A model generated the notes under the pieces. It saw only the letters and a list, made by a program, of their open reading frames with translations, was not told where the DNA came from and did no database searches. Shown piece by piece: positions 1 through 64,000 of a stretch of DNA of 64,000 bases. The translations under genes and the position numbers were made by a program. This DNA is from Dyella acidiphila (lineage in GTDB: Bacteria > Pseudomonadota > Gammaproteobacteria > Xanthomonadales > Rhodanobacteraceae): positions 1-64,000 of the forward strand of contig NZ_JACZZA010000008.1 of assembly GCF_014863405.1 (NCBI RefSeq), in the 5' to 3' direction. The number at the start of each line of letters is the position of its first letter. The stretch's first letter is position 1.

Positions 1-76
1 CCGAACTCGGAAGTGAAACGCAGCTGCGCCGATGGTAGTGTGGACTTCCATGCAAGAGTAGGTCACCGCCAGGGGC
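1..76 (+). rRNA. rrf: 5S ribosomal RNA, 3' part (5' end outside window)
   Basis: The first ~76 bases read as the 3' two-thirds of a bacterial 5S rRNA: CCGAACTCGGAAGTGAAAC at the left edge, then GCCGATGGTAGTGTGG and the closing strand ending GGTCACCGCCAGGGGC. An intrinsic terminator follows directly, so this is the tail of an rRNA operon transcribed rightward. The exact 3' end is estimated from the family, not observed. The 5' part, 23S and 16S lie outside the window. Confidence 0.93.
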
Positions 77-84
77 TTTATCCT

Positions 85-117
85 AAAAAACCCTCACCGT
101 TTTCGGTGAGGGTTTTT
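85..117 (+). terminator. Intrinsic terminator of the rRNA operon
   Basis: Perfect 9-bp stem CCCTCACCG / CGGTGAGGG (91-99 and 104-112) with a TTTT loop, preceded by an A-run and followed by TTTTT. This is a textbook Rho-independent terminator immediately after 5S rRNA. The A-run on the left also makes it potentially bidirectional. Confidence 0.93.
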
Positions 118-164
118 GCTTTATGCGCCTCGGCGCAACCTCAACAGGTCGTCGTTGGTCGCTC

Positions 165-229
165 TATCCTGAAATCCCTCGCCGTTTTCGGCGGTCTTTT
201 TTGATTTATGCGCCGCGCCTACGGCAAGC
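165..229 (+). repeat. Degenerate second copy of the rRNA terminator region
   Basis: This stretch aligns to 79-139 with a period of 86 bp. Both copies start TATCCT and carry CCCTC(A/G)CCGTTTTCGG, then a T-run and ATTTATGCGCC or CTTTATGCGCC. The second hairpin (180-193, CGCCG/CGGCG plus T-run 197-202) is shorter and imperfect but could still act as a back-up terminator. It looks like a tandem duplication at the end of the rRNA operon that has since decayed. Confidence 0.6.
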
Positions 230-278
230 CAGAACCAACAATTTGGCCCTTAAATCTGCCTGCGATCTAACGGCTGTT

Positions 279-1295
279 TCAGCCTGTAAAAGCCTGCTCC
301 AGCCAGTCCGGAACCGGAATGCCTTTCCCGCGCAGGAAAGCTGGATTGAACAGCTTGGCTTGATAACGCGTACCGGCATCACTGAGCACGGTAACGATGG
401 TGTGGCCTGGACCCAGCGTCTGCGCGAGCCGGATCGCCCCGGCCAGGTTCACGCCGCTTGACCCGCCGACGCACCAGCCTTCCTCGCGCAACAACCGGTG
501 CAACAACGGCACGGATTCCTGATCGTCTATCGACCAGGCCAAATCGATCGGGGCGTCTTCAAAGTTGGCCGTGATACGACTGGAGCCGATTCCCTCGCTA
601 ATGGAATTCCCCTCGGCCAGCAATTCGCCGCGGTTGATATAGCTGGCCAGGGCGGAGCCGGTTGGATCGGACAGAGCAATTTTCACCCCTGGCTTACGTG
701 CCTTGAGCGCACGCCCCACGCCGGCAAGGGTGCCTCCGGTACCTGAGGAGCAGACGAAGCCGTCGACGCGGCCTTCCGTTTGCTCCCAGATCTCCACCCC
801 GGTGGTGGCCTCGTGCCAGTCGCGATTGGCCACGTTGTCGAACTGGTTACCGAACCAGGCACTCCCGGGCGACGTCTCGTTCAAGCTCTCCGCATAGGCG
901 CGGGCGATATGCACGTAGTGCCGCGGATCCTTGAACGGAACCGCCGGCACCAGCCGCACCTGTGCCCCTGCGACGCGCAGCGCATCGATCTTCTCCCGGC
1001 TTTGCGTATCCGGCATGAAGATCACCGATCGGTAGCCCCGGCTGCCTCCGATAAGCGCCAGGCCGATTCCGGTATTGCCGGCCGTGCCCTCCACGATGAC
1101 CCCGCCAGGCCTGAGCGCTCCCGTGTGCTCGGCATCGAGGATCAGGCCCAGAGCCGTCCGGTCCTTGATGGAGCCGCCTGGATTCAGGAATTCGGCCTTG
1201 CCGAGCACGTCGCAGCCGGTCAGGGCCGAGGCGTGGCGCAGGCGCAGCAGGGGCGTGCGTCCGACGGCGGAGGAAAGATCGGCCCTGATCGTCAT
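279..1295 (-). CDS. PLP-dependent cysteine synthase A-like protein
   Basis: Fold-type II PLP enzyme of the cysteine synthase family (O-acyl-L-serine + sulfide to cysteine), cytoplasmic. The PLP lysine lies in NPGGSIKDR (about residue 43). The substrate loop is EGTAGNTGIG and the phosphate-binding loop SSGTGGT. The text resembles the rhizobial/fungal-type CysK branch (GTAGNTGIGLAL, TRYQAKLFNPAFL) more than E. coli CysK. The 338-aa start at 1295 fits the conserved domain (MTIRADLSSAVGRTPLL); an in-frame extension to 1391 is possible, and no start has a clear Shine-Dalgarno. The gene diverges from the metX operon, so it may supply cysteine for transsulfuration. The acyl donor (acetyl- or succinylserine) cannot be told from sequence. 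Confidence 0.85.
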   Translation of the reverse strand: MTIRADLSSAVGRTPLLRLRHASALTGCDVLGKAEFLNPGGSIKDRTALGLILDAEHTGALRPGGVIVEGTAGNTGIGLALIGGSRGYRSVIFMPDTQSREKIDALRVAGAQVRLVPAVPFKDPRHYVHIARAYAESLNETSPGSAWFGNQFDNVANRDWHEATTGVEIWEQTEGRVDGFVCSSGTGGTLAGVGRALKARKPGVKIALSDPTGSALASYINRGELLAEGNSISEGIGSSRITANFEDAPIDLAWSIDDQESVPLLHRLLREEGWCVGGSSGVNLAGAIRLAQTLGPGHTIVTVLSDAGTRYQAKLFNPAFLRGKGIPVPDWLEQAFTG

Positions 1296-1431
1296 GGGAG
1301 GCTGCCTGAGGGGCGGAAAGGGCCTGAGATTAGCGATCTTTTGGCCGTCCGTCATGTATGGACATCCATCAACCGGTAGGTATATGGCCATTTCCCATAT
1401 GCAGTAAAGCCAGGGGAATTTCAGGGCGTTT

Positions 1432-1455
1432 TTACGTATAGACGTCTAAACGTCC
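1432..1455 (+). promoter_or_regulatory. Three tandem met-box-like 8-mers, candidate operator
   Basis: Adjacent octamers TTACGTAT, AGACGTCT and AAACGTCC abut the -35 hexamer of the metX promoter. The middle one is identical to the enterobacterial MetJ met-box consensus AGACGTCT; the left and right match at 5 and 6 of 8 positions. Tandem 8-bp spacing is how MetJ dimers bind. Whether this organism has MetJ is unknown from the window, so another repressor may use this site. Confidence 0.45.
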
Positions 1456-1456
1456 A

Positions 1457-1485
1457 TTGACGCGCAAAAAACGCATCGGTATAGT
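1457..1485 (+). promoter_or_regulatory. Sigma-70 promoter of the metX-metB-hom operon
   Basis: -35 TTGACG (1457-1462) and -10 TATAGT (1480-1485) are separated by exactly 17 bp. The predicted start of transcription is near 1492, which coincides with the 5' edge of the SAM-I aptamer, so the leader RNA would begin with the riboswitch. Confidence 0.85.
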
Positions 1486-1490
1486 CAACC

Positions 1491-1608
1491 CCACTCATCG
1501 AGACCGGCTGAGGGACAGGCCCTTTGAAGCCGGGGCAACCTGCAGGATCAAACCTGCAACGGTGCTAACTCCTGCGGGGCGCCTAGGGCGTCGACCGGAA
1601 GATGGGAT
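1491..1608 (+). ncRNA. SAM-I (S-box) riboswitch aptamer
   Basis: The S-box core is readable in order: CTCATCGAGA (5' P1), GAGGGACAGGCCCTTTGAAG, CCGGGGCAACC, GGTGCTAACTCCTGC and the P1 3' strand GATGGG (1601-1606), which pairs with CTCATC (1493-1498). This class binds S-adenosylmethionine and switches off methionine biosynthesis genes. Its position between the promoter and metX fits that role. Confidence 0.9.
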
Positions 1609-1657
1609 GTCGTCAACCGCATGCGCCAGCATGGTTGATCTGGCGGCAGCTCTCTAA

Positions 1658-1691
1658 TGGTTCTCCGCAGGGCGATGCAAATGGAGAACCA
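1658..1691 (+). promoter_or_regulatory. RBS-sequestering hairpin of the metX leader
   Basis: Perfect 9-bp inverted repeat TGGTTCTCC (1658-1666) / GGAGAACCA (1683-1691). The right arm contains the GGAG Shine-Dalgarno (1683-1686), 7 nt before the ATG at 1694. There is no T-run, so the expression platform looks translational rather than a terminator. A smaller hairpin, CGCCAG/CTGGCG (1624-1645), lies between it and the aptamer. Confidence 0.75.
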
Positions 1692-1693
1692 AG

Positions 1694-2731
1694 ATGCCGC
1701 AACTCGCCAATTCCTCCCTAGATGACCGTCATACGGCCGTGATCGTGCCCTTGCACGCACGCACCGTGCTCACTGCGCAGCACAGCAGCCGGCGGCTGAA
1801 CCTGCAGCCGAAGTACGGCGCATCGGTCAGCAGCGTGGATGTGCGCTACCAGTGGACGGGCGCGCCCGACGCACCGACGGTCATTGTGCAGGGCGGCATT
1901 TCCGCCGATCGCCATGTCGCCGATAGCGAACAGGGCAAGCCAGGCTGGTGGTCGGGGCTGGTGGGCGATGGCCAGGCGATCGATCTGGCGCATTGCCGGG
2001 TGCTGAGCATCGACTGGCTCACCCCGGCCGATTTCGACGAGCAGCCGCGTGCCATCTCCAGCGAGGATCAGGCAGACGCCCTGGCCGCCCTGGTGGACGC
2101 CTTGGGCATCGTGCAGGTTTCTGCATTTGTCGGCTCCTCGTATGGCGCAATGGTTGCGCTCGCCTTTGCGGCCCGTCATCCGAACAAGGCGGAGAAGTTG
2201 GTGTTGTTGGCAGGCGCGCATCGCGCGCATCCGCTGTCGACGGCGACGCGTTCGATCCAGCGGCAAATTCTGCGCCTGGGCCAATCCACCGGCCAAGTGG
2301 AACAGGCCTTGTCGCTGGCCCGTCAGCTGGCCATGACCACGTACCGCGGCAGCGAAGAATTTGCACGTCGCTTTGAAAGCACGCCGGATTATCGCGAAGG
2401 CCGTTTCCACTTCCCGGTCGAAGATTATCTCGAGCACGCGGGCCGCAGTTTCGTGAAGCGTTTCGATCTCGAACGTTTCCTCGCCTTGTCCGAGTCGATC
2501 GATCTGCACGAGGTCGCCCCGGAAGATGTGCGTATTCCGGCGACGCTGATCGGCTTTCCTTCCGATCGCCTGGTACCGCTTGCGGATCTATGCGAACTGC
2601 AGCGTCGCCTGCGTGGCTCGGCCACGCTCGAAGTGGTCGATTCGCCCTACGGCCACGATGCCTTCCTCAAAGAAACCCAGCAACTGGCGCCGCTGCTGCG
2701 CCAAGCCATTCCCTGTCGTTGTGGAGCCTGA
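1694..2731 (+). CDS. metX: MetX-family homoserine O-acyltransferase
   Basis: Alpha/beta-hydrolase fold enzyme that acylates homoserine, the committed step of methionine synthesis. The 345-aa product has the nucleophile elbow GSSYGAM (Ser near residue 149), an acid near FPSDRLVPL (about residue 290) and a histidine in SPYGHDAFL near the C-terminus, giving the expected Ser-Asp-His triad. Shorter MetX proteins like this occur in Xanthomonadales, where acyl donors vary; acetyl- versus succinyl-CoA cannot be decided here. It is first in an operon with metB and hom, under the SAM-I riboswitch and RBS hairpin upstream. The start is fixed by the GGAG at 1683. Confidence 0.9.
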   Translation: MPQLANSSLDDRHTAVIVPLHARTVLTAQHSSRRLNLQPKYGASVSSVDVRYQWTGAPDAPTVIVQGGISADRHVADSEQGKPGWWSGLVGDGQAIDLAHCRVLSIDWLTPADFDEQPRAISSEDQADALAALVDALGIVQVSAFVGSSYGAMVALAFAARHPNKAEKLVLLAGAHRAHPLSTATRSIQRQILRLGQSTGQVEQALSLARQLAMTTYRGSEEFARRFESTPDYREGRFHFPVEDYLEHAGRSFVKRFDLERFLALSESIDLHEVAPEDVRIPATLIGFPSDRLVPLADLCELQRRLRGSATLEVVDSPYGHDAFLKETQQLAPLLRQAIPCRCGA

Positions 2732-2734
2732 ATC

Positions 2735-3943
2735 ATGAGCGCTGATGTCGTAAACGGAACCGCTGCCAGCACTCGCGCCGTGCGCGCAGGCATTGAATCG
2801 GATACGCAGCATGGGGCCGTTGTGCCGGCGCTGCATCTGTCCACCAACTACAGCTTTGCCGGCTTTGGCAACAAGCGCGCCTACGATTACTCGCGCAGCG
2901 GCAATCCCACCCGCGATCTGCTCGGCAATGCACTGGCCGAACTGGAGCAGGGCGCCGGTGCGGTGGTTACCGCCAGCGGCATGGCCGCCGTGGCATTGGC
3001 CCTGGAGCTGGTACCCGCGGGCGCTACGGTGCTTGCTGCGCACGACTGCTACGGCGGTACTTGGCGCCTGCTCGACGCCTGGGCAAAGAAGGGTCGTTTC
3101 AAGGTGCGCTTTGCCGATCTCACCGACAACCAGGCACTGGCTGACGGCCTGACGGACAAGCCCGCCCTGGTATGGGTGGAGACGCCGTCCAACCCGCTGC
3201 TGCGTATTACCGACATTCGCCACGTTGCCCAGGCTGCGCATGCAGTGGGCGCCCTGGTGGTGGTCGACAACACCTTTCTCTCGCCGGCCTTGCAGCAGCC
3301 GCTCGTGCTCGGCGCGGACGTGGTGGTGCATTCGACCACCAAATACATCAACGGCCATAGCGACGTGGTGGGCGGCGCCGTGATTGCACGGGATGCCGCC
3401 GTCGCCGATCAGTTGAAGTGGTGGGGCAATTGCAACGGCCTTACCGGTGCACCGTTCGATAGCTTTCTCACCTTGCGCGGCCTGCGTACGTTGAGCGTGC
3501 GCCTGCGCCAGCACCAGGAGAATGCGGAGCGCATCGCCGAACATCTCGATCGCCACGCTGTCGTGCGCAAGGTTTATTACCCCGGCCTTGATCATCATGC
3601 GGGACATGCACTGGCTGCACGCCAGCAGCAGGGTTTCGGCGCCATGTTGAGCTTTGAGCTGCAAGGCGACGAGCCACAGATCCGGGCCTTCGTCGACGGG
3701 CTGCATTACTTCTCGCTGGCCGAATCGCTCGGCGGCGTAGAAAGCCTGATCGCGCATCCGGCCTCGATGACGCATGCTGCCATGGCACCGGAAGCGCGTC
3801 GCGCTGCAGGTATTGCCGACACGCTGCTGCGTCTGTCGATCGGCATCGAGGATGGCGACGATCTGCTGCGCGATCTCGACGCGGCATTGCAGCGTGCGCA
3901 GGCAGTTGACGCCAATGCATCGAAACGCCGGGTAACGGCATGA
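2735..3943 (+). CDS. metB: Cystathionine gamma-synthase / O-acylhomoserine lyase
   Basis: PLP enzyme of the Cys/Met metabolism family (fold type I) that joins cysteine to the O-acylhomoserine made by MetX, giving cystathionine. At 402 aa it is of normal length. The N-terminal ALHLSTNYSF and YDYSRSGNPTRD segments bind PLP phosphate across the dimer; the Schiff-base lysine is in HSTTKYINGHSD (about residue 209); ESLGGVESLIAHPASMTH is the family C-terminal signature. The ATG at 2735 follows the metX stop by 3 nt with GGAG upstream. Direct sulfhydrylation cannot be excluded, but the nearby cysteine synthase suits transsulfuration. Confidence 0.92.
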   Translation: MSADVVNGTAASTRAVRAGIESDTQHGAVVPALHLSTNYSFAGFGNKRAYDYSRSGNPTRDLLGNALAELEQGAGAVVTASGMAAVALALELVPAGATVLAAHDCYGGTWRLLDAWAKKGRFKVRFADLTDNQALADGLTDKPALVWVETPSNPLLRITDIRHVAQAAHAVGALVVVDNTFLSPALQQPLVLGADVVVHSTTKYINGHSDVVGGAVIARDAAVADQLKWWGNCNGLTGAPFDSFLTLRGLRTLSVRLRQHQENAERIAEHLDRHAVVRKVYYPGLDHHAGHALAARQQQGFGAMLSFELQGDEPQIRAFVDGLHYFSLAESLGGVESLIAHPASMTHAAMAPEARRAAGIADTLLRLSIGIEDGDDLLRDLDAALQRAQAVDANASKRRVTA

Positions 3944-5025
3944 GTGCGGTATTGAAAGACATCGCCGCGCGCAGCACGCCGCAAACCGCAAAAGCCGACA
4001 TCGCGGTGGTCCTGCTGGGAACCGGCGTGGTCGGCGGCGCTTTCCTCAAGCTGCTTTGCACACCGGTGGCCAAGCGGCTGCATCTGGTCGGCGCGGCGAA
4101 TTCGCGCAAGCAGCAGACGGACGCCGCCCAGCTCGCAGTACGTGATCTGCGTGAGCGGCTCAAGCGGGAAGGTGCTGCACGCGATGATGCAGCTTTGCTA
4201 TCGGCCCTGGATGCGCATCATGCGGAACTGAAAGTCATCGTCGATGCCACCGCTTCGTCCGAGCTGGCGTCGCGTCATGCGGAATGGCTGGCCCAGGGTT
4301 ATCACGTGGTTACCGCCAACAAGTCGCTGGCCGGCGGCCAGCTGGCCGGTTGGCGCGCCTTGCAGGCTGCGCGTGCCGCGGGTGGCCGCTATGGCGATTC
4401 GGCAACGGTCGGCGCCGGCCTTCCGGTGCTGTCGACGCTGCGCAGGCTGTGCGACTGCGGCGACAGCCTGCTGACACTGGAAGGCGTGTTTTCCGGCTCG
4501 CTGTCGTATCTGTTCAATCAATACGACGGCAGCCGTCCGTTCTCGGCCTTGCTGCGCGATGCGCGCAAGCTCGGCTACACCGAGCCGGATCCGCGTGCCG
4601 ATCTTTCCGGCGAAGATGTGGCGCGCAAGCTGCTGATCCTGGCGCGCAATGCCGGTTTTGCACTGGGCAGCGACGAAGTAGTGGTGGAAGGCCTGGTGCC
4701 CGAAGCCCTGCGCGATATTTCCACCGACGCGTTCCTGGACCGCCTGGAAGAACTCGATGAGCCGCTGGCAGCGTTGCACGAGGCGGCGACTGCGCGCGGC
4801 CAGGTGCTGCGTTTTCTTGCCCGACTCAATCAACGGGGGCGCGCACGTGTAGGCATTACCGAAGTGCCGCTGACGCATCCGGCGGCAAGGCTGTACGGCA
4901 CCGACAATCAATTCGCGTTGACCACCACGCGCTATCACACCCAGCCGCTGGTGATTCAGGGGCCTGGCGCCGGGCCGGAAGTAACCGCCCAGGCCTTGCT
5001 TGGCGATGCATTGGCGCTCGGCTAG
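3940..5025 (+). CDS. hom: Homoserine dehydrogenase (monofunctional)
   Basis: Reduces aspartate semialdehyde to homoserine, the MetX substrate, so the operon encodes three consecutive steps. The N-terminal Rossmann motif is LGTGVVGGAF (about residue 27). TANKSLAGG and the catalytic-domain signature GYTEPDPRADLSGEDVARK follow. The 361-aa protein resembles the dehydrogenase half of ThrA/MetL and lacks both an aspartokinase domain and a C-terminal ACT domain, so it is probably not feedback-inhibited through ACT. Its ATG overlaps the metB stop by 4 nt (ATGA), implying translational coupling. Confidence 0.9.
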   Translation: MSAVLKDIAARSTPQTAKADIAVVLLGTGVVGGAFLKLLCTPVAKRLHLVGAANSRKQQTDAAQLAVRDLRERLKREGAARDDAALLSALDAHHAELKVIVDATASSELASRHAEWLAQGYHVVTANKSLAGGQLAGWRALQAARAAGGRYGDSATVGAGLPVLSTLRRLCDCGDSLLTLEGVFSGSLSYLFNQYDGSRPFSALLRDARKLGYTEPDPRADLSGEDVARKLLILARNAGFALGSDEVVVEGLVPEALRDISTDAFLDRLEELDEPLAALHEAATARGQVLRFLARLNQRGRARVGITEVPLTHPAARLYGTDNQFALTTTRYHTQPLVIQGPGAGPEVTAQALLGDALALG

Positions 5026-5037
5026 CGAGCGCCTTTT
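5013..5037 (+). terminator. Intrinsic terminator overlapping the hom stop codon
   Basis: Perfect 8-bp stem GGCGCTCG / CGAGCGCC with loop GCTAG, followed by TTTT. The stop codon TAG of hom lies in the loop, so the last codons of the gene form the terminator arm. It closes the metX-metB-hom operon. Confidence 0.8.
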
Positions 5038-5090
5038 CAGCGGTATCTGCTTAAGCGTTCGGCCGCTTCTTCATCCCGCGGCAGCGGTGC

Positions 5091-6701
5091 TTATTCCGCG
5101 TGATGGCCGGCTTCGGCGCGCGCAGCCTCTACGGAGGGCGTACGCCAGCCGCTCTTCACGCCCCACAGGTAGAACACCAGGCCGATCACGGCGACGACCA
5201 GCAGATCGAGACCATAGGGCAGAAAGCCCTTGCCGCCGAAAGTAGTGCTGCCGGCCCATGAGACCAGGGCGATCGTCGGCAGATAGACGATCAGCCACCA
5301 AGCGCCTTTCAGTTGTCGTCCGAAATCGTGCCAACCCGATTTCGCCTGGTAAAACAGGTAAATCGGCAAGGCCACCACCATCAGCAAAATGATTTCGCCG
5401 GTAAGTGGCCACTTCGCCCAATACAGCAGCTCGGTCGCCATGATGAAGGCGACGCCTGCCAGCACCGGCAGGCCGGCGATGCGCAGCGGCCGATGCAGTT
5501 CCGTGGCGGTGCGGCGCAGTGTCATCACGCTGACCGGGCCGGTGAGGTAGGAAATGATGGTGGCTACGGAGATCACCGCTGCCAGCGTGCCCCAGCCGCG
5601 GAAGAAGAACAGGAACAGGAACGACACCACCAGGTTCAGCCACATCGCCGGACGCGGCACGCCCCAGGTCGGATGGATATGGCCGAAGACCTTCGGCATG
5701 GTGCCGTTGCGCTCCATGCCGTAGATCATGCGTGCGGTGGTGGCGGTGTAGGTCATGCCGGTGCCGCTCGGGCTGATGAAGGCATCGACATACAGCAGCA
5801 TCGCCAGCCAGTGCAGATTGACGATGATGGCCAGTTCGGCGAACGGCGAACGGAAATCGATGCCGTGCCAGCCGGTCTTGGCCAGCATGTCCTGCGGCAC
5901 TGCGCCCAGATAGGCCACCTGCAGGATTACGTAGATCACGGTGGCGAGCAGGATCGAACCCACCACGGCGAGCGGAATGCTGCGGCCGGGATTATGTGCT
6001 TCGCCCGCTAGATTCACCGGGCTCTGGAAACCATTGAAGCTGAAAACGATGCCGGCGGTGGCCACCGCGGTAAGCACCGCAGCGAAGTCCACCGCGTGCG
6101 CCCCGCCATGGATGCCGACCGAGAAGTTCTCCCGATGGAAACCGCTGGCGATCAGGGCCAGGCCGGTCGCGGCCGGTACCACCAGCTTGAACACGGTGAT
6201 CATGGTGTTGGAGCGCGCGAACAGTTTCACGCTCCAGAAGTTGAGCAGGAAGTAGATGATCACCAGCACCGCGGCGATCCCCAGCCCGGCATGGCTCAGT
6301 TCGCCCTGGCCGTCGGTGACGTGATACAGATCGTGCGCCCATTCCCACGGCCAGGACGCCATGTACTGCACCGAAGCCTCGGCCTCCACCGGAATTACCG
6401 AGACGATCGCGATCCAGTTGGCCCACGCGGCGATAAAGCCGACCAGCGAGCCGTGCGAATAGTGGCCATAGCGCACCATGCCGCCGGATTCGGGAAACAT
6501 CGCACCCAGCTCGGCGTAGGTCAGGGCGATGGTCATGATGATCGCAGCGCCCAGCACCCAGGCCCACACCGCGCCGGGGCCGGCCAGGCCGGCGGCCTTC
6601 CAGGCGCCGAACAGCCAGCCCGAACCAATGATCGAGCCCAATCCGGTCAGCATCAGGGCAAACGGCCCTACGTCACGGCGAATGGCGTTGGATGAAGACA
6701 T
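5091..6701 (-). CDS. APC-family amino-acid permease
   Basis: Inner-membrane amino-acid/polyamine/organocation transporter of 536 aa with about twelve hydrophobic segments. The N-terminal motif LTGLGSIIGSGWLFG (helix 1, unwound GSG substrate site) and the later GFQSPVNLAGEAHNPGRSIP are typical of the APC fold. The start at 6701 has a GGGAG Shine-Dalgarno 6 nt upstream; longer in-frame extensions lack one and add a non-conserved tail. The substrate is unknown. Its setting between the hom operon and metF makes an amino acid of the methionine/aspartate group plausible but unproven. Confidence 0.85.
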   Translation of the reverse strand: MSSSNAIRRDVGPFALMLTGLGSIIGSGWLFGAWKAAGLAGPGAVWAWVLGAAIIMTIALTYAELGAMFPESGGMVRYGHYSHGSLVGFIAAWANWIAIVSVIPVEAEASVQYMASWPWEWAHDLYHVTDGQGELSHAGLGIAAVLVIIYFLLNFWSVKLFARSNTMITVFKLVVPAATGLALIASGFHRENFSVGIHGGAHAVDFAAVLTAVATAGIVFSFNGFQSPVNLAGEAHNPGRSIPLAVVGSILLATVIYVILQVAYLGAVPQDMLAKTGWHGIDFRSPFAELAIIVNLHWLAMLLYVDAFISPSGTGMTYTATTARMIYGMERNGTMPKVFGHIHPTWGVPRPAMWLNLVVSFLFLFFFRGWGTLAAVISVATIISYLTGPVSVMTLRRTATELHRPLRIAGLPVLAGVAFIMATELLYWAKWPLTGEIILLMVVALPIYLFYQAKSGWHDFGRQLKGAWWLIVYLPTIALVSWAGSTTFGGKGFLPYGLDLLVVAVIGLVFYLWGVKSGWRTPSVEAARAEAGHHAE

Positions 6702-6848
6702 GCGTACTCCCTGAAACAGAACGCCGGCAAGGGGCCGGGCAAAACAATCGGGGGATGATGACAGACCCCTGCCGGACGTGTCAGCCCATCGATGGGCTCG
6801 AGTGGCATGGGGTAAACGGCTTGCGTAGCTGAGGGGGAATTCCGACAA

Positions 6849-6887
6849 CGATATATATCGCTTCATCGAGAATAAGAGATATATACT
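6849..6887 (+). promoter_or_regulatory. Candidate operator/promoter of metF
   Basis: A perfect palindrome CGATATATATCG (6849-6860) is followed by a related half, GAGATATATAC (6876-6886), which covers a possible -10 TATACT (6882-6887). The predicted start near 6894 would give a ~23-nt leader to the metF ATG. The paired AT-rich sites in a GC-rich background suggest a repressor operator; ArsR-type SahR, a known regulator of the methionine cycle, is one possibility. Confidence 0.45.
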
Positions 6888-6916
6888 TGCCCGACCCGCC
6901 GCCAAGGACCTGAGCA

Positions 6917-7741
6917 ATGCCGGCCATCAGCTTCGAATTCTTCCCGCCCAAGACCGACGAACAGCGCACCCAGCTCGACCGGGCGGCCAAGGAACTGAAG
7001 GCGCTCAAGCCTGAATATGTGTCGGTTACCTTCGGTGCCGGCGGCTCCACCCTGAGCTATACCAGCGAGACCGTGGCGCGCCTGCACCAACAGCATGGGC
7101 TGGACGTGGCGCCGCATCTGTCCTGCATGGGCGGCACCCGCCAGGAGATTGCCGACCTGCTCGATACCTATCGCGCAGCGGGTTATCGCCGCATCGTGGC
7201 GCTGCGCGGCGACCTGCCGTCGGGCATGGCTTCGCCGGGCGACTTCCGCTATGCCGCCGAGCTGGTGCGTTTTATCCGCGAACACAGCGGCAGCCATTTT
7301 CATGTCGAAGTGGCAGCCTATCCGGAGATGCATCCGCAAGCGGAAGACGTGCAGGCCGACCTGCGCCATTTCAAATCCAAGATCGATGCCGGTGCGGATG
7401 GCGCGATCACCCAATACTTCTTCAACGCCGATGCGTATTTCCGCTTCGTCGACGACGTGCGCCGGCTGGGCGTGTCGGTGCCGGTGGTGCCGGGGATCAT
7501 GCCGATCTCCAACTACGCGCAGCTCAAGCGCTTCTCCGATGCCTGCGGCGCGGAGATTCCGCGCTGGATCGCCAAGCGCATGCAGGCCTATTACGACGAT
7601 GCCGATTCGATCCGCGCGATGGGCGCGGAAGTGGTCGCGCAGCTATGCCGCCGACTGCTCGATGGCGGCGCACCGGGCCTGCACTTCTATACGCTGAACC
7701 GTGCAAAAGCGACGCGCGCGGTGGTTGACCAGCTGCACTGA
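6917..7741 (+). CDS. metF: 5,10-methylenetetrahydrofolate reductase
   Basis: FAD enzyme that reduces methylene-THF to methyl-THF, the methyl donor for methionine synthase. The 274-aa TIM barrel starts with SFEFFPPK (catalytic Glu near residue 7). VSVTFGAGGS, the folate/FAD motif LRGDLP and AITQYFFN follow, and GLHFYTLNR is the C-terminal signature. The start is supported by AAGGA (6904-6908) at 8-nt spacing. It is a single gene with its own AT-rich operator-like region, in the middle of the methionine regulon. Confidence 0.95.
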   Translation: MPAISFEFFPPKTDEQRTQLDRAAKELKALKPEYVSVTFGAGGSTLSYTSETVARLHQQHGLDVAPHLSCMGGTRQEIADLLDTYRAAGYRRIVALRGDLPSGMASPGDFRYAAELVRFIREHSGSHFHVEVAAYPEMHPQAEDVQADLRHFKSKIDAGADGAITQYFFNADAYFRFVDDVRRLGVSVPVVPGIMPISNYAQLKRFSDACGAEIPRWIAKRMQAYYDDADSIRAMGAEVVAQLCRRLLDGGAPGLHFYTLNRAKATRAVVDQLH

Positions 7742-7772
7742 ACGCAGCAGCGCATCGGACTATGCTGGTTCG

Positions 7773-8360
7773 ATGCGCCTGCAATTTTCGTTACTGCTGC
7801 TGTTGTTGTTGCTACCCGTTGCCGCTGCCAGCGCGCAGGGCGGCATTCATCGCTGTCTGGGCGCCAACGGCATTCCGGTATTCACCGACCGCGTCTGCAC
7901 CGACGTAAATGCCGCACCGCTGCTGCCGCCGCCAGCCACCGTTGCCGCACCGCCTGCGGTCACCACCGCAACGCCACCGGCAGTGTTGTGCGCCGCGGAT
8001 CTCGCGCACCTGAAACAGGCCGTGATCGATGCCTTCGCCGACCGCAGCCCCAATCGGCTGGCTGGACTGATGCTATGGAACGGCGATGGCCAGCAAGCGG
8101 TGGTGGCGGACATCCGTGTGTACAACCAGCTGATGGCCCATCCGCTGATCGGCGTGTCGGTGACGGGAGCGGCGGACGACGATGCCGAACCTGACGATGC
8201 GCCCGGGCCATCGCCGGCCGGGTCCGCCGGCAATGCGCCGGCGCATGGTGCAGCCCTGCTGGTACAGACCGAGTCCGAAGATGGCAGCGGGGGCACCGGG
8301 CAGACCCGCTTCGACGTGGTCCACCATGCGGGCTGCCTCTGGCTGCGACCCGGGGAATAA
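7773..8360 (+). CDS. Exported protein with DUF4124-like N-terminus
   Basis: A 195-aa protein of unknown function. It begins with a strong Sec signal peptide built on eight leucines and ending near AAASAQ. A short cysteine motif (HRCLGANGIPVFTDRVC) then resembles the start of DUF4124 domains (Y-R-C ... G-x-x-x-x-S/T-D-x-x-C). A proline/alanine linker leads to a C-terminal part with two cysteines and an acidic, low-complexity stretch. The start at 7773 is chosen because it gives a complete signal peptide; no clear RBS is visible. It sits between metF and ilvE on the same strand, with no obvious functional link. Confidence 0.7.
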   Translation: MRLQFSLLLLLLLLPVAAASAQGGIHRCLGANGIPVFTDRVCTDVNAAPLLPPPATVAAPPAVTTATPPAVLCAADLAHLKQAVIDAFADRSPNRLAGLMLWNGDGQQAVVADIRVYNQLMAHPLIGVSVTGAADDDAEPDDAPGPSPAGSAGNAPAHGAALLVQTESEDGSGGTGQTRFDVVHHAGCLWLRPGE

Positions 8361-8415
8361 GGGCGATTAAGGCCGCGTGGGGGTATCATGGGCGGTCCCC
8401 AACGGAGAATTCCCC

Positions 8416-9333
8416 ATGGCTCAACAGTACCCCGAATGGATCTGGCAGAACGGCGCAATCAAGCCGTGGAAGGACGCCACCGCCCATGTCATGTCGCATG
8501 CGCTGCATTACGGTTCATCGGTGTTCGAGGGAATTCGCAGCTATGTAACGCCGGAAGGCGCGGCCATTTTCCGTCTGACCGATCATCTGAAGCGCCTGTA
8601 CCTATCGGCCAAGATCTACGACATGGCGCTGCCTTATTCGCAGGACGATCTCGCTGCCGCATGCCGCGAAGTCATTCGCAAGAACGGTCTTGCCGCGGCT
8701 TATCTGCGCCCGGTGGCATATCGCGGACTGGGCGGCTTCGGCCTGTCGGCGGAAACGCCGATCGACGTGGCCGTAGCCGCGTGGCCGATGGGTCCGTATC
8801 TGGGGCCGGAGGCGCTGGAAGTGGGCATCACGGCGTGCGTGTCGAGCTGGCAGCGTTTCGCGCCCAACACCATCCCGGCAGGTGCAAAGGCCGGCGGCAA
8901 CTATCTTTCCGGCCAGCTGATCGCGCGTGAAGCACGCCGCCTTGGCTTCGGCGAAGGCATCGCGCTGGCATCCAGCGGGCTGCTCAGCGAAGGCGCGGGC
9001 GAAAACCTGTTCCTGGTGTTCGACGGCGTGCTGCACACCACGCCGGCCAGTGCCTCGATTCTTGCCGGCATCACGCGCGATACGCTGAAAGTGCTTGCGC
9101 GCGAAGACGGCATCGAAGTGGTGGAGCGCGATATTCCGCGCGAATACCTCTACCTGGCGGATGAAATCCTGATGTGCGGCACCGCGGCCGAGATCACGCC
9201 GATTCGCGAAGTGGACGGCAAGCAGATCGGCAATGGCAAGGCCGGCCGTGTCACGCGCCGCCTGCAGGAGCTTTACTTCGGCTTGTTCAATGGCAAGACG
9301 CAGGACAAGTGGGGCTGGCTGGAACCGGTCTGA
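8416..9333 (+). CDS. ilvE: Branched-chain amino-acid aminotransferase
   Basis: PLP fold-type IV transaminase that makes Val, Leu and Ile from their keto acids. The 305-aa protein shows HALHYGSSVFEGIRSY near the N-terminus, the catalytic lysine in AGAKAGGNYLSG (about residue 158) and EGAGENLFLV, with CGTAAEITPI (cofactor phosphate binding) near the C-terminus. GGAG (8404-8407) lies 8 nt before the ATG. It is followed by a REP-like hairpin and a terminator shared with convergent ahcY. BCATs can also transaminate ketomethylthiobutyrate in methionine salvage; that link is only suggested by context. Confidence 0.94.
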   Translation: MAQQYPEWIWQNGAIKPWKDATAHVMSHALHYGSSVFEGIRSYVTPEGAAIFRLTDHLKRLYLSAKIYDMALPYSQDDLAAACREVIRKNGLAAAYLRPVAYRGLGGFGLSAETPIDVAVAAWPMGPYLGPEALEVGITACVSSWQRFAPNTIPAGAKAGGNYLSGQLIAREARRLGFGEGIALASSGLLSEGAGENLFLVFDGVLHTTPASASILAGITRDTLKVLAREDGIEVVERDIPREYLYLADEILMCGTAAEITPIREVDGKQIGNGKAGRVTRRLQELYFGLFNGKTQDKWGWLEPV

Positions 9334-9347
9334 CGGTGTTGTTCTTG

Positions 9348-9367
9348 CTCTCCCCTGCGGGGAGAGG
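9348..9367. repeat. REP-like hairpin, CTCTCCCC/GGGGAGAG type
   Basis: The palindrome CTCTCCCC-TGC-GGGGAGAG lies between the convergent ilvE and ahcY genes. A relative of the same element is inserted in the ppc coding sequence at 12711-12806, so it belongs to a dispersed repeat family. Confidence 0.6.
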
Positions 9368-9376
9368 GAGCAAAAG

Positions 9377-9406
9377 AAAAGGCGCGGATTGCTCCGCGCC
9401 TTTTTT
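9377..9406. terminator. Bidirectional terminator between ilvE and ahcY
   Basis: The stem AAGGCGCGG / CCGCGCCTT has an ATTGCT loop, with an A-run on the left and six Ts on the right. It can terminate both the rightward ilvE transcript and the leftward ahcY transcript, which ends at 9427. Confidence 0.88.
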
Positions 9407-9426
9407 ATTTCCGGAAAAACCGCCGA

Positions 9427-10875
<1,449 letters not shown>

Positions 10876-10905
10876 TCGGGATGTCTCCGAGTCTCATTGG
10901 GGAAA

Positions 10906-10920
10906 TCCGGCAAAGCCGGA
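10906..10920 (-). promoter_or_regulatory. Hairpin between the SAH aptamer and ahcY
   Basis: On the minus strand TCCGGC-TTT-GCCGGA forms a 6-bp stem followed by ATTTCCCC. It lies between the aptamer and the ahcY RBS. The T-run is short, so it could be a weak terminator or part of a translational platform. Confidence 0.45.
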
Positions 10921-10940
10921 CCGACGCGAGAATTCACGTC

Positions 10941-11072
10941 ATGAGCGCCGTTGCATTCGAAGCATCCACCGAGCCTGGCCGTATTGAGTGGGGTAGGGAG
11001 TCTGCACGGGGAAGTGCAGGCTCTTGCGGATGGATCCGCATCCCAATACCGGTCGCAGCGCCCCTCGGCGAA
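10941..11072 (-). ncRNA. SAH riboswitch upstream of ahcY
   Basis: Read on the minus strand, the conserved blocks of the SAH riboswitch appear in order: CCGAGGGGCGCTGCGACC, then a long variable hairpin arm, CCAGGCTCGG, and AACGGCGCTCA. The pairings CCGAG/CTCGG and GGCGCT/GGCGCTCA pseudoknot-type segments match the published consensus. This class activates ahcY when SAH accumulates, and its location here is exactly as expected. Confidence 0.92.
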
Positions 11073-11100
11073 GACCGTCATTTTATCCATAGATCGGCGC

Positions 11101-11134
11101 TTATGACGACTTGGAACGCTGCAATGCGTCATAA
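11101..11134. promoter_or_regulatory. Inverted repeat in the ahcY/ppc divergent promoter region
   Basis: Perfect 8-bp arms TTATGACG (11101-11108) and CGTCATAA (11127-11134) are 18 bp apart, between the ahcY leader and the ppc RBS. The spacing of about 26 bp between arm centres is compatible with a transcription factor dimer pair. A minus-strand -10-like TAAAAT for ahcY lies just to its left. No known regulator is assigned. Confidence 0.4.
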
Positions 11135-11171
11135 ATTGGTTAGGCTAGGGGACTCACTGTAAGGAGGCCCC

Positions 11172-13970
11172 ATGGAAGCCAGTCGCGACCCTGAATTCCT
11201 GCCCCAGGACGGTCCCCTGCGCGAGGACGTACACCGTCTCGGCGCCATGGTGGGGCGCATGCTCGCCGAGCAGGGCGGGGAAGGCTTCTATCAGCGGGTG
11301 GAGCAGGTGCGCACGGCATCCATCCGGCGACGGCGCGAGGGACGCGCGGTAGACGACCTGGCCGAATCGCTGGCCGGCCTGGATGCGGCCGCGGCCGAAT
11401 CGCTGGCTCGCGCCTTCGCGGCCTATTTCCAGGCGGTGAACACTGCCGAGCGCGTGCACCGCATCCGCCGCCGCCGCGACTACCAGCGCGAAGGCAGCAA
11501 GCCGCAGCCCGAGTCGCTGCTGGATGTGATGCAGCGGCTGAAAGAACAGGGTGTCGGTGCGGACGAATTGCTGGAATGGCTGTACAAGCTCAAGGTGGAG
11601 CCGGTCTTCACCGCGCACCCCACCGAAGCGATCCGTCGCTCGCTGCTGGAAAAGGAGCAGGCGATCGTGCGCGCGCTGGTCGACGATTTCGATCCCACCC
11701 GCACGCCGCAGGAACGCAAGGAAGACGACGACCGCATCTTCATGGCCTTGTCCGCGGGCTGGCAGACGGCGGAAGCCTCGCCGATCCGCCCCAGCGTGCA
11801 GGACGAGCATCACCACGTCGGTTTTTATCTGGCCAACCCGATCTACCGCATCGTGCCCGCCTTCTATGAAGTGCTGGCCGACGCGCTGCAGGAAGTTTAT
11901 GGCGTGGCAGTGCCCTTGCCGCGTCTGCTCAGCTTTGCCACCTGGGTCGGCGGCGACATGGACGGCAATCCCAATGTGGGCGCCGAGACCATCGCCAACA
12001 GCCTCGCCACCCAGCGCGCGCACGTGCTGGAGCACTACATCGCCGACATCGATGGTCTTGCGCGCCTGCTGAGCCAGACCGACGACCGCGTCGATTTCGC
12101 TCCCGCGCTGCTGCAACGCCTGGAGTTGTATCGCGAACAGTTTCCGCGCGCCGCCGCGGCGATCCGGCCGCGCCATGCGGACATGCCGTACCGCTGCCTG
12201 CTCACCTTGATGCGCGCACGGCTCGAAGCCACGCTGGAAGAAGGGCATGCGGAAGGCTACGCCTCGGCCGAGGAACTGCTCGACGATCTGCTGCTGATTG
12301 TGCATGGCCTGATCGATCATCGCGGCCTCAACGCTGGCGCGTATGCCGTGCGCCGCTTGATCTGGCGTGTGCGCACTTTCGGCTTCCATCTGGCGCGGCT
12401 GGATGTGCGCCAGGATTCGCGCGTGCACGACGATGCGCTGAGCGCATTGCTGCAGGACGATAGCTGGACGCAACGTGCGCCGGCCAAACGCGTGGTGGTG
12501 CTGCGCCGCTACGCCAGCGGCGAAAAAAGCCTCGAGCGCGTCGACGATGCGCAGGCCGAATCGCTGCGCGCGGTATTCGCTACCCTGCACGAATCGCGTG
12601 GCCGCTACGGCAAGGACGCGATCGGCCTGTACATCATCAGCATGGCGCGCTCGGCAGCCGATGTGCTGGCGGTGCTGGCGCTGGCTAGGCATGGCGGCTT
12701 CGTGTTTGCTCCGTCGCCCCTGCGGGGAGAGGGGGCAGCCTTGCAGGAAGCTTCCGCTCCGCACAGCAGCCCCTCACCCAACCCTCTCACCGAAGGGGAG
12801 AGGGCCAATAGCGTCCCGCTGGATATCGCGCCGCTGTTCGAAACCGTCGACGACCTCAAGAACGCGCCCGACACCCTGCGCGCACTGCTGGATGATCCGG
12901 TCTATCGCGCCCATCTGCGTGCGCGCGACGATCGCCAGTGGGTGATGCTCGGCTATTCCGATAGCGGCAAGGACGGCGGCACGCTGGCCTCGCGCTGGGG
13001 CTTGCAGCGCGCCCAGGTGGAATTGCTGGAAGTGGCGCAGCAGGCCGGCATCCGGCTCGCGTTCTTCCACGGGCGCGGCGGCTCGGCCAGCCGTGGCGGT
13101 GCACGTATCACGCCGGCGCTGATGTCTTCGCCGCGCGGTTCGGTGGCAGGCGTGCTGCGCGTGACCGAGCAGGGCGAAGTCATCCATCGTAAATACGGTA
13201 TCCGCGCGCTGGCGTTGCGCAATCTCGAACAGACGGTCAGTGCGGTGCTGCGCGCCAGCCTGCGCCCGCGCGAAGACGAGCCGCGCGAAGCGGAATGGCG
13301 CGAGCAGATGAGCGCACTGGCGAGCGACAGCCGCCGCGCCTATCGCGAACTGGTCGATCGCGAAGGTTTCGTCGACTACTTCCGCGCTGCCACGCCGATC
13401 GACGTGATCGAACAGATGGCGTTGGGCTCGCGTCCCTCGCGCCGGCGCAGCATGCGCGGTGTGCAGGACCTGCGCGCGATTCCCTGGGTGTTCGCCTGGA
13501 CGCAGTGCCGTTCGATCATTACCGGCTGGTATGGCTTGGGTACGGCGCTGGAGCAGGCGGCCACGCATGGCGAGGCGGCGCTGGTGGAGATGGCGCGCGA
13601 GTGGTCGTTCTTCGCCAACCTGCTCGACGACGTGGAAATGGTGCTGGCCAAATGCGATCTAGATATCGCCGAGGCGTTCTCAAAGCTGTCCGGCCCGCTG
13701 CATGAGTCGTTCTTCACGCTGATCCGCGAAGAATTCGAGCGCACCCGGCATTGGGTGTTGCGCCTGAAGAACAGCCAGGAACTGTTGCGTGACGATCCGC
13801 GCCTGTCCCTGTCGATTCGCCTGCGCAATCCCTATGTCGACCCCATGAGCCTGCTGCAGGTGGATCTGCTGCAACGCTGGCGCGCCACCGATCGCAGCGA
13901 CGACAGCCTGCTGCATGCGCTGGTCGCCTGTGTGAATGGTGTGGCGCAAGGCCTGCAGAACACCGGCTGA
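11172..13970 (+). CDS. ppc: Phosphoenolpyruvate carboxylase
   Basis: Carboxylates PEP to oxaloacetate to refill the TCA cycle; cytoplasmic tetramer. At 932 aa it is somewhat longer than the ~880-900 typical of bacterial enzymes. Active-site blocks are all present: VFTAHPTEA (catalytic His near 152), [15 protein letters not shown], the glycine loop [12 protein letters not shown] and the invariant C-terminal QNTG. AAGGAGG (11161-11167) gives an ideal RBS. The extra length lies around residues 513-547, where a REP-like element is read in frame between [11 protein letters not shown] and [12 protein letters not shown]. Catalytic motifs flank this loop intact, so activity is probably kept. Confidence 0.96.
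12711..12806. repeat. REP-like element inserted in frame in ppc
   Basis: Two palindromic units lie within the ppc reading frame: CCCCTGCGGGG (12717-12727, followed by AGAGGGGG) and CCCTCTC...GAGAGGG (12783-12805). The second has the CACCCAACCCTCTCACC text typical of proteobacterial REP families. It is translated as APSPLRGEG ... [15 protein letters not shown]. The first unit matches the hairpin at 9348-9367. Related PEPCs go straight from the helix to the APLFET strand. Confidence 0.75.
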
Positions 13971-14010
13971 GCCTGCGCCATCCCGCTGGCACGGATGGGG
14001 GCAACAAGCG

Positions 14011-14047
14011 TGTCCGCTTACGCATGCCTGTTGTACGGAAACGGACA
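14011..14047. promoter_or_regulatory. Candidate enhancer (UAS) dyad for the sigma-54 promoter
   Basis: The arms TGTCCGCTTACG (14011-14022) and CGGAAACGGACA (14036-14047) are inverted copies matching at 10 of 12 positions, giving TGTCCGnTTnCG-N13-CGnAAnCGGACA. The centre is about 119 bp upstream of the predicted sigma-54 start, the usual range for NtrC-type enhancer sites. The likely binder is the response regulator encoded at 21110-22516. Confidence 0.6.
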
Positions 14048-14121
14048 GACGTACGCCTCGCCGATGCGCGGGGCGGCGGCAAAGTCACTGATCTGGCGAT
14101 TATTTTTTGTGGCGTGCAACT

Positions 14122-14136
14122 TGGCACGCGGCTTGC
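14122..14136 (+). promoter_or_regulatory. Sigma-54 (RpoN) promoter of the transporter cassette
   Basis: TGGCAC (14122-14127), 5 bp, TTGC (14133-14136) reproduces the RpoN consensus TGGCACG-N4-TTGC exactly, with invariant GG and GC at -24/-12 spacing. Transcription should begin near 14148, one base before the ATG of the first gene. The mRNA would be leaderless or nearly so, in line with the absence of any Shine-Dalgarno. Confidence 0.85.
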
Positions 14137-14148
14137 CATGCAACCTGC

Positions 14149-15402
14149 ATGGATATCGCCAACCCGCTCTACAAAGTTCGCAAGCGCCGCCGGCAGCGCC
14201 TGATCGCAGGCGCCAGCGTGGCTGCCGTGGCGCTGATCGCCTTGCTGGCGCGGCAGCTGGATCCGGCGCTGCCGCAGGTCGAGCGTTCGGGTCTGTGGGT
14301 CGATACCGTGCAGCGCGGCAGCATGCTGCGTGAAGTGAATGCCACTGGCACGCTGGTGCCGCGCGAGATCCGCTGGTTGGCGGCCGCCACGCCGGCCCAG
14401 GTGGAAAAGATCCTGGTGTGGCCCGGCGCTCGCGTTACGCCGGAGACGGTGCTGATGCGGCTGTCCGATCCGGCAGTGGAAGACAATCTGCGCAACGCCC
14501 AGGCCGAAGTCGCCGCGGCGCAGGCGGATGTGGCCGCCAAGCAGGCCGATCTCACTTCGCAGTTGCTGGATGAGCGCTCCGCGCTGTCCCTGGCGCAATC
14601 CGACTACGCGTCGGCCAAGGTCAAGGCCGATGCCGACAGCAAGGCGATGCAGCTGCACGTAATTCCCGAGGTACAGTATCAGCAGGAACAAATTGCGCTG
14701 AAGCAGTTGCAGGCTCATGTGCAGATCGAGCAGCAGCGCGTCGACGCCTTCGCCATGACCATGAAGGCGCAGATGGATGCGGTGCGCGCGAAATTGCTGC
14801 AGCAACGCAGCAATCTGCAATTGCGCCAGCGCCAGGCCGATGCGCTGGATGTGAAGGCGGGCATCGATGGCGTCTTGCAGGAGGTGGCCGTGCAGGAGGG
14901 CGCGCAGGTGGCGGCCGGTGCCAATCTCGCGCGGGTGGCGCGACCCGATGTGCTGATCGCGCGCCTGCAGGTGCCGGAGGTGCAGGCCAAGGACGTCGCC
15001 ATGGGCATGCCAGTCAGCGTGGACACGCATAACGGCGTGGCCGAAGGCAAGGTGGAGCGCATCGATCCGGCGGTTCGCGAGGGGGCGGTGCAGGTCGACG
15101 TCGCGCTACCCGCCAGCCTGCCCGCAGGGGCGCGTCCGGACCTCTCCGTGGACGGCCGCATCTTGATCGCCAAACTCGACGACGTATTGTCGGTGGGGCG
15201 TCCGGCGCTGGCGCGTGCAGAGGGGGACATCAGCTTGTTCCGGCTCGATCCGGCCAACGGCACAGCCCGCCGCGTGGCGGTGCGGATCGGCGCGGTTTCG
15301 GTCGACCGCGTGCAGATCCTGCATGGGCTCAACGCGGGCGACCAGGTGGTGCTGTCCGACGTCAGCCAGTGGGATAAATATGATCGTATCCGCGTGCAGT
15401 AA
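14149..15402 (+). CDS. HlyD/MacA-like periplasmic adaptor protein
   Basis: Membrane-fusion protein of an ABC efflux system, 417 aa. A basic cytoplasmic start (VRKRRRQR) leads to one membrane anchor (about residues 18-35). A lipoyl-like half-motif follows, then a long Ala/Gln-rich coiled coil (about 110-225), the second half VKAGIDGVLQEVAVQEGAQV, and a beta-barrel region to the end. No lipobox is seen. The start is chosen because it places the anchor correctly and sits right at the sigma-54 start site; an upstream in-frame ATG (14107) lies inside the promoter. First gene of a six-gene cassette with ATPase, two permeases and a two-component system. Confidence 0.85.
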   Translation: MDIANPLYKVRKRRRQRLIAGASVAAVALIALLARQLDPALPQVERSGLWVDTVQRGSMLREVNATGTLVPREIRWLAAATPAQVEKILVWPGARVTPETVLMRLSDPAVEDNLRNAQAEVAAAQADVAAKQADLTSQLLDERSALSLAQSDYASAKVKADADSKAMQLHVIPEVQYQQEQIALKQLQAHVQIEQQRVDAFAMTMKAQMDAVRAKLLQQRSNLQLRQRQADALDVKAGIDGVLQEVAVQEGAQVAAGANLARVARPDVLIARLQVPEVQAKDVAMGMPVSVDTHNGVAEGKVERIDPAVREGAVQVDVALPASLPAGARPDLSVDGRILIAKLDDVLSVGRPALARAEGDISLFRLDPANGTARRVAVRIGAVSVDRVQILHGLNAGDQVVLSDVSQWDKYDRIRVQ

Positions 15403-15457
15403 GCGTCGTGCCCATATCCATTGAACTCCTAACCCAGCTGAAAAGATCGGTGAACTT

Positions 15458-16218
<761 letters not shown>

Positions 16219-16222
<4 letters not shown>

Positions 16223-18663
16223 ATGCCGGCTTGAAGGAGATCTGGCTGGCCTGGCGCGCGCTGTGTCGCCGACCCGGCTATCTCCTGCTCGCCTCCGGCG
16301 TGCTGGCGCTGGGCGTCGGCGCGAGCCTGGCGGTCTATGTGCTGATCGAAGCTGTACTGCTGCGGCCGCTGCCGTATCCGCAGGCCTCGCGGCTGGTGCA
16401 ATTGGGGCGGGAACGATCCGGTGTGGCCTACACCACCTCGCCGGTGATTTATCAGCACATGTTGCCCTTGCAGGGCGTGCAGTCCGTGGGCCTGATCCGG
16501 TTTCGCGCCGAGGATGCGAACATCGCGGTGGATGACGTACCGCAATTGCTGCCTGCCGTGCATGCCGACCGGGGTTATCTGGCGACGTTGGGCGTAGCGC
16601 TGACGCTGGGCCGCAATTTCAGCGCGGATGAGGATCGCCCGAACGGGCCCAAGGTCGTGCTGCTCAGTCATGGTTTCTGGCTGCGCCGTTACGGCGGCGA
16701 TGCCTCGGTGCTCGGGCGCAACATGAGCATCGAAGGGGTCAGTCACCAGATCATCGGCGTGCTGCCTGCAGGAGTCGATATCAAGCAAGCCGATCTGTTG
16801 CTGCCGATGGCGTTGCCGGCGGACAGCGAAGACGAAGGCAGGAATTTCTATGTCATCGCACGTCTGGCGCCGGATGTAACGGCGGCGGCCGTAGGCGCGG
16901 AATTCGCCGCGAAAGTGCATGCCATGTATCTGCGCATCGGTGGCGCCGGCGCCAGCTTCGCGGCGCACGAGGCCTTTCGCGCCGACGATCTGCAGACGGC
17001 GATGCGCGTGCGCGCCAGGCCGGTTTTGATGATGTTTCTGGCCAGCGCATCGATGGTGCTGCTGATCGTATTGGTCAACCTCGCCAATCTGATGCTTTTG
17101 CGCAGCATGGCGCGCAGCCACGATGCCGCGGTGCGCGATGCGCTGGGTGCGCCGTGGTTGCGACGCCTGCTGCCGCTGCTCGCCGAGGGTTTGTTGATCG
17201 CCATCGCCGGCACGGTGGCCGGCATGCTGCTGGCGTGGCTGGGCCTGCAGGCGCTGCGCGGGCTGATCCCTGCGGAGTGGCTGGCCGGCAGCAGCCTGCA
17301 AGTACAGGCATCGGCGTATGTGCTGGCCTTGGTACTGGCGCTGACCCTGGTGTCGCTGTCGGTTGCGCTGGGTTTGTGGTGGGGCCTCAAGAATGCGTCG
17401 CCGGATGAACTGCGCGCGGGCGGACGCGGTGGCACGGGGCGTCGTGGTGGCCTGCTGGGGCGCGTGCTGGTAACGGCCCAGGTCGCGCTGGCCAGCACCT
17501 TGCTGTGTGCCGCCGGGGTATTTCTGCATGCGCTATACGATGCGGCACGGGTGCCCCTGGGGTTTTCCAGCGATGGCATTCTTACTTTCGAGCTGGCGCC
17601 GGTGCGTGGCACTTATAGCGATAACGCCGCGATCCAGCGCCTGGCGCAGCAGTTGCTGGATCGGCTGCGCATGCAGCCTGGCGTAGTCCGCGCTACGGCG
17701 GGGACCGGTCTGCCGGCCGGCGATCTGTCGCAGAATTTTTATCTCGGCAGCATCCACGCGCCTGGTCAGGATGTGCCGGATACGGCCACTCCGCAGGTAC
17801 GCGCGGTCGATCCGGATTTCTTCAGCGTGTTCCAGATTCCCGCGCATCAAGGCCGCAGTTTCCAATCCAGCGATCGCAGGGGTGGCGAAGCCGTTGCTAT
17901 CGTCAATCAGCGCCTGGCCGACCAGATGTACGGGGGCGATGCGGTGGGGAAGATGATCGAGATGGGCGCGATTCCATCGCTGGCGCCGCACTCGGCGCGG
18001 ATCGTCGGCGTGATCGATACGATCAGTCCGTTCGGTCCGCTGGGCGATACCGATGGCATTCTGTATCTGCCGCTGGCGCAGATGCCGGACGATCTGATGC
18101 AGATCGTGCGCACCGTCAATCCTTTGCGCTTTGCACTGGCCGTGCATGGCAATCCGGACGACTACCGTCGCATGGTCGGCCGCGTGGTGGCCGAGGTGGC
18201 ACCCAGCCAGCCGGTGTCCCAGTTGCTCAGTATGCGCAGTGTGGTGCGCGAGACTACTGCCGGCACGCGGCTGGACTTGTTGTTGATCGGTCTGTTTGCC
18301 GGCCTGGCCTTGCTGCTTGCAGCCGTGGGCATGTACGCGGTGATGTCGGTGGCGGTAGCCATTCGCGAACGCGAATTCGGCGTGCGCATGGCGCTGGGGG
18401 CTTCGCCAGCGCGGCTGATCGCCGGGATTTTGCGGGCAGGACTGCTGCAAGTGGTGATCGGCTTGTTGGCCGGTTTCGCCCTGGCCTTTATTTTGGCCGG
18501 CTTGCTGCGTGCGGTGCTGTTGCAGATCAATCGCCAGGTATTCGACCTGCCGGTATTGGCGGCGGTGTGTCTCACCCTGGCCTTGTCCGGCCTGCTCGCC
18601 TGCCTGTTGCCGGCCTGGCGTGCGAGCCGGGTGGAACCGACGCGTGCCTTGCGAGGGGAATAG
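16219..18663 (+). CDS. MacB/FtsX-like ABC permease, duplicated (ADOP) type, 1
   Basis: An 814-aa inner-membrane protein with eight predicted membrane segments in two FtsX-like repeats: one near residues 22-45, three between ~272 and 390, one near 412-435 and three between ~685 and 805. Each repeat is separated by a ~230-residue periplasmic MacB-type core domain. The motif EREFGVRMALGASPARLI follows segment six, as in FtsX-domain proteins. The ATG overlaps the ATPase stop by 4 nt. It resembles ADOP-type permeases. MacB-like mechanotransmission (periplasmic substrate to outer membrane) is inferred, not shown. Confidence 0.88.
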
Positions 18664-18666
18664 GCG

Positions 18667-21081
18667 ATGATGATGCGCGAGTTGAGCAGTGCATGGCGGC
18701 GTCTGTGTCGCCGGCCGGGTTACGCGGCGCTGTCGGTGGCGGTACTGGGTATCGGCCTGGGGGCGGTGTTGTTCCTGTTTGGCCTGGTCGACAGCATGGT
18801 GCTGCGGCCGCTGCCGTTCCCGCAGTCGCAGCGCCTGATGGCGATGGGCTATGCCAATCTGGATGGCACCGGCTTGAGCGATATGAGCGCAGCAGAATTT
18901 CTGCCTCTGCGTGCGGGCATGCACAGCTTCGAAAGCTCCGGTGCGTATAGCGAACTGATGGTGGATGTCGATACCGGCACTCGCGCGGTGACGCATGTCG
19001 GCACCCGCGTCTCTGCATCTGTATTGCCCATGCTCGGTGTGCAGCCATTGCTGGGCCGGCTGACGTCCGAGCAGGATGATCAGCCCGGTGCGCCGCTGGT
19101 AGCACTGCTGGGTGAAACGCTGTGGCGACACGATTTCAACGCCGATCCCGCCGTGATCGGCCGCAAGCTGCGCATCAACGGCGAGTGGGCGACGGTGATC
19201 GGTGTACTGCCCAAGACTTTCGCGTTTCCTTTCGTCACGGATATATGGCTACCACAGCCACTGCAGGCGGGCAGCGATCTGGATGTGGAGACCATCGGCC
19301 TGCTCAAGCCTGGGATCTCGCTGGTGCAAGCGCGGGACGAATGGGCGGCACTGGCCAGCCATCTGGGCAGCAGCCTGCGCGGCCAGCGCGCGGGTCGTCA
19401 TCTGGTCATGAAGCCGCTGGTCATGCGATTCATGGATGAGCACATCCGCAGCTACATTTGGTTGATGTTTGCCGCTGGCGTAATGGTGCTGCTGCTGGCC
19501 TGCGCCAACGTGGCCAATCTGCAACTGGTGCAGACGCTCAATCGCGGACGCGAGCTGGCGCTGCGCAGTGCGCTGGGCGCCAGCCAGGGCCGCCTGCTGC
19601 GCGCACAGTGGGCGGAATGCCTGTTGGTGAGCGGGGCCGCCTATGCGGTGGCCTTGCTGATCACGCACTTCGGTTTCCGGTGGTTTGTCGACATGCTGGT
19701 CAGCAACGACACCGCGCCACCGTACTTCCTGCATTTTCGGATCGATCCGCGCCTGTTCGCCTTCGGCGCCATCGCCGCCTTGCTGACCACCGTGCTGGCC
19801 GGCCTGCTGCCCACCTGGCATGTCTCGCGTTCGCAGTTGCAGGATGCGCTGCGCGACGGCGACCGCGCCGTTACCGGCGGCATCTTTGCGCGTACCGCCA
19901 AGGCACTGGTGGTCGTGGAGATCGCCTTTACCGTGATCCTGCTGGTGGGCGCCGGCACCTTTGTGCGCGGCCTGGAACGGGTGCTGGCGCAGCCGATCGG
20001 CAGCGGTTCCGATCCGGCGCATGTACTTACCGCATCGGTACAGCTGCTGCCGGCTTTGTATCCGGACGATGACGCGCAGTTGCGTTATTTCGAGCGGCTG
20101 GCCGAGCGCCTGCGCGCGGCGCCGGGTGTGCTGGATGCCAGCGTGGCCAACACCGTTCCCGATGCAGAGCTGGGCAGCCATGAATTTGTTGCAGCCTATG
20201 GCCAGGCACGCACGGCCGACGGTTATCAGCGCGCGCAGATGGGCGTTGTCGACGAGCACTTCGCCAGTACCTATGGCCTGAAGCTGCTGGCTGGGCGCTT
20301 TTTCGATGTGCAGGATCGCCATCGGCACGAGTTGTTGGCGGTGGTCGACCAGCGGCTGGCGCAGGCTTTGTGGCCCGGACGTAGCGCGGTGGGGCAGCAA
20401 CTGGTACTGCATCCGGAAGATCCGGACCCGCAAACGCTGCAGGTGATCGGCGTAGTGGCGCCGCTGCAGCTCGACGGTACCTTGCAGACCGCGCTGCCCA
20501 GTTTCATGCGGCCGCTGTGGCAGGTACCGCTCAGCTATGCCCGGATTGCCGTGCATACGCGTGAAGCGGCCGTCGCCTATGCGCCGTCGCTGACCCGCAT
20601 GGCTCATGAGCTGGATGCGGCCACCCCGCTTTACGCCTTCCGCACCCAGGCGCATGCCATCGCCATTGCGCGGATCAAGCTCACCATCATGATCCAGGTG
20701 TTCAGCGCGGTCGGCCTGATCGCCCTGATCCTCGCTGCTGCAGGTTTGTATGGCGTGCTCTCCTTTGCGGTAGCGCAGCGTACGCACGAACTCGGCATTC
20801 TCGGCATTCGGCGTGCGATCGGCGCCAGCCATCTGGCCATCGTGGGGCACGTTGGACGGCAATTGGTATTCCAGCTCGGGCTGGGGCTGGCGATCGGCGT
20901 GGGCCTGGCCTTACCCTGGTCGGCCTTGCTGGCCAACGAACAGCTGCATACGCAGGGTTACGATCTGCAGGTATTCGTGCCGGTGCTGGTGGTGATCGTG
21001 CTGGTGGCGATGGGCGCTTCGTTGCTGCCGCTGTGGCGTGCGCTGGCGGTGCAGCCGGTAGTTGCATTGCGCCACGAATGA
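18667..21081 (+). CDS. MacB/FtsX-like ABC permease, duplicated (ADOP) type, 2
   Basis: An 804-aa paralogue of the preceding permease with the same layout: N-terminal WRRLCRRPGYAALSVAVLG anchor, periplasmic core, a membrane triplet near residues 265-400, a second core, and a C-terminal triplet with THELGILGIRRAIGASHLAI. Sequence identity to permease 1 is clearest at the anchors (RRPGY, VLRPLP) and weak elsewhere, so the two probably form a heterodimer rather than a redundant pair. It starts 3 nt after the previous stop. It ends close to the response regulator gene, suggesting one transcript. Confidence 0.88.
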   Translation: MMMRELSSAWRRLCRRPGYAALSVAVLGIGLGAVLFLFGLVDSMVLRPLPFPQSQRLMAMGYANLDGTGLSDMSAAEFLPLRAGMHSFESSGAYSELMVDVDTGTRAVTHVGTRVSASVLPMLGVQPLLGRLTSEQDDQPGAPLVALLGETLWRHDFNADPAVIGRKLRINGEWATVIGVLPKTFAFPFVTDIWLPQPLQAGSDLDVETIGLLKPGISLVQARDEWAALASHLGSSLRGQRAGRHLVMKPLVMRFMDEHIRSYIWLMFAAGVMVLLLACANVANLQLVQTLNRGRELALRSALGASQGRLLRAQWAECLLVSGAAYAVALLITHFGFRWFVDMLVSNDTAPPYFLHFRIDPRLFAFGAIAALLTTVLAGLLPTWHVSRSQLQDALRDGDRAVTGGIFARTAKALVVVEIAFTVILLVGAGTFVRGLERVLAQPIGSGSDPAHVLTASVQLLPALYPDDDAQLRYFERLAERLRAAPGVLDASVANTVPDAELGSHEFVAAYGQARTADGYQRAQMGVVDEHFASTYGLKLLAGRFFDVQDRHRHELLAVVDQRLAQALWPGRSAVGQQLVLHPEDPDPQTLQVIGVVAPLQLDGTLQTALPSFMRPLWQVPLSYARIAVHTREAAVAYAPSLTRMAHELDAATPLYAFRTQAHAIAIARIKLTIMIQVFSAVGLIALILAAAGLYGVLSFAVAQRTHELGILGIRRAIGASHLAIVGHVGRQLVFQLGLGLAIGVGLALPWSALLANEQLHTQGYDLQVFVPVLVVIVLVAMGASLLPLWRALAVQPVVALRHE

Positions 21082-21109
21082 GCACGGCGCTTCCCTTAAA
21101 CTCAGGAGC

Positions 21110-22516
21110 ATGACCCAGGGCATGGCGCGCGAATCGATTCCTACTGTACTGGTGGCCGACGATCAGGCCGATGTGCGCGAAGCCTTGCGCCTGTTGTTGA
21201 AGTCCGAAGGCGTGGCTTGCGTCGGCGCAGCCAGTCCGGCGCAGGCACTGGAAGCCGTCGGCCGGCGCGATTTTACCTGCGCGCTGATCGATGGCAACTA
21301 CAGCCGCGACACCACCTCCGGCGAAGAGGGCCTGGACTTGCTCGAAAGCCTGCGCCGGCAGGCGCCGGACATGCCGGTGGTGATGATGACGGCCTGGGGC
21401 AATGTGCCGCTGGCGGTGCAGGCGATGCGGCGTGGCGCGGCCGACTTTATCGAGAAGCCGTGGGACAACGCGCGCCTGATGAGCGTGTTGCGAGCGCAGA
21501 TCGCCCTGAGCGACAGCACGCGCCGCCAGCGACGGCTGGAGGCGGAGAACGCCTTGCTGCGCGATAGCTCCAGCAGCGAACTGATTGCCGAATCTGCCGC
21601 GATGCGGCGGGTGGTGGCGATGGTCGAGCGCATCGCGCCCAGCGACGCCAACGTGCTGGTGCTGGGCGAAAACGGCACCGGCAAAGGCGTCATTGCGCAG
21701 TACCTGCATCAGCGCTCGGCGCGTGCGGCGCAGGCGCTGGTCAAGGTCAATATGGGCGGTATTGCCGAAAGCGTGTTCGAGTCGGAAATGTTCGGCCATG
21801 TGCGCGGCGCGTATACCGATGCGAAGAGCGAACGCATCGGCCGCTTCGAACTGGCGGACGGCGGCACGCTGTTTCTGGACGAGGTCGGCAATGTACCTGC
21901 GTCGCAGCAGCCGAAGCTGTTGCGCGTGCTGGAAGATGGCGAGTTCGAGCGGCTGGGTTCGTCGCATACCCAGCATGTGAATGTGCGCTTGGTGTCGGCG
22001 ACGAATGCCGATCTGCAGGGCGAAGTGGCGGCGGGCCGCTTCCGTCGCGATCTGCTCTATCGCTTGAATACGTTCGAAGTGAGCTTGCCGCCTTTGCGCG
22101 AGCGAACCGAAGACATCCTGCCGCTGGCGCGCTCGTTCCTGGCGCACAGTGCGCAGCGTTATGGCCGCGCTTCGCTGCGACTGGCGGCGTCGGCCGAGCG
22201 CGCCCTGCAGGGCTGGCATTGGCCGGGCAATGTGCGCGAGCTGCAGCACCTGATGGAACGTGCTGCGTTGCTGGCCGAGCATGACCAGGTCACCGCCGCC
22301 GCGCTTTCCTTCGGCGCGGCACCGGAAGCTGCCCAGACGCTGGACCAGATGACGCTGGACCAGGCCGAGGCCTGGCTGGTCAAGCGGGCGCTGGATCGCT
22401 GCGACGGTAATCTGCAGCATGCGGCGGATGCCTTGGGCATCACGCGCCAGTCGCTGTACCGGCGCATGGCCAAGCATGCATTGCGGGATGTATCCGGTGA
22501 TGCCCAGGTCGGCTGA
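21110..22516 (+). CDS. NtrC-type sigma-54 response regulator
   Basis: A 468-aa protein with receiver, AAA+ and Fis-type HTH domains. The receiver has the acidic pair in VADDQAD, the phospho-acceptor in ALIDGNY, Thr in MMTAWG and Lys in IEKPW. The AAA+ part has Walker A GENGTGKG and Walker B GGTLFLDEVGN; the sigma-54 contact loop reads GAYTDA instead of GAFTGA. The HTH is AADALGITRQSLYRRM. AGGAG lies just before the ATG at 21110; ATG 21122 is an alternative start. As last-but-one gene of the cassette whose promoter is sigma-54 type, it very probably activates its own operon. Confidence 0.9.
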   Translation: MTQGMARESIPTVLVADDQADVREALRLLLKSEGVACVGAASPAQALEAVGRRDFTCALIDGNYSRDTTSGEEGLDLLESLRRQAPDMPVVMMTAWGNVPLAVQAMRRGAADFIEKPWDNARLMSVLRAQIALSDSTRRQRRLEAENALLRDSSSSELIAESAAMRRVVAMVERIAPSDANVLVLGENGTGKGVIAQYLHQRSARAAQALVKVNMGGIAESVFESEMFGHVRGAYTDAKSERIGRFELADGGTLFLDEVGNVPASQQPKLLRVLEDGEFERLGSSHTQHVNVRLVSATNADLQGEVAAGRFRRDLLYRLNTFEVSLPPLRERTEDILPLARSFLAHSAQRYGRASLRLAASAERALQGWHWPGNVRELQHLMERAALLAEHDQVTAAALSFGAAPEAAQTLDQMTLDQAEAWLVKRALDRCDGNLQHAADALGITRQSLYRRMAKHALRDVSGDAQVG

Positions 22517-23861
22517 GCCATCGCGTCGCATCGGGCGCCTGCAGCGCTTCGAGCGTCGCGTGCTGGGCGGCAGCGTGCTGGTCGTGCTGCCTTCGCTATT
22601 GGTGCTGCTGCTGTCGCCGTGGTGGGCCGGTCGCCTCACTACCGGCACGTATCTGCTGGGTGCCGTTGTCGTGTTGGTGATGACTGCATGGCTGGCGCGC
22701 GTACATTCGCGCCGCGTGACGTATCCGGTCTACACCTTGTTCAGTCTGCTGGAGGCCTTGCGCGAAGGCGACTACAGCTTGCGCGGTGTGCAAAACAGCG
22801 TGCTGGGCGAGGTGGTGTACAACGTCAACGAACTGGCCGCGCGGCTGCAGCAGGAGCGGCTCGATTTCGAGGAAGCCTCGCACCTGCTGAGCAAGACGCT
22901 GGCGGCGCTGGACAGCGCCGTGTTCGTGTTCGACGAAGAACAGCGGTTGCGCTTGCTCAATCCCGCCGCCGAAGCGCTGTTGGATGCGCCGCGCGAGCGC
23001 TTGTTCGGCCGTCGTGCGGAAGAACTTGGCCTGGCCGGCTGGCTGGAGGAGCCGGCCACGCGCGTGCTGCCGCACACGTTTCCCGGCCGCAGCGGCCGTT
23101 TCGAGATCCGCCAGGCGCTGTTGCGCAGCGGTGGCCGGCGCAGCCGCCTGCTGGTGATCAATGATGTCGGCCGCGTGCTGCGCGATGAAGAGCGCCAGGC
23201 ATGGCAGCGCTTGCTGCGCGTGCTGGGGCACGAGGTCAACAACTCCCTGACGCCGATTCGTTCCATGGCCGGCACGCTCGCCAGCCTGGCGACGCGCGAG
23301 CCGTTGCCGGATGACTGGCGCGAGGACTTCCAGCGCGGACTGGAAGTGATCGGCCAGCGCGCCTCGTCGCTGACGCGTTTTCTCGCCAGCTACAGCACGC
23401 TGGCGCGCCTGCCTGCACCGCAGTCGCACGAGCTGGAGCTGGGGGCCTTGATCCAGGGCATCGTGCGGTTGGAGCAGCGCATGGCGGTGCAGGTGGAAAC
23501 CGCCGAGCCCTTGCATGTACATGCCGATCAGGACCAGCTGGAGCAGGCGCTGATCAATCTATTGCGCAACGCGGTGGAAGCGGTGCTGCCCGAAGGCGGT
23601 GGTGTGGCAGTGCGCTGGCGGCGCGACGGCGACAAGGCGGTGATCGAAATCGACGACGACGGCCCCGGACCGCCGCCCAGCGATAACCTGTTCGTGCCGT
23701 TTTTCACCACCAAGCCCGGCGGCTCCGGCATCGGCCTCGCGCTGGCGCGGCAGATCGCCGAGGCGCACGGCGGCGGTGCGAATCTGCTGGCCCGGTCCGG
23801 CGGTGCCGGTGCACGGGCCAGTCTGTGGCTGCCGCTGGAGGTCCGGCCCGCGTCGCCATGA
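22500..23861 (+). CDS. Membrane histidine kinase, partner of the NtrC-type regulator
   Basis: A 453-aa sensor with two N-terminal membrane segments (about 18-38 and 45-62) separated by only a few residues, so it has almost no periplasmic domain. A HAMP/linker region and a PAS-like domain (LDSAVFVFDEEQRLRLLNPAAEALL) follow. The H-box is LGHEVNNSLTPI; the ATPase has the N-box NLLRNAVEAV and G-boxes DDDGPGPP and GGSGIGLALA. The start at 22500 overlaps the regulator gene by 17 nt; 22488 is possible. The short sensor region suggests it reads membrane state or the transporter itself, as BceS-like kinases do. Confidence 0.88.
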   Translation: MPRSAEPSRRIGRLQRFERRVLGGSVLVVLPSLLVLLLSPWWAGRLTTGTYLLGAVVVLVMTAWLARVHSRRVTYPVYTLFSLLEALREGDYSLRGVQNSVLGEVVYNVNELAARLQQERLDFEEASHLLSKTLAALDSAVFVFDEEQRLRLLNPAAEALLDAPRERLFGRRAEELGLAGWLEEPATRVLPHTFPGRSGRFEIRQALLRSGGRRSRLLVINDVGRVLRDEERQAWQRLLRVLGHEVNNSLTPIRSMAGTLASLATREPLPDDWREDFQRGLEVIGQRASSLTRFLASYSTLARLPAPQSHELELGALIQGIVRLEQRMAVQVETAEPLHVHADQDQLEQALINLLRNAVEAVLPEGGGVAVRWRRDGDKAVIEIDDDGPGPPPSDNLFVPFFTTKPGGSGIGLALARQIAEAHGGGANLLARSGGAGARASLWLPLEVRPASP

Positions 23862-23983
23862 CCGGCCGGCGTGCCGCACGCCGGTACGCCGATATTCGGA
23901 CACCGTTGGCCGCGCCGGACCTTGCCTGGCTTTTTGCCGAACCGCTACGCTGGCGTGGATTTCCCTAGCGAACCGATTCGAGC

Positions 23984-24601
23984 ATGGACCCCGCAAACAA
24001 GCCCCGCCTTCGCCCGCTGTCGATTCTTATCTTTGGCTCCCGCTGGCTGCAGTTGCCGCTGTATCTGGGCCTGATCGTGGCGCAGTGCGTCTACGTCTAC
24101 CTGTTCGCCAAAGAACTGTGGCATCTGATCCACGAAGCATCGTCGCTGGGCGAACAGGAGATCATGCTGATCGTGCTCGGCCTGATCGACGTGGTGATGA
24201 TTTCCAATCTGTTGATCATGGTGATTGTCGGCGGCTACGAAACCTTCGTGTCGCGCCTTGGACTGGACGGCCATCCGGATCAGCCCGAATGGCTGTCGCA
24301 TGTGAACGCCTCGGTGCTGAAGGTGAAGCTGGCGATGGCGATCATCGGCATCTCGTCGATCCATCTGCTGAAAACATTCATCGCCGCCGGCACACTGCAA
24401 GGCCTGCCGTTCTGCTCGTCCGAAATGCTGGCCACCATCGCACAGAGCGACGGCAACGGCGCCATGCTCAAATGCGCCACGCTCACACCCACCGGGGTGA
24501 TGTGGCAGACGATCATCCACGTGGTCTTCATCGTGTCGGCGATCGGCATTGCCTGGACCGATCGCGTGATGCAGGGTACGGCCGAAAAAAGCGCCCACTA
24601 A
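23984..24601 (+). CDS. UPF0114 (YqhA-like) membrane protein
   Basis: A 205-aa inner-membrane protein of the UPF0114/TIGR00645 family. It has hydrophobic segments near residues 22-42, 62-85, 115-138 and 165-188 and the family text [21 protein letters not shown]. Two cysteines in the loop after segment three (FCSSE, LKCAT) may pair. The molecular function of the family is unknown. The start at 23984 gives the expected cytoplasmic lead ([20 protein letters not shown]). It follows the histidine kinase by 122 bp on the same strand and converges with uup. Confidence 0.88.
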
Positions 24602-24648
24602 GCCCGCATGCTTGTGGTTCGCCCCGGCGTGGCCGGGGCGCCAGGGTT

Positions 24649-26529
24649 TCAGCTGTCCAGCTCCGACCAGCGCGCGTAAGCCTGGTCCAACTCGGCCTGC
24701 ACCTTGGCCAGCGCTTCGTTCGCGCGCTGGATCGCCGCATTGTCCTGCTGGTAGAAGGACGGGTCGTTCATCGCTTCGGCGCGGGCGGAGACATCCGCTT
24801 CGAGCTGTTCGATACGCGCAGGCAGTTGCTCGAGTTCGCGCGCGTCCTTGTAGCTGAGTTTGCGCTTGGGCTTTTCGCTCTCGACTGGCGTGGCGGAAGA
24901 CGCGGCGGCTTTTTCCGGCGCCGCCGATGCAACTGCTTCAGTGCCCCACCGCACGGCCGGTTTCTGCCGCAGCCAGTCGCTGTAGCCGCCGACGTATTCG
25001 CCGACCTGGCCGGCGCCTTCCAGCACCAGCGTGCTCGACACTACGTTGTCGAGGAATTCGCGGTCGTGCGACACCAGCAGCAAGGTGCCCTTGTATTCGG
25101 TCAGCAATTCTTCCAGCAGCTCCAGCGTCTCCACGTCGAGATCGTTGGTGGGTTCGTCCATCACCAGCAGGTTGGACGGCTGCGCGAACAGCTTGGCCAG
25201 CAGCAGGCGATTGCGTTCGCCGCCGGACAGGCGCGTGATCGGAGCGCGTGCGCGTTCGGGCGAGAACAGGAAATCCTGCAGATAACCGATGATGTGTTTG
25301 CGCTGCCCGTTGAGCTCGATGTACTCGCGACCTTCGGCCACGTTGTCGAGCGCATTCAGTGCGTCGTTGAGCTGGGCGCGGTGCTGGTCGAAATAAGCGA
25401 TCTGCAGGCCGGTGCCGAGAGTGACCTCGCCGCGTTGCGGCTTCAGTTCGCCCAGCAGGATTTTCAGCAAGGTGCTCTTGCCCGCGCCGTTCGGGCCGAT
25501 GATGCCGACGCGATCGCCGCGCATGATGCTGGTGCTGAGGTCGTCGATCAGCACGCGGCCGCCGAAGGCCTGGTGCACGTGTTCCAGTTCAATCACCTTC
25601 TTGCCCGATGCCTGCGCATTGGCCAGCGCCATCTTGGCGTTGCCGCTCAATTCGCGCCGCTCGGAACGTTCGCGCCGCAGGGCCTTCAAGGCGCGCACGC
25701 GGCCTTCGTTGCGCGTGCGGCGCGCCTTGATGCCCTGGCGAATCCACACTTCTTCCTGCGCGAGTTTCTTGTCGAACAAAGCATTGGCCTGCGCTTCGGC
25801 GTGCAGGCGTTCTTCGCGGCGGCGCAGGTAATTGTCGTAATCGCCCGGCCAGCTGGTGAGCTGGCCGCGATCGATTTCCACGATGCGCGTAGCCAGCGCA
25901 CGCAGAAAACCGCGGTCATGCGTGACGAAGACAATGCTGCCTTCGAATTGCTTGAGAAAACCTTCCAGCCAATCGATCGCTTCAATATCAAGATGGTTGG
26001 TGGGTTCGTCCAGCAACAGCACCCCGGGCTTGCGCACCAATGCCTGCGCCAGCAGCACACGACGCTTCATGCCGCCGGACAGCGCGGCGAAATCCGTATC
26101 GGCCGGCAATTCCAGCTTGGTGAGCACATCGCTGACGCGACGATCCAGATCCCAGCCATGCTGCGCTTCGATCTGATTCTGCACATCGCCGAGTGCTTCG
26201 AAGTCGCCTTCTGCCAGCAGGTGGTGATAGCGCGCAAGCAAATGGCCAAGATCGCCGAGCCCGTCGGCAACGACATCGAAGACGCTGCCCGCAGTGGCCT
26301 GCGGCACCTCCTGCGCCATGCGTGCCACCACCACGCCGTTCTGCACGCGTACTTCGCCGTCGTCGGCATGCAGCTCGCCGGCGATCAGCTTCATCAGGGT
26401 GGATTTGCCTTCGCCGTTGCGGCCGACGATGCAGACGCGCTCGTTCGCTTCGATCGACAGATCGACATGTTCGAGCAGGAGGGGGCCGCCGACGCTGAAG
26501 TCGACACGCTGGAGTTGGATCAGGGACAT
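24649..26529 (-). CDS. uup: ABC-F ATPase Uup
   Basis: Soluble ABC-F protein acting on ribosomes or branched DNA intermediates, not a transporter. The 626-aa protein has two ATPase domains: Walker A GRNGEGKST with LSGGMKRR and LLLDEPTNHLD, then Walker A GPNGAGKST with LSGGERNR and LVMDEPTNDLD. They are joined by the charged linker RRTRNEGRVRALKALRRER. The C-terminal coiled coil (about 555-626) is the Uup-specific DNA-binding tail, which separates it from EttA/YheS. No TM segment is present. A 259-bp gap separates its start from the divergent carboxypeptidase gene. Confidence 0.93.
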   Translation of the reverse strand: MSLIQLQRVDFSVGGPLLLEHVDLSIEANERVCIVGRNGEGKSTLMKLIAGELHADDGEVRVQNGVVVARMAQEVPQATAGSVFDVVADGLGDLGHLLARYHHLLAEGDFEALGDVQNQIEAQHGWDLDRRVSDVLTKLELPADTDFAALSGGMKRRVLLAQALVRKPGVLLLDEPTNHLDIEAIDWLEGFLKQFEGSIVFVTHDRGFLRALATRIVEIDRGQLTSWPGDYDNYLRRREERLHAEAQANALFDKKLAQEEVWIRQGIKARRTRNEGRVRALKALRRERSERRELSGNAKMALANAQASGKKVIELEHVHQAFGGRVLIDDLSTSIMRGDRVGIIGPNGAGKSTLLKILLGELKPQRGEVTLGTGLQIAYFDQHRAQLNDALNALDNVAEGREYIELNGQRKHIIGYLQDFLFSPERARAPITRLSGGERNRLLLAKLFAQPSNLLVMDEPTNDLDVETLELLEELLTEYKGTLLLVSHDREFLDNVVSSTLVLEGAGQVGEYVGGYSDWLRQKPAVRWGTEAVASAAPEKAAASSATPVESEKPKRKLSYKDARELEQLPARIEQLEADVSARAEAMNDPSFYQQDNAAIQRANEALAKVQAELDQAYARWSELDS

Positions 26530-26788
26530 CCGCCCATTCTACCGGCTGGCTCACCGAAAGCCGCTGTTTAGCCCTGTCCTAAAGACAGCCGGGCGCAGGT
26601 CGATAAATAATTCAGATTCCCGTCACGGCGGGCTAACAGGTTCTTGCGCCCTTGGCGGAAGTTAAAATTTACAAAAACATGCACTTAGCATGGCCGATTA
26701 AAGTATTTCCTCTGGAAATTGCGATGGCTATGCATTAAGGTTGCGCGACGCGGGGGCAGGCCGCGGTTTGAGAAGTCAGGAGGCCGCG

Positions 26789-27916
26789 GTGAACATCGTC
26801 CAGTCCATACAGCCACGGCAGTTGCTGGGCCGGCTCCTGGGCCTGTTCGCGGCGATGTTCGTGATCGGTCTGGCCGGTTTCAGTGCGGTAGCCCATGCCG
26901 GCTATGCCGCCATCGTGATCGATCCGGCCACCGGCGAAGTGCTGAGCAACGTCAATGCCGACGAGCAGAACTACCCGGCGTCGCTCACCAAGATGATGAC
27001 CCTCTACCTGACCTTCCAGGCGCTGCAGAGCGGCAAGCTGAAGGTCGACCAGGACCTGTCGGTGTCGACCTGGGCCGCCTCGCGCGCCCCGACCAAGCTC
27101 GGCCTGCGCGCCGGCCAGACGGTATCGGTCAACGACTGCATTCTCGGCATGGTCACCAAGTCGGCCAACGATGCCGCCACCGTGGTGGCGGAGAGCCTGG
27201 GCGGCAGCGAAGGCCATTTCGCCGACATGATGAATGCCCAGGCCCAGCTGCTGGGCATGAGCTCCAGCCATTTCGCCAACGCCAACGGCCTGCCGGATCC
27301 GGACAACAAGTCCACCGCGCGCGACCTGGCCAAGCTGGCGATGGCGCTGTACCACGATTTCCCGCAGTACTCGCATTACTTCTCCACCAAGGAGTTCGTG
27401 TTCCGCGGCCAGCTGATCCGCGGTCACAACAACTTGATGGATCGCTACCCGGGCATGGACGGCCTGAAGACCGGCTTCACCGATGCCTCCGGCTTCAATC
27501 TCGCCTCCACCGCAGTGCACGACGGGCACCGCCTGTTCGCGGTGGTGCTGGGCGGCCGCTCGGCCCGTGCGCGCGACAACCTGATGGCGCGCCTGCTGGA
27601 CGATGGCTTCGACCATCGTCCGACCCCGGATGCGCTGGTGGCGCAGGCCAGCATGGGCGGCACCACTCGCCGCGTGCTGGCGGCGCTGTCGCCGATCGAA
27701 ACGGCCGACGCGGAAGACGCGCCGGTGACTCATCGCCGCGCCCACGCTGCTGCGCCTGCCTGCAAACCGCATCGCGGCCGCAGCTGCCCGCAGGTGGCCA
27801 AGTCGTCGGGCAAGGCCAAGGGCAAGTCCAAGCAGGGCACTACCCGGCTGGCGCACCGCGACCGCAAGGGCAAGAAGCCGGTGATGCTGGCGGCCTCGCA
27901 GGACAAGCACGAGTAA
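26789..27916 (+). CDS. D-alanyl-D-alanine carboxypeptidase/endopeptidase (S11)
   Basis: Low-molecular-mass penicillin-binding protein trimming peptidoglycan stem peptides in the periplasm. 375 aa with a signal peptide (cut near AVAHA). The three S11 motifs are SLTK (about residue 65), SAN and KTG. The GTG start at 26789 has AGGAGG 5 nt upstream; an upstream in-frame ATG at 26741 lacks an RBS. The usual C-terminal beta domain plus amphipathic anchor of PBP5 is missing. Instead the protein ends in a ~70-residue Lys/Arg-rich tail with a Cys pair, reminiscent of PBP7-type enzymes. The 26530-26788 gap before it holds no gene that I can see. Confidence 0.88.
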   Translation: MNIVQSIQPRQLLGRLLGLFAAMFVIGLAGFSAVAHAGYAAIVIDPATGEVLSNVNADEQNYPASLTKMMTLYLTFQALQSGKLKVDQDLSVSTWAASRAPTKLGLRAGQTVSVNDCILGMVTKSANDAATVVAESLGGSEGHFADMMNAQAQLLGMSSSHFANANGLPDPDNKSTARDLAKLAMALYHDFPQYSHYFSTKEFVFRGQLIRGHNNLMDRYPGMDGLKTGFTDASGFNLASTAVHDGHRLFAVVLGGRSARARDNLMARLLDDGFDHRPTPDALVAQASMGGTTRRVLAALSPIETADAEDAPVTHRRAHAAAPACKPHRGRSCPQVAKSSGKAKGKSKQGTTRLAHRDRKGKKPVMLAASQDKHE

Positions 27917-27970
27917 TCCCCATTTCGCCGCCGTTCCGGTCTTGGTTGGCAACGGCAGCTACACGCAAAC

Positions 27971-28000
27971 AAAAACCCCGCGGCATGCCGCGGGGTTTTT
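27971..28000. terminator. Bidirectional terminator between the carboxypeptidase gene and metK
   Basis: The perfect palindrome AAAAACCCCGCGGCATGCCGCGGGGTTTTT has a GC-rich stem with five As and five Ts at the ends. It serves both convergent genes. Confidence 0.93.
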
Positions 28001-28022
28001 GTTGGTGCTGTAAGCGGATCGC

Positions 28023-29219
28023 TTACAGCTTGGCGTCGGCGCGCAGCGCGTCGGCCTTGTCGGTCTTCTCCCAGGAGAACGCCGTGAAGGTCTTGCCGTC
28101 CGGGCCCTTCACTTCGTACGGGGCGCGGCCGAAGTGGCCGTAGCTGGCGGTCTGCTGGTACATCGGATGGATCAGGTCCAGCATCTTGATGATGCCGTAC
28201 GGGCGCAGGTCGAAATGCTTGCGGATCAGCTTCTCGATCTTCTCGTCGCTGATCTTGCCGGTACCGAAGGTGGTCACCGAGATCGAGGTCGGCTCGGCCA
28301 CGCCGATGGCGTAGCTGACCTGCACTTCGCAGCGGTCGGCGATGCCGGCGGCCACGATGTTCTTGGCTACGTAGCGGGCGGCGTAGGCAGCCGAACGGTC
28401 GACCTTGGACGGATCCTTGCCCGAGAACGCGCCGCCGCCGTGGCGGGCCCAGCCGCCGTAGGTGTCGACGATGATCTTGCGGCCGGTCAGGCCGCAGTCG
28501 CCCACCGGGCCGCCGATCACGAACTTGCCGGTCGGGTTGATGTGGAACTTGGTGCTCTTGTGCAGCAGCTTGGCCGGCAGCACGGGCTTGAGGATGTACT
28601 CGCGCACGGCCTCGACCAGATCCTTCTGCTTCACGTCCGGATCGTGCTGGGTGGACAGCACCACGGCGTCGATGGCGGTGGCCACGCCGTTTTCATAGCG
28701 CAGGGTGACCTGGCTCTTGGCGTCCGGGCGCAGCCACGGCAGCGGCGAGTTCTTCTTCTTGCGCACCTTGGCCTGCTGCTCGACCAGGCGGTGCGAGTAG
28801 TAGATCGCCGCCGGCATGAAATCTTTGGTTTCGTTGGTGGCGTAGCCGAACATCAGGCCCTGGTCGCCAGCGCCCTGTTCTTCGGGCTTCTTGCGGTCCA
28901 CGCCCTGGTTGATGTCCGGCGACTGCTTGCCGATCAGGTTCAGCACGCCGCAGGTTTCGCCGTCGAAACCGACGTCGCTGGAGTTGTAGCCGATATCCAC
29001 GATCACCTTGCGGGTCAACGCTTCCAGGTCGATCCAGGCGCTGGTGGTGACTTCGCCGGCGACGATGGCCACGCCAGTCTTCACCATGGTTTCGCAGGCC
29101 ACGCGGGCGCGCGGATCCTGCGCCAGGATCGCGTCCAGGACGGCATCGGAAATCTGGTCGGCGACTTTGTCCGGATGGCCTTCGGAGACCGATTCGGAGG
29201 TGAAGAGGTAGTTGCTCAT
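28023..29219 (-). CDS. metK: S-adenosylmethionine synthetase
   Basis: Makes SAM from methionine and ATP, the ligand of the SAM-I riboswitch at 1491. The 398-aa length is typical. Family blocks: [19 protein letters not shown] at the N-terminus, the mobile-loop signature [12 protein letters not shown] (about residue 117), [15 protein letters not shown] and a DLRPYGII C-terminal region. A weak AAGGA lies 11 nt before the ATG within a pair of overlapping hairpins. No known SAM riboswitch class is seen in its leader. metE lies downstream on the same strand order (upstream in transcription) but is separated by a hairpin, so it is probably a separate unit. Confidence 0.97.
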
Positions 29220-29228
29220 CGGGGCTTA

Positions 29229-29249
29229 TATCCTTCTTTACGGATAAAG
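29229..29249 (-). promoter_or_regulatory. Two mutually exclusive leader hairpins over the metK RBS
   Basis: On the minus strand TATCC...GGATA (29246-29229) would bury the AAGGA Shine-Dalgarno, while CTTTA-TCCG-TAAAG (29249-29236) uses the same bases and would leave it open. The overlap is visible in sequence; a switching role is inference. Confidence 0.4.
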
Positions 29250-29364
29250 AGATGGAAAGGGGAAACTGCGCATGATACACGCAGCCGCCCGGTTTTTCAC
29301 CGCCAAGTCTGGCATATCCACATGACAGTGAGCCCGGATTCAGGCGTTTTGCCGCGGCCATCGA

Positions 29365-29393
29365 CACCCCTCCCCGGCGCGCGAGGAGGGGTG
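29365..29393. terminator. GC-rich hairpin between metE and metK
   Basis: CACCCCTCC / GGAGGGGTG form a 9-bp stem with an 11-nt loop just after the metE stop codon (minus strand). No T-run follows in either direction, so it may stabilise the 3' end or act with Rho; it also resembles a REP unit. Confidence 0.5.
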
Positions 29394-29408
29394 CCTACGG
29401 TAGCCGGA

Positions 29409-31685
29409 TCAGCTACTTACCGCGATTGCCGCGCGCAGCTCCCGCGCGGCATTGACCATCGCTACCAGCGCCGGCTCGGTCTCCTTCCAGCCGCGCGTCT
29501 TCAGGCCGCAATCCGGATTGACCCAGAGCTGGGCCGGCTCCAGCACGGTCAGCGCCCGCTCCAGCAGATCGACCATTTCCTGCTGCGAGGGCACTCGCGG
29601 CGAATGGATGTCGTACACGCCTGGGCCGATGCTGCCCGGATAGCGGAACTCCTCGAATGCCTGCAGCAACTCCATGCGCGAGCGGCTGCTCTCGATGGAG
29701 ATCACGTCGGCGTCGAGTGCAGCGACGGCCTCGATGATGTCGTTGAATTCGCTGTAGCACATATGCGTGTGGATCTGCGTGCTGTCGCTGGTGCCGCCAG
29801 CGGTGATGCGGAAGCAGCGCACTGCCCAGTCGAGATAGGCGGTGTGCTCGGCGTGGCGGATCGGCAGGCCTTCGCGCAGGGCGGGCTCGTCGATCTGGAT
29901 CACGCGGATGCCGGCGTGCTCCAGGTCATGCACCTCGTCGCGCAATGCCAGCGCCAGCTGCAGGCAGACCTGCTCGCGCGGCAGGTCGTCGCGCACGAAC
30001 GACCACTGCAACACTGTCACCGGTCCGGTCAGCATGCCTTTCACCGGCTTGTCGGTCAGCGATTGCGCGTAGCGCGACCAGTCCACCGTCATCGCCTGCG
30101 GGCGCGATACGTCGCCCCAGATGATCGGCGGTTTTACGCAGCGCGAACCGTAACTCTGCACCCAGCCGTGGCGGGTGAAGGCGAAGCCTTCCAGCTGTTC
30201 GCCGAAATACTCCACCATGTCGTTGCGCTCGGGTTCGCCGTGCACCAGCACGTCGAGGCCGATGTGTTCCTGGAAGCGGATCACGCGCTCGATTTCCTCG
30301 CGCAGCACGCTGTCGTAGGCCTGGTCGTCGATGCGCTCGGCGCGGTGCTCGGCACGCGCATGGCGCAGCGTATCGGTCTGCGGGAACGAGCCGATCGTGG
30401 TTGTCGGCAGCGGCGGCAATGCCAGCACTTCGGCCTGCACGCGACGGCGGTGCGCCAGCCCCGAGCGGCGCTGGGTGGCCTGCGGGCTCAGGCCGTTCAC
30501 GCGTGCGCGCACCTCGCTGCGCAGTACACCTTGTGCCTGCTTACGCGCGGCGATCACCGCCAGCTGCTGCTCCAGGCTCGCCTTGGCGTTGGCGTCGCCG
30601 TCCAGCGCCTTGGCGTAGTGCTGGATTTCTTCCAGTTTCTGCTGGGCGAACGACAGCCAGCTGCGCAGCTGGGCCGGCAACGCGGTTTCCTGCGTGGCGT
30701 CGAACGGCGTGTGCAGCAGCGAGCAGGAAGGCGACAGCCAGAGCTGGTCGGTGCCGCGCGCAGCGGCGATCTTCTGCAGCTGCGGCGTCACGCGGGCCGG
30801 ATCGCTGAGCCAGATATTGCGTCCGTCGACCACGCCGGCGCTCAGCACGCAGTGCTTGGGCAATGCTGACAGCACGCCATCGAGTTGCTCCGGTGCGCGT
30901 ACCAGATCGATATGCAGGCCATCGATCGGCAGGCTCGTCGCCAGCGCGAGGTTGTCGCCCAGGCCACCGAAATAGGTGGCGAGCAGGCGCTTGGGCGACG
31001 GCCCGACCGCCAGCGCGCTGTATGCCGCGATATAGGCATGCCGGGTGGCCTCGTCCAGATCCTGCACCAGGCACGGCTCATCCAGCTGCACCCATGCAAC
31101 GCCGGCTTCAGCCAGCTGTTCCAGCAGTTCGATATAGGCCGGGACCAGTGCGTCGAGCAGATTCAGCGCATCGCTGCCATCCACGGTTTTCGACAGCCGC
31201 AGGAACGACACCGGACCCAGTATGACGGGGCGCGCATCCAGTCCGAGCGCGCGCGCTTCCAGCCATTCCGCCAGCGGCTTGTTGGTGCCGAGCTGGAACC
31301 GCTGGCCTGCCTGCAGCTCGGGCACGATGTAGTGGTAGTTGGTATCGAGCCACTTGGTCATCTCCAGTGCGTGCAGTTCGCGATTGCCGCGGGCCATGGC
31401 GAAATAGCCGGCCAGCGGATCGTTTTGCAGCAGCGGGCGGTAACGCGCCGGCACGGCGTCGAACAGCACGGCGGTGTCGAGCACGTGGTCGTACAGCGAA
31501 AAGTCGTTGGCAGCGACGGTCTGGATGCCGGCCTCGCCGGCCAGCTGCCAATGCCGTTGCCGCAAGCTTCTGGCGGTATCGAGCAGCGGTGCTGCATCGC
31601 CGTCGCGCCAGTAATTTTCCAGTGCGCGCTTCAGTTCGCGGCGGCAGCCGATGCGGGGAAAGCCAAGATAAGTGGTGTGCGTCAT
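29409..31685 (-). CDS. metE: Cobalamin-independent methionine synthase
   Basis: Transfers the methyl group of methyl-THF polyglutamate to homocysteine without B12. The 758-aa product has the two TIM-barrel halves. The zinc site is formed by HTHMCYSEF (His and Cys near 640), a following Glu in VISIESSRS and the Cys of WVNPDCGLKTRGW. GAGGAA precedes the ATG with good spacing but can pair with TTCCTC upstream. A cobalamin riboswitch lies in its leader, so the gene should be shut off when B12 is present and MetH can take over (metH is not in this window). Confidence 0.97.
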   Translation of the reverse strand: MTHTTYLGFPRIGCRRELKRALENYWRDGDAAPLLDTARSLRQRHWQLAGEAGIQTVAANDFSLYDHVLDTAVLFDAVPARYRPLLQNDPLAGYFAMARGNRELHALEMTKWLDTNYHYIVPELQAGQRFQLGTNKPLAEWLEARALGLDARPVILGPVSFLRLSKTVDGSDALNLLDALVPAYIELLEQLAEAGVAWVQLDEPCLVQDLDEATRHAYIAAYSALAVGPSPKRLLATYFGGLGDNLALATSLPIDGLHIDLVRAPEQLDGVLSALPKHCVLSAGVVDGRNIWLSDPARVTPQLQKIAAARGTDQLWLSPSCSLLHTPFDATQETALPAQLRSWLSFAQQKLEEIQHYAKALDGDANAKASLEQQLAVIAARKQAQGVLRSEVRARVNGLSPQATQRRSGLAHRRRVQAEVLALPPLPTTTIGSFPQTDTLRHARAEHRAERIDDQAYDSVLREEIERVIRFQEHIGLDVLVHGEPERNDMVEYFGEQLEGFAFTRHGWVQSYGSRCVKPPIIWGDVSRPQAMTVDWSRYAQSLTDKPVKGMLTGPVTVLQWSFVRDDLPREQVCLQLALALRDEVHDLEHAGIRVIQIDEPALREGLPIRHAEHTAYLDWAVRCFRITAGGTSDSTQIHTHMCYSEFNDIIEAVAALDADVISIESSRSRMELLQAFEEFRYPGSIGPGVYDIHSPRVPSQQEMVDLLERALTVLEPAQLWVNPDCGLKTRGWKETEPALVAMVNAARELRAAIAVSS

Positions 31686-31690
31686 AAAGA

Positions 31691-31720
31691 TTCCTCATTG
31701 CATAACAGGGCAAAGAGGAA
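31691..31720 (-). promoter_or_regulatory. RBS-sequestering hairpin of metE
   Basis: On the minus strand TTCCTC (31720-31715) is complementary to GAGGAA (31696-31691), the Shine-Dalgarno of metE, with an 18-nt loop. This suggests that the B12 riboswitch acts on translation. The ~170 nt between this hairpin and the aptamer are very GC-rich with several possible stems and no T-run. Confidence 0.6.
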
Positions 31721-31889
31721 CGAAGGGCAGGCGTTGCCGCGGAGCGGGTCCGTTGCGCGCGCCGTCGACCTTCGCCCCCGCGGGCGAGCTGGATGAATCC
31801 GCGGACAGGCCGACGCCGCGCCGGCGGGGGCGCGGTGCCGGGGGCTCCCCGCGGAGCACCCAGGTCGTACGAAGCGCGCCATTGCGAAT

Positions 31890-32045
31890 GGCTGGCTTCG
31901 GCCAGGGCAGGTCTTCGGGCTCGTGGACGTGGCTCGCGCCGCCTACTGTTCGTCGCTTCCCGGGCCGGGGCCCAGTGCTGATGACGAAGGTCGTTTCCAC
32001 ACACCGCTGCGGGGCAGCGCCGGATTCAAACCGGCTTCCCTTTTA
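31890..32045 (-). ncRNA. Cobalamin (B12) riboswitch upstream of metE
   Basis: The minus strand reads GGGAAGCCGGTTTGAATCCGG, then CGCTGCCCCGCAGCGGTGTG and, after a variable region, CCCGAAGACCTGCC, followed by the CTGGCC...GGCCAG closing stem. The first two blocks correspond to the conserved start and the B12-box region of the family. Placement before metE is the classic arrangement: B12 represses the B12-independent enzyme. Confidence 0.94.
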
Positions 32046-32046
32046 A

Positions 32047-32078
32047 TTTCATCTCTTCATAAAGATGAAAAGATGAAA
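32047..32078. promoter_or_regulatory. Inverted repeat upstream of the B12 riboswitch
   Basis: The arms TTTCATCTCTTCAT and ATGAAAAGATGAAA (14 bp each, one mismatch) are separated by AAAG. The AT-rich repeat sits where the metE promoter should lie. It may be an operator; MetR activates metE in enterobacteria and binds TGAA...TTCA sites, but the half-site order here does not match that well. Confidence 0.4.
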
Positions 32079-32139
32079 ACCTCGGCCGGCGAACGATAGC
32101 CGTACGGCTGGCGCCGGTCAAATGGGCGGATGGACGTCC

Positions 32140-33045
32140 TTATGGGGTGCCGGCGGACGGCGTATGGGCGTGGATGAAATCCAGCACGTCGGCCAGGGTG
32201 GGGGCGTCGTGGCGCAACGGCCGCGACAAGGCGAACACCAGAGCGTTGTGGCTGACGCCCGGATACAGGCGCAGGGTGGCCGCGTCGTGTTCGCGCTGCA
32301 GTGCCTTGGCGAATGACACGGCGTTGGCGGGATCGACTTCGTGATCGGCCTCGCCCTGCAACAGCAGCATCGGCGGCTCCTGCTGGCTGACGAAACGCAC
32401 CGGCTGGGCGCGCGCCTGGGACGCGGCGTCGTGGCCGAACATGCCGAGCATGTCGTGTTCGCTGGCCGGAATCGGCATGAAGTCGTAGCAGCCGGCCAGG
32501 CCGATAAAGCCGGCCATATCGGCAGGATGCAGCCCGTAGGGGGCGAGCCAGGATGGATCGGTAAGCAGCAGCGCACCGATCTGGCCGCCGGCCGAATGCC
32601 CCATCACGAAGATCCCGTCGGCAGCGCCGCCGATCTCGGCCGCATGCTGGTGCACCCAGGCCACGGCCTTGGCTGCATCCTGCATAAAGCCATCCATCTT
32701 CACCTGCGGGTATTTGCGGTAGTCGGGGATCACCGTCACCACACCGTGAGCGGCGAGCGTATCGCCGACGAAGCGATACCAGGCGCGTTCGCCGTGCGTC
32801 CAGCTGCCGCCGTAGAAGAACACCACGATGGGTGCGTGCTCGGCATGTTGCGGCCGATAGATATCCAGCTTCAGTCCGTGCTGCGCATCGAACACCACGC
32901 TGGGCGGCACCGTCACGCCGGCCCGATGATTGGTGGCATTGAGGCCGGCGAACAGCGCGGCGCGGCAGCCGCCGAGCAAGCACACGATGGCCAGCAGGGC
33001 GATGCGCAAGCAGGGCGCATGCCGATGCGATAAGCGAAGCGTCAT
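32140..33045 (-). CDS. Esterase-like alpha/beta hydrolase lipoprotein
   Basis: A 301-aa protein beginning with a lipoprotein signal (lipobox LLGGC near residue 26), so it is probably attached to a membrane facing the periplasm. The hydrolase domain is of the acetyl-esterase/BD-FAE type: oxyanion motif FFYGGSW, nucleophile elbow GHSAGG (Ser near 156), acid in GEADHEVDP and histidine in GVSHNAL. The start at 33045 gives the signal peptide; the longer frame to 33087 adds non-conserved residues. The substrate is unknown. It lies 66 bp after dusB on the same strand and may be co-transcribed with it. Confidence 0.82.
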   Translation of the reverse strand: MTLRLSHRHAPCLRIALLAIVCLLGGCRAALFAGLNATNHRAGVTVPPSVVFDAQHGLKLDIYRPQHAEHAPIVVFFYGGSWTHGERAWYRFVGDTLAAHGVVTVIPDYRKYPQVKMDGFMQDAAKAVAWVHQHAAEIGGAADGIFVMGHSAGGQIGALLLTDPSWLAPYGLHPADMAGFIGLAGCYDFMPIPASEHDMLGMFGHDAASQARAQPVRFVSQQEPPMLLLQGEADHEVDPANAVSFAKALQREHDAATLRLYPGVSHNALVFALSRPLRHDAPTLADVLDFIHAHTPSAGTP

Positions 33046-33111
33046 GGTGGAGGGAGGCTCGGATGCAAGGCGCGATGATGCCCGCATTCGCAGCGCAAGG
33101 GCTTGCGGGCG

Positions 33112-34098
33112 CTACGCCGCCAGCGACCACGCGCTATGCAGCGCGTCGAAATAGTGGCGGGTCAGGCGCAATTGCTCGTGCGCGTTTTCGGCGCGATTGA
33201 CCACATCGCGAAAAGCCGCGTTTTCCGGCCGGTCTTTCGCATACCAGCCCAGATGCTTGCGCGCGATCCGCACGCCGGCCTGCTCGCCGTAGAAGGCGTA
33301 CAGATGTTCCAGATGGCCGCTGAGGATGGCGCAGACATCGGCCGGCGACGGCTCCGGCAACTGTTCGCCGGTCGCCAGATAGTGGGCGATTTCGCGGAAA
33401 ATCCACGGCCGCCCCTGCGCGCCGCGGCCGATCATCACCGCATCGGCGCCGGTCACCTGCAGCACGTGCCGAGCCTGCTGCGGCGTGGTGACATCACCGT
33501 TGGCCAGCACCGGAATGCGCGCCGCCGCTTTTACCGCGGCAATGGTTTCGTATTCGGCCACGCCTTGGTATTTATCGGCGCGGGTGCGGCCGTGTACAGC
33601 CAGCGCTGCGATACCGTTGTCTTCGGCGATGCGGGCGATACGCAGCGCGTTCTTGTGCTGGCGGTCCCAGCCGGTGCGAATCTTCAGCGTTACCGGAACG
33701 TCCACCGCATCCACCACCGCCTTGACGATGCGCGCCACCAGCGGCTCGTCCTGCAGCAGCGCAGAACCGGACCACACGTTGCACACCTTCTTGGCCGGGC
33801 AGCCCATATTGATATCGACGATCTGCGCGCCGTTGGCCACGTTGAAGCGCGCGGCCTCGGCCAGCATCGCCGGGTCGTAGCCGGCGATCTGCACGCTGAC
33901 CGGCTCGGGCTCGCCCTCGTGATCCATGCGCTTGAGCGATTTGCGCGTCTGCCACAGGCGCGGGTCGGAGGCGGTCATCTCGGACACGGCCAGCCCGGCG
34001 CCCAGCCGCTTGCACAGCAGGCGGAACGGCTTGTCGGTGACGCCGGCCATGGGGGCCAGCACCACCGGCGGGTCGATGCGGTAGGGTCCGATTTGCAT
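33112..34098 (-). CDS. dusB: tRNA-dihydrouridine synthase B
   Basis: FMN enzyme reducing uridine in the tRNA D-loop. A 328-aa TIM barrel with the opening VVLAPMAGVTDKPFR, the catalytic cysteine in INMGCPAKKV (about residue 99), KIRTGWD, VHGRTR and the FMN phosphate site MIGRGAQGRPW. This pattern and length are those of DusB rather than DusA or DusC. In many gammaproteobacteria dusB precedes fis; here no fis follows, and an esterase gene does instead. The ATG at 34098 sits 31 bp after the stop of the upstream MFS gene. Confidence 0.93.
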   Translation of the reverse strand: MQIGPYRIDPPVVLAPMAGVTDKPFRLLCKRLGAGLAVSEMTASDPRLWQTRKSLKRMDHEGEPEPVSVQIAGYDPAMLAEAARFNVANGAQIVDINMGCPAKKVCNVWSGSALLQDEPLVARIVKAVVDAVDVPVTLKIRTGWDRQHKNALRIARIAEDNGIAALAVHGRTRADKYQGVAEYETIAAVKAAARIPVLANGDVTTPQQARHVLQVTGADAVMIGRGAQGRPWIFREIAHYLATGEQLPEPSPADVCAILSGHLEHLYAFYGEQAGVRIARKHLGWYAKDRPENAAFRDVVNRAENAHEQLRLTRHYFDALHSAWSLAA

Positions 34099-34129
34099 CC
34101 GGGCATTTTACCCGGGATCCGGCCGGGAC

Positions 34130-35389
34130 TCAGTGCGCGGGCAGCTTCTGCAGGGCCTCGGGCTGGTGCTTGTGGCGGAACAGGAACAGGAACAGCACCG
34201 CCACCACCAGCGAATAGCCGGCGAAGGTGATCCAGATGCCGTGCCAGTCCAGCACATGGTCCGGGCTGGTGAAGTAGCGGTCGATGATCACGCCGCTGAG
34301 CGAGCTGCCCAGCACGGCGCCGATGCCATTGGTCATCAGCATGAACAGGCCCTGGGCACTGGCGCGGATGGCCGGATCGCTCTGGCCTTCCACGAACAGC
34401 GAGCCGGAGATGTTGAAGAAATCGAAGGCCATGCCGTAGACGATGCACGACAGCACGATCATCCACAGCCCCGGGCCGGGATTGCCGAAGGCGAACAGGC
34501 CGAAGCGCAGGGTCCAGGCCAGCATGCTGATCAGCATCACCGTCTTGATGCCGAAGCGCTTCAGGAAGAACGGAATCGCCAGGATGAACAGCGTTTCGGA
34601 GACCTGCGAAATCGACATGATGATGGCCGGGTAGCGCACTGCCACCAGGTCCTTGTACGCCGGCACATGCTCGAAATCGTGCAGGAAGGTATCGCCGTAG
34701 GCGTTGGTCAGCTGCAGCGCAGCACCCAACAGCATCGCAAAGATAAAGAACACCGCCATCTTGCCGCGCTTGAACAGCGCAAACGAGGTCAGCCCCAGCG
34801 CGTCCAGCCAGGAACGGTGATCCTGGCCGCGCAGCCGCGGCGGGCAGGGCGGCAGGGTGAAGGCGTACACACCCAGCACCAGCGCGGCGATGCCGGCGAC
34901 GTAGAACTGGCCGGTGGTGGTTTCCAGATGCAGCAGGCTCACCACCCACATCGCCACGATAAAGCCCACCGTGCCCCATACGCGAATCGGCGGATACACG
35001 CGCACCACGTCCACGCCATCCTGCTTGAGTGCGTTGTAGGCCACCGTGATCGACAGCGAGATGGTGGGCATGTAGCACATCATGTTGAGCAGCATCACCC
35101 AGAACAGGGTTTGCGGGTTGTCGATCCGCGGCACGATGCACAGCACGCCGGCGCCCAGGATGTGCAGGGTGCCGTAAAGGCGCTCGGCGCGGATCCATTT
35201 GTCGGCAATCACGCCGGTGATCGAAGGCATGAACAGCGAGGCGATGCCCATGGTCGAGAAGATCGCGCCGAACTGGGAGCCCGACCAATGCCGGTTCTGG
35301 AACCAGTACGCGCCGATGGTGATCAGCCACGCACCCCAGACGTAGTACTGCAGAAAGTTCATCGCGATGAGTCGCAACTTCAGGCTCAT
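34130..35389 (-). CDS. NupG-like MFS nucleoside permease
   Basis: A 419-aa inner-membrane carrier with about twelve segments. It opens with LKLRLIAMNFLQYYVWGAW and contains GIASLFMPSITGVIADKW. This resembles the nucleoside:H+ symporter branch of MFS (NupG/XapB), which shares this N-terminus and the loop after helix two. The start at 35389 is chosen by alignment; no clear Shine-Dalgarno precedes it, and an 11-codon longer form is possible. Together with dusB downstream it may form a unit, but a shared role is not evident. The substrate is inferred only. Confidence 0.83.
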   Translation of the reverse strand: MSLKLRLIAMNFLQYYVWGAWLITIGAYWFQNRHWSGSQFGAIFSTMGIASLFMPSITGVIADKWIRAERLYGTLHILGAGVLCIVPRIDNPQTLFWVMLLNMMCYMPTISLSITVAYNALKQDGVDVVRVYPPIRVWGTVGFIVAMWVVSLLHLETTTGQFYVAGIAALVLGVYAFTLPPCPPRLRGQDHRSWLDALGLTSFALFKRGKMAVFFIFAMLLGAALQLTNAYGDTFLHDFEHVPAYKDLVAVRYPAIIMSISQVSETLFILAIPFFLKRFGIKTVMLISMLAWTLRFGLFAFGNPGPGLWMIVLSCIVYGMAFDFFNISGSLFVEGQSDPAIRASAQGLFMLMTNGIGAVLGSSLSGVIIDRYFTSPDHVLDWHGIWITFAGYSLVVAVLFLFLFRHKHQPEALQKLPAH

Positions 35390-35550
35390 GGACCGGATTT
35401 TCCCCGTGTGTGGCCGGGACAATCCCTGGGCCGAAATCCTTGTCAGCCTAGAGGAAGCGGCGTGTAGGGGGCAAGGCGCGGTGCGACGTAAGCGTGTGCC
35501 GCGGACCGCGGCCGCGGCTACACTGCACGCCTGTTCCCCGGAGCCCGTCC

Positions 35551-36180
35551 ATGAGCCTGTTCATCACCATTGCGATCGTGCAGATCATCGCCCTGATGAC
35601 GCCGGGGCCGGACTTCTTCTTTGTCTCGCAGACGGCGGTAAGCCGCTCCCGCCACGAGGCCATGGCCGGCGTGGCCGGCATCACCCTGGGCGTGGCGATG
35701 TGGGCGGCGCTGGCGCTGCTGGGGCTGCAGCTGCTGCTGCAGAAGCTGGTCTGGGTGCAGCACCTGATTGCGATCGCCGGCGGCCTGTATCTGTGCTGGA
35801 TGGGCGTGAAGATGCTGCGCGGTGCGCTGGCCAAGCCGAAGCCGGACCAGGTGGCGGAGCCAGTGCAGGTATTCGTCGGCGCCTGGCGCTCGATGCGCAA
35901 TGGGCTGTTCACCAATCTGGCCAATCCGAAAGTGGTGATCTATTTCGGCAGCATCTTTTCCGCTTTTGTCGGCACCGGCGTCAGCGCCGGTGCGCGCTGG
36001 GGACTGTGGGCGATGGTGGTGGCGGAGACCTTTTTGTGGTTCTCGTTCGTCGCCGGCTGCTTTGCCTTGCCGGTGATGCGCCGCGGCTATCTGCGCATCA
36101 GCCGCTGGATCGATGGCTGCGCCGGTGCGGTGTTCATGCTGTTCGGCCTGCATCTGATTTATTCGTCGCGCGCAGCGTAA
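35551..36180 (+). CDS. LysE/RhtB-family amino-acid exporter
   Basis: A 209-aa inner-membrane exporter with the hallmark MTPGPDFFFVS at the end of helix one, ITLGVAMWAALAL and KVVIYFGSIFSAF. Six hydrophobic segments fit the family. Members export lysine, threonine, homoserine or related amino acids; the substrate is not predictable here. GGAG is placed 7 nt before the ATG. The start of the divergent MFS gene is 161 bp away, and this gap must hold both promoters. It is followed by a long inverted repeat. Confidence 0.88.
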   Translation: MSLFITIAIVQIIALMTPGPDFFFVSQTAVSRSRHEAMAGVAGITLGVAMWAALALLGLQLLLQKLVWVQHLIAIAGGLYLCWMGVKMLRGALAKPKPDQVAEPVQVFVGAWRSMRNGLFTNLANPKVVIYFGSIFSAFVGTGVSAGARWGLWAMVVAETFLWFSFVAGCFALPVMRRGYLRISRWIDGCAGAVFMLFGLHLIYSSRAA

Positions 36181-36216
36181 GCATTTCCCGCACCACGCAG
36201 CCCCACGCAGCTTGGG

Positions 36217-36298
36217 GTAGGTTGGGTTAGCGTAGCGTAACCCAACGATCTATCTTCGAAGCGACATCGTTGGGTTACGCTGCGCTAACCCAACCTAC
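36217..36298. repeat. Long inverted repeat, TAGGTTGGGTTAGCG family
   Basis: Two 33-bp arms, GTAGGTTGGGTTAGCGTAGC... (36217-36249) and its near-perfect inverse (36266-36298), flank a 16-bp centre. A single copy of the same unit occurs at 63493-63522 after secA, so it is a dispersed REP-like family. Each unit is itself palindromic (TTGGGTTA-CGCTGCG-TAACCCAA). The right arm contains the stop codon of the next gene. Confidence 0.85.
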
Positions 36299-36888
36299 GT
36301 CCGCAGCACCTTCTGCACTTCGCGCCGCAATACCGGCACCAGTTCCGCCTCAAACCACGGATTGCGCTTCACCCACAACTGGTTGCGCGGACTCGGATGC
36401 GGCAGCGGCAACACGCCTTGCGCCAGATGAGTGCGCCACGCCAATACCGTATCGGTAAGCGTCTTGCCGCCGCGCGCGCCGAGCATGCCGGCCTGCGCGT
36501 ATTGCCCGATCGCCAGCGTCAGCTGCACGTGCTTGAGCAGCGGCAGCAGGCGCGGATGCCAGGCCGGCGCGCATTCGGGTCGCGGCGGCAGGTCGCCGCC
36601 TTTGCCGGTACCGGGAAAACAAAAGCCCATTGGCACAATGGCAATGCGTTGCGCGTCGTAAAAGGTGTCGCGATCGATGCCCAGCCAGCCGCGCAGGCGA
36701 TCGCCGCTGACATCGTCAAAGGGAATGCCGCTGGCGTGCACTTTGCGCCCGGGGGCCTGGCTCACGATCAGCAGACGCGACGAAGCGCTGGCCTGCAGCA
36801 CCGGCCGCGGTCCTGCGGCCAGCTGCGCGGCACACAGCCGGCAGGCGCGGATTTCCGCCAACAGCGAGGTCAGTGCGTTGGGGCTCAC
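36295..36888 (-). CDS. Uracil-DNA glycosylase family protein
   Basis: A 197-aa enzyme of the UDG superfamily that removes uracil from DNA. The motif LLIVSQAPGRKVHASGIPF corresponds to the family's G-x-x-P-G loop; PHPSPRNQ near the C-terminus is the HPSP-type second motif. An N-terminal CRLC pair is present, but the four-cysteine iron-sulfur set of family 4 is not obvious. The start is taken as GTG at 36888, which overlaps the upstream stop by 4 nt (GTGA). The TAG stop lies inside the adjacent inverted repeat, so the C-terminus may have been set by that insertion. Confidence 0.82.
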   Translation of the reverse strand: MSPNALTSLLAEIRACRLCAAQLAAGPRPVLQASASSRLLIVSQAPGRKVHASGIPFDDVSGDRLRGWLGIDRDTFYDAQRIAIVPMGFCFPGTGKGGDLPPRPECAPAWHPRLLPLLKHVQLTLAIGQYAQAGMLGARGGKTLTDTVLAWRTHLAQGVLPLPHPSPRNQLWVKRNPWFEAELVPVLRREVQKVLRT

Positions 36889-38252
36889 GGCAGCAATTTG
36901 CCCGGATTGAGGATGCCATCGGGATCGAACGCCGCCTTGACGTTGCGCATCAGCGTCAGCGTGCTCGGCGCCAGCGCCAGCGGCATGAATTCGCGTTTGA
37001 CCAGACCGATGCCGTGTTCGCCCGACAGCGTGCCCTGCAAGGAAATCACCAGCGCGAATACTTCGGCCAGGCAAGCATGCGCGCGCTCGCGTTCGGCCTC
37101 ATCGCGTGGCAACAAGTTGACATGCAAGTTGCCGTTGCCGGCGTGGCCGAAGGTGACGATCAGTACGTCGTGCTTGCGCGACAACGCGCGGATGCCGGCT
37201 ACCAGTTCGGGCAAATGGCTGACCGGCACGACGACGTCTTCGTTGATCTTGTTCGGCGAGATAGTGCGTTGCGCCGGCGAAAGCGCCTTGCGTGCAGACC
37301 ATAGCGCCTGCGTTTCCTCGGTGGTCTCCGCGACGCGCAGTTCTTCCAGTCCATCGCCGCGAGCGGCGCGTGCGACAGCTTCCACCGCCGAGGGCAAGGT
37401 GTCCGGTTCGCCGTCGACTTCGATCATCAGCATCGCACCCGCCAGCGGCACGCTGTCGCCGCCGTGATCGTGGGCGAGCTTCAGCGCGACATCGTCGATA
37501 AATTCCAGCGCGCATGGCGTCACCGGCTGCGCCATGATGCGCGCCACGGCGTGCGCAGCGCTGTTCACATCGCGATACATCGCACGCAAGGTGCGCAGGC
37601 CGGTGGGTTTTGGCGTCAGTTTGAGGGTGGCTTCGGTGATCAGCGCGAGCGTGCCTTCGGATCCGATCAACAGGCGGGTAAGGTCGTAGCCGGTGGCGCC
37701 CTTGCTGGTATAGGTGCCGCAGCGAAAGCCCTCGCCGGTGCCGGCAACGGCGCGCAGGCCGAGCGTGTTTTCGCGCGGACTGCCGTATTTCACGGTGCGC
37801 GGTCCGGCTGAATTGCAGGCCAGATTGCCGCCGATGCTGCACCAGGGCGACGAGGTGGGATCGGGCGGCCAGAAGAAGCCGTGTGGGGCCAAGGCGCGTT
37901 GCAGATCGCCATTCAATACGCCAGGTTCGACGATCGCGAACCGGTTGTCCGGATCGATGCGCAGAATGCGGTTCATGCGCTCGAAGCTCACCACCACGCC
38001 GCCGTCGACCGGCACCGTGGCGCCGGTGGTATTGGTGCCGCGGCCGCGGGCGATCACCGGTATGCGATGGCTGCGGCAGGCCTGCACCAGCGTTTCGATC
38101 TGCGCGTGCTCGCGGGCGAATACCACCGCATCCGGCAGCGCGTTGCGACGCGAATTGTCGTAGGCGTAGGCGAGGCGTTCGGCTTCGGCAGTGGAAACGT
38201 CGGCACCAAAGCTGGTGTGCAAGGTCTCGAGCAGGGCGGCAGGCAGGGTCAT
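36885..38252 (-). CDS. FAD-linked oxidase, GlcD/D-lactate dehydrogenase type
   Basis: A 455-aa flavoprotein of the VAO/GlcD family oxidising 2-hydroxy acids. The FAD-binding half contains VIARGRGTNTTGATVP and SIGGNLACNSAGPRTVKYG. The C-terminal half contains ITFGHAGNGNLHVNLLP-like text (VTFGHAGNGNLH) and the end motif GEHGIGLVKREFM with FDPDGILNPGKLLP. Both are standard for glycolate oxidase subunit D and D-lactate dehydrogenase. Substrate (glycolate, D-lactate or 2-hydroxyglutarate) is undecided. No GlcE/GlcF genes are adjacent, so a stand-alone dehydrogenase is more likely. It is coupled to the UDG gene downstream. Confidence 0.88.
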   Translation of the reverse strand: MTLPAALLETLHTSFGADVSTAEAERLAYAYDNSRRNALPDAVVFAREHAQIETLVQACRSHRIPVIARGRGTNTTGATVPVDGGVVVSFERMNRILRIDPDNRFAIVEPGVLNGDLQRALAPHGFFWPPDPTSSPWCSIGGNLACNSAGPRTVKYGSPRENTLGLRAVAGTGEGFRCGTYTSKGATGYDLTRLLIGSEGTLALITEATLKLTPKPTGLRTLRAMYRDVNSAAHAVARIMAQPVTPCALEFIDDVALKLAHDHGGDSVPLAGAMLMIEVDGEPDTLPSAVEAVARAARGDGLEELRVAETTEETQALWSARKALSPAQRTISPNKINEDVVVPVSHLPELVAGIRALSRKHDVLIVTFGHAGNGNLHVNLLPRDEAERERAHACLAEVFALVISLQGTLSGEHGIGLVKREFMPLALAPSTLTLMRNVKAAFDPDGILNPGKLLP

Positions 38253-38284
38253 CCGCGCAGTATCCCACCGCGGCGGATGCTTCG

Positions 38285-38641
38285 TCAGGCGGCGTCGAAG
38301 GCGCCCTGCAGCCAGTTCATCTGTGCGTCGCCGACGGGGCCGTCGTAGCTGACCACGTCGAAACGGCAGGGGCGCTGCGCATGCTGCGGATGAGCGGCCA
38401 GCCATAGCTGCGCGGTCTGCACCAGCCGGCTCTGTTTGCTGCGGGTGATCGACGCGACTGCATCGCCGAAACCGCCGCGCACGCGGTGGCGCACTTCCAC
38501 AAACACCACGGTATCGCCGTGCCGCATCACCAGATCCAGCTCGCCGTAGCGCGTGCTGTAGTTGCGCGCGAGCAGCTTCAATCCGGCGCGTTCGAGTTCA
38601 GCGCAGGCACGCTGCTCGAACGCGGCGCCCGCCGCGCGCAT
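38285..38641 (-). CDS. yraN: YraN / UPF0102 nuclease-fold protein
   Basis: A 118-aa protein of the UPF0102 family with a restriction-endonuclease-like core: GAAFEQRACAELERAG, then NYSTRYGELDLVMRHGDTVVFVEVRHR, the D-x-n-ExK-like motif in which the usual K is replaced by R (VEVRHR, the common family form). Function is not established. Its ATG shares one base with the lppC stop (TGATG), and the lppC-yraN order is widely conserved in gammaproteobacteria. Longer in-frame starts run back into lppC and are not used. Confidence 0.9.
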   Translation of the reverse strand: MRAAGAAFEQRACAELERAGLKLLARNYSTRYGELDLVMRHGDTVVFVEVRHRVRGGFGDAVASITRSKQSRLVQTAQLWLAAHPQHAQRPCRFDVVSYDGPVGDAQMNWLQGAFDAA

Positions 38642-40485
38642 CAGCCGTTGGCCGGTGCCGGGGCAGGTGCGCTGCTGGCCGGTGCGGGCGCACTGCCAGC
38701 CGGCGCGGGGCCGCCCGGCGCGTTGTCCATTTGCAGGCTGCCGTTGATCGGGCGCGCCACGCCGTCCTGGAACTTCAGCCAGGCGAGCACGCGATTGATG
38801 CGTCCAAACGTATCGGCGGCGAGCTGGCCGCTGGCGCCGGGCAGATAGCTGCCGGGATGGCTGCGCAGCCAGTCGAGGTAGGGCACCAAATTCCATGCAT
38901 CCATGCCGAACGCGAACAGCTGCGCGGTGCCGGCGCGCGCGGCCGGCAATTGGGTGGCGACATCCTGATAGCTGGGCAGGCCGGTCTGCGCGTCGAACAG
39001 CCAGGGCGCATCGCAGAATTCCACGCCTTCCAGATCGCGATCCGCGGTGGGGTTGTCGCTGCCGCCATAGACATGCGAAGTAGCGAATACCGGTAGCGTG
39101 ATGCGCGCTACGCGCAGCTGCGGCAACAACAGCCGCGCCTGCTCGGGACGCATGCTGATGAAGATGCCGGCATCGGTGCCGGCGCTGCCGGCATTCAATG
39201 CGCTGATGGCGTCGCCATAATTCACATTGCTGGCCGCGATCTGCGAATTGCCTACGATCTGGCCGCCCTTGGCGGCGAATTCGGCCTTGAATGACGCGGA
39301 CGCGCGCTTGGCGAAATCGTCGCTGGAAATCACCACGTAAGCGCTGTGAATGCCGCGCTCGGCCATATGGTCGGCGGCTTGCGCGCCTTCGTCTTCCGGC
39401 ATCAGCGCAAATTCGCTGGCGGTGCCGGGCGGCACGTTCTTGCCATCCGAATGATTGAGTGCAAGCACCGGCACCGGCAGCGCGGATTGGCCGAGCACGC
39501 CCATCACTTCGCTGCGCGTCAGCGGCCCGACCACCAACTTCGCGCCGTCGCTGACCGCCTGGTTATAGGCCTTGATCGCGCTGGCCGCATTGCCGCCGCT
39601 GTCGTAGACGCGCACCGCGGCGCGCGGTGCGTGGGTGTCGCTGTCCTGGTAGTAGGCCGCAAAGAAACCTTCGCGTATCGCCGCGGCCGCGGCCATCAGT
39701 CCGTCGCTGTTGGGCAGCAGCAGCGCGACTTGCACCGGCATCTTGTAGCCCTCGCGCACGCTGGCGCCGCTGCCGGGCACCAGGGTGCCGACAGCCTGAG
39801 TGAGGTTGGGTTGCAGCTGCGCCACGGCGACGCCGAGCCGGCCCAGTGCTTCATTGATCCACGGCAGCATCGGATCGTCCGGCTGCATGGCGGCGGCGCG
39901 CTGCTTGAGCGGATCGGCGCCCAGCTTGGCCAGCAAGGCCACCGCCTGGTCGCGGTTTTGCGAACGGTCGGCGCCTTGCAGCAGGCCGTCCATGCTGATG
40001 CGCGTGCGCGCGGCGCTCCACAGGTCGCCATTCTCGGCCTGCGCATCGGCGCGCAGCGTGAGCAGGCGCGGCTGCAGACTGGGCGGTACGTCCATGTCGT
40101 GCTGCGTGGTCAGGCGCAGTGCCGTGGCGGGATCGCGTTGGCGCAGCGCGATCTCGGCACGCAGCAGGTCCAGGCGCGCCGGTTCGTCATCGCTCAGTTC
40201 CCTGCGCTGGATGCCGGCCACGATCGGCGCGGCACGATCCATCGCGTTTTCCTGCCGGTACGCTTCGGCCGCCAGCAGGTTGTAATGATCGGCGCTGCCC
40301 GGGGTTTGCGCGGCCAGGGCCAGATAAGCCTGCGCGGCCCGGTCGAACTGGCCCTGCTTGGCCAGGTTGTCGGCGTTCTGCGCGGCGGCGATTTCGGCCG
40401 GGGAGCGTGGCACGACTGACGGCACGCAGCCGCTCAGCACCAGCGAAACCAGCAGTCCTGACAGGGCAAGACGACCAAGGCGCAT
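38641..40485 (-). CDS. lppC: LpoA/LppC penicillin-binding protein activator lipoprotein
   Basis: Outer-membrane lipoprotein that activates PBP1a-type peptidoglycan synthases. 614 aa with a lipoprotein signal (lipobox LVLSGC near residue 20), a TPR-like N-terminal half and a periplasmic-binding-protein-like C-terminal half (VALLLPNSDGL; VVGPLTRSEV; DAWNLVPYLDWL). It ends in a 25-residue Pro/Ala-rich tail. The start is set at 40485 by GAGGAAG 6 nt upstream (40489-40495); an ATG four codons earlier has none. It is divergent from rsmI, as in E. coli, and overlaps yraN. Confidence 0.92.
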   Translation of the reverse strand: MRLGRLALSGLLVSLVLSGCVPSVVPRSPAEIAAAQNADNLAKQGQFDRAAQAYLALAAQTPGSADHYNLLAAEAYRQENAMDRAAPIVAGIQRRELSDDEPARLDLLRAEIALRQRDPATALRLTTQHDMDVPPSLQPRLLTLRADAQAENGDLWSAARTRISMDGLLQGADRSQNRDQAVALLAKLGADPLKQRAAAMQPDDPMLPWINEALGRLGVAVAQLQPNLTQAVGTLVPGSGASVREGYKMPVQVALLLPNSDGLMAAAAAIREGFFAAYYQDSDTHAPRAAVRVYDSGGNAASAIKAYNQAVSDGAKLVVGPLTRSEVMGVLGQSALPVPVLALNHSDGKNVPPGTASEFALMPEDEGAQAADHMAERGIHSAYVVISSDDFAKRASASFKAEFAAKGGQIVGNSQIAASNVNYGDAISALNAGSAGTDAGIFISMRPEQARLLLPQLRVARITLPVFATSHVYGGSDNPTADRDLEGVEFCDAPWLFDAQTGLPSYQDVATQLPAARAGTAQLFAFGMDAWNLVPYLDWLRSHPGSYLPGASGQLAADTFGRINRVLAWLKFQDGVARPINGSLQMDNAPGGPAPAGSAPAPASSAPAPAPANG

Positions 40486-40571
40486 GAACTTCCTCATTCT
40501 TAGCGAACTGGGGGGCAATTGGGCGATCATAGCCGATCGTATCGTTGCGACGCCGCATACAGGACTCCACC

Positions 40572-41411
40572 ATGACTTCAGATCAGGCCGGCTGCCTATG
40601 GGTGGTGGCGACGCCGATAGGGCATCGCGACGATATCTCTGCACGTGCCATCGAAACCTTGCGCAGCGTCACTGTGATTGCGGCGGAAGATACGCGGCAC
40701 AGCCGCCCGATGCTGATCCAGCACAACATCGCCACGCCCTTGATCGCGCTGCATGAGCACAATGAACGCGAAGCGGTGGCAGCCATCGTGCGCCGTCTGC
40801 AGCAGGGTGAATCGGTGGCATTGATTTCCGATGCCGGCACGCCGCTGATCAGCGATCCCGGTTTTCGGCTGGTGCGTGCGGCGCGCGAAGCGGGCATTCG
40901 CTGTGTGCCGGTGCCTGGCGCCTGCGCGGCCATCGCCGCGCTTTCGGTGGCCGGGCTGCCCAGCGATCGTTTCGTGTTCGAAGGTTTTCTGCCGCCGAAA
41001 TCGGCGGCGCGGCGCAGCCGTCTGGAAGAGCTTGCCGGCGATCCGCGTACCGTGATCTTTTACGAGTCCTCGCATCGCGTGGCCGAGAGCCTGGCCGATA
41101 TGCGCGATGTATTCGGCGCCGAACGCGAAGCGGTGCTGGCGCGCGAACTCACCAAGATGTTCGAAACCGTGCTGGGCGAACCGCTGCAGCAACTGGCGGC
41201 GCGGGTGGCCGCAGATCCGAATCAGCAGCGCGGCGAATGCGTGATCCTGGTCGCCGGGCGCGGCGAAGAAGCCGACGCCAAATTGGCCGAAGGGCAGCGC
41301 GTGTTCGCCATCCTGCGCGAAGAACTGCCGCCCGCAAAAGCGGCCAAGCTCGCCGCCGCGATCAGCGGCGCGCCACGCAAGCTGCTGTATGGCGATAAAG
41401 GCGAAGGTTGA
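40572..41411 (+). CDS. rsmI: 16S rRNA 2'-O-ribose C1402 methyltransferase
   Basis: SAM-dependent tetrapyrrole-methylase-fold enzyme that methylates C1402 of 16S rRNA. Opening LWVVATPIGHRDDIS (usual form VATPIGN), then AAEDTRHS, ISDAGTPLISDPGF and PGACAAIAALSVAGLPSDRFVFEGFLP are all family blocks. 279 aa is the normal length. AGGA is 8 nt upstream of the ATG at 40572. It diverges from lppC and is followed after 45 bp by rnpB, so its 3' end carries the rnpB promoter. Confidence 0.95.
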   Translation: MTSDQAGCLWVVATPIGHRDDISARAIETLRSVTVIAAEDTRHSRPMLIQHNIATPLIALHEHNEREAVAAIVRRLQQGESVALISDAGTPLISDPGFRLVRAAREAGIRCVPVPGACAAIAALSVAGLPSDRFVFEGFLPPKSAARRSRLEELAGDPRTVIFYESSHRVAESLADMRDVFGAEREAVLARELTKMFETVLGEPLQQLAARVAADPNQQRGECVILVAGRGEEADAKLAEGQRVFAILREELPPAKAAKLAAAISGAPRKLLYGDKGEG

Positions 41412-41443
41412 CGTGCATGCGCTGTTGGGGCGCGCAAGCCGGC

Positions 41444-41449
41444 TATAAT
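41444..41449 (+). promoter_or_regulatory. -10 box of rnpB
   Basis: A perfect TATAAT lies 7-8 bp before the first base of the RNase P RNA. The -35 region is poor (CTGTTG at 16 bp is the best candidate), which is common for strong GC-rich stable-RNA promoters. Confidence 0.7.
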
Positions 41450-41456
41450 GGCGTGC

Positions 41457-41818
<362 letters not shown>

Positions 41819-42057
41819 TCTCTCTTCTGCCAGGCATCGCCGGGTGTCGGCCTCGGATCAGTCCGATCGCCGCCCCGGCGCCCTGTTTGAACAGCTGTTC
41901 ATGCGAGGCTGCCGGCGCGGCCTTGGCATGCTTAGCTGGGGAGTGCCTTTCTGAGCAAAAAATCCCCAGCGATCAAGCACCTCTGCGCGCTTCCTAGAAA
42001 CTGCTGGAATTTCTGCCAGAGTCTCGCCTTTCTCTTTGATTCACAAGCAAAAATTTC

Positions 42058-42086
42058 TTGACAGTCTCAGGGGGCGAGACTATCGT
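42058..42086 (+). promoter_or_regulatory. Promoter of the dcw cluster (Pmra)
   Basis: TTGACA (42058-42063), 17 bp and TATCGT (42081-42086). The spacer contains the short dyad GTCTC/GAGAC. The predicted start is near 42093, giving a ~39-nt leader made almost entirely of MraZ boxes. Confidence 0.8.
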
Positions 42087-42130
42087 GGGTCCCTGTGTGA
42101 AATCGTGGAATTTCGTGGGGTTCATTGGGT
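42086..42130 (+). promoter_or_regulatory. MraZ operator: five boxes on a 10-bp period
   Basis: TGGGT (42086), TGTGA (42096), TGGAA (42106), TGGGG (42116) and TGGGT (42126) are each separated by exactly 5 bp. In E. coli MraZ binds TGGGN direct repeats with 5-bp spacers at the mra promoter. Three boxes here match fully and two are degenerate. The array runs from the -10 box to one base before the mraZ start codon. Confidence 0.85.
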
Positions 42131-42131
42131 C

Positions 42132-42578
42132 GTGTTCCAGGGCGAAACCGCCATCACTGTGGATGACAAGGGCCGGCTGGCTATTCCGACTGCGTATCGG
42201 GAGCTGGTGACGGAGGCCTGCGCCAATCGGCTGGTGATCACCTACAACCCGTTCGAGTCGGGCTGCCTCTGGCTGTTCCCGCACGCCGAATGGGAGCGGG
42301 TGCGCGATCAGGTGAACGCGCTGCCGAACGTCAAGGCGGTACATCGCGCCTTGCAAATGAAGCTGGTCGGTGCGGCCGCGTTGGTCGAGCCGGACAGTGC
42401 GGGGCGCGTGCTGTTGCCGGCCAGCCAGCGTGCGGCGGCCGGGATCGAGAAAAAGGCGGTTCTGCTGGGCATGGGCAACAAGTTCGAGCTGTGGAGCGAA
42501 CAGGCCCACCTGGCCAAGATCCGCCAGACCATCGGCGAAGACGAGATCAGCGACGACATGACGGACCTGCGGCTCTGA
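42132..42578 (+). CDS. mraZ: Transcriptional regulator MraZ
   Basis: AbrB-like DNA-binding protein that represses its own dcw operon. 148 aa from the GTG at 42132: [22 protein letters not shown] is the first DNA-binding repeat and the second is [20 protein letters not shown] is chosen because it starts exactly at the family N-terminus; an in-frame ATG at 42036 would begin upstream of the promoter -35. No strong Shine-Dalgarno is seen, because the leader is occupied by the operator boxes. First gene of the cluster; rsmH follows after 49 bp. Confidence 0.93.
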
Positions 42579-42627
42579 CCGGTGACGGTCACCGCGGGAA
42601 GAATTCGAACAAGAGCGGGAGTGCGGC

Positions 42628-43575
42628 ATGGCCGAGCAACTTTTGCGGCACATCCCGGTGATGCTGAATGAAGCGGTGGAGGGTCTCGCCGTGCGAGCGG
42701 GCGGGCGTTATCTCGATGGCACCTTTGGTCGCGGCGGTCACGCTCGCGCCGTGTTGTCGCGCCTGGGCCCTGATGGCCGCCTGCTGCTGATGGATCGCGA
42801 TCCGCAGGCGATTGCCACCGCCCAACAGGAATTCGCCGGCGATCCGCGCGTGTCGATCCGCCATGCCAATTTCTCCACCCTGGCCGAATGGGAAGAAACC
42901 GCGGCGGGTCTCGACGGCGTGCTGCTGGATCTGGGCGTGTCCTCGCCGCAGCTGGATGAAGCTGCGCGCGGTTTCAGCTTTATGGCAGATGCGCCGCTCG
43001 ACATGCGCATGGATCCGACCCAGGGCGAAAGCGCCGCCGATTTCCTCGCCCGTGCCGAAGAACGCGAGATCGCCGAGGTGCTGTGGGTGTTCGGCGAAGA
43101 ACGCTTCAGCCGCAAAATTGCGCGCGCCATCGTCGAGCGCCGCGGCGAAACACCGATCGCCCGCACCGGCGAACTGGCCGCGCTGATCGAACGCGTAGTG
43201 GGCCGCCGCGAACCGGGCAAGCATCCGGCCACGCGCAGCTTCCAGGCCTTGCGCATTCGCGTGAACGGCGAGCTGGATGCGCTGCAGCGCGGTCTCGATG
43301 CGGCAATGTCGCGGCTCAATGTGGGCGGGCGCCTGTCGGTGATCAGCTTCCACTCGCTGGAAGATCGCGCCGTGAAGTTGTTTATCCGCGACCACTCCGG
43401 CCGCGTGCAGGGCAGCCGCCGCGGTCCGCCGGTAGTGGCGGCGCCGGCGCGCCTGGCTGCCGTGGGCAAGGCGCAATTTCCCTCCGACGCCGAGCAGGCT
43501 GCCAATCCGCGCGCCCGTTCGGCGGTGCTGCGCGTGGCGGAAAAATTGCCGCAGGGAGGGCAGCCATGCGCGTGA
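42628..43575 (+). CDS. rsmH: 16S rRNA N4-methylcytidine 1402 methyltransferase
   Basis: Adds the N4-methyl group to C1402 of 16S rRNA, the base also modified by RsmI encoded just upstream of rnpB. 315 aa; [13 protein letters not shown] at the start, SAM-binding [25 protein letters not shown] and [15 protein letters not shown], and the end block [19 protein letters not shown] precedes the ATG. Its last 10 nt overlap ftsL. Confidence 0.96.
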
Positions 43576-43841
43576 TCGGCGTGCTCTCTCTGTTGATACT
43601 GCTGCTGGCCGTGATGGCGAGCGCGATCGCAGTAGTGTGGACGCGCCACCAGAGCCGTTCGCTGTTTGTGCAGCTGACCCAGCTGCAGGCGCAGCGCGAC
43701 GCCCTGAATATCGAATACGGCCAGCTCGAACTGGAACAGGCCACCTGGGCCGAGCCGCGCCGCATCGACGATGAAGCGCGGACCAAGCTCGGCATGCTGT
43801 CGCCGCGTCCGCAGGATGTGCAACTGGTGCGGCAGCCATGA
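43566..43841 (+). CDS. ftsL: Cell division protein FtsL
   Basis: A 91-aa bitopic membrane protein of the FtsQLB divisome complex. It has almost no cytoplasmic part, a membrane helix at about residues 4-24, then a coiled-coil leucine-zipper stretch ([20 protein letters not shown]) and the end text [17 protein letters not shown] typical of FtsL. It overlaps rsmH by 10 nt and ftsI by 4 nt, so all three are probably coupled in translation. Confidence 0.93.
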
Positions 43842-45649
43842 ACCGCCATCAGCGCCCCATCGCCAAGCCGGCAGCCCGCCGCCAGGGCGCGACGCTCAGC
43901 ACGCGCCGGCGCATGGTGCTGGTGCTGGGCATCCTCGGCCTGGCCTCGGCCGGCCTGATGGCGCGCGCGTTCGATCTGCAGGTGGTGCGCAAGCAGTTCT
44001 ACCAGGACCAGGGCGATGCGCGCTTCCTGCGCGTGGTGCCGATTGCGGTATCGCGCGGCACCATTTTCGATCGCAATGGAGAGCCGCTGGCAGTGTCCAC
44101 GCCGATGGTGTCGATCACCGCGGTGCCGTCGGAAGTGCTGGAAAACGCCGACCGCATTCCTGCGCTTGCGCAGGCGCTGGGCACCACGCCGGACGATCTG
44201 AAGTCGTATCTGGAGCAGCGCTCGGATCGCGAATTCGCCTATCTGCGCCGGCAGATGAGTCCCGACATGGCGCAAGGCGTGCTGGCGCTGGGCGTGCCCG
44301 GCGTCAACGGCCAGCGCGAATACAAGCGCTACTACCCGTCCGGCGAAGTCACCGCGCATGTGCTGGGCTTCACCAATATCGACGACCACGGCCAGGAAGG
44401 GCTGGAGCTGGCGTTCGACAGCTGGCTGTCGGGCAAGCAGGGCGCCAAGCGGGTGATCCGCGACCGCATGGGCCACGTGGTGGAAGACGTGGAGCAGGTG
44501 CGTGCGCCGCAGCCGGGCCAGAACCTCACGCTCAGCATCGACCGCCGCATCCAGTTCCTGGCCTATAGCGAACTGAAGAAGCAGCTGGACGACGTCAACG
44601 CCGATTCGGGCGAGATGGTGATTCTCGACGTGCGCACCGGCGAGATCCTGGCGATGGTCAGCCTGCCGACCTACAACCCGAATGCGGTGACCGGGTCGAA
44701 CGGTGGGGCACGCCGCAATCGCGCATTGACCGACGTGGTCGAGCCGGGCTCGACCATGAAGCCGTTTACGCTCGCGGCCGGCTTGTCCAGCGGCAAGTAC
44801 ACGCCGACGTCGCCGATGGTCGACACCGGCAATGGCCATTGGATGTTCTATGGCCACGATATCCGCGACGACGATCCGAACGGCATGCTCACGCCCACCG
44901 GCGTGCTGACCAAGTCGTCCAACATCGGCGCGGCGAAGATCTCGCTGTCGCTGGACACACAATATGTATACGACGCCTACAAGGCGTTCGGCTTCGGCGA
45001 AAGCACCGGCAGCGGCTTCCCGGGCGAATCGTCCGGTTTCCTCAAGGTGGGCAAGACCTGGCGTCCGCTGGAAAAGGCGACGATGGCGTTCGGCTACGGC
45101 ATGAACGTCACGCCGCTGCAGCTGGCCACCGCCTACGCCACCCTGGCCGACGACGGCGTGATGCATCCGCCCACCTTCATCAAGGATGGCGACAACCCCG
45201 GCAAGCAGATCGTCTCGGCGCAGATTGCGCGCGAGCTGGTGACCATGCTGGAGACCGTCACCGCGCCGGGTGGCACCGCCACGCGCGCGCAGATCGCGAA
45301 CTACAGCGTGGCTGGCAAGACCGGTACCGCGCATCTTGCCGCGGCCGGCGGCTACGCCAAGAACAACTACAACTCGCTGTTCGCCGGCATCGTGCCCGCC
45401 ACCGATCCGCGGCTGGTGGCGGTGGTGGTGATCAACAATCCCAAAAACGGCTATTTCGGCGGCGCCGTTTCCGCGCCGGTGTTCCAGCGCGTGATGGACG
45501 GTGCGCTGCGCCTGCTGGATGTACCGCCCGACAATATCGGCCGCTGGTATGTCGGCGGCCCGATGCAGTCCGGCGGCGGCCTGGCCGGTGCCGCGCCAAC
45601 CCAGAACAACAAGGACGACGCTTCCTCCCAGGAGGTAGTCGAGCCATGA
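43838..45649 (+). CDS. ftsI: Septal peptidoglycan transpeptidase FtsI (PBP3)
   Basis: Class B penicillin-binding protein that cross-links septal peptidoglycan, working with FtsW. 603 aa: short cytoplasmic tail, membrane anchor at about 25-45, non-catalytic pedestal (VVPIAVSRGTIFDRNGEPLA), then the transpeptidase motifs STMK in EPGSTMKPF (about residue 306), SSN in KSSNIG and KTG in AGKTGTAH. A Gly/Asn-rich tail follows. The ATG overlaps ftsL (ATGA) and its stop overlaps murE. Confidence 0.96.
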   Translation: MNRHQRPIAKPAARRQGATLSTRRRMVLVLGILGLASAGLMARAFDLQVVRKQFYQDQGDARFLRVVPIAVSRGTIFDRNGEPLAVSTPMVSITAVPSEVLENADRIPALAQALGTTPDDLKSYLEQRSDREFAYLRRQMSPDMAQGVLALGVPGVNGQREYKRYYPSGEVTAHVLGFTNIDDHGQEGLELAFDSWLSGKQGAKRVIRDRMGHVVEDVEQVRAPQPGQNLTLSIDRRIQFLAYSELKKQLDDVNADSGEMVILDVRTGEILAMVSLPTYNPNAVTGSNGGARRNRALTDVVEPGSTMKPFTLAAGLSSGKYTPTSPMVDTGNGHWMFYGHDIRDDDPNGMLTPTGVLTKSSNIGAAKISLSLDTQYVYDAYKAFGFGESTGSGFPGESSGFLKVGKTWRPLEKATMAFGYGMNVTPLQLATAYATLADDGVMHPPTFIKDGDNPGKQIVSAQIARELVTMLETVTAPGGTATRAQIANYSVAGKTGTAHLAAAGGYAKNNYNSLFAGIVPATDPRLVAVVVINNPKNGYFGGAVSAPVFQRVMDGALRLLDVPPDNIGRWYVGGPMQSGGGLAGAAPTQNNKDDASSQEVVEP

Positions 45650-47121
45650 ACACCCAGCGTCTCGACCATCTGCTGCAAGGTATCGCGGAGACCTCGGCCA
45701 TCGGGCCGATTGTCGTTTCCGGACTTGCGCTGGATTCGCGCCAGGTACGCAGTGGGGATGCATTCTTCGCGCTGCACGGCACGCGTGGGCATGGCATCGA
45801 ATTCGTCAGCGGCGCGGTGCAGCGTGGCGCCAGCGTAGTGCTGGCCGAAGCGCCGTCGCGGGTGCTCGACGACCTCGGCGTGCCGGTGCTGTGGATCGAC
45901 AGCCTGCACAGCTTTGTGGGTGAAATTGCATCGCGCTTTTTTGGTCGTCCGTCCGAGGCAATGCGGGTGATCGGCGTAACCGGCACCAACGGCAAGACCT
46001 CCACCGTGCAGCTGCTGGCGCAGGCGCTGGAAAAGCTGGGTCATCGCGCCGCCACCATCGGCACGCTCGGCGCCGGCCTGCATGGCCAGCTGCGCGAAGG
46101 CGAGCGCACGACGCCGGATGCGATTGCAGTGCAGCGGTTGATGGCCGAGTTTCGCCGCGACGGCGCCACGCACGTGGCGATGGAAGTGTCCTCGCACGCG
46201 CTGGAGCAGGGCCGGGTGGCGGCGATGGATTTCGACGTGGCCGCGTTTACCAACCTCACCCGCGACCATCTGGATTATCACGGCAGCATGCAGGCCTATG
46301 GCGCGGCCAAGGCCAAGCTATTCGCGTGGCCGACGCTGGACGCCGCGGTGATCAACACCGACGACGCCTTTGGCAGCGAGCTGGCCGGCAAGCTGGCGCC
46401 GGGCGTACGCAAGCTCACGCTCAGCAGCAGCGGCGATAAGCATGCCGATATCGTCGCCGACGACATCGTCACCTCGGCCGAAGGCGTGCTGTTCGCGCTG
46501 CGCACGCCGTGGGGCGAGCGCCCGATTCGCAGCCGCCTGCTGGGGCGCTTCAATGTGGCGAACCTGTTGACGGTGGTGGGTTGCGTCGGCGCATTGGGCG
46601 AATCGTTCGAGCGCATCGCCGATGTGGTCGAATCGCTGGAGCCGATCAACGGCCGCATGAATCGCCTGGGCGGCCTGCACGGACTGCCGCTGGTGGTGGT
46701 CGATTACGCCCATACGCCGGATGCGCTGGAGCAGGCCTTGAACGCTTTGCGCGCGCACTGCGCCGCGCGCCTGATCTGCGTGTTCGGCTGCGGCGGCGAG
46801 CGCGATCCGGGCAAGCGTCCGCAGATGGGTGACATTGCGGAGCGGCTGGCCGACGTGGTCATCGTCACCGACGACAACCCGCGCGGCGAAGACGGCGACG
46901 CGATCGTGGCGCAGATTCTGGCCGGCATGCAGCGACCTCAGGCAGCCACTGCGCAGCGCGACCGCGCCGTGGCGATCCGCACTGCGCTGCAGCTGGCGCA
47001 GGCGGGCGACGTCATATTGATTGCAGGCAAAGGCCACGAAACCTATCAGGAGGGCGCGGGCGGCAAGCGTGCGTTTGACGATATGGCGGTAGCACAAGCC
47101 ATTCTGGAGGGACACGCATGA
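45646..47121 (+). CDS. murE: UDP-MurNAc-L-Ala-D-Glu:meso-DAP ligase
   Basis: Mur ligase adding the third stem-peptide residue. 491 aa with the ATP site GVTGTNGKTST, the central HxxR-like region (MEVSSHALEQGR, FTNLTRDHLDYHG) and the specificity motif DDNPRGED; the DNPR form selects meso-diaminopimelate over lysine, as expected for a Gram-negative. AGGAGG (45630-45635) precedes the ATG, which overlaps the ftsI stop by 4 nt. Confidence 0.97.
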   Translation: MNTQRLDHLLQGIAETSAIGPIVVSGLALDSRQVRSGDAFFALHGTRGHGIEFVSGAVQRGASVVLAEAPSRVLDDLGVPVLWIDSLHSFVGEIASRFFGRPSEAMRVIGVTGTNGKTSTVQLLAQALEKLGHRAATIGTLGAGLHGQLREGERTTPDAIAVQRLMAEFRRDGATHVAMEVSSHALEQGRVAAMDFDVAAFTNLTRDHLDYHGSMQAYGAAKAKLFAWPTLDAAVINTDDAFGSELAGKLAPGVRKLTLSSSGDKHADIVADDIVTSAEGVLFALRTPWGERPIRSRLLGRFNVANLLTVVGCVGALGESFERIADVVESLEPINGRMNRLGGLHGLPLVVVDYAHTPDALEQALNALRAHCAARLICVFGCGGERDPGKRPQMGDIAERLADVVIVTDDNPRGEDGDAIVAQILAGMQRPQAATAQRDRAVAIRTALQLAQAGDVILIAGKGHETYQEGAGGKRAFDDMAVAQAILEGHA

Positions 47122-48485
47122 TGCGGCTCAGTGCCATCGCGATGTGGACACACGGCCATTTGCTCGGCAGCGATACCGACATTGCCACCGTGCAGATCGA
47201 CTCGCGCAAGATCAAGCCGGGCGACCTGTTTGCCGCCTTCAAGGGCGAGCGCGTCGACGGCCACGATTATCTTGCCGATGCGAAAGCGCGCGGCGCCGCG
47301 GCGGCGCTGGTCGAGCGCCGCGTCGACAGCGATCTGCCGCAGGTGCAGGTCGATAACGTGGAACTGGCACTGGGCGACCTGGCCAGCGCGGTGCGCGCTC
47401 AGCGCAATGCCCGCGTGATCGGCATTACCGGTTCCAACGGCAAGACCACGGTGAAGACGCTCACCGCGTCGATTCTGTCGCGCCACGGCCGCACCCACTT
47501 CAATGCCGGCAGTTTCAACAACGAGATCGGTCTGCCGCTGACCTTGCTGTGGATGCCCGAAGACACCGAATACGCGGTGCTGGAAATGGGCGCCGGCAAA
47601 CCGGGCGACATTGACTATCTCGCCGCCATCGCACGGCCAGATATCGGCCTCGTCAATCTCATCGCGCCCGCGCATCTTGAGCGGATGGGTACCGTGGAAA
47701 TGGTCGCCGAAACCAAGGGCGCGGTTTATCGCGCGCTGCCGGCCGACGGCGTGGCCATCATCAATGCCGACGATGCGTTCGCCAGCTTCTTTGCCGGCCT
47801 GGCCGGCGGCCGCAAGCTGCTGCGCTTCGGCCTGGATCACAAGGCGGATATCGGCGCGGACATCCTCGAGCAGCGCGTAGACGGCTCGCACTTCGTGTTG
47901 AGCACGCCGCACGGCGATGCCGATGTGCAGCTGCCGCTGCCCGGCCGCCACAACATTGCCAATGCGCTGGCGGCGAGTGCGATTGCGCTGGCGCTGGATG
48001 TGCCGCTGGACACCATCGTCGAAGGGCTGGAGCAAGCCACGGCGGTGGAAGGGCGCCTCAAGCGCATCGCCATGCCGGATGGCTGGACCCTGATCGACGA
48101 CAGCTACAACGCCAACCCCAGCTCCATGCATGCCGCGATCGACACGCTCGCGCTGGCCGATGGCGAACGCTGGCTGGTGATCGGCGACATGGCGGAACTG
48201 GGCGCCGATGCACGCGCGCTGCACGCCGGTGTCGGGCGCCACGCGCGCGAGCGCGGTATCCAGAAATTGTTCGCGGTGGGGCCGTTGAGCGCCGCTGCGG
48301 TGGAAGCGTTCGGGGCCGGCGCCCGGCATTTTGCCGACAAGGCGTCGCTGATCGATGCACTGCATGCGCAACTGCAGGCCGGCGTTACCTGCCTGGTCAA
48401 AGGCTCGCATTCGGCAGGCATGGAACACGTCGTGACTGCGCTCAAGAGCGGACAGTCGAAGGAGGGCGCGCCCCATGCTGCTTGA
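47118..48485 (+). CDS. murF: UDP-MurNAc-tripeptide:D-Ala-D-Ala ligase
   Basis: Mur ligase adding the D-Ala-D-Ala dipeptide made by Ddl. 455 aa with the ATP loop [13 protein letters not shown] (about residue 100), [26 protein letters not shown] and [15 protein letters not shown], all family signatures. It starts inside the murE stop (ATGA) and its 3' end overlaps mraY by 11 nt. Confidence 0.97.
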
Positions 48486-49557
48486 ACTGGCGGACTGGAT
48501 GGCTCGGCATTTCACCGCCCTGCATCTTTTTCAATACATCACCTTCCGCACCATCATGGCGGCGCTGACCTCGATGGCGATGTCGCTGCTGTGCGGGCCG
48601 GCCCTGATCCGCAAGCTTGCCGCGCTGAAGGCGGGGCAGGTGGTGCGCAAGGACGGTCCGCAGACGCATCTGTCCAAGGCCGGCACGCCGACCATGGGCG
48701 GGGTGATGATCCTGCTGTCGGTAGCGGTCGCCACCTTGCTGTGGGCCGACCTGGACAACCGCTATGTCTGGCTGGTGCTGGCGGTGATGGTGTGCTTTGG
48801 CGCGATCGGCTTCTACGACGATTACCGCAAGCTGGTGCTGAAGGACAGCCGCGGGCTGGCCTCGCGCTGGAAGTATTTCTGGCAGTCGGTGTTCGGTCTG
48901 GCGGCGGCATGGTTCCTCTACCACACCGCGGTCAATCCGGCCGAAACGGCGCTGTTCGTGCCGCTGTTCAAACACGTGGAGATCCCGCTGGGCGTGTTCT
49001 TCATCGTGATCACCTATTTCATGATCGTGGGTTTCTCCAACGCGGTGAATCTCACCGACGGCCTGGATGGCCTGGCGATCATGCCGACCGTGCTGGTCTC
49101 GGGCGCGCTCGGCGTATTCGCGTATCTGGCCGGCAACAAGGTGTTCTCCGAATACCTCGGCATTCCGGCGATTCCGGGCGCGGGCGAACTGGCAGTGTTC
49201 TGCGGCGCGATGTCCGGCGCGGGCCTGGGCTTCCTGTGGTTCAACACCTATCCCGCGCAGGTATTCATGGGTGACGTGGGCGCGCTGGCGATCGGCGCCG
49301 CGCTGGCGGCGATCGCGGTGATCGTGCGGCAGGAAATCGTGCTGCTGATCATGGGCGGCGTGTTCGTGATGGAAACGGTGTCGGTGATGCTGCAGGTAGC
49401 CAGCTTCAAGATGACCGGCAAGCGCATTTTCCGCATGGCGCCGATCCATCACCACTTCGAATTGAAAGGCTGGCCCGAGCCTCGGGTGATCGTGCGGTTC
49501 TGGATCATCAGCGTAGTGCTGGTGTTGATTGGTCTGGCTACCTTGAAGGTGCGCTGA
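48475..49557 (+). CDS. mraY: Phospho-MurNAc-pentapeptide translocase MraY
   Basis: Integral membrane enzyme transferring phospho-MurNAc-pentapeptide to undecaprenyl phosphate (lipid I). 360 aa, about ten membrane segments. The family signatures are [22 protein letters not shown] (Asp pair at the active site), [10 protein letters not shown] and [11 protein letters not shown]. It overlaps murF by 11 nt. The next gene is ftsW only 3 nt after the stop, so murD, which normally lies here, is absent. Confidence 0.97.
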
Positions 49558-49560
49558 GAA

Positions 49561-50799
49561 ATGTTCGGCTTCGACACAACCCAGGCAAAGCGCCGGCAGG
49601 GCCCGCGCGGCAAGTTCGACTTGCCGCTGCTGGTGGCCCTGGTCGGTCTTGCCTGCGTGGGTGTCGTGATGGTGGCATCCAGCTCCATCGCCGTGGCCGA
49701 CAGTTCGCACATGGGGCAGTTCTACTACCTCAAGCGCCACTTGCTGTTCCTTGCGCTGGGCGTGGTCGCGGCCGGCGTGGCGATGCGCACTGAGCTGAAG
49801 GTGATCGAGAAGCACGCCTTCTTCCTGATGCTGGTGGCCTTCATCATGCTGCTGGCGGTGTTCGTGCCGCACCTGGGCATGAAGCTCAACGGCGCGCGGC
49901 GCTGGCTCAACCTGATCGTCACCTCGTTCCAGCCGGTGGAAGCGGTGAAGCTGATCCTGGTGGTGTATCTGGCCAGCTATCTGGTGCGCCATCGCGAAAG
50001 CATCGAAACGCGCTTCCTCGGCCTGATCAAGCCGCTGGGCGTGTCGGGCGTGATCGTGCTGCTGCTGCTGGCGCAGCCGGACTTCGGTTCGGCCACGCTG
50101 ATCATCGCGGTGACCATCGCCATGGTGTGGCTGGGCGGTTCGCGGCCGATCTTCCTGTTCCTGATGGGCTTGCCATTGATGCCGCTACTGGCGATCGCGG
50201 CGACCAGCGAAAGCTATCGCATGAAGCGCCTTACCTCGTTTATGAATCCATGGGCGCATCCGTTCGACGACGGCTTCCAGCTCACGCAGTCGCTGATGGC
50301 GATCGGCCGTGGCGAATGGATGGGCGTGGGGCTGGGATCGAGCGTGCTGAAGCTGTCCTACCTGCCCGAGGCGCATACCGACTTCATCTTCGCGGTGATC
50401 GGCGAGGAACTGGGCTTGTTCGGCATTCTGGCCGTAATGGGTTTGTTCGCGCTGACCGTATGGCGCGGCCTGCACGTGGGCTTGAAGGGCGTGGAAATTG
50501 GCCAGCGCTTTGCCGGCTACATCGCCTTCGGCATCTCGCTGATGCTCGGCCTGCAGACGATGGTGTCGATCGGCGTGAACCTCGGCGCGCTGCCGACCAA
50601 GGGCCTGACCTTGCCGCTGATCAGCTACGGCGGCTCGTCCATCGTGCTGACCTGCGCGATGGCCGGCGTGCTGTTGCGCGCCACCTTCGAAATCTATCGC
50701 GCCATCGATGCGCGCCAGATGGCGACGCGCGTACCGGCGGCGGCTGTGCCCGATGCCAATCCGGCCACCGCGCGCGAGCGCGAGGCGGTGGCGGCATGA
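49561..50799 (+). CDS. ftsW: Septal peptidoglycan glycosyltransferase FtsW
   Basis: SEDS-family polymerase that builds septal glycan strands with FtsI. 412 aa with about ten membrane segments. LNGARRWLNL (usual NGARRWI), AQPDFGSATLI (catalytic Asp in the large loop follows the family), PWAHPFDDGFQLTQSL, HTDFIFAVIGEELG and the C-terminal PLISYGGSS are all present. It ends overlapping murG (ATGA). Confidence 0.96.
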   Translation: MFGFDTTQAKRRQGPRGKFDLPLLVALVGLACVGVVMVASSSIAVADSSHMGQFYYLKRHLLFLALGVVAAGVAMRTELKVIEKHAFFLMLVAFIMLLAVFVPHLGMKLNGARRWLNLIVTSFQPVEAVKLILVVYLASYLVRHRESIETRFLGLIKPLGVSGVIVLLLLAQPDFGSATLIIAVTIAMVWLGGSRPIFLFLMGLPLMPLLAIAATSESYRMKRLTSFMNPWAHPFDDGFQLTQSLMAIGRGEWMGVGLGSSVLKLSYLPEAHTDFIFAVIGEELGLFGILAVMGLFALTVWRGLHVGLKGVEIGQRFAGYIAFGISLMLGLQTMVSIGVNLGALPTKGLTLPLISYGGSSIVLTCAMAGVLLRATFEIYRAIDARQMATRVPAAAVPDANPATAREREAVAA

Positions 50800-51869
50800 G
50801 CGCACAGGCACCCGTGCTGATCATGGCCGGCGGTACCGGCGGTCACATCTTCCCCGGCCTGGCGGTGGCGGAAACGCTGCGTGCGCAAGGTGTGCCGGTG
50901 GTATGGCTGGGCGCGGCCGGCGGCATGGAAACCAAGGTCGTGCCTGCGCATGGGATCGAACTGCATACGGTGGCAGTGAGCGGTCTGCGCGGCAAAGGGC
51001 TGAAACAGCGGCTGCTCGCGCCGTGGATGCTGTTGCGCGCGCTGCTGTCGTCACTGGCGGTATTGCGCCGCCTGAAGCCGCGCAGCGTGTTGTCGATGGG
51101 TGGCTATGTCGCCGGCCCGGGCGGCCTGGCCGCGCGCCTGCTGCATCGTCCCTTGCTGGTGCACGAGCAGAATCGCGTGGCCGGATTCACCAATCGCAAG
51201 CTCGCCGCGCATGCCGCACGTGTGATGGCCGGCTTTGCCGACGCGTTGCCGAACGCGCAGTGGGTCGGCAATCCCGTGCGCGGCGCGATTGCTTCCTTGC
51301 CGGCGCCGGCTCAGCGCATGGCGGCACACCAGGGCAAGCCGCACTTGCTGGTGCTGGGCGGCAGTCTTGGCGCACGCGCATTGAACCTGTCCATTCCGCA
51401 GGCTCTGGCCGAGATGCCGGCCGAACAGCGGCCCGATGTGCTGCACCAGTGCGGCAACCGCGGCATCGACGAAGCGCGCAAGGCCTACGCCGATGCCGGC
51501 GTCGAAGCGCGCATCGTGCCGTTTATCGAAGACATGGCCGGCACTTATGCATGGGCTGACCTGGCGGTATGCCGCGCCGGCGCACTGACCCTGGCGGAAC
51601 TGACCGCAAGCGGCCTGGGCGCGGTGCTGGTGCCGTTTCCGCACGCGGTGGACGACCACCAGACCCGCAACGCCGAGGCGCTGGTCGCAGCCGGTGCAGC
51701 TGAATTGATCCAGGAACGTGATTTGAAGACAAAGGATTTGGCGCAGCACCTGACTGCGCTGCTGAGCGACCGCAGCAAGTTGCTGGCGATGGCGGAAGCC
51801 GCACGCACTTTGGCCAAGCCGGATGCCGCGGCGGATATCGCGCGTGCCTGCCTGGAGGTGGTTGCATGA
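50796..51869 (+). CDS. murG: Lipid II synthase MurG
   Basis: GT28 glycosyltransferase adding GlcNAc to lipid I on the inner face of the membrane. 357 aa: N-terminal glycine loop MAGGTGGHIFPGLAVA, then SMGGYVAGPGGLAA, HEQNRVAGFTNR, the second glycine loop GGSLGARALN and the donor site CRAGALTLAEL. The start at 50796 overlaps the ftsW stop by 4 nt; the next gene starts in its stop. Confidence 0.97.
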   Translation: MSAQAPVLIMAGGTGGHIFPGLAVAETLRAQGVPVVWLGAAGGMETKVVPAHGIELHTVAVSGLRGKGLKQRLLAPWMLLRALLSSLAVLRRLKPRSVLSMGGYVAGPGGLAARLLHRPLLVHEQNRVAGFTNRKLAAHAARVMAGFADALPNAQWVGNPVRGAIASLPAPAQRMAAHQGKPHLLVLGGSLGARALNLSIPQALAEMPAEQRPDVLHQCGNRGIDEARKAYADAGVEARIVPFIEDMAGTYAWADLAVCRAGALTLAELTASGLGAVLVPFPHAVDDHQTRNAEALVAAGAAELIQERDLKTKDLAQHLTALLSDRSKLLAMAEAARTLAKPDAAADIARACLEVVA

Positions 51870-53308
51870 CGCCGCGTCGCCTGCTCGCTCACGAAGATTT
51901 GATGAGCACCTTCCGCCGTGTGCACTTCATCGGCATCGGCGGCGTCGGCATGAGCGGCATTGCCGAAGTGCTGCATAACCTCGGCTATGCTGTGTCCGGT
52001 TCGGACCGCAGCGAATCGCCCACCGCCTTGCGCCTGCGCGAGCTGGGTATTGATGTGCGCATCGGTCACACCGCCGCGCATATCGGCGATGCGGACGTGG
52101 TCGTTACCTCCAGCGCGATCAAGGCCGACAATCCGGAACTGGTCGCTGCACGCGAGGCGCGCATTCCGGTGATTCCGCGCGCCGAGATGCTTGGCGAGCT
52201 GATGCGCTTCCGCCGCGGCGTCGCCGTGGCCGGCACGCACGGCAAGACCACCACCACCAGCCTGGTGGCAAGCGTGCTGGCGGAAGCCAATTACGACCCC
52301 ACCTTCGTGATCGGCGGCCAGCTCAACGCGGCCGGCGCCAATGCGCGGCTGGGTACCGGGCAATATCTGGTCGCCGAGGCGGATGAGTCGGATGGCTCGT
52401 TCCTGCTGTTGTCGCCGGTGATTGCGGTGGTCACCAATATCGACGCCGATCACCTGGAGAATTACCAGGGCGATTTTGCGCTGGTGCGCAAGGCGTTCAA
52501 CGATTTCCTGCATCGTCTGCCGTTCTACGGCCTGGCCGTGCTGTGTGTGGACGATCCGGAAGTGGCCGAGCTGGCCGAGCTCACCACGCGCCGCGTGATG
52601 ACCTACGGTATTGACGCCACGCATGCCGACGTGCGCGCGATCCATGTGGAGCAGCGCGGCTTCGAAATGCATTTCGATCTGCTGCTGCCTGGTTTGAGCA
52701 ATCCCATTCCGGTAACGCTCAATCTGCCCGGCCGGCACAACGTGCTGAATGCGCTGGCGGCTGCGTCGATCGGCTGGCAGCTGGGTGTTGAAGCCGATGC
52801 GATCGCGCACGCCTTGGCGCACTTCCAGGGCGTGGGCCGCCGCTTCCATCGCCGTGGCGAGATTGCGCTGGATCAAGGCAAGGTGATGCTGGTCGATGAC
52901 TACGGCCATCATCCGCGCGAACTGGCGGCGGTGTTTGCCGCAGCACGCGGCGGTTGGCCGGAGCGCCGGCTGGTGGTCGGCTTCCAGCCGCACCGCTACA
53001 GCCGCACGCGCGACCTGCTCGACGATTTCGCCAAGGTGCTGGCCGAGGCCGATGTGCTGGTGCTGACCGAGGTGTATCCGGCCGGCGAAGCGCCGATTGC
53101 CGGTGCCGATGGCCGTGCGCTGGCGCGCGCAGTGCGTGCGCGCGGCAAGGTCGATCCGGTGCTGGTCGGCCATCCGCGCGAATTGAAGGACACCCTGCCG
53201 GCGCTGCTGCGCGACGGCGATCTGTTGCTGCTGCTTGGTGCCGGCGATATCGGCGCGGCGGCGGTGGAGCTGGCCCAGGTGGGCCATTTGAGGACGAGCG
53301 AAACATGA
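51866..53308 (+). CDS. murC: UDP-MurNAc:L-alanine ligase
   Basis: First Mur ligase of the stem peptide. 480 aa: dinucleotide-like [20 protein letters not shown] loop [35 protein letters not shown] and [12 protein letters not shown] are diagnostic. A second ATG (51902, [11 protein letters not shown]) is also plausible as start; the first is preferred because it overlaps the murG stop (ATGA). murB, often next, is not present here. Confidence 0.96.
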
Positions 53309-54240
53309 AGATCCAGGACCCCGCACAATTTGGTCGCGTCGCCGTGGTGATGGGCGGCAGTTCGGCCGAGCGCGAGGTATCGCTCGACTCCGGCCGCAAT
53401 GTGCTGGCCGCGCTCAAGGCGCGCGGCGTCGATGCGCATGCGATCGACGGCATCCCGGCCTTGCTCGATGCGCTGCGTGCGGGTCATTTCGCCCGCGTGT
53501 TCAACATCCTGCACGGCCAGCATGGCGGCGGCGAGGACGGTGTGCTGCAGGGTGCGCTGGAGTCTTTGCACGTGCCGTACACCGGCTCGGGCGTGCTCGG
53601 TTCTGCGCTGTCGATGGACAAGACGCGTTCCAAGCGCGTGTGGCAGTCGCTGGGTTTGCCGACGCCGAAATTCGTGGCGCTGCCGCGCGGCGCGGACGTG
53701 CATGCGGCCGCCCGGCAGATCGGCTTCCCGCTGATCGTGAAGCCGGCCTGCGAAGGTTCCAGCGTCGGCATCACGCGCGTGTTCGAAGAAAAGGATCTGG
53801 ATGCCGCCGTGGCGCTGGCGCAGAAGTATCCGGGCGACCTGTTGATGGAAACCCTGATCGAGGGCGACGAACTCACCGTCGGCATCCTCGGCCGCCAGGT
53901 GCTGCCCAGCATCCACATCGTGCCCAAGGGGGCGTTCTACGACTACAACGCCAAGTACATCGCTGAAGACACACGCTATATCTGCCCGGGCCTGGAAGGC
54001 GATGCGGAAGCGGCGCTGCGCGGCCTGTCGCTGGAAGCGTTCGATGCGCTGGGCTGCTCCGGCTGGGGCCGCGTCGACGTGATGCGCGATCGCCAGGGCC
54101 GCGACTGGCTGCTGGAAGTGAATACCGCACCGGGCATGACCTCGCACTCGCTGGTGCCCAAGGCCGCGGCGGTTGCCGGTATCGATTACCAGGAACTGTG
54201 CTGGCGCGTGCTCGAAACCAGTTTCAGGGAGGATGCATGA
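53305..54240 (+). CDS. ddlB: D-alanine:D-alanine ligase B
   Basis: ATP-grasp enzyme making the D-Ala-D-Ala dipeptide for MurF. 311 aa: [14 protein letters not shown] at the N-terminus, the gating loop [28 protein letters not shown], and the metal-binding end [18 protein letters not shown]. Short bacterial DdlB form. It overlaps murC by 4 nt and is overlapped by ftsQ in the same way. Confidence 0.96.
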
Positions 54241-54983
54241 GGGGAAGCATCCGCCTCGTCGCATGGTGCCTGGCCATCGCCCTGGTGGTGATGCCGATCG
54301 TCGGCGTGCTCTGCGGCTGGTTCGCCGCCGACCGCTGGCCGGTGACCCAGCTGACGATGCAGGCCGAGTTCAAGCACGTGAGCGCGGAGCAGATCCGTGC
54401 CGCCGTACGGCCGCGCCTGGGCAAGGGCTTCTTCGCTTTGAATCTGGACAACGTGCAGAAGGCCGTGGCTGCGCTGCCGTGGGTGGAATCGGTGGAAGCG
54501 AGCAAGCGCTGGCCCGATACCTTGCTGTTGCGCGTCTACGAGCGCCAGCCGTTTGCACGCTGGAACAATACGCAGTTGATCAGCCAGGAAGGCAAGGTAT
54601 TCAGCGTGCCCGACGCTGCGGATTACACGCAGCTGCCGGACCTGCACGGCCCCGACGATCATCTCGCCGAAGTAGTGAGTTTTTTTGCCGATGCGCAGAA
54701 AGCCTTCACCGGCACGCATCTGAAGATCACCGGCGTGACGCTGACCGATCGCGGCAGCTGGAGCGTGGCGACCGATACCGGCGCGCAGATCGTGATTGGC
54801 GATCGCAGCCAGGCCGGCCGCCGCCTGCGCCGCTTCCTCGATGTCTATCCGCAGGTGACCGCCGGCCACGAGCAGGGTTTTGTCTACGCCGATCTCCGCT
54901 ACACCAACGGTTTTGCCGTGAAATGGCCGCAAGCGCCGGCCGCCCCGACCGCTCCGACAGCCGGAGGCACGCCCCGCACATGA
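54237..54983 (+). CDS. ftsQ: Cell division protein FtsQ
   Basis: Bitopic membrane protein of the FtsQLB complex. 248 aa: short cytoplasmic tail, membrane helix at about 8-30, then the POTRA domain ([23 protein letters not shown]) and the beta domain with [19 protein letters not shown], the family signature. It ends in a Pro/Ala/Thr tail. Start chosen at the ATGA overlap with ddlB; its stop likewise overlaps ftsA. Confidence 0.94.
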
Positions 54984-56212
54984 AAGCCAAAAACGAAAAA
55001 CAACTAGTTGTCGGCCTCGACATCGGCACCTCCAAAGTGGTGGCGATCGTGGGCGAGTACGAGCCGGGCGAACCGATCGAAGTCATCGGCATCGGCTCGC
55101 ATGTGTCGCGCGGCATGAAGCGCGGCTCGGTAGTGGACATCGAATCCACCGTGCATTCGATCCAGCGCGCGGTGGAGGAAGCCGAGCTGATGGCCGGCTG
55201 CGATATCCGTTCGGTGTATGCCTCCATTTCCGGCAGCCACCTGGAAACGCGCAATTCGCACGGTACCGCTGCGATCCGCGACCGCGAAGTGGCACCGGGC
55301 GATCTGGACCAGGTGCTGGAGGCTGCCAGCGCAGTGGCGATTCCGGCCGATCGCAAGGTGCTCTACAAGGAGTCGCAGGAGTACCGCATCGACGGCCAGG
55401 ACGGTATCCGCTCGCCGGTAGGCATGAGCGGCGTACGCCTGGAAGCGTCCGTGCATCTGGTGACGGGTGCGGCGGCGGCGGTGCAGAACATCAGCAAATG
55501 CATCCAGCGCTGCGGCCTGTCGGTGGATGAACTGGTGCCTTCGGCAGTGGCCAGCGCCAAGTCGGTGCTGACCGATGACGAGCGCGAGCTGGGCGTATGC
55601 CTGGTCGATATCGGTGCCGGTACCACCGACATCGCAATCTACACGCAGGGTGCGATCCGCTACACCAAGTCGCTGCCGGTCGGCGGCGATCAGGTGACCA
55701 ACGACATCGCCTATGGCGTGCACACGCCCACGGCGCATGCCGAGGAAATCAAGATCAAGTACGCCTGTGCGCTGGCACAGCTGGCGCACGCGGAGGAGAC
55801 CATCCAGGTGCCGAGCGTGGGCGATCGTCCGCCGCGCCGGCTGGCGCGCCAGTCGCTCGCGCAGAGCGTGCAGGCGCGCTACGAGGAAATCTTCGAGATG
55901 GTGCAGGACGAGCTGCGCCGCTCCGGCTACGACAGCCTGGTCGCGGCCGGGGTGGTGCTGACCGGTGGCGCCTCGCGCATGGAAGGTGCGCTGGAGCTGG
56001 CCGAAGAGATCTTCCACAAGATGGTGCGCATCGGCGTGCCGCAGCACGTGAACGGTTTCGGTGAGGTGATCGCTAATCCGCTGCATTCCACCGGCGTAGG
56101 CCTGCTGCTGCATGGCGCGCGTTCGGGCGGCATGCGCGTAAGCGGCACTACCGGCGGCAGCGTCGGCGGCCTGGTCGACAAGCTGCGCAGCTGGGTTACC
56201 AAGAATTTCTAG
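54980..56212 (+). CDS. ftsA: Cell division protein FtsA
   Basis: Actin-like ATPase tethering FtsZ to the membrane. 410 aa: phosphate-1 VVGLDIGTSKVVAIVGE, the 1C subdomain, phosphate-2 CLVDIGAGTTDIAIY, adenosine motif VVLTGGASRMEGALELAE and the C-terminal amphipathic membrane-targeting helix LVDKLRSWVTKNF. It overlaps ftsQ by 4 nt. A 114-bp gap with two hairpins then separates it from ftsZ. Confidence 0.97.
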   Translation: MKAKNEKQLVVGLDIGTSKVVAIVGEYEPGEPIEVIGIGSHVSRGMKRGSVVDIESTVHSIQRAVEEAELMAGCDIRSVYASISGSHLETRNSHGTAAIRDREVAPGDLDQVLEAASAVAIPADRKVLYKESQEYRIDGQDGIRSPVGMSGVRLEASVHLVTGAAAAVQNISKCIQRCGLSVDELVPSAVASAKSVLTDDERELGVCLVDIGAGTTDIAIYTQGAIRYTKSLPVGGDQVTNDIAYGVHTPTAHAEEIKIKYACALAQLAHAEETIQVPSVGDRPPRRLARQSLAQSVQARYEEIFEMVQDELRRSGYDSLVAAGVVLTGGASRMEGALELAEEIFHKMVRIGVPQHVNGFGEVIANPLHSTGVGLLLHGARSGGMRVSGTTGGSVGGLVDKLRSWVTKNF

Positions 56213-56217
56213 TTTTG

Positions 56218-56256
56218 GCCGCGCAGGACGCGCGGCATGGGCGAATGGAGGTTCGC
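56218..56256 (+). promoter_or_regulatory. Two hairpins in the ftsA-ftsZ gap
   Basis: GCCGCGC-AGGAC-GCGCGGC (56218-56236) and GCGAA-TGGAGG-TTCGC (56241-56256) lie just after the ftsA stop, with no T-run. This is the only sizeable gap inside the coupled cluster. It may adjust ftsZ output by mRNA processing or stability. Confidence 0.4.
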
Positions 56257-56326
56257 TCGCCACCAAGGCATTGCAGGAGCGGTGCCGCGGTTACAACGAC
56301 AACGAAAGCTCTACGGAGGACGGGAA

Positions 56327-57508
56327 ATGTTTGAACTGGTCGAAAAACTCGCACCGAATGCGGTGATCAAAGTCATCGGCGTGGGCGGCGGCGGCGGCAA
56401 TGCCGTGGCGCACATGCTCAACTCCAACATCGAAGGCGTCGAATTCATCGTCGCCAACACCGACTCGCAGGCCATGAAGGGTTGCGGCGGTCGCATGCAC
56501 CTGCAACTGGGCGCCAATGTCACCAAGGGCCTGGGCGCGGGCGCCAATCCGGAAGTGGGCCGCCAGGCCGCGCTGGAAGATCGCGAGCGCATCGAAGAAA
56601 TGCTCGAAGGCGCGGACATGGTGTTCATTACCTGCGGCATGGGCGGCGGCACCGGCACCGGTGCGGCTCCGGTGGTTGCGCAGCTGGCCAAAGAGAAGGG
56701 CATCCTGACGGTGGCGGTGGTGACCAAGCCGTTCCCGTTCGAAGGTCGCCGCCGTATGCAGGTCGCCCTCAAGGGCATCGAAGACCTGTCCCAGCACGTG
56801 GACTCGCTGATCACCGTACCGAACGAAAAGCTGCTGTCGGTGCTCGGTCGCGAAGTCACGCTGCTGAACGCCTTCAAGGCGGCCAATGACGTGCTGCAGG
56901 GTGCGGTGCAGGGCATTGCCGACCTGATCACCAGCCCGGGCCTGATCAACGTCGACTTTGCCGACGTGCGTACCGTGATGAGCGAAATGGGCCTGTCGAT
57001 GATGGGCACCGGTACCGCCCGCGGCGACGACCGCGCCCAGGCCGCGGCCGAGGCGGCGATCAACAACCCGCTGCTGGAAGACGTCAACCTCAATGGCGCC
57101 TGCGGCATCCTGGTCAACGTGACCGCCGGTCCGAACCTCACCATGCGCGAGTTCGACGAAATCGGCCGCATCATCCACGACTTCGCCAGCGAAGACGCCA
57201 CGGTGGTGATCGGTACCTCGCTGGATCCGGAAATGCAGGACGACGTGCGCGTGACCGTGGTGGCCACCGGCCTGAACCGCGCCACCTCGCGCCAGCCGGT
57301 CCGCCCGGTAGTGACCCAGCAGGTGGAAATGCGCCAGCGGCCGCGTCCGATGGTGCTGCGCACCGGTACCGGCAACGAGGTGGTCGATTACGCCCAGCCG
57401 GAGATCGTGGCCAGCAATCCGCGTGGCGGTGACAGCCAGGCCAAGAGCGCCGATCCGAGCTTCGACTATCTCGACATCCCCGCGTTCTTGCGCCGCCAGG
57501 CAGATTAA
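56327..57508 (+). CDS. ftsZ: Cell division GTPase FtsZ
   Basis: Tubulin-like GTPase forming the Z ring. 393 aa: [13 protein letters not shown] at the start, tubulin signature [13 protein letters not shown] (about residue 104), T7 synergy-loop region [15 protein letters not shown], then a flexible linker and the conserved C-terminal tail [14 protein letters not shown] that binds FtsA and ZipA. GGAGGA precedes the ATG. Confidence 0.98.
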
Positions 57509-57981
57509 TGCGTAAAGAAATGTGAATGTCATGAACTAACGACGTATTAACTTGTCATAGTTCCCCGTGCCGGGCAGCGAGGATATCCTCCCTGCCTGCT
57601 GCCTCGCCGTCGCCAGAAGGCCGGACGCGGCTAGGGGACATCGCTATGTCGGCTGACGTCGTATTCGTGCGTTTGAATGCGATAGACAGTGCGGCCTAAG
57701 GATGGCGCACGATTGGCTAGTGTGGTGTGGATGCCGCCTCAGCTGGTCCAGAGTCCCGTTGCCGGAACTTCCCGTCCCCGGCGCGGGGCTCTGTGTCATA
57801 TCGCAAGTGCTTGATTTATTAAAGGTACTTGCAGCATCCCAATGCGAATGACTTGCATTTGTGGATGAAAGGAAAATGAAGGATTCACCGGACGGTTCGG
57901 TATGGTCTATTTTTCCGCAGGTTAAGACTGTGTTAGCATCCTGGCTCGCATTGGCTGCTGCCCCTTACAGGTACCCAATAA
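57509..57981. other. ftsZ-lpxC intergenic region (473 bp)
   Basis: No gene comparable to known families is visible. It contains a 17-codon open frame with a good RBS (57646-57699), a GC-rich hairpin near CCCCGGCGCGGGG (about 57777-57788) and an AT-richer tail from ~57790 that must hold the lpxC promoter. A possible -10 TAGCAT precedes lpxC by ~45 bp, but its -35 is poor. No terminator for ftsZ with a clear T-run is seen. Confidence 0.6.
57646..57699 (+). CDS. Possible 17-aa small ORF
   Basis: ATG at 57646 is preceded by AGGGGA (57633-57638) at 7-nt spacing and encodes 17 residues ending in TAA. The product is unlike any family that I know. Good RBS spacing is the only support; it may be a chance frame or a leader peptide. 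Confidence 0.2.
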   Translation: MSADVVFVRLNAIDSAA

Positions 57982-58896
57982 ATGATCAAGCAGCGTACGC
58001 TTAAAAACATCATCCGTGCTACCGGCGTCGGGCTGCATACCGGCGACAAGGTCTACATGACATTGCGTCCGGCAGCACCGAACACCGGCATTGTTTTCCG
58101 TCGCACCGATCTCAATCCGCCCGTCGATATTCATGCGCGTCCGGATCGTGTCGGCGACACGCGTCTGTCCACCACGCTGGTGAATGGTGACGTTCGTGTT
58201 TCAACGGTGGAACACTTGCTCTCGGCCATGGCCGGCCTGGGCATCGACAATGCTTATGTCGATCTGTCCGCGCCGGAAGTGCCGATCATGGACGGCAGTG
58301 CCGGCCCGTTTGTCTTCCTGCTGCAATCTGCCGGCATCGAAGAGCAATCCGTGGCCAAGCGCTTCATCCGCATCAAGAAGCCGGTGAAAGTGCAGGAAGG
58401 CGATAAATGGGCCAGTTTTGAGCCGTTTGAGGGCTTCAAGGTTGGTTTCTCGATCGAGTTCAACCACCCGATCATCTCCAAGCGCACCTCGCGCGCCGAG
58501 ATCGACTTCTCGACCACCTCCTTCGTGAAGGAAGTGAGCCGCGCACGTACCTTCGGTTTCATGCGTGACATCGAAATGCTGCGCGAACACAACCTCGCGC
58601 TCGGCGGTTCGATGGACAACGCCGTGGTGCTCGACGACTACCGCGTGCTCAACGAAGACGGTCTTCGCTACGAAGACGAGTTCGTCAAGCACAAGATCCT
58701 CGACGCGATCGGCGATCTCTATCTGCTCGGCCACAGCCTGATCGGCGCGTACTACGCGCACAAGTCCGGGCACGAGTTGAACAACAAGCTGCTGCGTGCG
58801 CTGATGGCCGACGTTTCCGCCTGGGAAGAAGTGAGCTATCAGGACGATCCGGCCACCGCGCCGATCTCCTACGCGCATCCCGCCCAGGCGATCTGA
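57982..58896 (+). CDS. lpxC: UDP-3-O-acyl-N-acetylglucosamine deacetylase
   Basis: Zinc enzyme for the committed step of lipid A synthesis. 304 aa: [15 protein letters not shown] opening, the zinc His in [17 protein letters not shown] (about residue 79), [12 protein letters not shown], and the second zinc motif [15 protein letters not shown] (His and Asp near 238-242) with catalytic His in [15 protein letters not shown]. It ends the dcw region; a separate promoter in the 473-bp upstream gap is likely. Confidence 0.97.
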
Positions 58897-58916
58897 AAAC
58901 CCGGGTTCTGACCCCG

Positions 58917-58951
58917 CAAGCCGGGCCCTCTGGGTCCGGCTTGTTTGTTTT
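58917..58951 (+). terminator. Intrinsic terminator after lpxC
   Basis: CAAGCCGGGCCC-TCT-GGGTCCGGCTTG forms a 12-bp stem with one G-T pair, followed by TTTGTTTT. It ends the lpxC transcript. Confidence 0.9.
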
Positions 58952-59003
58952 GTGATCCAGTTCACACTTTCCGGGTTCACACTTTCACGATGCCGAGACA
59001 GGT

Positions 59004-59089
59004 CCTAGAGACCTGGGCAGGGGGGTGCGTGGTATAAATCCGACTTCCCGCCCGAGGGGTAGGCCGATGTCGGCCCATCTGCCGGGAAG
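59004..59089. other. Structured intergenic element between lpxC and dciA
   Basis: Three nested or serial stems are visible: AGGTC/GACCT (59004-59018), an outer CTTCCCG/CGGGAAG (59044-59089) and an inner GGCCGA/TCGGCC (59062-59075). A TATAAA (about 59032) lies between them. It could be a small RNA, a 3' stabiliser for dciA (minus strand) or chance; nothing decides this. Confidence 0.35.
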
Positions 59090-59100
59090 AACGCTTCAGC

Positions 59101-59580
59101 TCAGGGCGTTCCGTCGGGGTTGGAATCCGCAGGTTCGGCGACGGACGCCAGTTCCAGGAATAGGGCCCGCAATTCGGGATCCTGTATCGATTTTGCGGCT
59201 GCCTTCAAATGAAGTGCGGCTGCGGCTGAAAGCGGTTTTGATTGCTCCGGCTGGGGATTCGGCGGAGGAAGGGGGGCCACTTTCACGGTAACTGAGCCGG
59301 CATTCGCGCCTATGGCGCGAGCGGCAGCGAGGATTTGCGCCTGTTGCAGGCGCAGCCGCGATGCCCAGGCCGGCGAGGAAGCCAGAAACACCAGGCGGTC
59401 GTCGCGGAAGTTGGCGAACCTGACCTGCTCACGTAGTGGCAACGGCAACGTCTGCCGCAGTGCGCGGTCCAAGGCTTCCAGCTTGCCGGCCTTTTTGGCC
59501 AGTGCGGCGACCGGACCAACGGCGGTAATGGATTGCGGTCCATGGCCGGTGCGGGGTGGGACGGGGGCGTCGCGCTGCAT
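59101..59580 (-). CDS. dciA: Replicative helicase loader DciA (DUF721)
   Basis: A 159-aa DUF721 protein that loads DnaB, the ancestral counterpart of DnaC/DnaI. The N-terminal half (AKKAGKLEALDRALRQTLP; VRFANFRDDRLVFLASSPAWASRLR) carries the KH-like domain; the C-terminal half is Ala/Pro-rich. The position upstream of the M23 gene and secA is typical in Xanthomonadales. The start at 59580 is the best match to the domain start; 59610 is possible. It diverges from the peptidase gene with 24 bp between start codons. Confidence 0.87.
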   Translation of the reverse strand: MQRDAPVPPRTGHGPQSITAVGPVAALAKKAGKLEALDRALRQTLPLPLREQVRFANFRDDRLVFLASSPAWASRLRLQQAQILAAARAIGANAGSVTVKVAPLPPPNPQPEQSKPLSAAAALHLKAAAKSIQDPELRALFLELASVAEPADSNPDGTP

Positions 59581-59604
59581 CGGGTAACTACAACTGGTAA
59601 TGAC

Positions 59605-60537
59605 ATGCAAATCATACTCGTCTCACGCGCAGGGAAGGTTCCAAAAACACTGGACCTCGCCAATCAGCGACTGCGCTGGCGCGTTCTGGGTATCGGCGCT
59701 GCAGCGGTGCTGGCGCTGGCCAGTCTTGGCGCCGGCGTGGCGCTGGCGGTGGTCAGTCCGCGCGACCGCGCGATGGCCGAGATCGACGCACTGCATAAGC
59801 AGGTAAAGCAGCAGGATGTGCAGCTCGGCGACCTGCGCGACGATGCCCACCGGCAACTCGATGCCCTGGCCATCAAGCTCGGTCAGCTGCAGGCCCAGGC
59901 CACCCGCATCAATGCGCTGGGCGAGCGCCTGGTGCAGGTCGGCAAGCTCGACAGCGGCGAATTCAATTTCGACCAGCCGCCGCCGGTGGGCGGCGTGGAA
60001 GTCACCAGCGGCAGCAGCGCTTATGCTTTGCCGCAGACCCTCGATGCCAGCATCGACCAGCTGGCCACCCAGTTCGATACCCAGCAGGCGCAGCTCAGTG
60101 CGATGCAGAGCCTGCTGATGAATGCCCGCATCGATTCCAATCTCAAGCCCACGGGCATGCCGGCAGACGGCTACATTTCCTCTTATTTCGGCGTGCGCGC
60201 CGACCCCTTCGACGGCAGGTCCGCGCACCATACCGGCCTGGATATCGCGGTGCCTTACGGCAGTGCGGTGCATACCGTTGCCGAAGGCATGGTCACCTAT
60301 GCCGGCGTCCGCAATGGCTACGGCAACGTGGTCGAGATCGACCATGGCAATGGCTACATGACCCGCTACGCGCATAACAGCAAGCTGCTGGTGCACCCGG
60401 GCGAGCATGTGCGCGTCGGCGACGAGATCGCCGAAGCGGGGTCCTCCGGGCGGTCCACCGGCTCGCACGTGCATTTTGAGGTCTGGTACAACGGCCGCGT
60501 GCTCAATCCCCTGGCGTACGTGAAAAACCATCGCTGA
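59605..60537 (+). CDS. M23-family zinc metallopeptidase, membrane anchored
   Basis: A 310-aa LytM/M23 peptidase-domain protein. The N-terminus is cytoplasmic with a membrane helix at about 30-52, then a coiled coil (about 60-115), a linker, and the M23 domain from ~190. Zinc ligands are in HHTGLDIAVP (H-x3-D) and the HVHFEVWY motif; both are intact, so it may be an active endopeptidase rather than an EnvC/NlpD-type activator. The start ATG at 59605 has no clear RBS. The dciA-M23-secA context is conserved, but the reason is unknown. Confidence 0.88.
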   Translation: MQIILVSRAGKVPKTLDLANQRLRWRVLGIGAAAVLALASLGAGVALAVVSPRDRAMAEIDALHKQVKQQDVQLGDLRDDAHRQLDALAIKLGQLQAQATRINALGERLVQVGKLDSGEFNFDQPPPVGGVEVTSGSSAYALPQTLDASIDQLATQFDTQQAQLSAMQSLLMNARIDSNLKPTGMPADGYISSYFGVRADPFDGRSAHHTGLDIAVPYGSAVHTVAEGMVTYAGVRNGYGNVVEIDHGNGYMTRYAHNSKLLVHPGEHVRVGDEIAEAGSSGRSTGSHVHFEVWYNGRVLNPLAYVKNHR

Positions 60538-60671
60538 GCGCGGCCCTGCGGCGCCCTTGAAAGCGCCGCACCCCACCGCCACCCCTGTCCAGGGCCTATC
60601 CGGTCATCTATGCAGTTCACACTGCTGCATGCTGGTGCCGAAATAGCCGGGTCCAGCGCAGGTTTCCGCGT

Positions 60672-60700
60672 TTGGGATACCTATCGGACCCTAGTATCAT
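60672..60700 (+). promoter_or_regulatory. Candidate promoter of secA
   Basis: TTGGGA (60672-60677), 17 bp, TATCAT (60695-60700), with a predicted start near 60707. The resulting ~58-nt leader contains a GC-rich hairpin (CCTGCCC/GGGCAGG) but no secM-like gene. Confidence 0.6.
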
Positions 60701-60764
60701 CAGTCCTTTGCCCGCCTGGGCCTGCCCGGGCAGGCTTCCTCCCGTTTCCTGATCCGGAAGATCG

Positions 60765-63479
<2,715 letters not shown>

Positions 63480-63492
63480 TCGTGCGCCTGGC

Positions 63493-63522
63493 GTAGGTTG
63501 GGTTAGCGCAGCGTAACCCAAC
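63493..63522. repeat. Single unit of the TAGGTTGGGTTAGCG repeat
   Basis: GTAGGTTGGGTTAGCGCAGC and the following GTAACCCAAC match the arms of the long inverted repeat at 36217-36298 almost base for base. Here it is a single copy just after secA. It is palindromic within itself (TTGGGTTA / TAACCCAA). Confidence 0.85.
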
Positions 63523-63535
63523 AGTTTCACCACAC

Positions 63536-63570
63536 AGCAAAAGGCCCGCGCGTGTGCCGGGCCTTTTGCT
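63536..63570. terminator. Bidirectional terminator between secA and apaH
   Basis: AGCAAAAGGCCCG / CGGGCCTTTTGCT with a short GCGTGTGC loop: A-run and T-run on both sides of a GC stem. It serves convergent secA and apaH. Confidence 0.88.
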
Positions 63571-63619
63571 GTACGAACTGAAGAACGCAGGGGCGCTTTT
63601 AACCTACGCCTCGCCTGCC

Positions 63620-64000
63620 TTAATCGCCTTCGCCCGCCAGGCGCTTGCGATGCGGCTCGGCATCCACCGTGATGTACTGCGGCTCTTCCACGTCCAGTCG
63701 CAGCGCGGTGAGCTTGCCGCCCCACACGCAGCCGGTATCGATGCCGTAGATGCCAAGGCCGGCAAACCGTCCCAATGCGGACCAGTGGCCGCATACGATA
63801 CGCACTTCGCGCCGGCGCATGCCGGGCACCTCGAACCACGGATACATGCCCGGCTTCTGCGTGCCCGGTGCATCCTTGCCTTCGAAGTCGATGCGGCCGT
63901 TGACGTCGCAGAAGCGCATCCGCGTCAGCGTATTGATCGATGCGCGCATGCGCTCAATACCTTGCAGCCGGCTGGACCAGGCTGCCGGTCGATTGCCGAA
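63620..64000 (-). CDS. apaH: Diadenosine tetraphosphatase ApaH, C-terminal part (5' end outside window)
   Basis: The frame stays open to the window edge, giving 126 residues. The text NRPAAWSSRLQGIER, TRMRFCDVNGRIDF, PWFEVPGMRR, CGHWSALG and GIYGIDTGCVWGGKLTALRL matches the C-terminal part of symmetrical Ap4A hydrolase. The His in GHWSALG and the IDTGCVWGG loop belong to the metallophosphatase active site. The catalytic N-terminal motifs must lie beyond 64000. Confidence 0.92.
   Translation of the reverse strand, partial: FGNRPAAWSSRLQGIERMRASINTLTRMRFCDVNGRIDFEGKDAPGTQKPGMYPWFEVPGMRRREVRIVCGHWSALGRFAGLGIYGIDTGCVWGGKLTALRLDVEEPQYITVDAEPHRKRLAGEGD

Follow-up and report, generated by a model that had tools for sequence, protein, structure and literature searches.

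A predicted leaderless sigma-54 promoter heads a MacAB-like transporter cassette with variable duplicated permeases in Dyella and its relatives

When analyzing a window of 64,000 nucleotides from Dyella acidiphila (RefSeq assembly GCF_014863405.1, contig NZ_JACZZA010000008.1, positions 1 to 64,000), we confirmed six genes, all on the forward strand, that form a transporter cassette with its own two-component system. The first encodes a periplasmic HlyD/MacA-like adaptor (HlyD_3/RND_mfp, 417 amino acids, 14149 to 15402), which is probably translated from leaderless mRNA. It is followed by genes for a LolD/MacB/DarD-like ABC ATPase (254 amino acids, 15458 to 16222), two duplicated FtsX/MacB-type permeases, A (814 amino acids, 16219 to 18663) and B (804 amino acids, 18667 to 21081), an NtrC-type response regulator (468 amino acids, 21110 to 22516), and a histidine kinase (453 amino acids from its likely start, 22500 to 23861). 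The gene families are those named in the original prediction, which also noted overlaps or short gaps. These are 55 nt between adaptor and ATPase, a 4-nt overlap of ATPase and permease A, 3 nt between the permeases, 28 nt before the regulator, and a 17-nt overlap of regulator and kinase, the kinase probably starting at ATG 22500. For the adaptor, ATG 14149 is very probably the true start, rather than the earliest candidate in its frame, TTG 14107, which lies 5' of the adaptor promoter. Translation of the regulator begins at ATG 21110, preceded by CAGGAG. As predicted, no outer-membrane partner is encoded within the cassette; the host genome has 37 matches to the OEP domain (PF02321), one of them weak and inside a paralog adaptor. 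A terminator-like stem followed by a T run (23914 to 23930, forward strand) is a weak feature, with 7 such sites found versus 6.3 in shuffles of the region.

The comparison covered 45 fetched loci, defined as those with both an adaptor and a regulator. The gene order was kept in 43 of them, although such counts do not represent independent events because the loci are related, some closely.

The transport proteins resemble parts of several known systems. MacAB-TolC, an efflux pump for macrolides and peptides, has its ATPase and a four-TM permease in one polypeptide. The cassette shares with it a MacA-like periplasmic adaptor, predicted to have a full hairpin able to reach TolC. It differs in having separate ATPase and permease genes, a duplicated permease with eight transmembrane-type helices, 1 to 13 permeases per collinear cassette (43 loci), and predicted sigma-54/NtrC-type control. 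Domain matches place two MacB_PCD and two FtsX stretches in each of permeases A and B, and the eight long helices fall into two repeats. In the structural model, the permease appears as two fused MacB-like halves. Its closest whole-length fold is YbbP, with a large rmsd of 11.6 Å and a Foldseek TM-score of 0.41 for the whole model. RND pumps were also among the fold matches, with low TM-scores. Compared with Escherichia coli YbbAP, the permease has 12% sequence identity, and the cassette adds an adaptor, a two-component system, and permease arrays. Both permeases match the ADOP family (TIGR03434) nearly end to end; with a cutoff of 622.3 bits, permease B scores above it (629.6) and permease A just below (599.6). 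ADOP proteins are duplicated permeases whose name came first from Acidobacteria. To our knowledge, the family has been described as being without an adjacent ABC ATPase, whereas the cassette permeases adjoin an ATPase and an adaptor, the ATPase gene even overlapping that of permease A.

The self-inducing efflux or envelope-repair pump of the original prediction may be correct in part; the likeliest function would be the removal of diverse envelope-active compounds from competitors. An unlikely alternative, though the strongest of those considered, is envelope upkeep, in which the permeases would move lipids or lipoproteins in a LolCDE/YbbAP-like manner and the system would respond to envelope damage instead of a compound. 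The presence of YbbP, LolCDE, and FtsX among the fold matches is consistent with this. However, the MacA-like adaptor and its full hairpin speak against it, varied substrates would better match how many permeases there are and how far they diverge, and the patchy presence of the system, with a regulator ortholog in 93 of 299 genomes of the order Lysobacterales, also argues against it. Somewhat less probable again is the export of a self-made peptide or lipid natural product in the style of darobactin, with the kinase tuning export to production. The darobactin exporter DarBCD has the same component types, and the nearest curated names are DarC for the adaptor, DarD for the ATPase, and, weakly, DarB for the permease. 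However, the scores are all far below the NCBIfam cutoffs (45 versus 450, 244 versus 375, and 25 to 29 versus 700, respectively), and the genes flanking the cassette in the window encode PEP carboxylase, a UPF0114 protein, and an ABC-F protein, neighbors that recur at several relatives. The cassette also differs from DarBCD in carrying a two-component system.

The regulator consists of a receiver, a Sigma54_activat (AAA+) domain, and an HTH_8 (Fis-type helix-turn-helix) domain, and its L1 loop reads GAYTDA, not GAFTGA. The motif GA[FY]TDA was found in 69 of 77 cassette regulators; to ascribe it to all of them would be too wide. The other eight have lost this sigma-54-contact loop, and the search of those eight genomes found no adaptor and no sigma-54 site nearby. 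In G047:C12, G056:C21, G064, G096, and G039:C1b, regulator and kinase have no adaptor alongside them within the stretch that was fetched. The kinase had been predicted to have almost no periplasmic domain. A simple hydropathy scan bears this out, with two TM helices separated by a loop of 1 to 17 residues in 28 of 37 kinases (that of the window and 27 of 36 others); in the remaining nine, the scan found no second helix near the first. The peptide-sensing BceAB-RS modules likewise have a kinase with two TM helices and no extracellular sensor domain. The BceAB-RS response regulator is of the OmpR type, in contrast to the NtrC-type regulator here, and the cassette differs further in its adaptor and its two MacB-like periplasmic domains.

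Upstream of the adaptor, on the forward strand, there is a sigma-54 −24/−12 element, TTGGCACGCGGCTTGCC (14121 to 14137), with a predicted transcription start at 14148, one nucleotide 5' of the ATG. The distal dyad of the original prediction is real and comprises two putative regulator-binding palindromes, a degenerate distal copy, TGTCCGCTTACGCATG (14011 to 14026), with three mismatches to TGTCCG-N4-CGGACA, and a proximal copy, TGTACGGAAACGGACA (14032 to 14047), with one. Of 47 adaptors, 35 have a palindrome with at most two mismatches in their upstream region, compared with about 0.75 expected from mononucleotide shuffling, and many adaptors have paired copies about 20 to 22 bp apart. Searched alone across the genome with the same tolerance, the palindrome was useless (337 matches per strand versus 360 in the control). 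An IHF-like site was found in 22 of 48 adaptor upstream regions and, allowing up to one mismatch, was absent from that of the window's adaptor. Sequence features expected of an enhancer-dependent sigma-54 operon are present, namely, the −24/−12 element, upstream palindromes, an activator with an L1 loop, and a genomic rpoN (G000:C11:62703).

The number of sigma-54 motif matches is uninformative by itself, as 32 were found in the window with at most two mismatches versus 45 expected. What sets the predicted RpoN site apart from chance is its conserved position before the adaptor ATG. TGGCA[CT]N6TGC lies 26 to 28 nt 5' of the ATG in 46 of 48 fetched adaptor genes, while at such spacing none of 380 other gene starts has it, and it occurs at 20 of 200,000 randomly chosen places. 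In a holdout set, 7 of 9 adaptors had the element at this position and 2 had imperfect sites. The exceptions among the 48 are a paralog in the host genome, with its site at −60 and a leader, and the adaptor of G060 (36% identity), which lacks a strict sigma-54 site. With G060 and the two imperfect holdout sites, it would be too wide to call every Lysobacterales relative leaderless. Few relatives outside Lysobacterales have a recognizable sigma-54 site, and all of these have leaders.

Since the element lies so close to the ATG, we predict from the sequence that the adaptor mRNA is leaderless. It seems improbable that the element is used and the mRNA is nevertheless not leaderless, with an upstream promoter giving the translated transcript or the start being displaced. 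The adaptor transcription start is a predicted one, and at sigma-54 promoters the position of the start can vary by a few nucleotides. However, the spacing from site to ATG varies by just 2 nt across the order while that from palindrome to ATG varies by tens, a Shine-Dalgarno-like word (GGAG, GAGG, or AGGA) precedes only 1 of 48 adaptors, and the sequence from −12 to the ATG is barely conserved. A search of 61 genomes for a sigma-54 site, 10 to 13 nt, and an ATG commonly gave several matches above the backward control and was too unspecific for assigning other genes.

The permeases had been described as a pair, and this was not supported, as each is already a fused two-half unit and one suffices in 8 of 43 collinear cassettes. 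That A and B, which are adjacent and about 31% identical, form one obligate heteromer is therefore very doubtful, the more so with an odd number of permeases in 26 of the 43. They are probably alternatives sharing the ATPase and adaptor. A second ATPase gene is present in 10 of 45 loci, and sharing may therefore not be one-to-many in every case. Of the earlier interpretation, the comparison supports the gene order with the RpoN site and the palindromes, as well as the short-loop kinase. The predicted absence of a leader, the variable permease array, the orphan permeases, and the loss of the regulator loop had been missed.

Orphan permeases are encoded elsewhere, without an ATPase. A sigma-54 site precedes 19 of 35 of them, which suggests a regulon; the other 16 have no strict site. 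The host genome has an orphan of its own, with its promoter near 305070 to 305210 of G000:C21.

In the literature searched, neither this operon nor any conserved leaderless sigma-54 promoter turned up. A 2025 study (PMC12316311) describes COG0577 permeases as enriched for sigma-54 motifs, gamma-proteobacteria included, and presents this as first evidence; the link drawn there is statistical and at the COG level. The available passages mention neither an operon or array nor an orphan regulon or the spacing between promoter and start, and the word "leaderless" does not occur in the main text. The available text of Sinorhizobium and Caulobacter studies reports both leaderless transcription start sites and RpoN motifs, and single leaderless RpoN genes may exist there. 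The zinc ABC transporter of Cupriavidus (PMC7912956) was considered as a related case and set aside, since the available text concerns another transporter type.

We propose, with moderate confidence, that the cassette encodes an autoregulated ABC exporter of the MacA-MacB-like kind (type VII), with a leaderless sigma-54 operon, alternative permeases, and orphans acting in trans. A change in the membrane or the transporter would be sensed by the kinase, which would phosphorylate the regulator. The regulator would bind the paired palindromes (14011 to 14047) and drive sigma-54 RNA polymerase at 14121 to 14137. The transcript would begin about one base 5' of the adaptor ATG, the adaptor thus being read from leaderless mRNA, and would include regulator and kinase, giving positive feedback. 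Adaptor and ATPase would be common parts, and each permease of about 800 amino acids, a fused pseudo-dimer, would be complete with two ATPase copies; A and B would therefore be alternatives for different substrates and not halves of a channel. Orphan permeases elsewhere, with the same promoter type, would probably join the ATPase and adaptor in trans, and the adaptor would reach a TolC-type channel encoded elsewhere. The model builds on genes, order, promoter position, palindromes, and predicted folds obtained by sequence analysis and comparison, and on this basis we infer the leaderless start, RpoN dependence, permease sharing, signal, and substrate.

More broadly, and only tentatively, a sigma-54 promoter and the start codon may have become fused throughout Lysobacterales, yielding mRNA that is both enhancer-dependent and leaderless. 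This promoter would head a plug-in transporter regulon, with a single adaptor and ATPase shared by complete duplicated permeases whose number can grow, both in arrays of up to 13 and as distant orphans lacking an ATPase. Duplicated "orphan" permeases would then have an explanation, as satellites of a shared engine. A sigma-54 promoter that starts RNA almost at the first codon is unusual. If true, it would join enhancer-dependent sigma-54 transcription and leaderless translation, two rarely linked things, and the operon would be kept tightly off until activation, its translation then proceeding with no Shine-Dalgarno site. We speculate that leaderless translation is perhaps favored under stress-altered ribosomes. 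The natural joint loss of the regulator's sigma-54-contact loop and the promoter provides a ready-made genetic control, and the kinase is a possible reporter for the inducer of the cassette.

The window cassette consists of six forward-strand genes, encoding an adaptor (14149-15402), an ATPase (15458-16222), two duplicated FtsX/MacB permeases of ~800 residues, A (16219-18663) and B (18667-21081), an NtrC-type regulator (21110-22516), and a histidine kinase (22500-23861), and is flanked by a PEP carboxylase gene and a UPF0114 gene. The regulator retains the Walker A motif as well as the aspartate of its receiver, and its sigma-54-contact loop reads GAYTDA, where NtrC1 and NifA have GAFTGA. The side of UPF0114 on which the cassette is found differs between genomes (window 11172-26529 versus G014, G015, G024, and G036), which suggests repeated insertion, loss, or local inversion. 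A PEP carboxylase or ABC-F gene is near it in several of the genomes compared.

We annotated 64 genomic regions (25 + 39) by BLAST with the window proteins as queries. Nineteen, including the paralog in the window's own genome, were excluded from the count because the adaptor, the cassette-type regulator, or both were absent from the stretch fetched; the remaining 45, from 45 genomes, have both. In 43 of them adaptor and regulator are on one strand with the permeases in between, the exceptions being G040 (divergent regulator-kinase pair) and G271 (divergent adaptor). The ATPase seemed misplaced in three of the 43, an artefact of sorting reading frames by their upstream stop; sorted by gene starts, these loci read adaptor-ATPase-permeases-regulator. 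The collinear cassettes hold one (8 loci), two (13), three (13), four (3), five (2), seven (2), eight (1), or 13 (1) permeases, and a second ATPase gene is close to the regulator in 10 of the 45 loci. The largest array found (G019:C1:373000-413600) carries its 13 duplicated permeases in one collinear run. On contig G027:C1, the cassette promoter is preceded on its own strand by a further duplicated permease (L047:17046). Extra genes within or beside the permease arrays of relatives encode a repeat protein that weakly matches Chlam_PMP (L048:7966-9843), a TraB/PrgY/GumN family protein (L055:11144-12310), and a 252-aa protein with no Pfam match (L046:6635-7390).

Regulator orthologs (E up to 3e-138 and at least 50% identity, counted from the match list) occur in 93 of 299 Lysobacterales genomes, a count that includes the loop-less regulators described below; a match at E 1e-105 was found in 8 of 369 genomes of the class, the window's own included. 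Permease B is patchy within the genus, with matches of at least 51% identity in G005, G012, G014, and G015 among 15 other genomes. Window-like cassettes in other genera of the family have adaptors ~65 to 77%, ATPases ~86 to 91%, and regulators ~68 to 82% identical to those of the window, while their permeases are just ~43 to 56% identical. In 16 permeases of this level the periplasmic parts diverge more (42 to 44% identity) than the FtsX parts (53 to 60%).

The promoter keeps a nearly fixed distance to the adaptor start codon. Measured from the first T of TGG to the A of the adaptor ATG, a strict sigma-54 site (TGGCA[CT]N6TGC; 14121-14137 in the window) is found at -27 (33 genes), -28 (7), or -26 (6), which accounts for 46 of the 48 adaptor genes. 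The two exceptions are L127, the own-genome paralog, whose site is at -60, and the adaptor of G060 (36% identity). A site so positioned was seen at none of 380 starts of genes from the other families at these loci, and at 20 of 200,000 random places. In the usual sigma-54 geometry the C of the GC is at -12. Given this spacing and geometry, the predicted +1 is 0 to 2 nt 5' of the adaptor ATG, at 14148 in the window. Several sequence features support this ATG as the true start: codons 2 and 3 show synonymous variation, Met1-Asp2 is invariant across 41 aligned adaptors, four loci (L047, L052, L058, and L157) have an in-frame stop 6 to 12 nt 5' of the ATG with no start codon between, and 47 of 48 upstream regions lack a Shine-Dalgarno-like word. 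In contrast, CAGGAG precedes the ATG of the window regulator. The 11 to 12 nt from -12 to the ATG are scarcely conserved except for the last base, and shared ancestry of the sequence alone therefore does not explain the constant spacing. Among 20 further regulator loci held out from the order list, some of them close relatives of earlier genomes, seven of nine adaptors have the strict site at -27 or -28, and two (G101 and G095) have imperfect sites at -26.

We compared five adaptor relatives from outside the order, setting aside one of the paralog type (L223). A strict site is ~50 nt 5' of the expected start in three (G542, G349, and G427) and absent in two (L218 and L222); in genome G788, a strict site is 50 nt 5' of ATGGATATC. 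Because the relatives with a strict site have it ~50 nt upstream, the predicted lack of a leader would be a trait that arose inside the order. For leaderless genes, a Bradyrhizobium TSS study (PMC4842269) reports an extended -10 motif upstream and states that specific promoters have not been described.

Two further elements are enriched over mononucleotide shuffles. The palindrome TGTCCG-N4-CGGACA, with up to two mismatches, is present in 35 of 47 adaptor upstream regions (~0.75 expected), and a second copy is often present 20 to 22 bp further upstream; its spacing to the ATG varies by tens of nucleotides, whereas that of the sigma-54 site varies by two. An IHF-like word with at most one mismatch is present in 22 of 48 (~1.5 expected) and absent at that cutoff from the window adaptor upstream.

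Sites of the same promoter type also occur at permeases outside cassettes. We chose 35 of these from the match list, among them one beginning at residue 265 (L261) and one adjoining the G019 cassette on the opposite strand (L259). A strict sigma-54 site is within 320 nt upstream of 19, compared with 1.2% of random windows of the same size, and a relaxed palindrome occurs in 10 (a raw count). The own-genome orphan (contig G000:C21; 50% identity to permease A) has both palindrome and sigma-54 site upstream. A 46-codon frame (MTMANPLYR...), whose ATG is 27 nt downstream of the T of TGG, resembles the adaptor start (MDIANPLYK...), and its stop overlaps the permease start. This locus looks like a cassette that would have lost adaptor and ATPase and kept promoter and coupling. 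A 2025 paper (PMC12316311) reported a statistical link of sigma-54 to FtsX-like permeases; the literature searched contained no account of permease arrays of variable size, of a regulon of orphan permeases, or of a leaderless sigma-54 promoter shared across the order.

The own genome also carries a paralogous operon (G000:C11:84500-102550; L126 and L127), with adaptor and ATPase 26% and 55% identical to those of the window, a regulator with GAYTGA, a kinase, and a sigma-54 site followed by an ordinary leader. Ten ORFs of 410 to 511 aa occupy the permease place; eight have BLAST hits to the window permeases, and the two tested have both FtsX and MacB_PCD domains. It looks like an unfused sister of the duplicated-permease array.

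A natural control came from the regulators. Among 77 inspected (19 + 38 + 20), 69 have GA[FY]TDA and eight, all of genus g11, lack six residues spanning the sigma-54-contact loop; in seven of the eight, glutamate replaces aspartate in the Walker B stretch. The adaptor is absent from all eight loci by BLAST and by a profile of 41 adaptors that recovers all three positive controls. Nine ATPase-like ORFs at seven of these loci have neither a strict nor a loose sigma-54 site within 400 nt, and a search of the full stretch retrieved gave no strict site within 11.7 kb upstream on the regulator's strand at any of the eight. At five (L279, L281, L284, L286, and L287), a strict site is 11.8 to 16.0 kb upstream on that strand, well outside the ATPase-permease-regulator run. 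That loop, adaptor, and promoter were lost together supports a link between the cassette regulator and sigma-54.

The anatomy of the cassette supports a putative autoregulated type VII exporter whose permeases would share one adaptor and ATPase. By analogy to Bce systems, the kinase loop argues for sensing that may occur in the membrane or via the transporter. The system might instead serve envelope upkeep or export of the organism's own products, readings that are less likely. Because the adaptor is MacA-like and the permeases are many and fast-changing, we prefer detoxification of envelope-active compounds as the probable function.
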